Part shown: one piece after another, positions 1 to 32,733 of the stretch
Numbering within the stretch: position 1 is the stretch's first letter
Layout of the letters: each line of letters starts with the position of its first letter
Virus record (IMG/VR): IMGVR_UViG_3300021468_000006
Span: 1-32,733 of that record
Strand: one strand, 5' to 3'
Length of the DNA stretch: 32,733 nucleotides
Source of the DNA: a virus
Position numbers and translations under genes: made by a program
Notes under the pieces: generated by a model
Databases searched by the model: none
Seen by the model: only the letters and a program-made list of their open reading frames with translations
What the model was told of the DNA's origin: nothing

Positions 1-23
1 GGAACTTCTCCAGGAGAAAGCAG

Positions 24-239
24 ATGCAGCAGCGCAATGAAACGCCTTTGCCATGTTGCCCCTGGTGCGGCAGGCGCAAATCAGTGAGTCAAGCAGGTGA
101 AGGCCAATACTGGTGTTCACATTGCAAGCGCCTGTTCGATGACGACCCGGACGAGGGCGGCGACTACTCGGACCGCAACCCCGCAGCCCGGCTGGAACGC
201 GAGGAATGGCTGAGACAGCGATTTGCAAGGAGACGATAG
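24..239 (+). CDS. small zinc-ribbon protein
   Basis: This 71-residue protein has two CxxC knuckles, CPWC near residue 12 and CSHC near residue 32, the spacing of a zinc ribbon. The rest is acidic and then arginine-rich, with no catalytic motif. The start is supported by an AGGAGA Shine-Dalgarno sequence eight bases upstream. Small zinc ribbons are common in early regions of phage genomes, where they often bind nucleic acid or partner proteins. Its exact role cannot be read from the sequence. It is followed by the tRNA-like element and a second small cysteine-rich gene. Confidence 0.72.
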   Translation: MQQRNETPLPCCPWCGRRKSVSQAGEGQYWCSHCKRLFDDDPDEGGDYSDRNPAARLEREEWLRQRFARRR

Positions 240-243
240 ACAA

Positions 244-387
244 GCCCCGGCGGCGTGGTGGGAACACGCAGGTTTTGCGAGTGCAGTACGACCGGCGACG
301 AGCCACGGATGCGCGCGACCGTGACGCCGGAGGACCTGCCGGCAGGGGAGGAGGTCGGCCTACCGGGTTCAAATCCCGGCCGGGGCA
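244..387 (+). tRNA. tRNA-Leu-like gene interrupted in its anticodon loop
   Basis: A perfect 7-bp acceptor stem (GCCCCGG at 244-250 with CCGGGGC at 380-386) encloses a D-arm-like hairpin (GCGTG/CACGC, loop containing GG), an anticodon-like stem (GCAGG 268-272 with CCTGC 335-339), a class II variable arm (CGGC 340-343 with GTCG 354-357) and a perfect T-arm with loop TTCAAAT. Position 387 is the discriminator A typical of tRNA-Leu. The element is 144 bases instead of about 87, because roughly 55 extra bases lie in the anticodon loop. These fold on themselves (CCGGCG 292-297 with CGCCGG 325-330, CACGG 304-308 with CCGTG 319-323). Joining across the insert would give loop TTGAGGA, anticodon GAG, but the exact joint is uncertain. 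The base at position 8 is C, not the usual T. It could be a degenerate tRNA rather than a working one. Confidence 0.45.
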
Positions 388-402
388 CTGGAAGAAACAA
401 CT

Positions 403-666
403 ATGCTCGATGAAATCATAAAAAGAAAACTCCTGATTGATGCGTTCAATCTTGTGTTCTGCGATGAATGCGCCTGCCTATTGGAGAAAGAAGGGAAGCG
501 GCTGGTGCGCTACGTGTTGCTCGTCTTCTGGTGGAGCGGTCAGTGCGTAGAACGTCGCTTCTGCGATTCCTGTGCCGCCGAGCAGGCGGCATTCATACGC
601 AGCATTGAGCGTATCGGCGGCCGGGTAGAATGGCGGGAAACCGAGGAGCGAATGAGAGGAAGTTGA
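403..666 (+). CDS. small cysteine-rich hypothetical protein
   Basis: This 87-residue protein carries CDEC near residue 20 and CDSC near residue 54, a likely split zinc-binding site, with a hydrophobic stretch (VLLVFWW) between them. It starts just after the tRNA-like element, with only a weak purine-rich ribosome site. I do not recognise a family. Its position between another zinc ribbon and the replication gene suggests an early phage function, but this is inference from context only. Confidence 0.5.
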   Translation: MLDEIIKRKLLIDAFNLVFCDECACLLEKEGKRLVRYVLLVFWWSGQCVERRFCDSCAAEQAAFIRSIERIGGRVEWRETEERMRGS

Positions 667-687
667 TCGACACGGAGGCAAGAACGG

Positions 688-1626
688 ATGCCCAATCGCG
701 TGATCCGCGATGGATTCCTGGATTCGGACAAAGTCAATCGCCTCGACTGGTTCGCCGAGTGCGTCTATCACCGTCTGCTGCTCGTCGTCGACGACGCAGG
801 CCGAATAGACGGCCGGACCGATCTGCTGGTCTCCCGTCTATTCCCGCTCAAAGGTCGGGTGCGAGCCAACGACGTTGAATCGGCACTCCACGAACTCAAA
901 GAGGCGGGGCTGATCGTTTCCTGGAAGGTCGACGGCCAGCCGGTCGTCCAGGTAACGAATTGGAGGCGTTGCGGACGCTCTCAATACTCGCGTTACCCGG
1001 ATGTCGAAGGAAATTTCGCCATCCAGTACGTCGAGCGGGAGACCCGCGACGGCAAAGTCTGGTTCGTCTCCACGTCTTTGCCCAGGGGGCCGACCCCATC
1101 GGCACCCCATGCCGACCCCATGCCGACCCCATCGGCACCCCATAACGGCCAGCGCCATACGAAGACGAAGACGGGGACGAAGACGAAGACGACAACGACG
1201 ACGACGACGGAGACGAAGACGGGATGCGATGGCCGGGCTCCGCCCGGCGTCGTCGAAGTCGTCGTCGCAAAAGATTTCTGGAGCAAGGAGAGGCTAGAGA
1301 CGGCGAACCACGTGGGCCGCGTCATCGGCCTGAAATCGAAAACTGCCAGACGGCTCGCCTTGGTGATCGCCGCTCTGGTGGCCAAAGGCGTGCTGCCGCG
1401 GCACTTGGTCGAAGAGGCCCTCGAAGCGACCCGCAAGTGTGCCAAGCACGATCGCGTCTTGTACCTGCGGGGCTATCTTGCTCAAGCGCTGGCCCAGAGC
1501 AACGGGCAGACGGATCGGCAGACGGCCTATGCGCTCTGGGGCTCACTGGCCGACGAAGTGCGACCAGTGGTGGAGGACTACCTGGCTCAAGCAGAGCGGC
1601 GCAAAGCCCGGAAAGGCGGAGGATGA
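688..1626 (+). CDS. replication initiator-like winged-helix protein
   Basis: The N-terminal 100 or so residues (starting MPNRVIRDGFLDSDKV) resemble the winged-helix domain of phage replisome-organiser or DnaD-type proteins, with the typical decision segment on short helices and DDAGRIDGRTDLL. A low-complexity linker rich in Pro, Thr and Lys (about residues 135-185) joins it to a helical C-terminal domain. Such proteins bind the phage origin and recruit the helicase. A GGAGG site precedes the start. It is first in a tight row with the small gene, GNAT and RusA. A family search is needed to name it more exactly. No separate helicase gene is visible in the window, so the host helicase is probably used. 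Confidence 0.62.
   Translation: MPNRVIRDGFLDSDKVNRLDWFAECVYHRLLLVVDDAGRIDGRTDLLVSRLFPLKGRVRANDVESALHELKEAGLIVSWKVDGQPVVQVTNWRRCGRSQYSRYPDVEGNFAIQYVERETRDGKVWFVSTSLPRGPTPSAPHADPMPTPSAPHNGQRHTKTKTGTKTKTTTTTTTETKTGCDGRAPPGVVEVVVAKDFWSKERLETANHVGRVIGLKSKTARRLALVIAALVAKGVLPRHLVEEALEATRKCAKHDRVLYLRGYLAQALAQSNGQTDRQTAYALWGSLADEVRPVVEDYLAQAERRKARKGGG
1090..1143 (+). repeat. 11-base tandem repeats inside the replication gene
   Basis: About five copies of an 11-base unit of the form GCCGACCCCAT or CGGCACCCCAT encode the Pro/Ala/His linker. They are followed at about 1156-1222 by a run of ACG/AAG triplets that encodes Thr-Lys repeats. Both are prone to slippage, so linker length probably varies between relatives. 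In many phages the replication origin lies in such a low-complexity part of the initiator gene, which is possible here but unproven. Confidence 0.6.
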
Positions 1627-1814
1627 GTGGGATGCGATGCACCTGGCGGCTGAAAAAGTGGCTGCCCGAGCGCCACGGCCAGGCCTGCCGGATACTGGCC
1701 CGGGCCAGAGGTCCTGGGCCGAGAAACGTCCTGGTCGAGTTTGCAGACGGCCTGCGCGTGGTTACCACGCGGCTGGCAGTGAGGAGAAGTCCAAGCAGGG
1801 AGGTACGCAGATGA
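1623..1814 (+). CDS. small basic hypothetical protein
   Basis: This 63-residue, arginine-rich protein starts at an ATG overlapping the stop of the replication gene (ATGA), and its own stop overlaps the start of the acetyltransferase gene in the same way. That coupled layout is the main support that it is translated. No known domain is visible. The high Arg content could allow nucleic-acid binding. Confidence 0.5.
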   Translation: MSGMRCTWRLKKWLPERHGQACRILARARGPGPRNVLVEFADGLRVVTTRLAVRRSPSREVRR

Positions 1815-2293
1815 GCAGCACCAGGCTGGTCGGAGCAGCGGTACACGTCCGCTGGATGATCCGGCGGGACATGCCCGAGGTGCTGGAGATCGAGCGGGAA
1901 TGTTTCGGCCAGGGGGCCTGGACGCGAGAGGATTTCATCCGCCACCTGCGCCAGCGCAATTGTATCGGCATGGTGGCCGAGCATGAGAACCTGTTGGTGG
2001 GCTACATGGTCTATGAGCTTTCGCGCCGCTGGATGTTGCTGGTCCGCCTGGCGGTCGATCCTGGCTGCCGTGGTCAAGGCGTGGGCACGACGCTGCTCGA
2101 CAAACTGAAGCGCAAACTTTCGGCGCAAAGACGCCAATTGATCGTCTGTCCGGTGCAAGAGACGGCACTGGATACGCTGCGGTTCCTGCATCGGCGCGGG
2201 TTCAGGGCCATTGGACTGGCTAGGCAGGCCGAGTTGGATAGGCGAGATCGGATCGTGATGGTTTATCGACAAGCACCGGGATGCCAGGCATGA
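1811..2293 (+). CDS. GNAT-family N-acetyltransferase (RimI-like)
   Basis: This 160-residue protein shows the GNAT fold. The segment around residues 13-30 (IRRDMPEVLEIERECF) matches the first helix, and RLAVDPGCRGQGVG near residues 80-95 is the acetyl-CoA-binding motif A with its R-x-x-G-x-G loop. The order resembles RimI, which acetylates protein N-termini such as ribosomal protein S18. The substrate here is unknown and could be a host or phage protein or a small molecule. The start has a GGGAGG site eight bases upstream and overlaps the stop of the previous gene. A GNAT in a replication operon is unusual cargo. Confidence 0.82.
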   Translation: MSSTRLVGAAVHVRWMIRRDMPEVLEIERECFGQGAWTREDFIRHLRQRNCIGMVAEHENLLVGYMVYELSRRWMLLVRLAVDPGCRGQGVGTTLLDKLKRKLSAQRRQLIVCPVQETALDTLRFLHRRGFRAIGLARQAELDRRDRIVMVYRQAPGCQA

Positions 2294-2802
2294 GTACGCA
2301 GGGCCAACGGCAGAGCGCATGCAGAGCGTCCACCCAGGCGCGTGTATGCCTGCGGTTCTTTTTGCCGGGACTGCCTGCGCCGGCTGGCAGCCACCGCGCG
2401 TTTCCTCTGCGGCGCAAGGACGGCAGCCTGGGCGTGGCCGTAGCACCGGACAGCCGCAGGCTGCGCGACTGGGTGAACCTGGTACGTCTGAAGGCTGCCC
2501 AGTGCTGGCGACATCCCCCGCTGCGCGGTGCAGTCTGTATCCGACTGCGTTTCCTGCTGCCCAGGCCCAAGGCACACTATCGCACCGGCAGGCACCAGGG
2601 ACAGATCAAGGCCTCGGCCCCCAGGTGGCCGGTCAAGCGTCCCGACGTGGACAAGCTGGCCCGCGCAGTACTGGACGGCTTGACCGGGGTAGTCGTGGCC
2701 GACGATGCCCAGGTGGTGCGTCTGGACCTGGTCAAACGTTTTGCCGACGTGCGCTCGGGCGTACACGTGCGGGTGGCCTGCCTGGATGGGGATGAGGCTT
2801 GA
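2290..2802 (+). CDS. rusA: RusA-family Holliday junction resolvase
   Basis: The C-terminal half holds the RusA signature, RPDVDKLARAVLDGL followed by ADDAQVVRLD, with the conserved Asp residues that bind magnesium and a basic stretch before them. RusA enzymes are dimeric endonucleases that cut four-way DNA junctions made during phage recombination and before packaging. The ATG chosen overlaps the acetyltransferase stop (ATGA); an in-frame ATG nine bases earlier is also possible. It fits functionally with the DnaQ-like exonuclease and SMC-like ATPase encoded near the other end of the window. Confidence 0.85.
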   Translation: MSTQGQRQSACRASTQARVCLRFFLPGLPAPAGSHRAFPLRRKDGSLGVAVAPDSRRLRDWVNLVRLKAAQCWRHPPLRGAVCIRLRFLLPRPKAHYRTGRHQGQIKASAPRWPVKRPDVDKLARAVLDGLTGVVVADDAQVVRLDLVKRFADVRSGVHVRVACLDGDEA

Positions 2803-2812
2803 GGCTGGAGGC
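2795..2812. repeat. dispersed 18-base repeat, copy 1 (inverted)
   Basis: These 18 bases at the rusA/effector junction are the exact reverse complement of 28575-28592. The second copy is part of a short tandem tract of CCTCCAG units. Matching low-complexity tracts on opposite strands 26 kb apart suggest a dispersed repeat shared with the host genome, but the simple composition weakens the case. Confidence 0.5.
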
Positions 2813-2828
2813 CGGAGACAGAACAGCT

Positions 2829-3992
2829 ATGGCTGCAGAACGACCGTTTGCCTGTATCAAGTGCGGCAAGACCACAGAAGCCAGGCGACTGCCGCCTGGC
2901 TGGCATCGCCTGCCTTCTGGCGAGACACTTTGCGGCCATTGCTGGAAGGAACGCTATGTGCTGCGCGCAATCACTATTCCCGTGGCGGGGCCGGCTGATT
3001 GCGAGTGGTCCGAACTGCGGGAATGGCTGCGTACTGCCTGGCAGGCAACTGTGCGGTTGAGCAACTGGGCAATCACAGAGCTTGCCAAGGCCGACGTGGT
3101 GCGCACGCCGGACATGGAAAAGCTGCCAAAAGCGCCGGCCGTGTATCTGTATCCCGAGGCCCGCAGGCTGTTCCCGGAGCTTGAATCAACCACCGTCTGT
3201 GCCATTCTCCATGCTGTCGAAGGACGCTGGCGCAAACGGCGGTACAACGTGATCTGGTTGGGCAACGAGTCGCTACCGAATTACCGCCTGGATCGGGCTG
3301 TGCTTCCTATCAGGGCAAAAGACTGGCGAGCGTTGGAAGACGAGCAAGGGCGTCCGATGGTGCGCGTTCGGCTGGCCGGGCGACAGGTTCATCTGCGATT
3401 GCGTGGCGGTTATGAATATCGGCGCCAATTGCGGGCCTTCGACCGACTGCTGGCTGGCGAGGCGTTGCGTGCTGAACTGGCGCTGTACGAGCAGAAAGGC
3501 TCCAACGGCGACCATCGGCCGGGTACCGGAAAGACCGGGTGGCTTCTGTGCAAGATGTGTTTGTGGCTGCCGCGCGGAGAGCAGCCGGACGGCGGCCGGG
3601 GGCTGTTGTTTGTAATGCCCGGCGAAGAATGCCTGTTGCAGGCACTGAACGCCAAACGCAACAGGCTATGGGTTATCAACGGTGACCATATCAAGCGGTG
3701 GCAGCGCGAGCACCAGCGGCGTCTGAACCGCTTGCGTGAAGACGCCAAGATGGAAGTGCGCGGCAAGCTGCGCGAGCGGTTCGCCGCTTTGAGAGACAAG
3801 CATCGGCGCCGTATGGATACGGCGGTGCATCAGCTATCGGCACAGGTAGTCAACTATGCCAAACGCAATCGCTTTGCCGGCATCGTATGGCTGGACGCCA
3901 GGCAGCGGGACAGCGATTTCCCGTGGTATAGGTTTGTGACTCAACTCGAATATAAAGCCCACGGACAAGGGCTTTCTTTCCAGGTAATGTAG
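2829..3992 (+). CDS. miniature Cas12/TnpB-like CRISPR effector, RuvC region incomplete
   Basis: This 387-residue protein begins with a zinc ribbon (C9, C12, C35, C38). It continues with Trp- and Arg-rich helices, a beta-rich segment with LRLRGGYEYRRQL (about 189-201) of the kind seen in wedge domains of small type V effectors, and a RuvC-like C-terminus. The latter includes NGDHIKRWQREHQRRLNR (about 284-301), a long basic helix, AGIVWLD with D356, and FPWYRFVTQLEYKAHGQG. These match the order of RuvC-I, bridge-like helix and RuvC-II in TnpB and Cas12. The protein then stops: the target-nucleic-acid zinc finger and the third RuvC aspartate are absent, and the first motif has Glu-Glu instead of a clear Asp. 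It may therefore bind DNA without cutting. The ATG at 2829 is preferred over a TTG at 2799. It is followed 13 bases later by the ParB-like gene and then a CRISPR array on the same strand. Confidence 0.68.
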   Translation: MAAERPFACIKCGKTTEARRLPPGWHRLPSGETLCGHCWKERYVLRAITIPVAGPADCEWSELREWLRTAWQATVRLSNWAITELAKADVVRTPDMEKLPKAPAVYLYPEARRLFPELESTTVCAILHAVEGRWRKRRYNVIWLGNESLPNYRLDRAVLPIRAKDWRALEDEQGRPMVRVRLAGRQVHLRLRGGYEYRRQLRAFDRLLAGEALRAELALYEQKGSNGDHRPGTGKTGWLLCKMCLWLPRGEQPDGGRGLLFVMPGEECLLQALNAKRNRLWVINGDHIKRWQREHQRRLNRLREDAKMEVRGKLRERFAALRDKHRRRMDTAVHQLSAQVVNYAKRNRFAGIVWLDARQRDSDFPWYRFVTQLEYKAHGQGLSFQVM

Positions 3993-4005
3993 GAGGACGA
4001 GAACA

Positions 4006-4689
4006 ATGACAACAGCAACGCTGCCGAAACCGAAGTTGGCGCAGTTGCGATTGAGTGAACTGGTGCTGGACTGGGACTTGTACCCTCGGCAAAACGTTGA
4101 TAGCCAGCACGTAGGCAATCTGTGCGATGCGATTCGCGGGGGCGCCAGCCTGCCGCCGATCATTGTCGATGCCAAGAGCAAGAGAGTTATTGATGGTTTC
4201 CACCGTTACCGTGCCTTTCGGCGGGAATTTGACGGCGACCCCGTCATAGGCGTGGAGTTGCGCGAATATGCCAGCGACCGCGAGATGCTCCTGGATGCGA
4301 TACGGCTTAATGCCTCTCATGGTCGTGCACTTACCAAACAGGACAAAACGCGGTGCCTGTTGCTGGCAAAGAAATATCGCGTGGCAGTCAAAATGGTAGC
4401 GCAGGCATTGTGCATGCGGCCGAGTGATATCAAGGCGCTGGCCGAAGGCAGAGTGGCTTCCAGCAAAAGTGGCAGGCCGGTGCCGCTCAAACGCGGCCTG
4501 GACCACCTGGCTGGTGCTACTTTGACGGACGAACAGATAGATGTGCTGCCGAAGTTGTCGGGGATGCCGGCCACTTTTCATGCCAGGCAGTTGATTTTGT
4601 TGATCGAAACCGGGATGCTGAATACAAGCGACGCGGATACAATGGAAGTGTTGCGTGAACTGTACTGTAAACTTGAAACAGTTATTTGA
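4006..4689 (+). CDS. ParB/Srx-fold DNA-binding protein
   Basis: This 227-residue protein has the ParB N-terminal fold: LSELVLDWDLYPRQN, then PPIIVDAKSKRVIDGFHRYRAF (residues about 50-72), where the GxHR segment is the nucleotide-binding/catalytic box of ParB-like CTPases and nucleases. A helix-turn-helix follows (about 115-150). A strong AGGAGG site precedes the start, 13 bases after the Cas12-like gene, so the two are probably co-translated. The protein may act in phage DNA partition, as a transcription regulator or as a nuclease. Its place between effector and array raises the possibility of a link with the CRISPR module, which is inference. Confidence 0.75.
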   Translation: MTTATLPKPKLAQLRLSELVLDWDLYPRQNVDSQHVGNLCDAIRGGASLPPIIVDAKSKRVIDGFHRYRAFRREFDGDPVIGVELREYASDREMLLDAIRLNASHGRALTKQDKTRCLLLAKKYRVAVKMVAQALCMRPSDIKALAEGRVASSKSGRPVPLKRGLDHLAGATLTDEQIDVLPKLSGMPATFHARQLILLIETGMLNTSDADTMEVLRELYCKLETVI

Positions 4690-4872
4690 CGGCCACTGCC
4701 GGGCCGAAGCCGGACACGGCCGCAATGCCCAGCGCGGCGGCACGGTCCGGGAACGCTGTGAAGAGCCGGGGATATTCCCGCACGGGACAGCCCCCGGGCT
4801 CTTCGGGAATGCCGGTTTGTGGAGTACGAATCCTGCGCAATCCCAAGGATTGGAATGAGTTAAGGAGGTTCA
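4690..4872 (+). ncRNA. CRISPR leader and possible tracrRNA
   Basis: No credible gene lies in these 183 bases. They are rich in structure, including a stem of about ten pairs formed by AGAGCC plus GGG (about 4763-4771) and CCC plus GGGCTCT. Bases 4803-4812 (TCGGGAATGC) are perfectly complementary to positions 16-25 of the CRISPR repeat, and G-U pairs extend this to about 13 pairs. A second stretch, CCTGCGC 4832-4838, a small hairpin AATCC-CAA-GGATT, then GGAATG 4852-4857, can pair with repeat positions 30-36 and 17-22 in the right order for an anti-repeat. No clear promoter is seen. Because the repeat is itself self-complementary, part of this may be chance or a decayed repeat. Confidence 0.4.
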
Positions 4873-5290
4873 GGTGTGCTCACCGCTGCATTCCCGAGGG
4901 AGCGCAGGCATCCCCGCTTGGGTCCAACGGTGGAGCGTGGTGTGCTCACCGCTGCATTCCCGAGGGAGCGCAGGGTGTTCACTGGTCACTTGCAGATAGT
5001 GTTCGGTGTGCTCACCGCTGCATTCCCGAGGGAGCGCAGGGGCTCAAGTTAACTCTTGGATGAAGCGGTGGTGTGCTCACCGCTGCATTCCCGAGGGAGC
5101 GCAGGGGCCACGAAAACAGGAGTAGAGCATGACCGGTGTGCTCACCGCTGCATTCCCGAGGGAGCGCAGGAGCGGCTTGCTCTTGATCGGAAGCGCGCGG
5201 TGTGCTCACCAGCGTATTCCCGAGGGAGCGCAGGACTTTCAAATGGGGTATCAAGTGCGCTTACTTGGGTATTCCCGAAGGAACGCAAGG
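4873..5290 (+). CRISPR. CRISPR array, 7 repeats of 36 bases
   Basis: Repeats start at 4873, 4939, 5005, 5070, 5135, 5199 and 5254. The first five are identical: GGTGTGCTCACC, then GCTGCATTCC, then CGAGGGAGCGCAGG. The sixth differs at a few central bases and the seventh is strongly degenerate and one base longer, which marks the downstream end, so the leader is upstream. Spacers are 30, 30, 29, 29, 28 and a shortened 19 bases, all different, with no convincing match elsewhere in the window. Each repeat can form two hairpins: GGTG-TGCT-CACC at its 5' end and CTGC/GCAG enclosing TTCC-CGAG-GGAG at its 3' end. It runs in the same direction as the Cas12-like gene. No adaptation genes are present. 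Confidence 0.95.
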
Positions 5291-5384
5291 AGCGCTGAGG
5301 AAGGGGGGCGAAAATTTGTAATCCGAGCGGGAAACCGCACGCTCCACCAATCTGCGCGCGAATTTCAAAATCGGGAGGGACCCA

Positions 5385-5723
5385 CTGACTGCCACTGAGC
5401 GACTAAAGCTGCTTCTTTTGCAAGATCGGCGGCTGGCACGGATGGCCGGCGTCTCTAATTCAACTGTCTCCAGATTCTTGTCTGGCCGCTCGACGCTCAG
5501 GGTTTCGACTGCCGATCGTCTGTTCGTTGCCGCTGGGCTGCCGGCGATCTCGCAGGTCCTCTTTGAAATCGTAGGCAGTCGATCTGTTCGATCGCTCTCG
5601 CGCAGTACAGGCCTCAGCCGCAGTGTGTTGCGCCGCCTGCGGCGCAGGCCCTCAGCCTGCCTGCTGCGCACGGCAGATGCCCTGCTCTCGTGCGAGTTGC
5701 GCCCCGGGCGCAAGTCGCCTTGA
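5385..5723 (+). CDS. tandem helix-turn-helix DNA-binding protein
   Basis: Two similar helix-turn-helix units follow one another: RRLARMAGVSNSTVSRFLSG with STADRL, then VRSLSRSTGLSRSVLRRL with RTADAL. This looks like an internal duplication of an XRE/LacI-type domain. The only standard start is a TTG at 5418, but that would remove the first helix (ERLKLLLLQ). A CTG at 5385 lies six bases after a strong GGGAGGG ribosome site and restores it, so I chose CTG. The gene begins about 95 bases after the CRISPR array and could regulate it or the lytic genes. Target unknown. Confidence 0.55.
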   Translation: MTATERLKLLLLQDRRLARMAGVSNSTVSRFLSGRSTLRVSTADRLFVAAGLPAISQVLFEIVGSRSVRSLSRSTGLSRSVLRRLRRRPSACLLRTADALLSCELRPGRKSP

Positions 5724-5781
5724 TTGACGGCAATCTGCCTTGACTCCTGGTAGATTGATAATAGCGACGCCAGCCGGAGCA

Positions 5782-5823
5782 GCCGGCCGGCCAGGCGTCG
5801 CGGCAAGGAGGCGGCCGGCCGGC
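5782..5823 (+). other. strong hairpin upstream of the protease gene
   Basis: GCCGGCCGGCC (5782-5792) and GGCCGGCCGGC (5813-5823) form a perfect 11-bp stem with a 20-base loop. It ends about 13 bases before the AGGAGG ribosome site of the secreted protease gene. There is no T-run, so it is not an ordinary terminator. It could stabilise or pause the transcript. Confidence 0.55.
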
Positions 5824-5849
5824 CCCGGTATCTTCAGGAGGATGCGAAC

Positions 5850-7415
5850 ATGGAGGTTCGCAAAAGAGGCTCTGTTGCGTTGTTGATCTTGTCTTTCTGG
5901 TTGGCCCACTCTCAATTGCTCCTGGCCGACCTCGATCAATCGCTTGATGCCACCTGCCGCATTCGTTGTCCAGACGGCTCGACCGGCAGCGGGTGCGCAT
6001 TTGCCGTGGCGCACAACTACGTGTGGGTGCTTACGGCCGCCCACGTGGTTGAAACCAGTTCGACGGTTCATTGCGAGTTTTGGCGGGCCGGCCACAAGTC
6101 CACGGCCTTGCCGGGCCACGTCCATCGGCGCAGTGCCGCCTATGATGTGGCCGTGGTGCTGGTGTCGGTTTCGCTGTTTCAGGGGGTGTTGCCGGAAGTG
6201 GTTCCCCTGGCGCCGCCGGATTTCGTGGTGCGCCCGGGCGAGACTATCACTTCAGCCGGCTGCGCCCACGGAGCCTGGGCCACGGGACTGAAAGGTCATG
6301 CCCTGGGCTACGAGGGCTTGCGGCTGAACTTCACGCCCCCGCCGGCTGACGGGCGCAGCGGTTCGGCACTGATGGATGCCGAGGGCCGATACATCGTCGG
6401 GGTCGTCAGTGCTCGCACGATATCCGGTGAAATCTACGGGATCGCCTCTTCCATCCAGGCCGTCTATGCGGCTTTTGGCCGACCGGAGCAGCGCCATACG
6501 GCCTTGGCCGCCTTGAAGGTCCAGCAGCCCGGGCGCCTGGTACCGGTACACGGAATGACCAATGACCAATTCGCAATGACCAATCGGTCTGAACGGCGCG
6601 ATTCCCTTGGTCATTGGTCATTGGGGTTCGGGAATTCCGCCGACTTGCCCACCCAGTGCCCAGGCAGCATCTGTCCGGGCAGCAGCGATCAGTCCCGCTG
6701 GTACCTGCTGCCGTATCGCTACCGTCAGCAATTCCGCACCCAACCAGCGCCACAGCCGGCGCCTTCTCCTTCTCCGAGCCCGGACGGTGGGGGCGGGGGT
6801 CCCTGGCCTACGCTTCCGCCGGAGTCAGTGCCAGCGCCTTCGCCACCGCCATCTGCCGTCTCACCGCCCGAGCTGCGCGTGGAGCCGCAAGTGACCATCG
6901 ACGTAAGCCCCTTGGCCGAGCCGCTCACTGGCCTGGCCGAGGCCCAAAAGGGTCTTTCGGACGCGGTGGCCGCCTACCTGGAGGCGGAAAGCCGTCGCAA
7001 GGCTGAAGCCGAAGCGGAACGAAAGCTGGGCGCCGTGGCCCCGGCCATCGGCCAGGCCGGCAGTGCGGCCTTGCAAGGCAACTTTGAGGGCGCAGCCGAC
7101 ACGCTCGGCGAGAGCGGCAGTATCTGGGCTATGTTGGCCGAACTGGCCTGGACCATATTGGCACCTCTGCTGGGGATTGGGGCAGTCGGTTATGGGTTCG
7201 GCCGGGTAATCGTGCGAGCGATTGCCCGGGCGCTGGGGCCGAACGCCTACAGTGCCGCCAAATCGGCCATTGTGGACTGGTGGAAAGACGACGCCGACAG
7301 TCCCGATGAGGCTCGGGCCAAGGAACGCATGGCCGAGAAGATCGCCGATCGGACGGCAAAGAAACTCAACGGCGGCGCGAAGACGCCTGCCGCAAACAGT
7401 GGAGCGACAGGTTGA
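5850..7415 (+). CDS. exported trypsin-like serine protease with C-terminal membrane anchor
   Basis: The 521-residue product begins with a signal peptide (MEVRKRG, then a hydrophobic stretch up to about residue 26). A trypsin-fold domain follows with the full triad: His65 in TAAHVV, Asp99 in AAYDVAVV and Ser170 in DGRSGSAL. After residue 240 comes a long Pro/Ser-rich linker, a helical segment (about 355-420), a probable transmembrane segment (LAELAWTILAPLLGIG) and a basic tail. This suggests a protease displayed outside the membrane. The role is unknown: it could aid release, alter the host surface or affect other phages. The start follows AGGAGG. A palindromic repeat lies inside the reading frame near residues 236-258. 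Confidence 0.78.
   Translation: MEVRKRGSVALLILSFWLAHSQLLLADLDQSLDATCRIRCPDGSTGSGCAFAVAHNYVWVLTAAHVVETSSTVHCEFWRAGHKSTALPGHVHRRSAAYDVAVVLVSVSLFQGVLPEVVPLAPPDFVVRPGETITSAGCAHGAWATGLKGHALGYEGLRLNFTPPPADGRSGSALMDAEGRYIVGVVSARTISGEIYGIASSIQAVYAAFGRPEQRHTALAALKVQQPGRLVPVHGMTNDQFAMTNRSERRDSLGHWSLGFGNSADLPTQCPGSICPGSSDQSRWYLLPYRYRQQFRTQPAPQPAPSPSPSPDGGGGGPWPTLPPESVPAPSPPPSAVSPPELRVEPQVTIDVSPLAEPLTGLAEAQKGLSDAVAAYLEAESRRKAEAEAERKLGAVAPAIGQAGSAALQGNFEGAADTLGESGSIWAMLAELAWTILAPLLGIGAVGYGFGRVIVRAIARALGPNAYSAAKSAIVDWWKDDADSPDEARAKERMAEKIADRTAKKLNGGAKTPAANSGATG
6554..6622. repeat. palindromic repeat inside the protease gene
   Basis: AATGACCAATGACCAA (6554-6569) is the perfect inverse of TTGGTCATTGGTCATT (6607-6622), and a further AATGACCAAT lies between them. 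The element adds about 25 residues (MTNDQFAMTN and so on) to the linker without breaking the frame. It looks like a small mobile palindromic element of host origin that landed in a tolerant linker. Whether it moves is unknown. Confidence 0.7.
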
Positions 7416-7729
7416 TGATCCAGTTGCTAGTATTGCTTGGCATGATCTGCCCGGTAGAAACGGACCGGCAACAGCAGCCCTTGCCGGTGCTGGTGCTCGT
7501 AGTGAGCGAAGGATGCTCGGCGTGCCGCGAGGTGGAACCACACGCTCATTTGTTGGCCCGCAAAGGTTTGTTGCGCGTGTTGGATTTTGAGCGATACCCC
7601 GAGTGGTGCCGCAATCAGGGCATCCGGGCGGTGCCCCACTTGATCGTCTGGCAGCAGCGCGGCGACCGGCGCCTGCGTGCGGACTTTATCGGCAGCGAGA
7701 GAATTTTGGAGTACGCGCGACGCCCATGA
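7415..7729 (+). CDS. thioredoxin-like protein with CSAC motif
   Basis: A short hydrophobic N-terminus (MIQLLVLLGMICP) may be a signal segment. It is followed by VVSEGCSACREVEP, the CxxC redox motif of thioredoxin-like proteins, and later VPHLIVW, which matches the conserved cis-proline loop. The protein is about 104 residues, the usual thioredoxin size. It overlaps the protease stop (TGATG). An exported redox protein beside an exported cysteine-containing protease suggests joint action outside the cytoplasm, which is inference. Confidence 0.65.
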   Translation: MIQLLVLLGMICPVETDRQQQPLPVLVLVVSEGCSACREVEPHAHLLARKGLLRVLDFERYPEWCRNQGIRAVPHLIVWQQRGDRRLRADFIGSERILEYARRP

Positions 7730-7980
7730 CGGACCAGTCGTACAGCGAACAGATTCTGCAGCGACTAGCACGCATTGAGCAGCGCGTTGCCGATACCCAG
7801 CGTCAGATCACGGAACTGGCCCGGCAGCTTCACGGCAACGGCCAGCCGGGTCTGGTCCAACGGGTTTCAGCACTGGAGAGCAGCACCAGCATTTCCGGCC
7901 GGCTGTTGTGGCTGGTCATTGGCGCGGGCATGGCCGGCGGCGTGCAGCTCGTGCTGGCGTTGATGAAGGTGATTACATGA
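7726..7980 (+). CDS. small coiled-coil membrane protein (XhlA-like)
   Basis: This 84-residue protein has an N-terminal amphipathic coiled coil (ILQRLARIEQRVADTQRQ and onward) and a C-terminal transmembrane helix (LLWLVIGAGMAGGVQLVLAL). That order is typical of XhlA/haemolysin-like phage proteins and some holin partners. It overlaps the thioredoxin-like gene by ATGA. No endolysin is recognised beside it, so a lysis role is possible but not shown. Confidence 0.6.
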   Translation: MTDQSYSEQILQRLARIEQRVADTQRQITELARQLHGNGQPGLVQRVSALESSTSISGRLLWLVIGAGMAGGVQLVLALMKVIT

Positions 7981-8057
7981 GAGGTTCGGCAAACGGCCTG
8001 CGGCAACTTTTGCGGCGGCTGATCGCCTGGATCGGCCGGCTGCTGTACCGGATGTGA
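7977..8057 (+). CDS. 26-residue basic peptide
   Basis: An ATGA overlap with the previous gene opens a 26-codon frame giving a peptide with Arg and Leu/Ile in amphipathic spacing (LRQLLRRLIAWIGRLLY). It ends in TGATG at the next frame. The tight coupling suggests translation; the sequence would fit a membrane-active helix. It is too short for a firm call. Confidence 0.35.
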   Translation: MRGSANGLRQLLRRLIAWIGRLLYRM

Positions 8058-8071
8058 TGGGAGGCAGCCCC

Positions 8072-8278
8072 GTGAAAGAGCAGCGACTGTCGGGCGATGT
8101 TCCCGCCCCGATGCTCACCGTCGAGCAGCAGCAGGCGCTCGAGCGCATACAGGAGATACGCGAACTGCTTGCCGAGATCGACGCCCATGTAGATCACCTG
8201 CGATGCCTGCAGTTGCTCGACGAACTGGAGGGTTGTTTGAGCGGAGAGGCCAGGGATGGCCAGCGAGATCACGCTTAA
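8072..8278 (+). CDS. small coiled-coil hypothetical protein
   Basis: About 68 residues, almost wholly helical and charged (QQQALERIQEIRELLAEID and on), with no membrane segment. The GTG start at 8072 sits seven bases after GGGAGG; ATG 8057 is an in-frame alternative that overlaps the previous stop. The 3' end overlaps the next gene by 23 bases. It may be a small virion or lysis accessory protein. Confidence 0.5.
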   Translation: MKEQRLSGDVPAPMLTVEQQQALERIQEIRELLAEIDAHVDHLRCLQLLDELEGCLSGEARDGQRDHA

Positions 8279-8624
8279 CGTTTCGTTGCGCGTGGCCAAC
8301 GGGCTCATGGAAGAGCAATTCGGCCCCGTGCAGGACCAGATCGATCAAAGCGCCGTCGGCGCCGACGGTGGCGTGCGCGAGATCGGCACTACTGAAGAGA
8401 CGATCTCGCTTACTGATGTGAGCACGCCTGGCTATGCCATCTTCCGCAATCTCGACTCGACCAACTTCGTGACTATCGGCCCGGACAGCGGCGGTTCGAT
8501 GGTCGATTTTTTGAAGCTCAAGCCGGGGGAGATCGCGGTTCTGCGTCTGGCCCCTGACGTATCGATCAAAGCCAAGGCAGACACGGCAGCAGTCAAGCTG
8601 CTGGTGCGTGTGTACGCAGACTGA
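8256..8624 (+). CDS. small virion-type structural protein
   Basis: This 122-residue, beta-rich, acidic protein (NVSLRVANGLMEEQFGP near the start; PGYAIFRNLDSTNFVTIG in the middle; LKPGEIAVLRLAP late) has the look of a small head-decoration or fibre-associated phage protein found beside tail-fibre genes in cultured phages. A GGAGAGG stretch lies upstream. It is coupled by TGATG to the LamG-like gene. Confidence 0.55.
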   Translation: MASEITLNVSLRVANGLMEEQFGPVQDQIDQSAVGADGGVREIGTTEETISLTDVSTPGYAIFRNLDSTNFVTIGPDSGGSMVDFLKLKPGEIAVLRLAPDVSIKAKADTAAVKLLVRVYAD

Positions 8625-9691
8625 TGAACGGCTGGCAATACTACAAGACAATCCAGGTGCGCGATACTTATGTGGACGCCGACCTGGCGGACTTTCCGCT
8701 TTTGGTGGCGTTCGACGCCGACCCCGACATCGGCAGGCACGCCCGGGCCGACGGCCTGGACGTACGTTTCACACTCGACGACGGCCAGACCGAACTTGAC
8801 TTCGAGCGGGAGAGCTTCAGCGTACAAAACGGCAAGGCCAGCGGCCGCTTTTGGGTCCGCGTGCCGCAGCTTGTGGCCAGCGGACCTGGTGGCGCAGCGG
8901 CCACTATCCGCTGCTACTACGGCCGGCCCAACGCCAGCGACGCCAGCGACCCAGCCAGCGTGTGGACCAGCAACTTCGGCTGCGTGTTCCACTTTCGCGG
9001 CGGTGATCCAGATAGCGAATACGATTCGGTCGATCCGACCCGGCAACTTACACCAAAAAACTCGCCCACTTGGCACTCCGATGGCCCGCAGGGTGCAGCC
9101 TGCTATGAGTTCGGCCGTTCGGCCGCAAAGTCTTTTTACACCAGCGGCTGGACACCAGCCACGGGTTCACCGCTTACGCTGGAGGCGTTCGTCCAGCCGA
9201 CTGCTGATGACATCTCGGCTCATAATACCTTTCTTCCTTTGCGAGAGACCCGCGACTACCATGCCCTGGGCACGGGCTCGGCAAATCGCCTGCGCGCTTT
9301 GAGCTATACGCCAGGTAGCGGCTCACCAGCCGCCTATGCCACGGTCAATGCCGACCAGTGGTATCATGTGGCTGGCACGTTCACGGGAACAAACCAGCGG
9401 GAAATCTGGATCGACGGCCAACAGATTGCCAGTAACTCCACGGACGTAGGGGCAATGGACCCGGCCACCCAACTTGTAATCGGCGACCGCACAGTAGGCG
9501 GCGGCTACGGCATTGACGGGCGCCTGGCCGAGGTACGGGTAAGCACGGTGGTGCGTTCAGCAGCCTGGCTTCGCTTCACCTGGGCCAATCTCTCCAGCAA
9601 CGACCACGAGCTTATTTGGGGCGGAGAGTATCGCATACGGAAATTGATCCAACCAATCATCAGTCCACTTATTACGCCTCTGATAAGGTGA
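8624..9691 (+). CDS. DUF2341 plus LamG-like virion protein
   Basis: The N-terminal part (WQYYKTIQVRDTYVDADLADFPLLV) resembles the DUF2341 module, with the FPLLV and DGLDVRFTLDDG segments. The C-terminal part (about 160-335) resembles a LamG/concanavalin-type jelly roll: LTLEAFVQPT, WYHVAGTF, IWIDGQQIA, and LAEVRVS near the end. Such pairs bind sugars and are common in phage adhesion proteins. The final residues (LIQPIISPLITPLIR) are repetitive. It probably helps host recognition on the tail or head surface. Confidence 0.7.
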   Translation: MNGWQYYKTIQVRDTYVDADLADFPLLVAFDADPDIGRHARADGLDVRFTLDDGQTELDFERESFSVQNGKASGRFWVRVPQLVASGPGGAAATIRCYYGRPNASDASDPASVWTSNFGCVFHFRGGDPDSEYDSVDPTRQLTPKNSPTWHSDGPQGAACYEFGRSAAKSFYTSGWTPATGSPLTLEAFVQPTADDISAHNTFLPLRETRDYHALGTGSANRLRALSYTPGSGSPAAYATVNADQWYHVAGTFTGTNQREIWIDGQQIASNSTDVGAMDPATQLVIGDRTVGGGYGIDGRLAEVRVSTVVRSAAWLRFTWANLSSNDHELIWGGEYRIRKLIQPIISPLITPLIR

Positions 9692-9695
9692 CCAA

Positions 9696-10595
9696 ATGGC
9701 GTACTGCATGGCAGAATACACGGATGGGGCGGCTAATCTCTACAGGCCGGCCCCAGATTACTACTGCAAGTATCTAGTGCCACCGTTTTTCAGCCATATG
9801 GCGCCTGCCAGCGGTCATCTATTACTACACCATCGAGTGTTGCTTCGGAATTTGGACCCAGCAGGCGGCACTATTCAAGTAGGTATGGCTATCACCGAAG
9901 ACAATGGTCAAGGGTGGTGTCATGTCCGATTGCCACTTTTCGAGTCGGTGTCTCGTCCCGCCAATCAACAGGCAATCATAATCGAGCTTAGTCCGATACT
10001 CTGTAAGTCAGACGATCTGTTAGACATCTACCTTCGGAGCGACAATCCCAACGATGATGAGGTCGATTTGAAGGTTCAACAAATCTGCCTCTTGCAGGTA
10101 AATGCTGGGGCAGTTAGTGAAGACACGTCTGCCGCTGATGCGGTGGCAGATAACATTGACAATCTCGATGCTCCCGTTTCCAGTCGGGCCACACCGGCGG
10201 ACGTGCAGGTAACTGTCCAGCCTTTGGCTGGCCAGGTGCTCGCCGGTCAAGCTACCTCTCCCATCACCGCCTACAAATATGCTCGCTTGCAGGCGCAGAT
10301 CACCGTGCTTGACAACAATGGCAATCCTGTTGATCTGAGCGGGAAACAGATCGCCTTCGTCGCCTATTCGGACCGCGATCCGGACACCAAAGTACTGGAA
10401 CTGAAAAACTACGATGGCGAAGACACCCTCAGCATTGGCGGGACAGACAACAACATCGTTACCCTGGACGGACCGGACAGCGTGATCCCCACGCCAGGCA
10501 CGTATCGCTGGGTGCTCCGGAATCAGACGGACGATACGGTGCTATTGGCTGGCACGTTGCGAGTCAAGGCCGCGGCCGATGCCACGGCAACATGA
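9696..10595 (+). CDS. fibre- or baseplate-like virion protein
   Basis: This 299-residue protein lacks transmembrane segments. Its C-terminal 120 residues (YARLQAQITVLDNNGNPVDLSGKQIAFVAYSDRD and on, ending in a GTYRWVLRN strand) resemble the N-terminal domain of BppU-type baseplate proteins. The first half is unfamiliar. Its base composition is slightly lower in GC than neighbours over about 9700-10150, which may mark exchange of a host-specificity module. Confidence 0.5.
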   Translation: MAYCMAEYTDGAANLYRPAPDYYCKYLVPPFFSHMAPASGHLLLHHRVLLRNLDPAGGTIQVGMAITEDNGQGWCHVRLPLFESVSRPANQQAIIIELSPILCKSDDLLDIYLRSDNPNDDEVDLKVQQICLLQVNAGAVSEDTSAADAVADNIDNLDAPVSSRATPADVQVTVQPLAGQVLAGQATSPITAYKYARLQAQITVLDNNGNPVDLSGKQIAFVAYSDRDPDTKVLELKNYDGEDTLSIGGTDNNIVTLDGPDSVIPTPGTYRWVLRNQTDDTVLLAGTLRVKAAADATAT

Positions 10596-10605
10596 GAATG
10601 AAGAT

Positions 10606-10941
10606 ATGCGTTTTACGGTGTGTGCGCAGTGTGGACAGATCAAACCGGTCGGCAGACCCTGCGTTTGCCGTGTGCGCAGGACAGATACCAGGCCCAGCGC
10701 GAAGCGGCGCGGATACGATCGTGCCTGGGCCAGAGTGAGAAAGCAATACCTGGCGGCACACCCGCGTTGCGAACTGTGCGGGGCAAAGGCCGAGATCGTG
10801 CATCACGTCCGGCCGCTGCGAGGCCCGCACGATCCGCAGCGCCTGTGCTGGAGCAACTTGAGAGCGTTGTGCCGGAGTTGCCATGCCCGAGAACATCGGA
10901 CCGACGTTTCGTTACGCGCGACTGCACCAGTTGTTTATTGA
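10606..10941 (+). CDS. HNH endonuclease
   Basis: The core CELCGAKAEIVHHVRPL, then LCWSNLRALCRSCHAREH carries the HNH metal and catalytic residues (His-His in VHHV, Asn in WSNL, His in CHAREH) with two CxxC zinc pairs. HNH proteins next to terminase genes are needed for genome packaging in HK97-type phages, where they stimulate cleavage by the large subunit. An earlier ATG at 10579 is in frame but has no ribosome site. It lies directly before the terminase genes, as expected. Confidence 0.85.
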   Translation: MRFTVCAQCGQIKPVGRPCVCRVRRTDTRPSAKRRGYDRAWARVRKQYLAAHPRCELCGAKAEIVHHVRPLRGPHDPQRLCWSNLRALCRSCHAREHRTDVSLRATAPVVY

Positions 10942-11224
10942 GGCCGTGGACAAACTGCACCGTGACGGAGTGACCTACGAACATCCTCGCGGCCTGCGAC
11001 TGAGACCGGAACTTTCGGCGGCGATTCGGCTCAGCGCCGAGTTGCGACACCTGGAAAAGGAAAATGGCTTCGGCGATCGTGCAGAGGAAGATGACCCGAT
11101 CGCGCAGCTCGTCGATCCGGCGATTAGAGCAGCGAGTGGAAAGCTACCGGCGACGAGTTCTGGACGGCGGGCTTGCGGTCAACAGAGACGTAAGACTCGC
11201 AGTACAAAGAGCAAAACCAAGTGA
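10883..11224 (+). CDS. probable terminase small subunit
   Basis: A helical 113-residue protein placed between HNH and the large terminase, as small subunits are. Its first 75 residues (FRYARLHQLFIEAVDKLHRDG, LSAAIRLSAELRHLEKENGFG) suggest the P27-type small subunit. The last 50 residues overlap the terminase large subunit in another frame and are low in complexity, so that tail is less certain. A GGAG site lies nine bases upstream. Confidence 0.55.
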   Translation: MPENIGPTFRYARLHQLFIEAVDKLHRDGVTYEHPRGLRLRPELSAAIRLSAELRHLEKENGFGDRAEEDDPIAQLVDPAIRAASGKLPATSSGRRACGQQRRKTRSTKSKTK

Positions 11225-12740
11225 ATACGACTGGTCGGCGGTCGAGCGCGCCGCAAATTTCATCGAGAGCCTCTGTCACACGCGCGGCCCGCTGGCCGGC
11301 CAGCAATTCAAACTCCAGCCCTGGCAACTGTTCATCGTGGCCGAGTTGTTCGGGGCTACGAAAGACGGATTGAGACAGTACCGCAGGAGTTTCATCACCG
11401 TGCCGAGAAAGAACGGCAAAACCACGTTGGCGGCTGCCTTGGCCCTGTTCCTGCTTTTGGCCGACGGCGAAGCAGGCCCGGAAGTGCTGTGCGTGGCCAC
11501 CGCCCGCGAACAGGCCTTGTTCGTGGTGCAGGAGGCTCAGCGCATGGTCCTGCGTAGCGGATACCTGCGCCGCAACGTAGAAGTTTATCGCCACGAGATC
11601 GTCTGCCGCGCCAATGACGGACGCCTGGTCGCCCTGGGAGCGGACAAGGACGTGATCTGGGGACGCAACCCCAGCGGTGCGGTGATCGACGAGCTGCACG
11701 CGCACCGCAACCGCGATTTGTGGGACGCGGTGAATACCGCGCCGGGGGCCCGGGCACAGCCGCTGTTGCTGGTGATTACCACGGCCGGCGAAGACCGCGC
11801 CGGACTGTACACGGAGCTGCGCGAGTATTCCCGCGACGTGCTGGAAGGGCGTGCGCACGATCCCGCCTGGTTCGCCTTCTGCGCGGGCATCGACGACGGG
11901 GACGATTGGACCAGCCAGCGGGCCTGGAAGAAGGCCAATCCCAATCTGGGCACGAGCATCGGCCTGGAACAACTGCGCGACGAATTCAGGCAGGCCACTA
12001 CTCCGGCCGCCCAACTGGCGTTCCGGCGGATGCACCTGAACGAAGAAGTGACGGCCAGTGGTGCCTGGTTGCCGCTGGAAGTCTGGCGCGAACAAGAAGT
12101 GCCGCGCCTGCCGGATCTGCGCGGCCGAAGGTGCTTCGTGGGGTTGGACGTATCACGCACTACCGACCTGACGGCGGCGGTGTTCGCCTTTCCCGAACCC
12201 GATGGTCGCGTCTGGGTGGTGCCGTTCTGTTGGGCACCGCAGGCGGCCATCGAGCGAGGCAAGCGCAGCCGCTTGTATCGGCAGTGGCTGGCCACCAAGC
12301 AACTGTTCGCCGTACCCGGTGATATCGTCGATCAACAGGTGATCCGCCGCTTCCTGTTGGAAGCGCGAGTACAGAACTGCTGGAAGATCGAACGAGTGTA
12401 CGCAGACCCCTTTGGCGCAGGCCAGTTGCTCAACGATTTGAAGGCGGACGGTCTGCCGGCTACCAGCGTGGTGGAACACTTGCAGTACGCTCGCTACATG
12501 GAGCCGGCCATCCAGGCCACAGAGCGCCTGGCATATCAGCGCAAGTTGTTGCACACGCGCAACGACGTGATGGATTTCTGCCTGGGCAACGTGGAGGTCA
12601 AGGCCGACATGTCCGGGCAAAGACGTTTCGACAAGCGCAAGTCCACCGGACCGATCGACCTGGCCGTGGCCCTGGTGATGGCCTGTGGACATCTTGAAGA
12701 CCGGGAAGCAAAGCCACAAGTAGCCATACAGGTGATCTGA
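11064..12740 (+). CDS. terL: terminase large subunit
   Basis: The 558-residue protein has the ATPase domain with Walker A VPRKNGKTT (about 113-121) and Walker B GAVIDELHAH (about 205-214), then the RNase H-like nuclease domain with VGLDVSRTTDLTA, ERVYADPFGAG and GPIDLAVALVMA, which supply the acidic residues. It drives DNA into the prohead and cuts concatemers. The N-terminal stretch before the ATPase is conserved in this family, so the long overlap with the small subunit gene appears real. The stop overlaps the portal start (TGATG). Confidence 0.95.
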   Translation: MASAIVQRKMTRSRSSSIRRLEQRVESYRRRVLDGGLAVNRDVRLAVQRAKPSEYDWSAVERAANFIESLCHTRGPLAGQQFKLQPWQLFIVAELFGATKDGLRQYRRSFITVPRKNGKTTLAAALALFLLLADGEAGPEVLCVATAREQALFVVQEAQRMVLRSGYLRRNVEVYRHEIVCRANDGRLVALGADKDVIWGRNPSGAVIDELHAHRNRDLWDAVNTAPGARAQPLLLVITTAGEDRAGLYTELREYSRDVLEGRAHDPAWFAFCAGIDDGDDWTSQRAWKKANPNLGTSIGLEQLRDEFRQATTPAAQLAFRRMHLNEEVTASGAWLPLEVWREQEVPRLPDLRGRRCFVGLDVSRTTDLTAAVFAFPEPDGRVWVVPFCWAPQAAIERGKRSRLYRQWLATKQLFAVPGDIVDQQVIRRFLLEARVQNCWKIERVYADPFGAGQLLNDLKADGLPATSVVEHLQYARYMEPAIQATERLAYQRKLLHTRNDVMDFCLGNVEVKADMSGQRRFDKRKSTGPIDLAVALVMACGHLEDREAKPQVAIQVI

Positions 12741-14008
12741 TGGGTGTAGTAGCCAACACAATCCGCCGCATTCGGACTCTGCTCGGCTGGGAACAACTGG
12801 GCATGTCCATCGAGGACGTGGCCACCGGGTGGAGCACACCGGACTGGCAGCAGGCAATGGGTCTGCCGGCGGTGTGGCGGGCGGTGAGTCTTCTGAGCGC
12901 AGACGTGGCCAAGGTGCCGATCGGCGTGTATCGCACTTTGTCGAACGGCACGCGCGAAGAGCTACCGCACCATCAGATCGTGCGGCTGCTGAAGTACGAG
13001 CCCAATCCCGGAGTAACCGCCTTCACCTTCCGCCGGACGCTTACGGCGCACGCACTGTTGCACGGGCGCGGCGTGGCCTGGATCAAAAGAGGCGCGGGCC
13101 GGATCCGGTCGCTCGTGGTGCTCGATCCACAGCATACCTCACCAGACGAAAAGAACGGCCACATCGTCTGGAACACGCAGATCGACGGCGTGGAAGTCAC
13201 CCTCGACGACCGCGACGTGTTCCACCTGCCGGGGCTGTCCTGGGACGGGCTGACCGGTTGCAATCCGCTGGAAGTGCTGTGCGATGCCTTGGCCCTGGAA
13301 CTGGCCTTGCAGCAGCACGCTGCCGGGTTTTTCCAACGAGGCTATGCCCTGGCCGGCTTCGTGATTTCTCCTCACCCGCTGTCGCAGGAAGAACAAGAGG
13401 ACCTGCGCAAACAGTTGCGCAGTCTGCACAGCGGCGCCAAACGACACCACAAGGTGGCCGTGCTCTCCGGAGGATTGGACTGGAAACAGTGGGTCGCCGA
13501 TCCCCAGAAATCCCAATTGGTGGAGACCCGCCAGTTCGGCGTGCGCGAGGTGGCGAACATCTTTGGCCTGCCGCCCCACAAGCTCGGCGACCCGGAACGT
13601 ACCAGCTACAACTCGCTGGAACAGGAAAATGCCGACTACCTGGCCAGCTCGCTCGATCCCTGGCTGGTGGCCTGGGAGGCGGAGTGTCACCGCAAGCTGC
13701 TCACCGACGCGGAGCGTGAGCGCGGAATCTACGTGGAGCACAAGCGCAATGCCCTGTTGCGCACCAATTACGTGGATCGGGTAAACGGTTATCGGCGGTT
13801 GATCGAGATCGGCGTGCTTTCGCCCAACGAGGTGCGCCGCTTGGAGAACCTGCCGCCGCGTCAAGGAGGAGATCAATACTATGCACCAGCGAACTGGGTT
13901 CCCGCAGATCATGGAGGTGATCGGCAGGGTCAAGCAAGTGGCCAATCGCCCGCTCAAGGTGCGGGTGGAAACGGACGGCCCGCAGATCACGTTATGGCTG
14001 TACGATGA
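12740..14008 (+). CDS. HK97-family portal protein
   Basis: The 422-residue protein shows portal features: AMGLPAVWRAVSLLSADVAKVPIGVYR near residue 38, GRGVAWIKRGAGRIRSLV, LDDRDVFHLPGLSWDGLTG, and FGVREVANIFGLPPHKLGD with the stem region after it. It forms the twelve-fold channel at the head vertex. The 3' end (after NLPPRQGG) overlaps the prohead protease gene by 128 bases. Confidence 0.95.
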   Translation: MGVVANTIRRIRTLLGWEQLGMSIEDVATGWSTPDWQQAMGLPAVWRAVSLLSADVAKVPIGVYRTLSNGTREELPHHQIVRLLKYEPNPGVTAFTFRRTLTAHALLHGRGVAWIKRGAGRIRSLVVLDPQHTSPDEKNGHIVWNTQIDGVEVTLDDRDVFHLPGLSWDGLTGCNPLEVLCDALALELALQQHAAGFFQRGYALAGFVISPHPLSQEEQEDLRKQLRSLHSGAKRHHKVAVLSGGLDWKQWVADPQKSQLVETRQFGVREVANIFGLPPHKLGDPERTSYNSLEQENADYLASSLDPWLVAWEAECHRKLLTDAERERGIYVEHKRNALLRTNYVDRVNGYRRLIEIGVLSPNEVRRLENLPPRQGGDQYYAPANWVPADHGGDRQGQASGQSPAQGAGGNGRPADHVMAVR

Positions 14009-14969
14009 CGTTACCGAGGAATCGGCGACCGACCTGGCCAAGGCCATTGCCGGGCTGCCGCCCGGACGGAACGTGTTGCTGCGCATCAACAGCCACGGCG
14101 GCAGTGCTTTTCAGATGTCGGCGATACTCACGGCCATGCGCGAGTATGCCGGCGAGATCACCACTCGCATCGACGGTGTGGCCGCCAGTGCAGCAGCAAT
14201 CATTGCCCTGCTAGGCAAGCGAGTGCAGATCGGGCGCGACGCCTGGCTGTTCGTGCACCGCTCCTGGGGCGGCGTGATCGGCAACGCCAAGGTGATGCGC
14301 GATACCGCCGCCTTCCTGGACAAGATCGACGAGACGCTCGTGCGCGTGATCCAGGAACGCACCGGCGCGGACAGACAGCAGGTGGAGCAATGGCTGGACG
14401 GCGAGATCGACGGCACGATCTTTACTGCACAGGATGCCTTCGACAACAAGCTGGTGGACGTGATCTTGCCGGAACAGGATCACCAGTCCGGCGACGCCCA
14501 GGACCACGGTTTACCGCCCGCACAGACCCGCAGCCGCAAGCCGCAGTGTTACGTGCCACCCGATCCGCCGGGCGGGAGCGGCGAGGCCGTGGAAGGCCGA
14601 TGGGAGCGTCCGCGATTGTCGGACTTCACGGGCAAGAGCTGGGAGGAACTCGATCAGAACGAGCGGCGGGCGATCGCCAAGCATTTCGGCTTCGTGGTTT
14701 CACTCGACACCTACGGAGACCTGAAGCTGCCGCATCACTTTCCGCCCAACCACGCACAGGCACACAAGCCTTCGCTGGCCGGCGTGCGTGCCGCGCTGGC
14801 CCGCGTCAATCAGACCCAGGGGCTTTCAGACGAAGACCGCCGCAGAGTGCGCCAACATCTGCGAGCGCACCTGCCGCAGTCTTCCGATTCGCAGGGTGCC
14901 GGCCAGGCAGGCAAAAACCGCAATAAGGACGTTGCGGACCTGGCCGTGTTGATCCTGCAAAACGTATAA
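13881..14969 (+). CDS. ClpP-type prohead protease
   Basis: The protein begins near residue 30 with the ClpP fold (DGPQITLWLYDDV), and has RINSHGGSAFQMS, the nucleophile Ser103 in DGVAASAAAIIA and His126 in LFVHRSWGG. ClpP-like S14 proteases in this gene position process the capsid and scaffold. The C-terminal 120 residues form an extra helical domain (SDFTGKSWEELDQNERRAIA), possibly a scaffold-like extension. A strong AAGGAGGAG site sits inside the portal gene. Confidence 0.9.
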   Translation: MHQRTGFPQIMEVIGRVKQVANRPLKVRVETDGPQITLWLYDDVTEESATDLAKAIAGLPPGRNVLLRINSHGGSAFQMSAILTAMREYAGEITTRIDGVAASAAAIIALLGKRVQIGRDAWLFVHRSWGGVIGNAKVMRDTAAFLDKIDETLVRVIQERTGADRQQVEQWLDGEIDGTIFTAQDAFDNKLVDVILPEQDHQSGDAQDHGLPPAQTRSRKPQCYVPPDPPGGSGEAVEGRWERPRLSDFTGKSWEELDQNERRAIAKHFGFVVSLDTYGDLKLPHHFPPNHAQAHKPSLAGVRAALARVNQTQGLSDEDRRRVRQHLRAHLPQSSDSQGAGQAGKNRNKDVADLAVLILQNV

Positions 14970-15007
14970 GCGCAGGCATTCTGGATGCACGCCTGCGCAA
15001 CCCAGAA
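14970..15007 (+). promoter_or_regulatory. hairpin or possible pseudoknot before the major capsid gene
   Basis: GCGCAGGC (14970-14977) and GCCTGCGC (14991-14998) form a perfect 8-bp stem. Its loop holds TTCTGG (14979-14984), which is complementary to CCAGAA (15002-15007) just downstream, the layout of an H-type pseudoknot. It ends shortly before the AAGGAGG site of the capsid gene. It may protect the capsid messenger or regulate its translation. Confidence 0.5.
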
Positions 15008-15022
15008 GTCAAGGAGGACGTT

Positions 15023-16285
15023 ATGGGTAACGACGCTGTTCTCGACAAGGAAGGAAAGGTCGAGCCCCAGGACAAGCTCGACCAGGCGGCCAAGCAGGCA
15101 GCCGCCCGGCTGAAAAGCGAAGTGGGCGACGCTCTGAGAGAGGACCTGATCGAGGCACTCAAGGCCGAATGGCGGTCCTCGTTGCGCGATGAGATGCTGG
15201 CAGCGCTGCGCGACGAGCTGGCCGCCGGGACCGGTCCCGTGGCCACCGCCGTAAAGCGCTCGCCTCGCAACGAGCGCAAGCCCAGTGCGGTGCGTGCCTG
15301 GTTCAAGCAGCACGCCGGCCTGGCGCTGGACGACGGCGAAAAGGAAATCCTGGTCAAGGCCGGCTGGGACGGGCGATTCGAGATCGACCTGCCTGTCGAT
15401 CCGCAGGCCAACCTGGAGCGCAGCACTGAGGCCGACGATGTGATCCCCAAGCGGATCGCTGGCACGTTCATCGAGGAGCTGGACACGTTCGCGCCGGTGC
15501 GCACCGTGGCGCAGGTGCTCAGCACTACCTCGATGGACAAGCTGCGCATCCCCATTGGCGACGACCTTTCCAACGAAGGTGAGCTGCTCTCCGGCAGCGT
15601 GACCATGACCTCGGTTGATCCCACGCTCGCCAGCGTGGAGCTGGACCATTACACGATCCATTCCAAGCCGGTGGTGGTGGAATATCCGCTGCTGCGTGAC
15701 AGCGCAGTGGATATCGAGGCCTGGCTGGGGCGCATCCTGGCCGAGCGTTGCGGGCGCAAGGCCAACGAATATTTCACCACTGGAACCGGCTCTTCGCAGC
15801 CGCAGGGTCTGGTGCCCACCGGCAGCGATCCGGTGCCCGTGGGGGTGACCGCCGCAGCCACTAACGCGGTGACCTGGCAGGAGATCCTGGACCTGATCCA
15901 GTCGGTCGATCAGCGCTACCGCAAGAACGCGGTGTTCATGATGGCGCCTGCCACCAAGACGGCCGTGATGAAGCTCACTGACGACAACAGCCGGCCGCTC
16001 TTCTGGCCGTCGCTCGACAAAAAGCAGCCGGACACGATCCTGGGCTATCCAGTGGTAGAGAATCCGGACATGCCCACGATGGCCGCCGGCAAGAAGACGA
16101 TCGTCTTCGGCGACTTCAAGCGGTTCGTAATCCGCGAAGTGCGCAAGGTGCGTCTGGCCGTGCTGAAGGAACGGTTCGTCGAGTACGACGCCCTGGGATT
16201 CCTGGCGTTCTATTACGTGGATTCCAAGGTGGCGGCCACCAGCAACACCGTGGCCATCAAGTGCCTGAAGCAGGCAGCGTCCTGA
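15023..16285 (+). CDS. HK97-fold major capsid protein
   Basis: The 420-residue protein has a charged, coiled-coil N-terminal scaffold-like region (residues about 1-90), then the HK97 shell domain: IPKRIAGTFIEELDTFAPVR, MDKLRIPIGDD, a long stretch on RCGRKANEYFTTGTGSSQPQG, and FMMAPATKTAVMKL with LGYPVVENPDMP near the end. The delta domain is probably removed by the upstream ClpP-like protease. AAGGAGG lies seven bases upstream. Confidence 0.95.
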   Translation: MGNDAVLDKEGKVEPQDKLDQAAKQAAARLKSEVGDALREDLIEALKAEWRSSLRDEMLAALRDELAAGTGPVATAVKRSPRNERKPSAVRAWFKQHAGLALDDGEKEILVKAGWDGRFEIDLPVDPQANLERSTEADDVIPKRIAGTFIEELDTFAPVRTVAQVLSTTSMDKLRIPIGDDLSNEGELLSGSVTMTSVDPTLASVELDHYTIHSKPVVVEYPLLRDSAVDIEAWLGRILAERCGRKANEYFTTGTGSSQPQGLVPTGSDPVPVGVTAAATNAVTWQEILDLIQSVDQRYRKNAVFMMAPATKTAVMKLTDDNSRPLFWPSLDKKQPDTILGYPVVENPDMPTMAAGKKTIVFGDFKRFVIREVRKVRLAVLKERFVEYDALGFLAFYYVDSKVAATSNTVAIKCLKQAAS

Positions 16286-16304
16286 TGAATCGGCAAATCC
16301 GGCA

Positions 16305-16335
16305 GGGTGAAGAGGCGCAGGACGCCTCTTCACCC
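16305..16335 (+). other. strong hairpin after the major capsid gene
   Basis: GGGTGAAGAGGCG and CGCCTCTTCACCC form a perfect 13-bp stem with a 5-base loop (CAGGA). No T-run follows, so it is not a standard terminator. At the 3' end of the capsid gene it could slow RNA decay or partly stop transcription, raising capsid messenger over downstream genes. Confidence 0.7.
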
Positions 16336-16361
16336 GAATCCGCCCAGGTGGAGGACCTGCA

Positions 16362-16562
16362 ATGAAGATCAGAATTCTTGTTCCAGTTGCCCTGGGATCG
16401 GGCCAGGCACTCAAGGGCGACGAGGTGTACGATGTGCCGGACGGGTTGAGCGCAGAGGATGCCGCCCAGCTTGTCAAGGCCGGCTTCGCGGAAGAAGTGG
16501 AAGCGCATCACAAGCGCCGCACACGCAAGCGGCACAAGAAAACCAAGGAGTCCGACGAGTGA
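16362..16562 (+). CDS. small head/connector-region protein
   Basis: This 66-residue protein (MKIRILVPVALGSGQ, then ALKGDEVYDVPDGLSAEDAA and VKAGFAEEVE) ends in a highly basic tail. It resembles the 81-residue protein before the tail chaperone, and this type often lies after capsid genes. GGAGG precedes the start. Its stop overlaps the GTG start of the next gene. Confidence 0.62.
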   Translation: MKIRILVPVALGSGQALKGDEVYDVPDGLSAEDAAQLVKAGFAEEVEAHHKRRTRKRHKKTKESDE

Positions 16563-17101
16563 TCGTCAGTGAGGTTACAGCCCGCAGCGTATGGCCGGTT
16601 TCGACCGGCGAGGCCGCCGAATATCTCGGCCTGCCCGGCGACTGGACCTCCAGTACGCTGGAGATGCTTGTTCGTCAGGCGACCGAGGCCGTGGAACGGG
16701 CCACACTGCGGGCTACCACCCAGCGCACACTCGACGTGTACCTTGCACCGCCGTTCGGCCCGCGCATCGCATTGCCGTACCCGCCGGTCCAGTCGATCGA
16801 CGGATTGTATGCGATCAACGACGACACGGGCGAAACGCAACTTGACCTTAACGACTGGAATCAACTGGGCGAAGAGCCTCGCAAGTTGTGGCCTAAAAGC
16901 GGCGTGTGGCCGTACTGTGATCGGCTGCGCATCCGCTGCGTGTGCGGCTATACCTCGGCCGACGATGTGCCGGAGCAGCTCAAGCTGGACATCCTGCGTG
17001 TGGTGGCCGCACAGTGGGAATCGCGCAGCCAGCGCATCCATGTTGATGCCAGACCATTGATCGACGAAGACCTATGCCGCCAGCTCGAACGCAACGATTG
17101 A
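16559..17101 (+). CDS. gp6-like head-tail connector
   Basis: This 180-residue protein (STLEMLVRQATEAVERATLR near residue 33; VYLAPPFGPRIALPYPPVQSI near 62; DILRVVAAQWESR near 150) matches phage gp6-like connectors that bind below the portal. The GTG start is coupled to the previous stop and has AAGGAG upstream. It overlaps the next gene by 28 bases. Confidence 0.72.
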   Translation: MIVSEVTARSVWPVSTGEAAEYLGLPGDWTSSTLEMLVRQATEAVERATLRATTQRTLDVYLAPPFGPRIALPYPPVQSIDGLYAINDDTGETQLDLNDWNQLGEEPRKLWPKSGVWPYCDRLRIRCVCGYTSADDVPEQLKLDILRVVAAQWESRSQRIHVDARPLIDEDLCRQLERND

Positions 17102-17418
17102 TCGATCGTTTTACCCAGCCGCTCACTTTCCGGCTGTATACGGCGGCCACTGACGATGCCGGCCAGCCGCAACGTGCGCTGCAGGCGATCGTCGATGCAC
17201 TGGCGGCGGCAGAACCGATCGGCGAAGCGCTCCCGGACGCGAACGATCAGTTGCGGCCGGCAGTGCGCTGGCGATTGATAGTCTGGCGCACAGGCATACT
17301 GGAGCAATTGCAGACCGGCGACGAGGTGGCCTGGCCTGATGGACGTACGGCCGAAGTGGCCACCGTGGTCAAACAGCCTTACACCCTGATCGTCGAAGCG
17401 GTGGAACGCACGGCATGA
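17074..17418 (+). CDS. head-tail adaptor / head closure protein
   Basis: A 114-residue beta-rich protein (RFTQPLTFRLYTAATDDAG; LRPAVRWRLIVWRTGILEQLQTGDEV) with the look of SPP1 gp16-like head closure proteins. Order after the connector supports this. The stop overlaps the next start (ATGA). Confidence 0.6.
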   Translation: MPPARTQRLIDRFTQPLTFRLYTAATDDAGQPQRALQAIVDALAAAEPIGEALPDANDQLRPAVRWRLIVWRTGILEQLQTGDEVAWPDGRTAEVATVVKQPYTLIVEAVERTA

Positions 17419-17807
17419 CGCCTTACGAAGCACTCCGGGAGATACTGCTTTCCAGCCAGCAGGTAAGCTCGCTGGTCGGCCAGCGTGTGCGTCCCGACCG
17501 TCTGGACGCGGAAGACACTCTGCCGGCAATCGTAATGCGTTGCCAGGTGGCGGCCGGCGTGGAATTCCTGGCCGCCGCTTCCACCAGGCAATGGAGTTGC
17601 ACGATCGACTGCCGGGCGGAGGACCGCATCGTCGCCGACCAACTGGCGGCTGCCGTCCAGTCGCTGGACGGCACGACCTACGACGACGGCACCTACACCT
17701 GGACGCTGCTCGTTTCGGGGACCGACGATCAGGCCGTGCTGGCAGAGCGTGAAAGCGATCAGCCGGAATACCTGTCCACTGTAGGAGCCGACCTTTGGAG
17801 GCTGTAA
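17415..17807 (+). CDS. tail completion protein, DUF3168-like
   Basis: This 130-residue protein (MTPYEALREILLSSQQVSSLVGQRV; LPAIVMRCQVAAG; a strand CTIDCRAEDRIVADQLAAAVQ) follows the pattern of DUF3168 proteins, which join head and tail. Starts by ATGA overlap and ends one base before the next GTG. Confidence 0.7.
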   Translation: MTPYEALREILLSSQQVSSLVGQRVRPDRLDAEDTLPAIVMRCQVAAGVEFLAAASTRQWSCTIDCRAEDRIVADQLAAAVQSLDGTTYDDGTYTWTLLVSGTDDQAVLAERESDQPEYLSTVGADLWRL

Positions 17808-17808
17808 C

Positions 17809-18309
17809 GTGCTCAGGTTGCAATTCGTGGTTGATTCGCGTCGCCTGCAACGCCTGGTCGAAAAGGCCAAGCGCGAACTGAGCGCCGCCAAGGCCCGACG
17901 CATCGTGCGTCCTGCCCTGCGCGTGCTCAGGGACGAAGGCAGGCGACTTACCCGCAGTCAGGCCGGTGCCTCTTCGCGGCTGCGTCGCGCCGCTGCCCGC
18001 ACTATAGCCTACAGCACACGGGCACGCAGGCGCAACGTCGTGCAGGCCAAGGTCGGCTATGGCGTGGGCCGGCGCAGAGGGCGCTCTCACAGCGGGCCTG
18101 GCGTAGGGATCAGCAAGCAGAACGTGCACTGGGCAGTGCTAGGTACCGACGAGCGTTATACCACCAACATTGCCTATCGCGGATACATGAAAACCTATTT
18201 CCTAGGAATAATGGAGCGCGCGCTGCGCAGCGCAGCATCGCGGGCCTTGCGCGCTGCCCAGGAAGAGTTCCGCAAGATCGTGCGTGAGGTGCGCACAAAA
18301 ACACGTTAA
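17809..18309 (+). CDS. HK97 gp10-like neck/tail component
   Basis: A 166-residue, very Arg-rich protein with an N-terminal helix (DSRRLQRLVEKAKRELS), a central beta region (VVQAKVGYGVGRR) and a C-terminal helix (RALRAAQEEFRKIV). Location between completion and tail-tube genes and the overall pattern suit HK97 gp10-like proteins. GTG start with GGAGG upstream. Confidence 0.62.
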   Translation: MLRLQFVVDSRRLQRLVEKAKRELSAAKARRIVRPALRVLRDEGRRLTRSQAGASSRLRRAAARTIAYSTRARRRNVVQAKVGYGVGRRRGRSHSGPGVGISKQNVHWAVLGTDERYTTNIAYRGYMKTYFLGIMERALRSAASRALRAAQEEFRKIVREVRTKTR

Positions 18310-18329
18310 CCAGAGACAAGGAGGTCATC

Positions 18330-18743
18330 ATGGCTGTTCTTCTGGGAAAAGAGGTCACCGTGGAGACGAACCTTGGTGGCAGCTACGCGGCAATCGAGCA
18401 AGTCGAAAGTGTACGCTTGCCGGAGCTGACTACCGAGGTGGTCGAGCTTGATCTGCTGGGCAACAGTGATGACTGGCCCAGCAAGTATGCGGCGGGTATC
18501 AACGTGGGCGATCTGGAAGTGACCGTGGCCTACGATCCGTCGCTTACCAATCAAGGCGCCCTCGACAATGCCGCCGAATCGCTGCAGTCCGATCCGTTCT
18601 ATGTGAAGGTCACCAAAGATTCGGAGACCTGGGAGTACAAATGCGTAGGCGTCAATGCCGGCGACGTACAGGTCGCCCGGCGCGACGTGTTCAAGCGGAC
18701 CTACACCTTCCGCGTGGAAGGTCCGGGCACAGCATCTGCGTGA
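18330..18743 (+). CDS. major tail tube protein
   Basis: This 137-residue beta-rich protein (QVESVRLPELTTEVVELDLLGNSDD; VGDLEVTVAYDPS; FKRTYTFRVEGP) has the usual pattern of siphophage tail tube subunits and lies where expected, before the chaperone genes. AAGGAGG lies seven bases upstream, a strong site for an abundant protein. Confidence 0.78.
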   Translation: MAVLLGKEVTVETNLGGSYAAIEQVESVRLPELTTEVVELDLLGNSDDWPSKYAAGINVGDLEVTVAYDPSLTNQGALDNAAESLQSDPFYVKVTKDSETWEYKCVGVNAGDVQVARRDVFKRTYTFRVEGPGTASA

Positions 18744-18761
18744 TAAAGGGAGAACCAGGAC

Positions 18762-19007
18762 TTGCGAGTGCGATTGATCCACGTCTCCCCGTATGAGACC
18801 AGACACAAAGTCGGCGACGTGATCGACCACCCCAACGCGATCCTGCTGGTCAAGCACGGCTGGGCGGAACCACTCGACGAGCAGGTAGAGATCGACCCGG
18901 CCGAACAGGCCCGTTGTTTCGAGGCGGTGATGGCCGCCTATCCTTCCTCTCAGGAGAGCGACGAAGCAGAGGACTTCCTGGAAGCAGAAAACGAGGTCGA
19001 ACAATGA
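18762..19007 (+). CDS. small tail-region protein, paralogue of the post-capsid small protein
   Basis: An 81-residue protein (VRLIHVSPYETRHKVGDVID, then VKHGWAEPLDEQ) with an acidic tail. Its core resembles the 66-residue protein at 16362, both with a short strand, a Gly-Asp turn and an AGF/HGW-AE segment. TTG start; GTG at 18768 is an alternative. Its stop overlaps the chaperone start. Confidence 0.58.
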   Translation: MRVRLIHVSPYETRHKVGDVIDHPNAILLVKHGWAEPLDEQVEIDPAEQARCFEAVMAAYPSSQESDEAEDFLEAENEVEQ

Positions 19008-19381
19008 ACGGCAAGGACCTGCTGAAGAAATTCAGTCAGCGACGGTTCCGCGAAGTGGAGATCCCTTACGGCCAGGAAACAGTGCGCTTCCGCATTCGTT
19101 CGCTTACCGAGCAGGAATTGCAGGACTACCTGGCCGCTGTCACCGCCACTGACGGCAAGATGCTGCCTCGCCGTCGGCAGGAACAGAACGCGCGCTTGAT
19201 CGTGCTCTGCGTGGTGGGAGAAGACGGCAAGCCGCTGTTCGGCATGGCCGATCTGCCCGAGATCATGCAGTGGGACGTGGCGGTGACCACCCGCTTGGTA
19301 CGCGAGTGCAACGCGCACCTGGGCCTGGTGACGGTGGAGGACGCGGAAAAAAACTCCGTACAAACCAGCGGCGCTACCTGA
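19004..19381 (+). CDS. tail assembly chaperone, short form (gpG-like)
   Basis: This 125-residue protein is helical (DLLKKFSQRRFREVEIPYGQ; LTEQELQDYLAAVTAT) and lies between the tail tube and tape-measure genes, the place of tail chaperones that coat the tape measure during assembly. The start overlaps the previous stop. A slippery site near its end lets some ribosomes shift frame to make a longer form. Confidence 0.82.
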   Translation: MNGKDLLKKFSQRRFREVEIPYGQETVRFRIRSLTEQELQDYLAAVTATDGKMLPRRRQEQNARLIVLCVVGEDGKPLFGMADLPEIMQWDVAVTTRLVRECNAHLGLVTVEDAEKNSVQTSGAT

Positions 19382-19527
19382 GCTATCTGCTGGCGGAAAA
19401 ACTCGGATACGTCAACGTGGACGAAATGCTCGGCCAGATCGAGCCTCGCCAGTTCAGCGAATGGCTGGCCTACCTGAAGCTCAAGGCCGAGTACGAGCGA
19501 GAGGCGATACGCAGAAATGACCGGTGA
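19004..19527 (+). CDS. tail assembly chaperone, -1 frameshift product (gpGT-like)
   Basis: At 19348-19354 the heptamer A AAA AAC lies in the right frame of the short form (GAA AAA AAC). A -1 shift there joins residue 117 to a second frame that reads LRTNQRRYLSYLLAEKLGY and continues to the stop at 19525-19527, about 174 residues in all. The downstream frame has no good start of its own. This matches the G/GT system of long-tailed phages, in which the ratio of the two forms matters for tail assembly. The frame ends 11 bases into the tape-measure gene. Confidence 0.85.
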
Positions 19528-21409
19528 TCTGGTATTGCGCGTGATAGCCGACACCAACAAGGCCGTGGGCCAGCTCTCCGCGCTTACGCGCAGCGTGACC
19601 CGCCTGGCAGCGGCCTACGTGTCGCTCAACAGCATCCAGCGCGTAAGCATGATGGCCGAGGAGTTCAATCAGCAGATGAACAACGCCTTGGCCATCATTC
19701 CCAAGGTGAGCGCAGAGACCCGCAAGATGATGGAAGCGGGCGTGCTGGCTGCCGCGCGACAAAGCCGGTTCAGTGCCGCAGAGGCGGCACAAGCGCTGTA
19801 TCAGCTCCACTCGGCCGGCTTCGACGCCAGCCAGGCCATGAAGCTGCTGAGCCCTTCCCTGCAGCTTGCCCAGGCCGGCGCCATGGACGCCGGCGATGCG
19901 GTGCGCATCATGGGCACCGTGCTGACCACACTTGGTCTGAAGAGCAAGGACGCCACGCAGACCATGCAGAATGCGGTGCGCGTAAGCGACATGCTCACGG
20001 TGGCAGTGAGCAAGTCGAACATGACCATGCCCGAGCTGGGCGAGGCCATCGGCAACGCGGCCCAGGCTGCGGCCGGCTTCTCCCAGACCGCCGACAGCAT
20101 GATTGCGGTCCTGGCCACTTTTCACGATCTGGGCATTCGCGGCGCGGAGTCCGGTACGCGCTACCGCATGGTGGTGCAGCAGCTCAGTGATTCTGCACTG
20201 AAGCATGCAGAGGCGTGGCGGCAGCTCGGCGTAAGCGTTTACGACGTGCAGGGCACAATGCGTGCCTTGCCGGACATAATCCGCGACATGGCCCGGGCTA
20301 TGGAGGGAATGAGCGACGCCGAGCGCCAGGCAGTGCTTATGGGCCTGGGCATCGAAAAACGAGTGGCACCTGCGATCACCGGTCTGATACAGCGCGTGGA
20401 CGAGCTGGCGGAGAAATGGAAGCAGGTGCTCGAATCCCAGGGCGCTACCGCGGACGTGGCCAAGCGGCAGATCACGCCCTGGCAACAGACCATGAGTGAT
20501 TTGAATGCCACACTTACCGAGCTGGGAGAATTTACACTGCCCGCAGTGACGGAAGCCGTAAAACTTGCGGTTGATGCTCTCAAGCTGCTCAAAGAAATTG
20601 CTGGTGAAACAGAAGATTATCTCCAGACTCCGCCTCCGGTGATTCCCGGACGGACGAGGCCAGCTTGGTACAACGTCCCGGGTTGGATTGGCTGGATTTG
20701 GGGAGAAGGCGAGTATTATCCAGGTGGGCGCGCTGGACAACGACAACTCAAATGGCTGCAAAGCGAAGAATATCGACAACTCGTAGAAAAAACCCAAGTT
20801 TGGCTGCGAGCGGACATTGCACGGCATAGCCGTTTGCCAACGGTCGTATCACTCCAGGAAAGCGGCTTGATTTCTCCTACCAGATCAGGCATGGGCGGCG
20901 CCCTCTGGGGAGCCTGGGAACGGATCAATACTCCTGGCCGACGGGCACAAGTCGCTGCGCAAGACATGCTTGCAGCGCAACAACAGGCCATGCGCGAGGC
21001 CAAGGAAGCGGCCCGCGAATGGCGCGAAGCCCACAAGGAACAATTCGCCCGTGCTGCTGAACTGCGACGGCTCTACATGACGCCGGCTGAACGAGCCGCT
21101 GAGCGACTTGTCGAGTTGCAAAAGCTGCGTGAAATCGGCGCACTGGACACGGTTACTTATGTGAGGGCCTTGCGCAGCCTGCGGGCCGAGTTGTCGCCAG
21201 AGCATGGACCGCTCGGGCGTTTCGCTGGCGCCACACTCTATGGTGGCCCTGGCGCTTATCAGGCAGTGTTGCAGGCCATTCGTACGCGCACTCAATCGCA
21301 GGCAGCCGCCGACAAACGCACAGCCGACAATACCGCCAAACTGGTGCAACGGATCGATCGTCTGCTAGAAATGGTGGGAGAGCTGGAAGACAAGGTAAAG
21401 GTGGAGTGA
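19517..21409 (+). CDS. tape measure protein
   Basis: The 630-residue protein opens with VLRVIADTNKAVGQLSALTRSV, typical for TP901-type tape measures, followed by FSAAEAAQALYQLHSAGFDA, a helical core with MTMPELGEAIGNAAQAAAGF, and long charged helices to the end. It fixes tail length: at about 0.15 nm per residue, this predicts a tail near 95 nm. It follows the frameshifted chaperone. Confidence 0.9.
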   Translation: MTGDLVLRVIADTNKAVGQLSALTRSVTRLAAAYVSLNSIQRVSMMAEEFNQQMNNALAIIPKVSAETRKMMEAGVLAAARQSRFSAAEAAQALYQLHSAGFDASQAMKLLSPSLQLAQAGAMDAGDAVRIMGTVLTTLGLKSKDATQTMQNAVRVSDMLTVAVSKSNMTMPELGEAIGNAAQAAAGFSQTADSMIAVLATFHDLGIRGAESGTRYRMVVQQLSDSALKHAEAWRQLGVSVYDVQGTMRALPDIIRDMARAMEGMSDAERQAVLMGLGIEKRVAPAITGLIQRVDELAEKWKQVLESQGATADVAKRQITPWQQTMSDLNATLTELGEFTLPAVTEAVKLAVDALKLLKEIAGETEDYLQTPPPVIPGRTRPAWYNVPGWIGWIWGEGEYYPGGRAGQRQLKWLQSEEYRQLVEKTQVWLRADIARHSRLPTVVSLQESGLISPTRSGMGGALWGAWERINTPGRRAQVAAQDMLAAQQQAMREAKEAAREWREAHKEQFARAAELRRLYMTPAERAAERLVELQKLREIGALDTVTYVRALRSLRAELSPEHGPLGRFAGATLYGGPGAYQAVLQAIRTRTQSQAAADKRTADNTAKLVQRIDRLLEMVGELEDKVKVE

Positions 21410-21414
21410 CAGGG

Positions 21415-22290
21415 ATGTCACTGGTGTGGACGGAACTACACCCGCGCAATTGTTCGCGCCGCGACACCGACAAGGGTGAAGTGCGCACGCGACAGCGCCG
21501 TTGGCGTGTGAGTGCCACGGTCGCCATCACTCCCGACCAGGCACTCTACGACGCCCAGGCGCCACGTCTGCGGAGCCGTCATCCCAGCGACAGCAGTCTG
21601 GTGTGCCAGTCGATCAGCGCCACCCAGAACGACCAGGACCGCCACAGCGTATTCATCACCGCCGAATATGCCACGCTGGCCGGCGCACGCCCGGAAGAAC
21701 CGCCCCCGCAGAGCATCCTCTACAATCCTGCCGTGATCTCGTGGCAGACGCAGCAATATACTGCCGAGATTCAACGTGACGTGAACGGCAACGCCGTGCT
21801 CAATTCCGCCGGCGATCCGTTCTATCCGCCCGTGCAGATACAAAAGAGCCGGCTGGTGGCCCAGGTACGCAAGGCACTGAGCATGGTGCCGGCCTGGCTG
21901 CTGGAATACCGTGACGCGGTCAACAACGCGCCCTTCACCCTGGATGGTCTGCAAATCAAAAAAGGAGCCGCCAGGATTCTGGACATCAGCATATCCGAAT
22001 GGCGGCACGAGGGCGAATTGTCTTATCGTGAAGTATCCATCACCATTGCCGTCAACGACGAGGCCGACTCCTGGCAACCCAAGGTGTTGGACCAGGGCTT
22101 CTTCGAGAAAATACAGGTCAACGGCAATACGGTGCGCCGGCGAATCCGCGTGGCTGGCGAACCGGTCTGTTCGCCTGTGCTGCTCGATGGACAAGGCCAC
22201 GCGCTACCCAATCCCGTGCCGGCGCAGGCGCAGTGGATTACCGTAAACGCCTATCCAGAGAAGGATTTTTCGATCCTGCCTTTGACGTAA
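21415..22290 (+). CDS. tail tip / baseplate-region protein
   Basis: A 291-residue beta-rich protein (QSILYNPAVISWQTQQYTAEI; TLDGLQIKKGAARILDISIS; VSITIAVNDEADSWQP) placed directly after the tape measure, where distal tail proteins lie. I see no firm family match. A GTG at 21406 overlapping the tape-measure stop is an alternative start. Confidence 0.6.
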   Translation: MSLVWTELHPRNCSRRDTDKGEVRTRQRRWRVSATVAITPDQALYDAQAPRLRSRHPSDSSLVCQSISATQNDQDRHSVFITAEYATLAGARPEEPPPQSILYNPAVISWQTQQYTAEIQRDVNGNAVLNSAGDPFYPPVQIQKSRLVAQVRKALSMVPAWLLEYRDAVNNAPFTLDGLQIKKGAARILDISISEWRHEGELSYREVSITIAVNDEADSWQPKVLDQGFFEKIQVNGNTVRRRIRVAGEPVCSPVLLDGQGHALPNPVPAQAQWITVNAYPEKDFSILPLT

Positions 22291-22293
22291 CTC

Positions 22294-23337
22294 ATGGCCG
22301 TTCTACTTAAAGACGAAACTGCCCGCCGCCTGTTGCGTGCCCTCGACCAGTGGGAGGGCTCGCCCGGAGATATGCTGCCAGCGCTGATACCGCGCGGCGG
22401 GGCCATCGAGCCGATCCCCGTAGAACTGAGCGATAATCTCACTGAAGGCGGCCAGGCCCAAGCATATCTGCTCGGCTGGGACGGCAGCCAATGGCAACTC
22501 ACAGGCGAAGAGGTGACGCTCGCCGATCGACTCTCGATCAGCGGAGGATTGAAAAGCGGACAAAAGGTCCTCTGTTTGCCGCTAGGCGACCAATTGCAAC
22601 CTTTAGGCCGCGGCTCGCTGTTGCGCCACGGCAAAGTACAGGCAGGCTGGACGCAAAACTACCAGGCGGACGTGCGGCTCTCTGTGCCAGTGCGCGAATG
22701 CGATGCCGACGGCTCAAATGAAAGAGGCGACGAGATTGTAGTATTCACTGCCCGGCACCCGGGCTGGGACACGTATCTCTTTGCAGGCGACGTAGTGGAC
22801 TGGTTGCCTACTGCTAGCGGAGATCGTGTGATAGTCAGCCCGCATCTTGACCGACCCATCGGCACAGTGATGCCTTGGAGCGGCGCTACGGAGAATCCTG
22901 AAGTTCGTCCCGGCTGGTTCCTGTGTACGGGTGAGAACGGCACCATCGACCTGCGGGGCCGATTCGTGGTCGGCTACTGGCCGGACGGCAATCCGCAGCG
23001 GAACGAGCAAGGCGACGCGGGCGACTACGGCGACGTTGGCGCCACCGGCGGGTATGCCTGGCATGGCAAGACGTTCAACGGCCACCCCGACCATCCCGAA
23101 CATCGGCATACGGTTGACGATAGCGTCTACCAGCGAGTGAATGTTGCAGCCGGGACCGATCTGGAGAATGTGCTGCAAGAACATTGGACCGGTACGCCGC
23201 CCAAAACGGGAACTTCGGAGCCAGCAAGTGAACCTGGCCCAGACCCGGATTGGACCCATCCCGGGGAATATCAGCAAGACGACACCGACAACCGGCCGCC
23301 TTATTACGTGCTAGCATTTATCCAGCGCGTGGCGTAA
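22294..23337 (+). CDS. tail collar / fibre-tip protein
   Basis: The N-terminal 170 residues are unfamiliar. The C-terminal half matches the phage tail-collar or Mdp-type domain: PIGTVMPWSGATENPEVRPGW, then FLCTGENGTIDLRGRFVVGY, Gly-rich and His-rich segments (HGKTFNGHPDHPEHRHTV) and a final DNRPPYYVLAFIQRVA. Such domains lie at fibre tips and help receptor contact. It is the last rightward virion gene. Confidence 0.8.
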   Translation: MAVLLKDETARRLLRALDQWEGSPGDMLPALIPRGGAIEPIPVELSDNLTEGGQAQAYLLGWDGSQWQLTGEEVTLADRLSISGGLKSGQKVLCLPLGDQLQPLGRGSLLRHGKVQAGWTQNYQADVRLSVPVRECDADGSNERGDEIVVFTARHPGWDTYLFAGDVVDWLPTASGDRVIVSPHLDRPIGTVMPWSGATENPEVRPGWFLCTGENGTIDLRGRFVVGYWPDGNPQRNEQGDAGDYGDVGATGGYAWHGKTFNGHPDHPEHRHTVDDSVYQRVNVAAGTDLENVLQEHWTGTPPKTGTSEPASEPGPDPDWTHPGEYQQDDTDNRPPYYVLAFIQRVA

Positions 23338-23362
23338 GACAGGGTAGGCAACCATGACAAGA

Positions 23363-23950
23363 CTAGTAAGCCTTGAGATCGAAGCCTTCTAATTGATCTT
23401 CAGCCATCAGCATCAGCACTCCCCTGGCAACGTCTTCGATGGACATGTTTGCCATTTCCGGTTTGTCTTCTGTGATCCGGGCCGCTTCTGTCAAGGCAAT
23501 CACCAGTTCGCCGGCCAGGTAGCCCATCTCCCCTTCGGTACGGAACCGTTCTGCCAGCGGACGAGGTAACTGGCCGCGCGATCTGAGCCGCCGCACGATT
23601 TCCGAAGCCGTCTGCATGCGCTGTCTGGTACTCGCAGAATTCCACTGGCCGAGCGTTTCGATCGGCGGCATCTTCTTCGAGGGATTGCTGACGGGACGCC
23701 TGAATCTGGTTTCGCCGAAGTTGCGCTTGTCGTGCTTCAGGCTCTGGAATTGCCAGAGTGTGATCACCAGGATTACGGTCACCAGCACCAGTGAAAAGAT
23801 CAACAGCAGCAATGGCCAGTCCGCAGGTCTCTTCGCTTTTGTCTTGACAGAACGATTTTGAAGTAGCGTTGTGCTGCGCAGCGGCGAGTGAACCACAGCA
23901 GCGGGCCGGCGCACCGGTGGCCGTCGTCTGGGAGGTGGCGGACTTTTCAT
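23363..23950 (-). CDS. single-pass membrane protein on the opposite strand
   Basis: This 195-residue protein has a basic, Pro-rich cytoplasmic N-terminus (about 1-45), one transmembrane helix (WPLLLLIFSLVLVTVILVITLW) and a helical outer domain (TRQRMQTASEIVRRLRS; GYLAGELVIALTEAARI; VARGVLMLMAEDQLEG). AGGAGA precedes the start on this strand. It is the only leftward gene, has its own likely promoter, and sits after the tail genes, the classic place for a moron gene expressed in lysogens. Exclusion of other phages is one possible role. No family recognised. Confidence 0.7.
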   Translation of the reverse strand: MKSPPPPRRRPPVRRPAAVVHSPLRSTTLLQNRSVKTKAKRPADWPLLLLIFSLVLVTVILVITLWQFQSLKHDKRNFGETRFRRPVSNPSKKMPPIETLGQWNSASTRQRMQTASEIVRRLRSRGQLPRPLAERFRTEGEMGYLAGELVIALTEAARITEDKPEMANMSIEDVARGVLMLMAEDQLEGFDLKAY

Positions 23951-23980
23951 CTTCTGTCTCCTGATTCCCGGGCCGTTACC

Positions 23981-24009
23981 ACTATGCAGAGTGCCGGACG
24001 GCCGGTCAA
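23981..24009 (-). promoter_or_regulatory. likely promoter of the leftward membrane-protein gene
   Basis: On the - strand TTGACC (24004-24009) and CATAGT (23981-23986) are 17 bases apart, ending about 30 bases before the start codon. The -35 box is close to consensus; the -10 box matches at four of six bases. Confidence 0.4.
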
Positions 24010-24175
24010 CCGCCGTTATTGGTCTTTGCCGAAGTGGCCAGATTCCCGCCGTTCGCCGATTTTGCAGCTTGTCCCGTCAAAAATCCCCGTCCCTTGCGCT
24101 TCTGTTCACTGGCCCTGTGTAAGGGAAAAAATCTCGGAAAACTCCGGAATTCTCGCCAGTCCATCGGATTTCCTC

Positions 24176-24212
24176 TTGACTTTTCCGCTCTATCTGATAG
24201 ATTATCAGATAG
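24176..24212 (+). promoter_or_regulatory. promoter with palindromic operator
   Basis: TTGACT (24176-24181) and TAGATT (24198-24203) are 16 bases apart. The -10 box lies inside a perfect palindrome, CTATCTGATA (24190-24199) and TATCAGATAG (24203-24212) around GAT. This is the arrangement of a repressor-controlled phage promoter. The repressor is unknown. The 23951-24278 intergenic region otherwise holds only the divergent promoter and a leader hairpin. Confidence 0.65.
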
Positions 24213-24217
24213 ATAGT

Positions 24218-24249
24218 GGAGCGCGGGAGGGACGGGCCCTCCCGGCTCC
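24218..24249 (+). other. leader hairpin, then a small hairpin holding the ribosome site
   Basis: GGAGC and GGGAGGG pair with CCCTCCC and GCTCC to form a 12-bp stem with a small internal bulge and a 5-base loop, starting a few bases after the predicted transcript start. Downstream, GGACT and AGTCC (about 24257-24272) flank AAGG of the ribosome site. Both could tune translation of the next gene. Confidence 0.5.
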
Positions 24250-24278
24250 GAGGCCCGGACTGATAAGGAGTCCAGACC

Positions 24279-25232
24279 ATGACCACATCTACCCTCTGTT
24301 GTGAGCCGCGCCAAGCGGCTCGATCTGTAGAGGCGCAGGCCCGCCAGGCCCTGCGCGATAGGCTGTTTCGGCTGGAATGTTGGCGTGCTGCGGGCGATGG
24401 GCGCAAGTATCTGCGATGGCATGGCGTGCCACAAGCAGTCAGCGCTGAGGCCATCCGCATTCTGCGGGCCCGTGCCGAGCGCCGCAAAGCACGCGACGTG
24501 GCCGAGGCCGCCCGGCGCGGCCCGAGCAAGGGGCGCATCGTGCGCGAGGCCCAGAGCCGCCGGCTGACACGCGAACAGGCCCGGCGGCAGCGCATCAGCG
24601 ACCGCCTGGCCGCTGGCCGCTTGGGGCGCAGTACACTTCGCAAATTGCTGCTCGATCAGGATTGGGGTAGCGGCTACCGCCACTTCGCCAGCGCTGGCTA
24701 CGGCCGGACGCGCGAAGAGAACACCGCCGCGCTGGTCCGCGCGGCCGTGAGTCTGGTTGGACGTATCGGTGACCAGTGCGAGCGCGATCTAACCGAATTC
24801 GCCGCAGGCGAATCGTTCCGCGGCAAGCGCGGTCAATACCACGTGCTGGAAGGCTCGGAGCTGGAGTGGATCGGTATCCGCCGTGACTGCTCGGCGATGC
24901 TGATCACGATGTGCGATTACTGCTCGTTTGGCCGTCATAATGGTCAAAGGTACGAGTCGCGCGGTGGCCCCTCTTATCGCTGCTACCTGGTCGTCCGTGA
25001 TGCAACCAGCGGCGAGGCGCACATCCTGCGCGTGCCGCCGCGCTTCGGTACGGATTCGCAGTTTGCTTGGCGGGTGGAGCACGATCTTGAGAGCCCCGAA
25101 TGGCGGCCCGCTAATCCATCATTAGCGGGCCGCATGCGCCGCGCTACGCCAACCGAGCGTCTAATCCACGCAGCCATCGCTTGGACGTTCGGCCTGCGCG
25201 CGGGTGAGTATGATCCGCAGCTCGAAGCCTGA
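24279..25232 (+). CDS. hypothetical protein, basic helical N-terminus
   Basis: The first 120 residues of this 317-residue protein are strongly basic helices (ARQALRDRLFRLECWRAAG; ARAERRKARDVAEAARRG), which suggests nucleic-acid binding. The C-terminal part is mixed alpha/beta with MLITMCDYCSFGR and SYRCYLVVRDATSGEAHI, a pattern like an uncharacterised plasmid/phage domain. I do not recognise the family. AAGGAG precedes the start. It heads the operator-controlled cassette. Confidence 0.65.
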   Translation: MTTSTLCCEPRQAARSVEAQARQALRDRLFRLECWRAAGDGRKYLRWHGVPQAVSAEAIRILRARAERRKARDVAEAARRGPSKGRIVREAQSRRLTREQARRQRISDRLAAGRLGRSTLRKLLLDQDWGSGYRHFASAGYGRTREENTAALVRAAVSLVGRIGDQCERDLTEFAAGESFRGKRGQYHVLEGSELEWIGIRRDCSAMLITMCDYCSFGRHNGQRYESRGGPSYRCYLVVRDATSGEAHILRVPPRFGTDSQFAWRVEHDLESPEWRPANPSLAGRMRRATPTERLIHAAIAWTFGLRAGEYDPQLEA

Positions 25233-25242
25233 CCCGGACTGG

Positions 25243-25268
25243 CCCGTCTCGCTTCGTTGCGAGGCGGG
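25243..25268 (+). other. hairpin between cassette genes
   Basis: CCCGTCTCGC and GCGAGGCGGG form a 10-bp stem (one G-U pair) with loop TTCGTT, right after the stop of the previous gene. No T-run follows, so it is more likely an RNA-stability or pausing element than a terminator. Confidence 0.5.
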
Positions 25269-25337
25269 CAAGCCCGGGCCATGCCGGCCTTGGGGCGCAG
25301 GCCGTCCGCGCGCAGTGATGGCAGAAGGAGGTGTGTC

Positions 25338-25652
25338 ATGCGTCAGATTCGTCAAGGTGATGTGTTACTGGTCGCGGTTGATCCGCCGCGCAAGCTGCGA
25401 CGGGTGACCGACGGCGAGGGCCGGCCGCTGGCCGGCCTGCGGGTGGAGGGCGAGCGCACGGGCCACGCGCACGTGTTGCCCGCCCGTGTATACGACTCTG
25501 AGATTGGCCGCGTATTGTTTGTTGAGCGGCCCACGCCGATGCAGCATGAACAGCATCGGCCCGTCGAGGTGCCTGCGGGCTGGTGGCAACCGATCCAGCA
25601 GCGCGAATACGTGCCGGCTAGCCGCTCCCGCTGGCGATCATATGTGGACTAA
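25338..25652 (+). CDS. small conserved protein of the RQGDVLL type
   Basis: This 104-residue protein opens with MRQIRQGDVLLVAVD and has ERTGHAHVLPA in the middle and VEVPAGWWQPIQQREYVP at the end. The same pattern of Gly-Asp-Val-Leu, TGHAHV and a final QREY is one I recall from small proteins of phages and plasmids, whose function is not known to me. GAAGGAGG precedes the start. Confidence 0.65.
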   Translation: MRQIRQGDVLLVAVDPPRKLRRVTDGEGRPLAGLRVEGERTGHAHVLPARVYDSEIGRVLFVERPTPMQHEQHRPVEVPAGWWQPIQQREYVPASRSRWRSYVD

Positions 25653-25662
25653 GGAGAGAAAA

Positions 25663-26190
25663 ATGAGGAAACGAATCACGATTGAAATCGAGGATACTGA
25701 TCGGTTCATACTCGGTGGTGCTATCGGTCAGAGCCGCTCGGCCGGCACCCAGTTGCCTGCGCTTTCACGTGCGGCCACCTGCTGGGCCCGGCTGATGCGC
25801 GAGAGCCAACCAAACTTGACTCGCGCAGAATGGAATCTGCTGGCCGATGTGCTCAACGGCTCGTTCGAGGGAGATTGGGCGCTGGGCCTCTACCAGCATG
25901 GCGCATCAGCGCTATGTTTGGAGGTTCACGACGCTCAGCGTCTGAATGGGGTCGGCGACAAGTGGCTGGGTGACCCAGACCGCCCCGGTTCGGGCCAGGC
26001 CGCCACGGAAACCCTGCTGGGCAAACTCGAAAAACTGAGTTGGCCCGAGGTGCAGTATATCCGCACCGCCTGCGACTTCTTCTGGAGTGAGCCGGGCCTG
26101 GCGGCCATCGACCCCCAGCGGGATGACTGGTGGACCCTGGAGTTCCGCGTGCGCACGCTCCGGCAGTGGGAAGCCCAGCAGGCACAATAG
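25663..26190 (+). CDS. hypothetical acidic protein
   Basis: This 175-residue protein (MRKRITIEIEDTDRF; TRAEWNLLADVLNGSFEGDW; YIRTACDFFWSEPG) is rich in Trp and acidic residues, without a known motif. AAGGAG precedes the ATG, and it lies 10 bases after the previous gene. It ends 28 bases before a strong terminator, so it closes the cassette. Confidence 0.62.
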   Translation: MRKRITIEIEDTDRFILGGAIGQSRSAGTQLPALSRAATCWARLMRESQPNLTRAEWNLLADVLNGSFEGDWALGLYQHGASALCLEVHDAQRLNGVGDKWLGDPDRPGSGQAATETLLGKLEKLSWPEVQYIRTACDFFWSEPGLAAIDPQRDDWWTLEFRVRTLRQWEAQQAQ

Positions 26191-26218
26191 GCCCTTGATA
26201 TGCGGACCGTTGTCCCAT

Positions 26219-26241
26219 GCCCGGCTTCGGCCGGGCTTTTT
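26219..26241 (+). terminator. rho-independent terminator
   Basis: GCCCGGC and GCCGGGC form a perfect 7-bp stem with a TTCG tetraloop, followed by TTTTTCTTT. It ends the accessory cassette and isolates the integration module from upstream reading. Confidence 0.92.
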
Positions 26242-26259
26242 CTTTGCGCCGCGTTCTGC

Positions 26260-26318
26260 GGTTAGAGCGCGTCCCTGATAAGGACGAGGTCCGAGGTTCG
26301 AGTCCTCGTGCGCCCACC
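26260..26318 (+). other. attP core: 3' part of a tRNA-Ile(GAT) gene
   Basis: From GGTTA of the D loop onward the sequence is a canonical tRNA: D-stem GAGC, anticodon stem CGTCC/GGACG with loop CTGATAA (anticodon GAT), variable loop AGGTC, T-arm CGAGG-TTCGAGT-CCTCG, acceptor TGCGCCC and A, then CC. The acceptor 5' strand and D-stem 5' strand are missing and replaced by unrelated bases. Tyrosine integrases often use such 3' ends so that insertion restores the host tRNA. It lies beside the excisionase-like and integrase genes. Confidence 0.8.
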
Positions 26319-26320
26319 TT

Positions 26321-26386
26321 GGCAGGTGCCCGGTCGCCGCGAGGCCCGGGGGGCTTTCGTGCTCGGGAGCCTCAGCACACCTGCCT
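26321..26386. repeat. nested inverted repeat near attP
   Basis: GGCAGGTG (26321-26328) mirrors CACCTGCC (26378-26385), and GAGGC (26341-26345) mirrors GCCTC (26369-26373). It begins two bases after the tRNA fragment and ends just before the excisionase promoter. It may be an arm site for integrase or excisionase, or simply a folded leader. Confidence 0.45.
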
Positions 26387-26387
26387 C

Positions 26388-26416
26388 TTGACAAAAAACT
26401 AAGCCGTGGCTTATCT
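26388..26416 (+). promoter_or_regulatory. excisionase-like gene promoter with operator
   Basis: TTGACA (26388-26393) and TTATCT (26411-26416) are 17 bases apart. The spacer and -10 box contain the palindrome TAAGCC-GT-GGCTTA (26400-26413). The start codon lies only about 8 bases after the -10 box, so the transcript is leaderless or nearly so if this promoter is used. Confidence 0.65.
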
Positions 26417-26424
26417 TGGGAGGC

Positions 26425-26631
26425 ATGAGCGTGACGATTCAACCAACGGAACCGCTGTTTTCTGTGCGTGAGGCCGCTGCTGCGCTTGGAGTTACCCCCG
26501 GAAGGATTCACCAATTGGTGCTTGCGGGCCGCATTTCTGCCATTAAACCAGCACGCGACTTGCTTATCCCGAAATCGGAAGTCGAACGCTATCGGCGAGA
26601 TAGACGGCCATATCGTAAGTCTAATCGCTGA
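26425..26631 (+). CDS. excisionase-like HTH protein
   Basis: This 68-residue protein has the winged-HTH of the excisionase/MerR-like family (FSVREAAAALGVTPGRIHQL; AISAIKPARDLLIPKSEVERY), then a basic tail. Such proteins bend attachment-site DNA or repress promoters. Its location next to attP and upstream of integrase supports a role in excision control. ATG 26425 is leaderless; GTG 26431 with GGAGG seven bases upstream is an alternative. Confidence 0.78.
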   Translation: MSVTIQPTEPLFSVREAAAALGVTPGRIHQLVLAGRISAIKPARDLLIPKSEVERYRRDRRPYRKSNR

Positions 26632-26671
26632 CGGGATTTAGCAAAAAAATCAAAAATCGCCAGATTCCTCA

Positions 26672-26700
26672 TTGACAAAAACTAGGCCACGACTTAGAAT
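26672..26700 (+). promoter_or_regulatory. strong integrase-leader promoter with same operator motif
   Basis: TTGACA (26672-26677) and TAGAAT (26695-26700) are exactly 17 bases apart. CTAGGCC and ACTTAG in the spacer form an imperfect palindrome (26682-26697) matching the half-site CTAAGCC of the previous promoter. It starts a long structured leader of about 220 bases before the integrase ATG. Confidence 0.72.
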
Positions 26701-26745
26701 CTCTCCTTGCTGAAATCCCGAGCACTCTGGCCGGCTGGCGGCCCG

Positions 26746-26781
26746 GGTGCTCTCACCGGCAGGTTCCCGAGAGAGCGCAGA
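26746..26781 (+). other. solitary CRISPR-repeat-like element in the integrase leader
   Basis: This 36-base stretch matches the array repeat at about 27 of 36 positions without gaps. GGTG-CTCT-CACC keeps the first hairpin with a changed loop, and TTCCCGAGAGAGCGCAG differs from the repeat at one base of 17. It lies about 40 bases after the predicted transcript start. Upstream, GAGCAC (26720-26725) and GGCCG can pair with its 5' part. There is only one copy, so it is not an array. Confidence 0.7.
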
Positions 26782-26822
26782 AGACGGACCGACGGCTATG
26801 GCGGGCCGGCGAAGAATAATGG

Positions 26823-26929
26823 ATGGTGCCCACGGAGCGGTGCGGGCTGTACGTCAGGGGCCGCTCCCACAGCAGCAGGAGGCCGCCAAGGGGCGGCCAC
26901 ACTCTGATGCTGCTGTGAGGTGGCACCAT
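26823..26929 (+). promoter_or_regulatory. three-helix structured leader covering the integrase start
   Basis: Four perfect or near-perfect helices nest together. ATGGTGCC plus AC (26823-26833) pairs with GT plus GGCACCAT (26920-26929), covering the start codon. GGAGCGG (26834-26840) pairs with CCGCTCC (26861-26867). CACAGCAGCA (26868-26877) pairs with TGCTGCTGTG (26908-26917), and inside it GGCCGCC pairs with GGCGGCC around AAGG. The ribosome site GAGG (26917-26920) is largely shut within the closing stems. This looks like a translational switch. Confidence 0.65.
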
Positions 26930-27833
26930 GAGACTTTCGGAGCTTCTCGAACTCTATCTGCGCACCCGCCAGCTTGCTCCGGGCACGATCTCGGCGATCC
27001 GGCGGGCGGTGCGCAAAATCGGCGAAGTGCTGGGCGATCCGTCATTGACCTCGCTGAACGAGGTGCAAATCTACAGGCTCTACGCTGTTTTGTGCGACCA
27101 GGGCCAGGGGCAGGCAGCCACACAGGCCGTGCTCAAGTGGCTGCGCGCGCTGCTCAACGAGGCCTGGAGACTGCGGCTGATCGACGAACTGCCGAGGACT
27201 TGGCCAAAAGTGGTACAGCCGCGGCGCATGCCCGATGCGTGGACGCCGCAGCAGGTCGGTCGACTGTATCATGTGGCCGTGGAACAGCCCGGGCGGATCG
27301 GCCCGCACAGGGCCGGCGACTGGTGGCGGGCGTTCTTGTGCGTCTCCTGGGATACAGGCCTGCGGGTCTCACAGACCATGAGCCTGCGCCTGGAGGATGT
27401 GGACTTCGACCGGCGCTTCTTGCTGGTGCGCTATCGGCCGAACAGCAAGAGCATCAACGACCAGATCAAACCGCTTTCCACGCCAACGGTCGAAGCGGTG
27501 CGGACGATCGCCAGGCCGCGGCGCGAGCGACTTTTCGAGTGGCCCGAGTGGCCGCGCTCGCGCCGGGATTTCTTCTCCACGTTTCGCTACCTGTGCCTGC
27601 TGGCCGGCATCCCCTGTCCGCGAAACCAGCACGGCGAACTTACACACAAGCTCAGGCGCAGCAGCACCACGATGGCTGCACTAAAAAGCCTGGAAGAGGC
27701 ACGCCGGCACGCCGGGCACACGCGTGTGGAAACCACGCTGCGCCACTACGTGGACCCGCGCGTGGCGGCGCCTGGTTCACCGGCAGTGCCGCCGCTGGAA
27801 AAGCTCAACGGCAGGCAAAAAACACTGTTCTGA
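26928..27833 (+). CDS. int: tyrosine recombinase integrase
   Basis: This 301-residue protein has an N-terminal SAM-like core-binding domain and a catalytic domain with Arg146 (DTGLRVSQ), Lys174 (PNSKSI), His240 and Arg243 (LTHKLRRSS), His264 (HAGHTRVETT) and the nucleophile Tyr274 (LRHYVDPR). It lacks a long N-terminal arm-binding domain, so it is on the short side for phage integrases. It should recombine attP with the host tRNA-Ile gene. Its start lies inside the structured leader. Confidence 0.92.
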   Translation: MRLSELLELYLRTRQLAPGTISAIRRAVRKIGEVLGDPSLTSLNEVQIYRLYAVLCDQGQGQAATQAVLKWLRALLNEAWRLRLIDELPRTWPKVVQPRRMPDAWTPQQVGRLYHVAVEQPGRIGPHRAGDWWRAFLCVSWDTGLRVSQTMSLRLEDVDFDRRFLLVRYRPNSKSINDQIKPLSTPTVEAVRTIARPRRERLFEWPEWPRSRRDFFSTFRYLCLLAGIPCPRNQHGELTHKLRRSSTTMAALKSLEEARRHAGHTRVETTLRHYVDPRVAAPGSPAVPPLEKLNGRQKTLF

Positions 27834-27858
27834 AAACTATCGGCGCGGCGGATAGTTT
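27834..27858 (+). terminator. possible weak terminator after integrase
   Basis: AAACTATC and GATAGTTT form a perfect 8-bp stem with a 9-base loop starting at the integrase stop codon. Only a short TTTGT follows, so termination would be partial. Confidence 0.4.
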
Positions 27859-27912
27859 GTCCGGTCCAAGTGTACCTCCAGAAAGTCCTCTCTTTCCCGG
27901 GGCGGTCCCGGG

Positions 27913-27991
27913 GCCGCCGCGCCGAAAATGCCGCTCAGGAAGGCGTGCCACGCCCGGCCTGCGCCAGCCGGTTCGAGTCCGGCGGGCGGCA
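27913..27991 (+). other. tRNA-like 3' half downstream of integrase
   Basis: GCCGG-TTCGAGT-CCGGC is a perfect T-arm followed by GGGCGGC and A, like a tRNA 3' end. A partly matching 5' strand (GCCGCCG, six of seven pairs) lies 71 bases upstream, but no normal anticodon arm can be drawn. It may be a decayed tRNA, a second attachment-site relic or chance. Confidence 0.35.
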
Positions 27992-28117
27992 CTGCTCCAC
28001 ACGTACCCGTGTTTCCGGCGGGCGGTCCGCCGGCGGATTTGGCGACAGTCCCCATGCCTCGCCCGGCCAACCAAAGCCTGGTGCCGGGTGACGCTGCCCC
28101 TGGCGCCCGGGCCGGTG

Positions 28118-28423
28118 ATGCAGGATGCCCTCCAGGATGCGCCGGCCCGGGCGCTTTTCAAGGTGAACAACGTGAACATCTTCGAGCATATCCTCCTGCA
28201 TGGAGATACTGTTGGATTTCATCCTCAACCTGCCAGCGCGCCGACCACTGCTCGGCCTGGCACACCGGAGAAGATTGCGGTCCTGGCTGCCAGGGCGCAG
28301 GCCGGTGAAGAACTCTGGCACCCAGATGATCCGGTGATCGAATGGGAGCCTGCCAGCTCGGAATCAATATCGTGGTTGCACTGGTTTCGCATGCACAGGA
28401 GAGTGCCTCAAGCACGAAGATAG
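28118..28423 (+). CDS. small hypothetical protein
   Basis: About 101 residues with GTPEKIAVLAARAQAGEELW followed by HPDDPVI, a pattern that reads as a real conserved domain. Start uncertain: GTG 28088 is an in-frame alternative and no clear ribosome site is seen. Position after the integrase suggests an early regulatory or accessory role. No function can be given. Confidence 0.5.
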   Translation: MQDALQDAPARALFKVNNVNIFEHILLHGDTVGFHPQPASAPTTARPGTPEKIAVLAARAQAGEELWHPDDPVIEWEPASSESISWLHWFRMHRRVPQARR

Positions 28424-28465
28424 CTGCTGCGCAGCCCAGGCAGCAACAACCTGAAAGCCAAACCA

Positions 28466-28954
28466 ATGGATACTATTCAAACCGAAAGCCGAAACCTGTC
28501 TGCGTGCAACGCACAGGCAGAGCGGAAAGCCGAAAGCCGAAAGCCGAAAAACGCTCTTCCCACTCCAGCCTCCAGCCTCCAGCCTCAAGCCTGTGAGAAT
28601 CTGAATCTGCCCGAGACTTCTGAGGGTCGGGTCCACTTGCTGGCAAAGTTCTGGCGGCTGGGAAGCATCCTGGGATGCCACGGCGCTGGGCCGCTGGGGG
28701 TGCTCGACGAGGCGATTCGCCAACTGGAGCAGGCCCGGCGGTTGTTCGGACCGCCCGAGCACTGGGACTATTTCAGTGAACTGCTGGAGCACACCTGGTG
28801 CCTGTACGACGACATGCAGAGCGGGCACCTGCGCGTAAAACCGCGAAGCTACGGCGCTCGGCAAACACTAAACAACTTCCGCGCCTGGGCCCAGGCGTGG
28901 ATGGACGACTGGGAGCAAACGCCCTGGGACAAGAGTGACGAGGAGCCCGAGTGA
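28466..28954 (+). CDS. hypothetical helical protein with a repeat-derived N-terminus
   Basis: The C-terminal 110 residues (GRVHLLAKFWRLGSILGC; VLDEAIRQLEQARRLFG; TLNNFRAWAQAWMDDW) form an amphipathic helical domain of unknown family. The first 45 residues are encoded by short tandem repeats (GAAAGCC and CCTCCAG units, about 28484-28592), which look inserted. The true start may therefore lie later. Unknown function. Confidence 0.55.
   Translation: MDTIQTESRNLSACNAQAERKAESRKPKNALPTPASSLQPQACENLNLPETSEGRVHLLAKFWRLGSILGCHGAGPLGVLDEAIRQLEQARRLFGPPEHWDYFSELLEHTWCLYDDMQSGHLRVKPRSYGARQTLNNFRAWAQAWMDDWEQTPWDKSDEEPE
28575..28592. repeat. dispersed 18-base repeat, copy 2
   Basis: Exact reverse complement of 2795-2812. 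It is the last part of a tandem tract of CCTCCAG units in the N-terminal coding region of this gene. Confidence 0.5.
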
Positions 28955-28964
28955 TCCTTTTTTC

Positions 28965-28999
28965 GGGCGTCGCGCATGCGGGCTCCGTGCGCGGCGCCC
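28965..28999 (+). other. strong hairpin before the small early gene
   Basis: GGGCGTCGCGCA and TGCGCGGCGCCC form a 12-bp stem with one G-U pair and an 11-base loop, ending a few bases before the AAAGGAG ribosome site of the next gene. No T-run follows. Confidence 0.6.
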
Positions 29000-29017
29000 A
29001 CCAAAGGAGCCCAAGCA

Positions 29018-29416
29018 ATGGCGGAGAATACTCTCGAACAACTGGCCACGCTGGTGGCCCAGCAAATGCAACAAGCCGGTCAATCCACTGCTCAAACTGC
29101 TCAAAACATGCAGCCGACGGGCCTAGCGGGTGGACTGCCGGCGATGCAGCCCTTTGGCGCGCCGGCTGGATTGGGTGCGGGGACCATGCCTCAACCTACG
29201 GGCGTCAGTGTGCCCGTGACCGTGCCCATGCCTGACGGGCGTGAGCTGTCGGTGCGCGTGCACTTCGGCCCGGAGGCGGCGCAAAATCTCCAGCAATTGG
29301 CTGCGGCGTGCATGCAGCTTTTCGGGCCATATTTGCAGGCCCGCAACCCGTGGAATCGCAGCAGCAGAAATACCTGGAATGGTTCTCGCAGCGGTTTCTG
29401 GGGGCGACGCTGGTAG
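29018..29416 (+). CDS. small hypothetical protein, Gln/Ala-rich N-terminus
   Basis: This 132-residue protein has a helical Gln-rich start (NTLEQLATLVAQQMQQAGQ), a Pro/Gly linker and a helical domain (GPEAAQNLQQLAAACMQLFG) before a basic Trp/Arg tail (NTWNGSRSGFWGRRW). The tail may bind nucleic acid or membranes. AAAGGAG precedes the start. No family recognised. Confidence 0.58.
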   Translation: MAENTLEQLATLVAQQMQQAGQSTAQTAQNMQPTGLAGGLPAMQPFGAPAGLGAGTMPQPTGVSVPVTVPMPDGRELSVRVHFGPEAAQNLQQLAAACMQLFGPYLQARNPWNRSSRNTWNGSRSGFWGRRW

Positions 29417-29450
29417 TTCGAACAGCACAATTTCTGACAGGAGCAATCCA

Positions 29451-30323
29451 ATGAGTTGGATGGTACCACCGCAGTTCCTGGCGATCGATATCGAAACGAT
29501 CGCCGGCGAGCCGACCGAGGCCGAAGAATGGATGCGAAAGAGCTGGTCGCCCAGTCCGAAATGGAAACCGGCCACGATCGGCAACCGCTTCCTGGAAGCC
29601 TACGAGAAAAAACAGGAACAACTCGCTTTGCTCGACACGGCGCCGATCATCACCGTGGCCATGCGCACCGAGGCCGATTGCCGGGTGATTCACCATTTGC
29701 CGGTCGGCGATCAGCAAGTTGTGGGGGCGAGGCTGGAACAGACGGCCGACCAGGCTGCAATGCTCCGCCGCGTGCGAGACTACCTGGATCAGTGCACGCC
29801 GGAGACGGTGCTTGTCGGGCACAACATCCGGCACTTCGACCTGCCGAAACTCCGCCATGCCATGATCCGTCACGACGTGCGCCTGCCGCAGTGCCTGGTG
29901 TGGCACGACCAGCCGCTGTTCGACACGATGATCGAGTGGAACCGCTACACGCTTGATGAGCGGCCGATGATCTCGCTCAGCGATGTGCTGGATGCCTGCG
30001 GGCTACCGAATCACAAGCGGGTGATCGAAGGCGCCTTCGTGCCTGAATTGTATCAGCAAGGCCAATACCAGACGATTCTCACCTATGCGGTGGCCGACGT
30101 AGTGGCCGAATGGAACCTGTTTTTGCGAATGACAGGTCAGGCTGGCGACACATCGCTTGATTCCGGCCGGAAACAGCCGCCCAAGGTGATGGACAACTCT
30201 CCGGGCAATCCCACGCCCATCTGTCCGGCGGCCAGGGTGGTCGGTCCGCCCATTCGCCTGCCGGACGATGCGCAGGCCGCCGATGGCAATATTGACGCTC
30301 TTGTCAAGGAGTTCGAGCAATGA
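29451..30323 (+). CDS. DnaQ-like 3'-5' exonuclease
   Basis: The 290-residue protein has the DEDD motifs: FLAIDIET (Asp13, Glu15), LVGHNIRHFDLPKL with the second Asp, and a third Asp in YAVADVVAEW. It removes nucleotides from 3' ends during repair or recombination; a predicted 3'-5' polymerase-type exonuclease fold fits. The last 60 residues are a Pro-rich tail. AGGAG precedes the start and ATGA couples it to the SMC-like gene, so the pair probably works on DNA ends together. Confidence 0.82.
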   Translation: MSWMVPPQFLAIDIETIAGEPTEAEEWMRKSWSPSPKWKPATIGNRFLEAYEKKQEQLALLDTAPIITVAMRTEADCRVIHHLPVGDQQVVGARLEQTADQAAMLRRVRDYLDQCTPETVLVGHNIRHFDLPKLRHAMIRHDVRLPQCLVWHDQPLFDTMIEWNRYTLDERPMISLSDVLDACGLPNHKRVIEGAFVPELYQQGQYQTILTYAVADVVAEWNLFLRMTGQAGDTSLDSGRKQPPKVMDNSPGNPTPICPAARVVGPPIRLPDDAQAADGNIDALVKEFEQ

Positions 30324-31804
30324 ACCAACAAAGAACCATCCGGCTCGAAAACGTCGGGCCTATCGACAGGCTTTCCATCCCGCTGCCTGACGCCGGCGTG
30401 GTGGTGCTTCGCGGGCGCAACGGCGCTGGCAAATCGCACGCCCTGGCGGCCGTGGATTCTCTCATTGGCGGCCGGGGCAGGCCGCCATGCAAAGACGGGG
30501 CCCGCAAGGGGCTGGTCGAGGGTGTAGGGGCAAAGATCACGATCGGACGAAGCACCAGACGGACCGGTGAAGCTGAAGTCGTAACCTTGGAAGGTCGGCT
30601 TGATATTTCGCAACTGGTGCAACCGCCCATCAAAGACGAAGAAGCGGCCGACCGCCAGAGAATCAAGGCCTTGATACAGCTCTCTGGACAGCCGGCCGAC
30701 GCAGAAACATTCAAGCCCATCTTACCGCCCGAGGTCGAAATTGGCGAGCTGGTCTCAGTAACCGACCTGAAGCGTGACGATCCGGTCACCCTGGCCGGCA
30801 AGATCAAGCGGGCTCTGGAGGCCGAGGCCCGCCGGCACGAGAAGGCGGCCGAGAACCTCAATTCCAAAGCGGCTGGCCTGCAAGCGGAGATAGACGAACA
30901 TTCGATATCGCTGAACCTCGATCGAAAAACGACCGAGGCGGAACTGCAGGCCGCTTTGGTGGCCTTGAAGGAACTGGAAACTCGGGCCGAAGAGTCCCAA
31001 AGGCGACGCTCGCAGGCGGAAAAGGCCAGACAAACTTTGGAACAGCTTCGTTCCAAGCAACCGGCCGATCAATCGATCGAGGCCTTGGAGGCCGAAGAAA
31101 CGAATCTGGACGAGAAGATCGAAAAGCTGCAACGGGCCCTGGCCGTGGCCCAAGAGCGGCGTCATCAGGTACGTCGGCAATTGGACCAGGCCCGACTTGT
31201 GCAGTCGCAGATCAAGCAGCTTGAAGAAATCCTTGCCGAAGTGCCCGAGGCCGTGCCTCCTGACCAGATTCTTGCAGCCCAGGATGCCGTAGCCGAGGCC
31301 CAGCTACGGCACAATCAGGCGATCGAGGCTGAACGATTGCGAGACCTGAAAGCGCAGGCGGATCAATACCGCGAGTCGGCCGATAAGGCAGCGGCGGAGG
31401 CCGAGAGATTCCGAAATGCGGCCCATGCAACCGATGAAGTTCTGAACGAACTGGTAAGCCACGTGACCAGCAAGCTGCATGTGGAAGGCGGCCGGTTGGT
31501 CTGCCATACGGATCGTGGCATCGAACCATTCTCGGAACTCAGTCCCGGCGAGCGGTGGCGGGTGGCTTTGGAAATTGCCCTTGAGCAGGTGGGCCACGGC
31601 GGATTGGTCACCGTGCCCCAGGAGTGCTGGGAAGGTCTTGATCCGGTCAATCGCGCGGAAGTGGCGGAGATCGCCCGCAGTGTGGGCGTGGTGATTCTCA
31701 CAGCAGAGGCAGACGAGAAGGAACACATCGAGGCGATTCCCTTCGATCCTCACCATCGTGAGGCTCGGGCAGCGGCGGAGGCCGTAAAGGAGGGGCCGAG
31801 ATGA
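30320..31804 (+). CDS. SMC/Rad50-like ATPase
   Basis: Walker A GRNGAGKS (residues 32-39) begins an ABC-type head, followed by two coiled-coil stretches (about 155-250 and 300-380) and the signature FSELSPGERW (about 404-413). The Walker B segment reads TVPQECWEGLD: where most relatives have Asp-Glu, this has Gln-Glu, so catalysis may be altered. No zinc hook is seen. It is smaller than Rad50 and likely acts with the exonuclease in phage recombination. Confidence 0.78.
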   Translation: MNQQRTIRLENVGPIDRLSIPLPDAGVVVLRGRNGAGKSHALAAVDSLIGGRGRPPCKDGARKGLVEGVGAKITIGRSTRRTGEAEVVTLEGRLDISQLVQPPIKDEEAADRQRIKALIQLSGQPADAETFKPILPPEVEIGELVSVTDLKRDDPVTLAGKIKRALEAEARRHEKAAENLNSKAAGLQAEIDEHSISLNLDRKTTEAELQAALVALKELETRAEESQRRRSQAEKARQTLEQLRSKQPADQSIEALEAEETNLDEKIEKLQRALAVAQERRHQVRRQLDQARLVQSQIKQLEEILAEVPEAVPPDQILAAQDAVAEAQLRHNQAIEAERLRDLKAQADQYRESADKAAAEAERFRNAAHATDEVLNELVSHVTSKLHVEGGRLVCHTDRGIEPFSELSPGERWRVALEIALEQVGHGGLVTVPQECWEGLDPVNRAEVAEIARSVGVVILTAEADEKEHIEAIPFDPHHREARAAAEAVKEGPR

Positions 31805-32034
31805 AAACGATCAACATGCCGCGTCGCCATTGCGGACGCTGCCATAGCTGCGGACAGCCGCTGAAACGCTGCCTGGACGGCGAAGAGTGGTGCAGCGTCT
31901 GTCAAACTTACAGGCGCTACCCGTCGCACGGCTGGTCGAAAGGTGCCTGCACGGAATCAGAACGCCAAGAAATCGAATGTCCTGTTCAAGCGAAAGGGCA
32001 GCAAAATGGTCAAATCGAAGAAAAGCAAGACTGA
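31801..32034 (+). CDS. small zinc-finger protein
   Basis: CGRCHSCGQ and CSVC give four or more cysteines suited to bind one zinc within 77 residues. It overlaps the previous gene by ATGA. It resembles the zinc-ribbon gene at the left end of the window in size and cysteine layout. Function unknown. Confidence 0.68.
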   Translation: MKTINMPRRHCGRCHSCGQPLKRCLDGEEWCSVCQTYRRYPSHGWSKGACTESERQEIECPVQAKGQQNGQIEEKQD

Positions 32035-32290
32035 AGTGAAGATCGAAACATTTCCGCAAGTATTCCGTGAACGCTTCGGAATATTGATTGAGCGGATCGA
32101 TTATCACCAACTAAGAGTCGAGGATCTGAAAGCGGAATTGAAAAAGGAACGAGAAGCACTTGCTGCGGCTCAAGCAGAACTCGTGGCAATCGCCAGGAAA
32201 GCGGCGGAGGGGTTGCCTCTGTTCGAGCAAGCGAGTCAAACCGATCGAAGAACCGGACCGTCAAGTGAAACTGCTCGAAATGGAGGGTGA
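32006..32290 (+). CDS. small coiled-coil protein
   Basis: About 94 residues with a long charged helix (VEDLKAELKKEREALAAAQA). ATG 32006 has AAGGG upstream and the gene overlaps the zinc-finger gene by 29 bases. An earlier GTG is in frame. No known function. Confidence 0.55.
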   Translation: MVKSKKSKTEVKIETFPQVFRERFGILIERIDYHQLRVEDLKAELKKEREALAAAQAELVAIARKAAEGLPLFEQASQTDRRTGPSSETARNGG

Positions 32291-32349
32291 CGGATGATCG
32301 CGTCCAATGTGGAGAATCGGATTCGCCATCAATTCAAAGGAGAATTTCC

Positions 32350-32724
32350 ATGCCTGCAATTCAACGAGTCTGGCTGACCAAGCTGGAAGCTGATATCCTT
32401 CTGCATCGTCTGGAAGTGCCGGACGCCATTGCCGATGCGATGGACAGGCTGGAACCTGAAACCGAATATGAAGCTGTCGCCTTGGCCTGCGAACGGTTGG
32501 CCAAACAACTTCGCTCCGGCTACGTGGAACCGCACGACAAACTGGAACGAGCAGTACTTGAAGACGCCTTTGTCGGCTCGACTTATGTGGCCTGCATGGA
32601 GGAAGCTTATCACGACGGACAGCTCAGCGCTCAAAAGCTCGGCAAGATCAAGCGGGCTTACGAGCGGCTGGGAGATAAGCTTGCGGCCGAAGTTGGATTA
32701 AATACCGCTTGGCAGACCTATTAA
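32350..32724 (+). CDS. hypothetical helical protein
   Basis: A 124-residue helical protein (WLTKLEADILLHRLEVPDAI; DGQLSAQKLGKIKRAYERLG). The ATG has AAGGAG upstream; a GTG at 32287 would overlap the previous gene but lacks a ribosome site. It ends nine bases before the window edge. If the molecule is circular, the next gene would be the zinc ribbon at the start. No family recognised. Confidence 0.58.
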   Translation: MPAIQRVWLTKLEADILLHRLEVPDAIADAMDRLEPETEYEAVALACERLAKQLRSGYVEPHDKLERAVLEDAFVGSTYVACMEEAYHDGQLSAQKLGKIKRAYERLGDKLAAEVGLNTAWQTY

Positions 32725-32733
32725 AGAATGGCG

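What the first reader, a model, noticed from the sequence alone, without database searches (positions are those of the whole stretch)
4690..4872. Candidate tracrRNA or scoutRNA upstream of the array
A 10-base perfect complement to repeat positions 16-25 and a second split complement (CCTGCGC and GGAATG around a small hairpin) lie in a structured non-coding gap between ParB and the first repeat. Small type V effectors usually need such an RNA.
Basis: partly seen in the sequence, partly recalled or inferred. Interest (0 to 1): 0.7.

Follow-up and report, generated by a model that had tools for sequence, protein, structure and literature searches.

The report
Phage tracrRNA for nuclease-dead Cas12f
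The gap before this phage's CRISPR array encodes a conserved, structured helper RNA (a tracrRNA) that pairs with the array's repeats and very probably loads them onto a phage Cas12f-like protein that has lost its DNA-cutting residues, so the phage seems to carry a programmable DNA-binding rather than DNA-cutting system.

Summary
Supported, with one correction. Window 4690-4797 is the core of a conserved non-coding RNA (no Rfam 15 match), found at about 20 loci, nearly all beside one family of small Cas12f-fold proteins. A covariance model built without the window and its closest relative finds the window at E=8e-9; 15 of 16 base pairs show compensatory changes. Two protein-blind RNA-pattern scans of IMG/VR each uncovered a new effector homologue. 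The 10-base complement (TCGGGAATGC, 4803-4812, to repeat positions 16-25; p=0.005) is part of a longer antirepeat at about 4791-4833 (p=0.001). Across 16 loci the tails pair preferentially with their own, dissimilar repeats. The 'split complement' (CCTGCGC...GGAATG) is present but not conserved, so probably chance. This is a tracrRNA, not a scoutRNA. In most relatives the core abuts the first repeat; in four bacterial genomes it appears to head an arrayless single guide. The effector has the Cas12f fold (Z=24) but lacks the RuvC-I aspartate and the RuvC-III/zinc end; no Cas1/Cas2 was found. Most likely it binds DNA under RNA guidance without cutting. A solo repeat at 26746-26781, behind a promoter-like site near the integrase, looks like a second guide. 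Targets are unknown; nothing was tested by experiment.

The parts
4690..4797 (+). Conserved core of the tracrRNA: P1 hairpin 4690-4706, variable middle, P5 stem 4766-4771 with 4792-4797 closing an AUA motif and an inner hairpin (4776-4780 with 4783-4787)
   Evidence: Held-out covariance model R2 finds it at E=8.4e-9; 96.7% of cells paired and 15/16 pairs with changes on both sides over 25 sequences; 96.3% identical to L003
4791..4833 (+).
   Evidence: RNAduplex -42.3 kcal/mol with own repeat, 0.1% of shuffled repeats as good; own repeat ranks first of 16 loci
4832..4857 (+).
   Evidence: Alignment with L003
4836..4872 (+). Poorly conserved stretch between tracrRNA and array, possibly leader
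   Evidence: 61.5% identity to L003
4873..5289 (+). CRISPR array: 36-nt repeats at 4873, 4939, 5005, 5070, 5135, 5199 (4 mismatches) and degenerate 5254 (11 mismatches); spacers 28-30 nt, the last 19 nt
2799..3992 (+). Effector: 397-aa Cas12f-fold protein without the RuvC-I aspartate and without the RuvC-III/zinc C-terminus; N-terminal CxxC..CxxC motif
   Evidence: AF2 pLDDT 87.9; VIA-align Z=24.0 to AsCas12f over 308 residues, model 54-397 with chain 1-363; PADLOC Cas12f 6.3e-15; alignments
4006..4689 (+). ParB-like gene between effector and tracrRNA; also present in L003 and L001, not detected at L018 or L034
   Evidence: PHROG ParB-like 1.3e-9
26746..26781 (+). Solo repeat (9/36 mismatches to the array repeat), candidate stand-alone crRNA; putative guide starts at 26782
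   Evidence: RNAduplex with the tracrRNA tail -43.0 kcal/mol, shuffled -25.2, p=0.0005
26672..26700 (+). Sigma70-like promoter TTGACA-17-TAGAAT upstream of the solo repeat
   Evidence: 11 of 12 consensus bases; 2 promoter-like sites found in the region against 0.2 expected

Best explanation
Positions 4690 to about 4833 encode a tracrRNA. Its core folds into conserved hairpins that the small Cas12f-like effector is expected to bind (inferred). Its 3' tail pairs with the repeat part of the CRISPR RNAs made from the array at 4873-5289 (pairing shown by computation and comparison, not by experiment), giving a tracrRNA:crRNA guide. The effector keeps the Cas12f fold but lacks the RuvC-I aspartate and the RuvC-III/zinc end, so the guided complex most likely binds DNA without cutting it and acts as a roadblock or repressor (inferred). 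The RNA is probably co-transcribed with the upstream effector-ParB genes (inferred: no promoter-like site near the gap). In relatives the same core is fused to the first repeat, or appears to head an arrayless single guide, so the separate tracrRNA here is one of several layouts of the same guide RNA.
For: Core 96.3% identical to L003 while flanking ORFs are 72.4%. Protein-blind RNA-pattern scans of IMG/VR uncovered L018 and L034, both with effector homologues nearby. Held-out covariance model finds window at 8.4e-9 and L003 at 2.6e-9; the best hit in the non-effector control loci is 0.2. Covariation score 0.800 against 0.200 shuffled, with slid controls of at most 0.136. The RNA is found in 19 of 20 records or genomes holding the effector. 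Tail pairs with own repeat: sum -330 against -270 for the best of 20,000 random assignments; window, L003, L018, L057 and the second L003-phage locus, whose tails are not simply part of a repeat, rank 1, 2, 1, 1, 2 of 16. Effector fold Cas12f. No Cas1 or Cas2 in 15 phage records.
Against: No transcript or biochemistry. The L003 antirepeat alone is not stronger than chance against shuffled repeats (p=0.3). Within the window tracrRNA the antirepeat competes with an internal GAAGAGC/GCUCUUC stem. No promoter-like site in 3900-5500. No convincing targets for the spacers. For loci where the core abuts the array, preferential pairing partly reflects the repeat's own palindrome.
Confidence: 0.87

Rival explanations
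1. ScoutRNA-like RNA: a short structured RNA that aids crRNA maturation with only a few bases of pairing to the repeat, as described for Cas12c/Cas12d systems.
For: Small structured RNA beside a type V array; the core itself is not complementary to the repeat.
Against: The tail pairs with most of the repeat in two arms, the pairing is specific to the own repeat across loci, and the effector fold is Cas12f, not Cas12c/d.
Confidence: 0.04
2. The gap is only the array leader with a promoter or DNA-level regulatory element, for example a ParB site; the complement is chance.
For: It sits directly upstream of the array next to a ParB-like gene; the 10-base match alone is p=0.005.
Against: Base-pair covariation shows selection on RNA structure; the RNA is found at loci where no ParB-like gene was detected (L018, L034) and in bacterial loci without an array; no promoter-like site found.
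Confidence: 0.04
3. The RNA is an omega-RNA-like relic of a TnpB ancestor and no longer works with the array; the array uses crRNA alone.
For: It lies just 3' of the effector in most loci, as omegaRNAs do; in four bacterial genomes the core is followed by one hairpin and a possible guide, without an array.
Against: Tails track the sequence of the array repeats across loci, including the separate tails in window, L018 and L057, which a relic would not do.
Confidence: 0.05

Closest known systems
Type V-F CRISPR-Cas (Cas12f, AsCas12f1 and others)
   Same: Cas12f fold over 308 residues (Z=24), 36-nt repeats, complex guide RNA made of tracrRNA and crRNA, small effector
   Different: No RuvC-I aspartate, no RuvC-III/zinc end, an extra N-terminal CxxC..CxxC segment, phage-borne, no Cas1/Cas2, core RNA without an Rfam match
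Natural nuclease-deactivated Cas12f (PDB 9n9c, 9n9m)
   Same: Sequence profile match (E=6.5e-6); fold match Z 18.5; both are aligned to the end of a chain that stops at residue 365
   Different: About 14% identity; whether the present family acts with a sigma factor was not tested, and here the guides come from phage CRISPR arrays
TldR, TnpB-like nuclease-dead repressors of phages (PMC13418256)
   Same: Phage-encoded, nuclease-dead, RNA-guided member of the TnpB/Cas12 superfamily; in some loci guide scaffold just 3' of the effector with a single guide
   Different: Here CRISPR arrays with several spacers and a tracrRNA with antirepeat; fold closer to Cas12f than to TnpB (Z 24 against 13.5)
Cas12m (type V-M)
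   Same: Type V effector with inactive RuvC; DNA binding as a roadblock without cutting (PMC11013384)
   Different: Cas12m uses no tracrRNA (PMC11013384) and is larger (596 aa for the Mycolicibacterium protein)

Membership tests
tracrRNA (class 2 CRISPR) | Antirepeat complementary to the CRISPR repeat | tested here: met
   Window -42.3 kcal/mol, p=0.001; L018 -48.8, p=0.001; L003 alone not significant; cross-locus test
tracrRNA (class 2 CRISPR) | Conserved structured RNA encoded at the effector/array locus | tested here: met
tracrRNA (class 2 CRISPR) | Transcribed and bound by the effector with crRNA | not testable with these tools
   Needs RNA-seq and pull-down
Type V-F (Cas12f) | Cas12f fold of the effector | tested here: met
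   Z=24.0 to AsCas12f 8j12_B, 308 residues, rmsd 4.5
Type V-F (Cas12f) | Intact RuvC catalytic residues | tested here: not met
   No Asp at the RuvC-I position that aligns with GVDMG of OsCas12f in the 19 aligned homologues; the window protein ends at AsCas12f residue 363, before RuvC-III
Type V-F (Cas12f) | CRISPR array at the locus | tested here: met
   absent in four bacterial loci
TldR | Nuclease-dead RNA-guided TnpB homologue | tested here: inconclusive
   RuvC residues missing, but fold nearer Cas12f than TnpB
TldR | Represses a target promoter | not testable with these tools
   No targets identified; seeds as short as 6 nt can suffice in TldR (PMC13418256)
Cas12m (V-M) | Guided by crRNA alone, no tracrRNA | tested here: not met
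   Antirepeat RNA present; absence of tracrRNA in Cas12m from PMC11013384
ScoutRNA (Cas12c/d) | Only a few bases of complementarity to the repeat | tested here: not met
   Long two-arm duplex; the defining feature is from my own knowledge

The most novel reading that the evidence does not exclude
The phage runs an RNA-guided regulatory network: one nuclease-dead Cas12f-like protein served by a trans-acting tracrRNA, by CRISPR arrays and by dispersed extra guide loci (the solo crRNA between the HTH_17 and integrase genes here; a second tracrRNA-array next to an HTH_17 gene in the L003 phage; four tracrRNAs with arrays of 12-nt mini-repeats in the L057 phage), used to switch phage or host genes, for example the lysis-lysogeny decision, rather than for immunity.
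Probability: 0.35. Interest if true: 0.9.

Novelty: new variant of a known kind. Interest (0 to 1): 0.76.

Why it matters
It defines a guide-RNA family with no Rfam match and links it to a naturally nuclease-dead, phage-borne branch of Cas12f-like proteins. The branch shows three layouts of the same RNA (apparent fused single guide, core joined to the first repeat, separate tracrRNA), which makes the question of how tracrRNAs arise directly testable. If the inferred binding without cutting is right, it also points to phages using programmable DNA binding with multi-spacer arrays for gene control or rivalry between phages.

Tried and rejected
GenBank phages and PLSDB plasmids: no protein match to the effector; phages: no DNA match to the gap or the array. 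Exact repeat scan of IMG/VR: nothing. Rfam: nothing at 3900-5400, and only a tRNA in L034 and L068. Protospacers: no convincing match of window spacers or solo guide in the window itself nor of array spacers among fetched loci; the guides read for two arrayless bacterial loci match only themselves in their genomes at up to 3 mismatches. First genome-contig scan with a two-sequence profile found nothing; the five-sequence profile found five. Sigma70 promoter near the tracrRNA: none. Split complement as part of the antirepeat: rejected, not conserved. Scout RNA: rejected. ParB as a constant partner: rejected, not detected in L018 or L034. Effector tree: poorly resolved, so it does not tell whether the separate tracrRNA arose once or more than once. 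Folding energy alone is weak evidence: z -2.35 window, -1.58 L003, -0.74 L001. Inactivated subtypes V-O and V-P (named in PMC12669027) could not be compared by sequence, as no models for them were at hand.

Full report
What was claimed and what is there. The window is a phage record (G000, 32,733 bases). A 397-aa effector ORF (2799-3992) and a ParB-like ORF (4006-4689) precede a gap and six good 36-nt repeats plus a degenerate seventh (4873-5289). The second, split complement (CCTGCGC 4832-4838, GGAATG 4852-4857) is also in the sequence.

Comparison with a close relative. IMG/VR locus L003 carries the same gene order with an 80% identical effector and 77% identical ParB-like protein. Its repeat differs from the window's at 8 of 36 positions. 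The gap core 4690-4797 is 96.3% identical, while the two flanking ORFs are each 72.4% identical in DNA, and the stretch beyond the core falls to about 60%. That is the pattern of a conserved non-coding RNA followed by a part that changes with the repeat. The split complement is not kept (CTGTCGC, AAAGG) although the repeat's 3' end is unchanged, so I set it aside.

A protein-blind test. Two scans of IMG/VR with short patterns of the RNA core, without any protein information, returned the known loci and uncovered one new locus each, L018 and L034. Both encode a homologue of the effector nearby, at 43% and 37% identity; the other hits lie in unrelated sequence. A profile of five effectors then found further relatives in IMG/VR and five in bacterial MAGs, from Acidobacteriota, Planctomycetota and Verrucomicrobiota.

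The RNA family. The core was collected from these loci. A covariance model built without the window and L003 finds them at E=8.4e-9 and 2.6e-9; the next hit is L069, itself an effector locus (0.03), and the best hit in a non-effector control locus is 0.2. Over 25 sequences, 96.7% of cells form standard pairs, 15 of 16 pairs have changes on both sides, and the covariation score is 0.800 against 0.200 for shuffles and at most 0.136 for slid controls. That alignment was fitted to the model's structure and so leans towards it, but a count made by hand on 17 loci agrees: the P1 hairpin pairs in 85 of 85 cells. Rfam has no matching family. The RNA is found in 19 of 20 records or genomes holding the effector; the exception is L069, where only a weak hit was seen.

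The antirepeat. In the window the tail after the core pairs with its own repeat in two arms at -42.3 kcal/mol (shuffled repeats -26.3 +/- 4.1, p=0.001); L018 gives -48.8 (p=0.001); L003 alone is not significant (p=0.3). Over 16 loci the own repeat is the best partner in 10 and among the best three in 14; the sum of own pairings is -330 kcal/mol against -270 for the best of 20,000 random assignments. In most of these loci the core abuts the first repeat, so this partly reflects the palindrome within the repeat. The tails that are not simply part of a repeat (window, L003, L018, L057 and the second locus of the L003 phage) rank 1, 2, 1, 1 and 2.

Layouts. (a) Core directly followed by the array's first repeat, which supplies one strand of the P5 stem: L001, L034, L053, L055, L058 and others. 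(b) Separate tracrRNA with its own P5 strand and antirepeat: window, L003, L018. (c) Core followed by a single hairpin and a possible guide, without an array, in four bacterial MAGs: L067, L068, L070, L071; that these work as single guides is inferred. (d) In the L057 phage, four cores and arrays of 12-nt mini-repeats GGAAGCTGCGGG, with 42 copies on the record at up to one mismatch against one for the control pattern. Each phage was found to hold one effector, in two pieces in two records, although several hold more than one RNA locus.

The effector. AlphaFold2 gives a confident model (mean pLDDT 87.9). Its best structural match is AsCas12f (Z=24.0, 308 residues), aligned to chain residues 1-363; TnpB reaches Z 13.5. 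Against OsCas12f the RuvC-I motif GVDMG aligns with residues without the aspartate, and none of 19 homologues has it. The window protein ends before the zinc ribbon and RuvC-III. From knowledge of the family I conclude that it should not cut DNA; this was not tested. No Cas1 or Cas2 was found in 15 phage records, with working positive controls, although some records may be fragments.

Mechanism. Shown by sequence analysis: the conserved RNA, its structure, the antirepeat, its linkage to the effector, and the loss of RuvC residues. Inferred: transcription (probably with the effector operon, since no promoter-like site is near), binding of the RNA by the effector, guided DNA binding without cutting, and use for silencing. 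Precedents are Cas12m, which blocks without cutting but lacks a tracrRNA (PMC11013384), TldR, a phage-borne RNA-guided transcription factor family whose guides work with seeds as short as 6 nt (PMC13418256), and other inactivated type V subtypes (PMC12669027). Targets remain unknown.

A second guide in the window. A solo repeat at 26746-26781 (9 of 36 mismatches) follows a TTGACA-17-TAGAAT promoter-like site (26672-26700) and lies between an HTH_17 gene (26416-26631) and the integrase gene (26928-27833). It pairs with the tracrRNA tail as strongly as the array repeats do (-43.0 kcal/mol, p=0.0005). The L003 phage has a second tracrRNA and small array also beside an HTH_17 gene. This suggests, without proving it, guides devoted to phage gene control.

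Verdict. The gap is a tracrRNA gene. As a kind it is known; this RNA family, its layouts and its pairing with a nuclease-dead phage Cas12f-like protein appear to be a new variant, as far as the held libraries show.

Noticed in passing
window 26746-26781: Solo CRISPR-like repeat between an HTH_17 gene and the integrase gene, behind a TTGACA-17-TAGAAT promoter-like site; pairs with the tracrRNA tail at -43.0 kcal/mol.
   Followed up: partly
L074 1895-2420 (minus strand; L003 phage, G004:6811-6919): Second tracrRNA core followed by about four repeats of a different sequence, next to an HTH_17 gene, in the same phage as L003.
   Followed up: partly
L057, L075-L078 (G010): Four tracrRNA cores and arrays of 12-nt mini-repeats GGAAGCTGCGGG spaced mostly 20-35 nt; about 42 copies on one 46.6-kb phage record.
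   Followed up: partly
L067, L068, L070, L071: Bacterial MAG loci where the RNA core is followed by one hairpin and a possible guide, with no array. L068 has a tRNA gene just downstream.
   Followed up: partly
L018 2139-2174: Inverted, 86% complementary copy of the repeat just after the array, which could act as a terminator hairpin or a second antirepeat.
   Followed up: no
window 4862-4869: AAGGAGGT, a Shine-Dalgarno-like sequence, directly before the first repeat; the L003 alignment keeps only GAGTTAAG nearby.
   Followed up: no
window 26388-26417 and 26672-26700: Two promoter-like sites with similar sequence between and around the hexamers (AACTAAGCC..GGCTTA, AACTAGGCC..GACTTA), possibly one operator for the HTH_17 protein.
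   Followed up: no
L053 7479-7517 and 7628-7666: Two spacers of one array share 36 identical bases.
   Followed up: no
window 3990-3992: The effector ORF stops at a TAG about 20 codons before the end of the L003 protein; the profile match runs on past the stop, so the window's C-terminus may be slightly shortened.
   Followed up: no
L018 2577-3212 (minus strand): A 212-aa ORF without a Pfam match takes the place of the ParB-like gene between effector and tracrRNA.
   Followed up: no

Follow-up and report, generated by a model that had tools for sequence, protein, structure and literature searches.

A lone CRISPR repeat unit in the integrase leader of a temperate phage that encodes a predicted nuclease-dead Cas12f

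Degenerated CRISPR repeats that lie outside an array and guide repression are an established class, represented by CreA of the CreTA modules and by the scaRNA of Francisella novicida (PMC9458426). Several other systems come close to the locus described here. Solitary repeat units of phages, or Racrs, act as RNA decoys (PMC10651486). TldR proteins are phage-encoded, nuclease-dead TnpB repressors (PMC13418256). Cas12m, the type V-M effector (PMC11013384), is a protein of about 600 aa that works without a tracrRNA, binds without cutting and blocks transcription. Finally, in the type II-A system of Streptococcus pyogenes, tracr-L diverts a CRISPR RNA component to gene regulation by serving as a natural single guide on the cas promoter (PMC11417352).

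The window (the whole stretch of 32,733 nt that was analysed) is a temperate-phage contig with genes for terminase, portal, capsid, tape measure and integrase (Table 1). Ahead of the integrase gene lies a single 36-nt unit, the lone unit, that resembles the repeat of the phage's own CRISPR array. Like CreA and scaRNA it is a degenerated, ectopic repeat that stands apart from the array and would be expected to lead an effector to a partly matching site and so repress transcription. Those RNAs work with type I-B Cascade or with Cas9 in the cell, whereas here a dead Cas12f would be supplied by the phage together with its own tracrRNA; and, unlike them, the lone unit is fused to the leader of the integrase mRNA and yielded no target in the phage and its relatives. 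With the Racrs it shares its form and position, that of a single intergenic repeat on a mobile element, just 3' of a promoter. Racrs, however, mimic the repeats of host systems in elements that have neither associated cas genes nor an array, whereas the lone unit mimics the array repeat of its own phage, in which effector, tracrRNA and array are all present. The effector resembles TldR in being an RNA-guided protein of the TnpB/Cas12 superfamily that is encoded by a phage and appears to have lost RuvC activity. TldR, with a guide RNA of its own, does without a CRISPR array; the window contains an array and a tracrRNA besides the single ectopic unit, and its effector is closest to Cas12f (PADLOC, Foldseek), which places it outside the TldR group. 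The mode of action of Cas12m, binding without cutting and a block to transcription, is also predicted for the window effector, which differs from it in being Cas12f-like, in its smaller size and in having a tracrRNA. The diversion of a CRISPR RNA component proposed here recalls tracr-L, except that a repeat in an mRNA leader would meet a separate tracrRNA. By analogy, then, the lone unit would work most like CreA and scaRNA, is positioned like a Racr, and shares with TldR a phage-borne, presumably dead RNA-guided protein.

Table 1. Position of the CRISPR-related module, the integrase leader and neighbouring genes in the window.
Feature	Position	Strand	Evidence or remark
Cas12f-like effector, 397 aa	2799-3992	+	PADLOC Cas12f 6.3e-15
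ParB-like protein	4006-4689	+	PHROG ParB-like 1.3e-9
tracrRNA (predicted)	4690-4832	+	conserved 5' part 4690-4799; anti-repeat ~4796-4832
CRISPR array	4873-5289	+	seven repeats: five identical, 36 nt, GGTGTGCTCACCGCTGCATTCCCGAGGGAGCGCAGG; sixth variant (5199); last degenerate (5254)
Second palindrome copy	26399-26414		in upstream promoter; 15/16 to query
Excisionase-family HTH protein	26416-26631	+	TIGR01764 9.8e-9; HTH_17 2.9e-9
Sigma-70-like promoter of leader/integrase transcript	26672-26700	+	TTGACA-17-TAGAAT; 11/12 consensus
Palindromic operator-like element CTAGGCCACGACTTAG	26682-26697	+	within promoter spacer; 14/16 to query
Leader hairpin GAGCACUC...GGGUGCUC	26720-26752	+	whole-leader fold from 26700 and tracrRNA co-folds
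Lone CRISPR repeat unit GGTGCTCTCACCGGCAGGTTCCCGAGAGAGCGCAGA	26746-26781	+	36 nt
Candidate guide AGACGGACCGACGGCTATGGCGGGCCGGCG	26782-26811	+	30 nt, 3' of lone unit, by analogy with 28-30 nt array spacers
Tyrosine integrase, 301 aa	26928-27833	+	PHROG integrase 2e-26; XerA/XerD-type families

The lone unit is identical to the array repeat at 27 of 36 positions, the figure given in a first-pass annotation of this DNA, and is the best non-array match to that repeat in the whole window. Equal matches at many unrelated sites would have deprived the likeness of meaning; the runner-up site reaches just 21/36, and 300 dinucleotide shuffles reach at most 25/36. The block of 17 bases with one change to which the annotation had drawn attention (TTCCCGAG[G/A]GAGCGCAG) is also present, appearing in the lone unit as TTCCCGAGAGAGCGCAG; used as a DNA pattern on viral contigs, it returned only six unrelated coincidences. 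Unit and array lie on the same strand. A position matrix was built from the array repeats of the window and of a related phage, L013 (see below), with the lone unit excluded. It assigns 33.7 bits to the unit, 15.1 to the next site and no more than 20.2 to any of 400 shuffles, the Gumbel p in the whole window being about 3e-6 with both repeat sets, 5e-6 with the L013 repeats alone and 7e-5 with the window repeats alone. Beyond the 36 nt, the flanks of unit and array have no significant likeness. A joint duplication of the array leader and the first repeat was considered and rejected, the upstream similarity not being significant (p about 0.1).

Of the two hairpins said to be kept in the unit, the 5' stem GGUG/CACC can form but the outer 3' stem CUGC/GCAG is gone, and the unit folded by itself forms another stem, which runs end to end. 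The isolated hairpin matters less than pairing, a tracrRNA being used (see below). The separation of unit and array is 21 kb, as annotated, on the linear contig. No terminal repeat of at least 10 bases was found in the contig; the gene order of the two relatives suggests, as an unproven reading, that the map is circularly permuted and opened in the early region, in which case the two may be some 10.8 kb apart on the same strand. An AAA gene, at 30320 in the window, lies near the effector module in both relatives. The Rfam scan of the window returned tRNA only; a tRNA-Ile at 26247-26318 may be the att site. A 558-aa open frame (26747-28423) begins within the lone unit and spans the whole integrase gene in another frame; it matches no Pfam family and is probably a by-product of GC-rich DNA.

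The location claimed for the unit, in a leader behind a strong promoter, is borne out by the near-consensus promoter and by the non-coding leader that separates it from the integrase start. The latter point follows from an in-frame TGA 12 nt ahead of the integrase ATG, because of which the leader cannot be integrase coding sequence. A promoter search of the region gave two sites against 0.3 expected, the second, at 26388, lying ahead of the excisionase-family gene (whose ATG is probably at 26425). Both promoters, that of the excisionase-like gene and that of the integrase, contain the palindrome CTAAGYCGTGGCYTAG; all other sites in the window match the palindrome query at 11/16 or fewer positions, and the palindrome is likely to be the operator of a common repressor. 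A separate observation concerns array spacer 4 (5106-5134), the first eight bases of which, GGCCACGA, match 26685-26692, between the -35 and -10 elements of the integrase promoter and inside the palindrome. The match could reflect self-regulation of the integrase; coincidence over all guides is estimated at roughly 2% for it.

The effector gene lies in a small module with those for the ParB-like protein and the tracrRNA and with the array, whose spacers are 28-30 nt long except for the final one, of 19 nt. The structure predicted for the effector (pLDDT 65.6, a moderate confidence) retrieves Cas12f proteins as all its top Foldseek hits in the PDB, with E values down to 6e-16. In an alignment with Cas12f 9nzq, the RuvC-I motif GVDMG is replaced by FVMPG (Asp to Met) and the RuvC-II motif MED by WLD (Glu to Leu), and the protein ends ahead of RuvC-III. 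The same Asp and Glu are lost in the effectors of the related phages L013 and L002. The protein is thus most likely a DNA-binding, non-cutting derivative of Cas12f, and its nuclease-dead appearance fits regulation rather than cutting. The NCBIfam TnpB model matches it as well, under its cut-off; bacterial relatives were not retrieved with the patterns used. Set against subtype V-F, the locus has a Cas12f-related effector, a repeat array with unique spacers and a predicted tracrRNA with an anti-repeat, and lacks the active RuvC nuclease.

With the ParB-like protein next to the effector as query, a scan retrieved L013, in a viral contig of 65 kb (G002). Its effector is 80% and its ParB-like protein 77% identical to those of the window, and its array, homologous to that of the window but shorter, has two repeats (GGTGGGCTCACCGGCACGCTCCCAGGGGAGCGCAGG) followed by a third that is degenerate. 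L002, a contig of 41 kb, has an effector of 45% and an adjoining ParB-like protein of 46% identity, in the order effector, two-copy 40-nt hairpin repeat, ParB-like gene. In each of the three phages, the ParB-like protein stands beside the dead Cas12f; it occurs also in phage contigs in which no effector was found (L014, L015 and L016). The "array" of L002 (L002:11366-11478), beside the ParB-like gene, is made of two near-perfect 40-nt hairpin copies around one 33-nt spacer, and may represent either a mini-array or a site of parS type; it is preceded by CGGGGATATT, a sequence that occurs also in the tracrRNA of the window.

The tracrRNA, which the first-pass annotation had missed, makes the lone unit plausible as a guide. 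Its region is non-coding, between the ParB-like gene and the array. The first 110 nt are identical to L013:4960-5069 at 106 positions (96%), against 75% identity in the DNA of the effector region, an unusual conservation between the two phages; no further viral contig searched contains an exact copy of its 19-mer GGACACGGCCGCAATGCCC. Pairing of the anti-repeat extends over the full array repeat (-40.4 kcal/mol, computed), and repeat and anti-repeat covary between the phages, with GGGAA/TTCCC in the window and GGGAG/CTCCC in L013. The lone unit pairs with the tracrRNA of its own phage at -43.2 kcal/mol, as against the -40.4 of the array repeat, and more weakly, at -37.0, with that of L013. When nine random changes are made in the array repeat, 0.2-0.4% of the mutants pair as well as the lone unit does, and among permutations of the unit's own changed letters, 0.2-1.5%. 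The change from CTGCA to GCAGG, which looks disruptive in a gapless alignment, merely shifts a two-base bulge: the array repeat reads CCG-CT-GCA-TTCCC and the lone unit CCG-GCA-GG-TTCCC, the L013 repeat being built like the lone unit but with CTCCC.

Co-folded with the leader in its full length of 224 nt, the tracrRNA invades it at a net -12.5 kcal/mol, compared with -7.6 to -9.1 for array units, and the candidate guide region is mostly freed. As a control, random 106-mers gave a net mean of -6.2 (sd 3.2, minimum -17.9) against -14.0 for the leader segment. Raw duplex energy discriminates weakly, unrelated GC-rich sites reaching -40.8, and the same scan in L013, with a longer anti-repeat, failed to rank that phage's own array first; as a means of finding lone units in GC-rich DNA, tracrRNA duplex energy alone was discarded as too noisy. 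The energies are therefore supportive, not decisive, and the mutant controls and the specificity with respect to the relative carry the weight. Computed in this way, the lone unit is compatible with the resident CRISPR machinery, pairing with its own tracrRNA at least as well as the array repeats do. Two other arrangements were not retained. A natural single guide, with tracrRNA and repeat fused in the leader, was rejected: the leader does not contain the conserved 5' part of the tracrRNA, and a separate tracrRNA is thus needed. A minus-strand reading of the unit as a second anti-repeat is disfavoured by the full-length plus-strand homology and the plus-strand promoter.

The explanation that we favour, if tentatively, is that of a genuine ectopic repeat of old origin, whose fit to the tracrRNA has been maintained and which acts as a one-unit crRNA-like RNA for the nuclease-dead Cas12f of the phage. 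Leader RNA would be made from the promoter at 26672, to judge by its consensus. In the computed folds the leader opens as the tracrRNA pairs with the unit, which would leave most of the next 30 nt or so free. The duplex would then be bound by the dead Cas12f, probably after RNase III-type trimming, and the complex, guided by approximately 26782-26811, may bind DNA, most likely at a phage or host promoter, and repress without cutting. A guide cut from the integrase leader would have its production tied to integrase transcription. In this model the repeat, its compatibility with the tracrRNA, the promoter and the dead effector are computed features, from which we infer transcription, loading and targeting. 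The comparison with L013 speaks for an old repeat. Used as a query on the window, the L013 repeat matches the lone unit and the window array equally (28/36 each, over a background of 23). Of the 28 positions common to the array repeats of the two phages, the lone unit keeps 24; of the eight at which these repeats differ, three agree with its own phage, in the TTCCCGA core opposite the tracrRNA, and four, those forming the moved bulge, agree with L013. Being about equidistant from the two arrays (27/36 and 28/36), the unit is no recent derivative of the local one. Judged on sequence, it is a true member of the repeat family, an old repeat and not a fresh copy. The likeness to scaRNA and CreA proposed in the first-pass annotation stands as far as these features go, the repeat being truly ectopic, the effector Cas12f-like and apparently dead, and the pairing with the phage's own tracrRNA kept and even slightly improved. 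As to the guide target, a search with 26782-26811 gave no match above chance in the phage or related phages: only matches of 10-12 nt, at chance level, were obtained, the best prefix match (10 nt, at 30557) being inside a gene. Neither the guide nor the spacers found a target in phage records and the other sequences searched. Also against this explanation are the lack of such a unit in the two related phages and the engagement of the 5' half of the unit in the hairpin specific to the leader.

The absence of a guide target and the position just ahead of the integrase would both be accounted for by a second, rather unlikely explanation, control of the leader in cis. Here the repeat would be a docking site on the integrase mRNA, bound by the tracrRNA with the effector (or by the tracrRNA and RNase III) in such a way as to alter folding, stability or translation, and the sequence 3' of it would guide nothing. 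The lone unit does lie within a long leader that is more structured than its shuffles (z -3.1); the integrase start region is folded in a stem, and the tracrRNA reshapes the repeat region in co-folds. The stem at the integrase start, however, is far from the repeat and unchanged in the co-fold, and the literature searched offers no closely comparable case that involves a type V effector.

It is unlikely that the unit is a functionless relic, left from a former array or a recombination event and slowly decaying, although nine of its 36 positions differ, no second repeat accompanies it, the last repeat of the array is likewise degenerate, and, along with a guide target, a counterpart in the relatives is missing. 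The unit was found in neither of the related phages G001 and G002, which share the module but not this integrase leader; G001 has an integrase of 31% identity only and G002 none, and no close relative of the integrase was found in viral contigs and phage records. Against mere decay, the unit pairs with the present-day tracrRNA as well as array repeats do, which random change manages in 0.2-1.5% of cases, and the lack of significant homology past the 36 nt leaves no trace of a larger duplicated segment.

A Racr-like function, in which the RNA would soak up the Cas12f effector or the tracrRNA of a host or rival element with the same repeat family, is quite improbable. Solitary repeat units 3' of phage promoters do act in this manner, including against type V-A systems (PMC10651486), but the matching system here is the phage's own, in cis, and neither a bacterial relative of the effector nor a host system with such a repeat was identified in the search. 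Chance resemblance is scarcely credible: the sequence is GC-rich and the duplex-energy test alone not decisive, but matrix p values of about 3e-6 to 7e-5 in the window with three repeat sets, and the selection of the same site at 28/36 by the L013 repeat as an independent query, speak against it.

Ectopic repeats that turn an effector into a regulator are known for type I systems and for Cas9; the literature searched contains no case with a tracrRNA-dependent dead Cas12f in a phage, and none in an integrase leader. The window and its two relatives define a small phage module made of a dead Cas12f, a ParB-like protein, a highly conserved tracrRNA and a short array. It is possible, if doubtful, that the integrase mRNA leader of a temperate phage has come to include a guide RNA and that, through the tracrRNA, the state of integration directly reprograms the phage's own non-cutting Cas12f as a repressor of phage or host genes. 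If this is true, it becomes possible to test whether phages make CRISPR-derived effectors part of the lysogeny decision.
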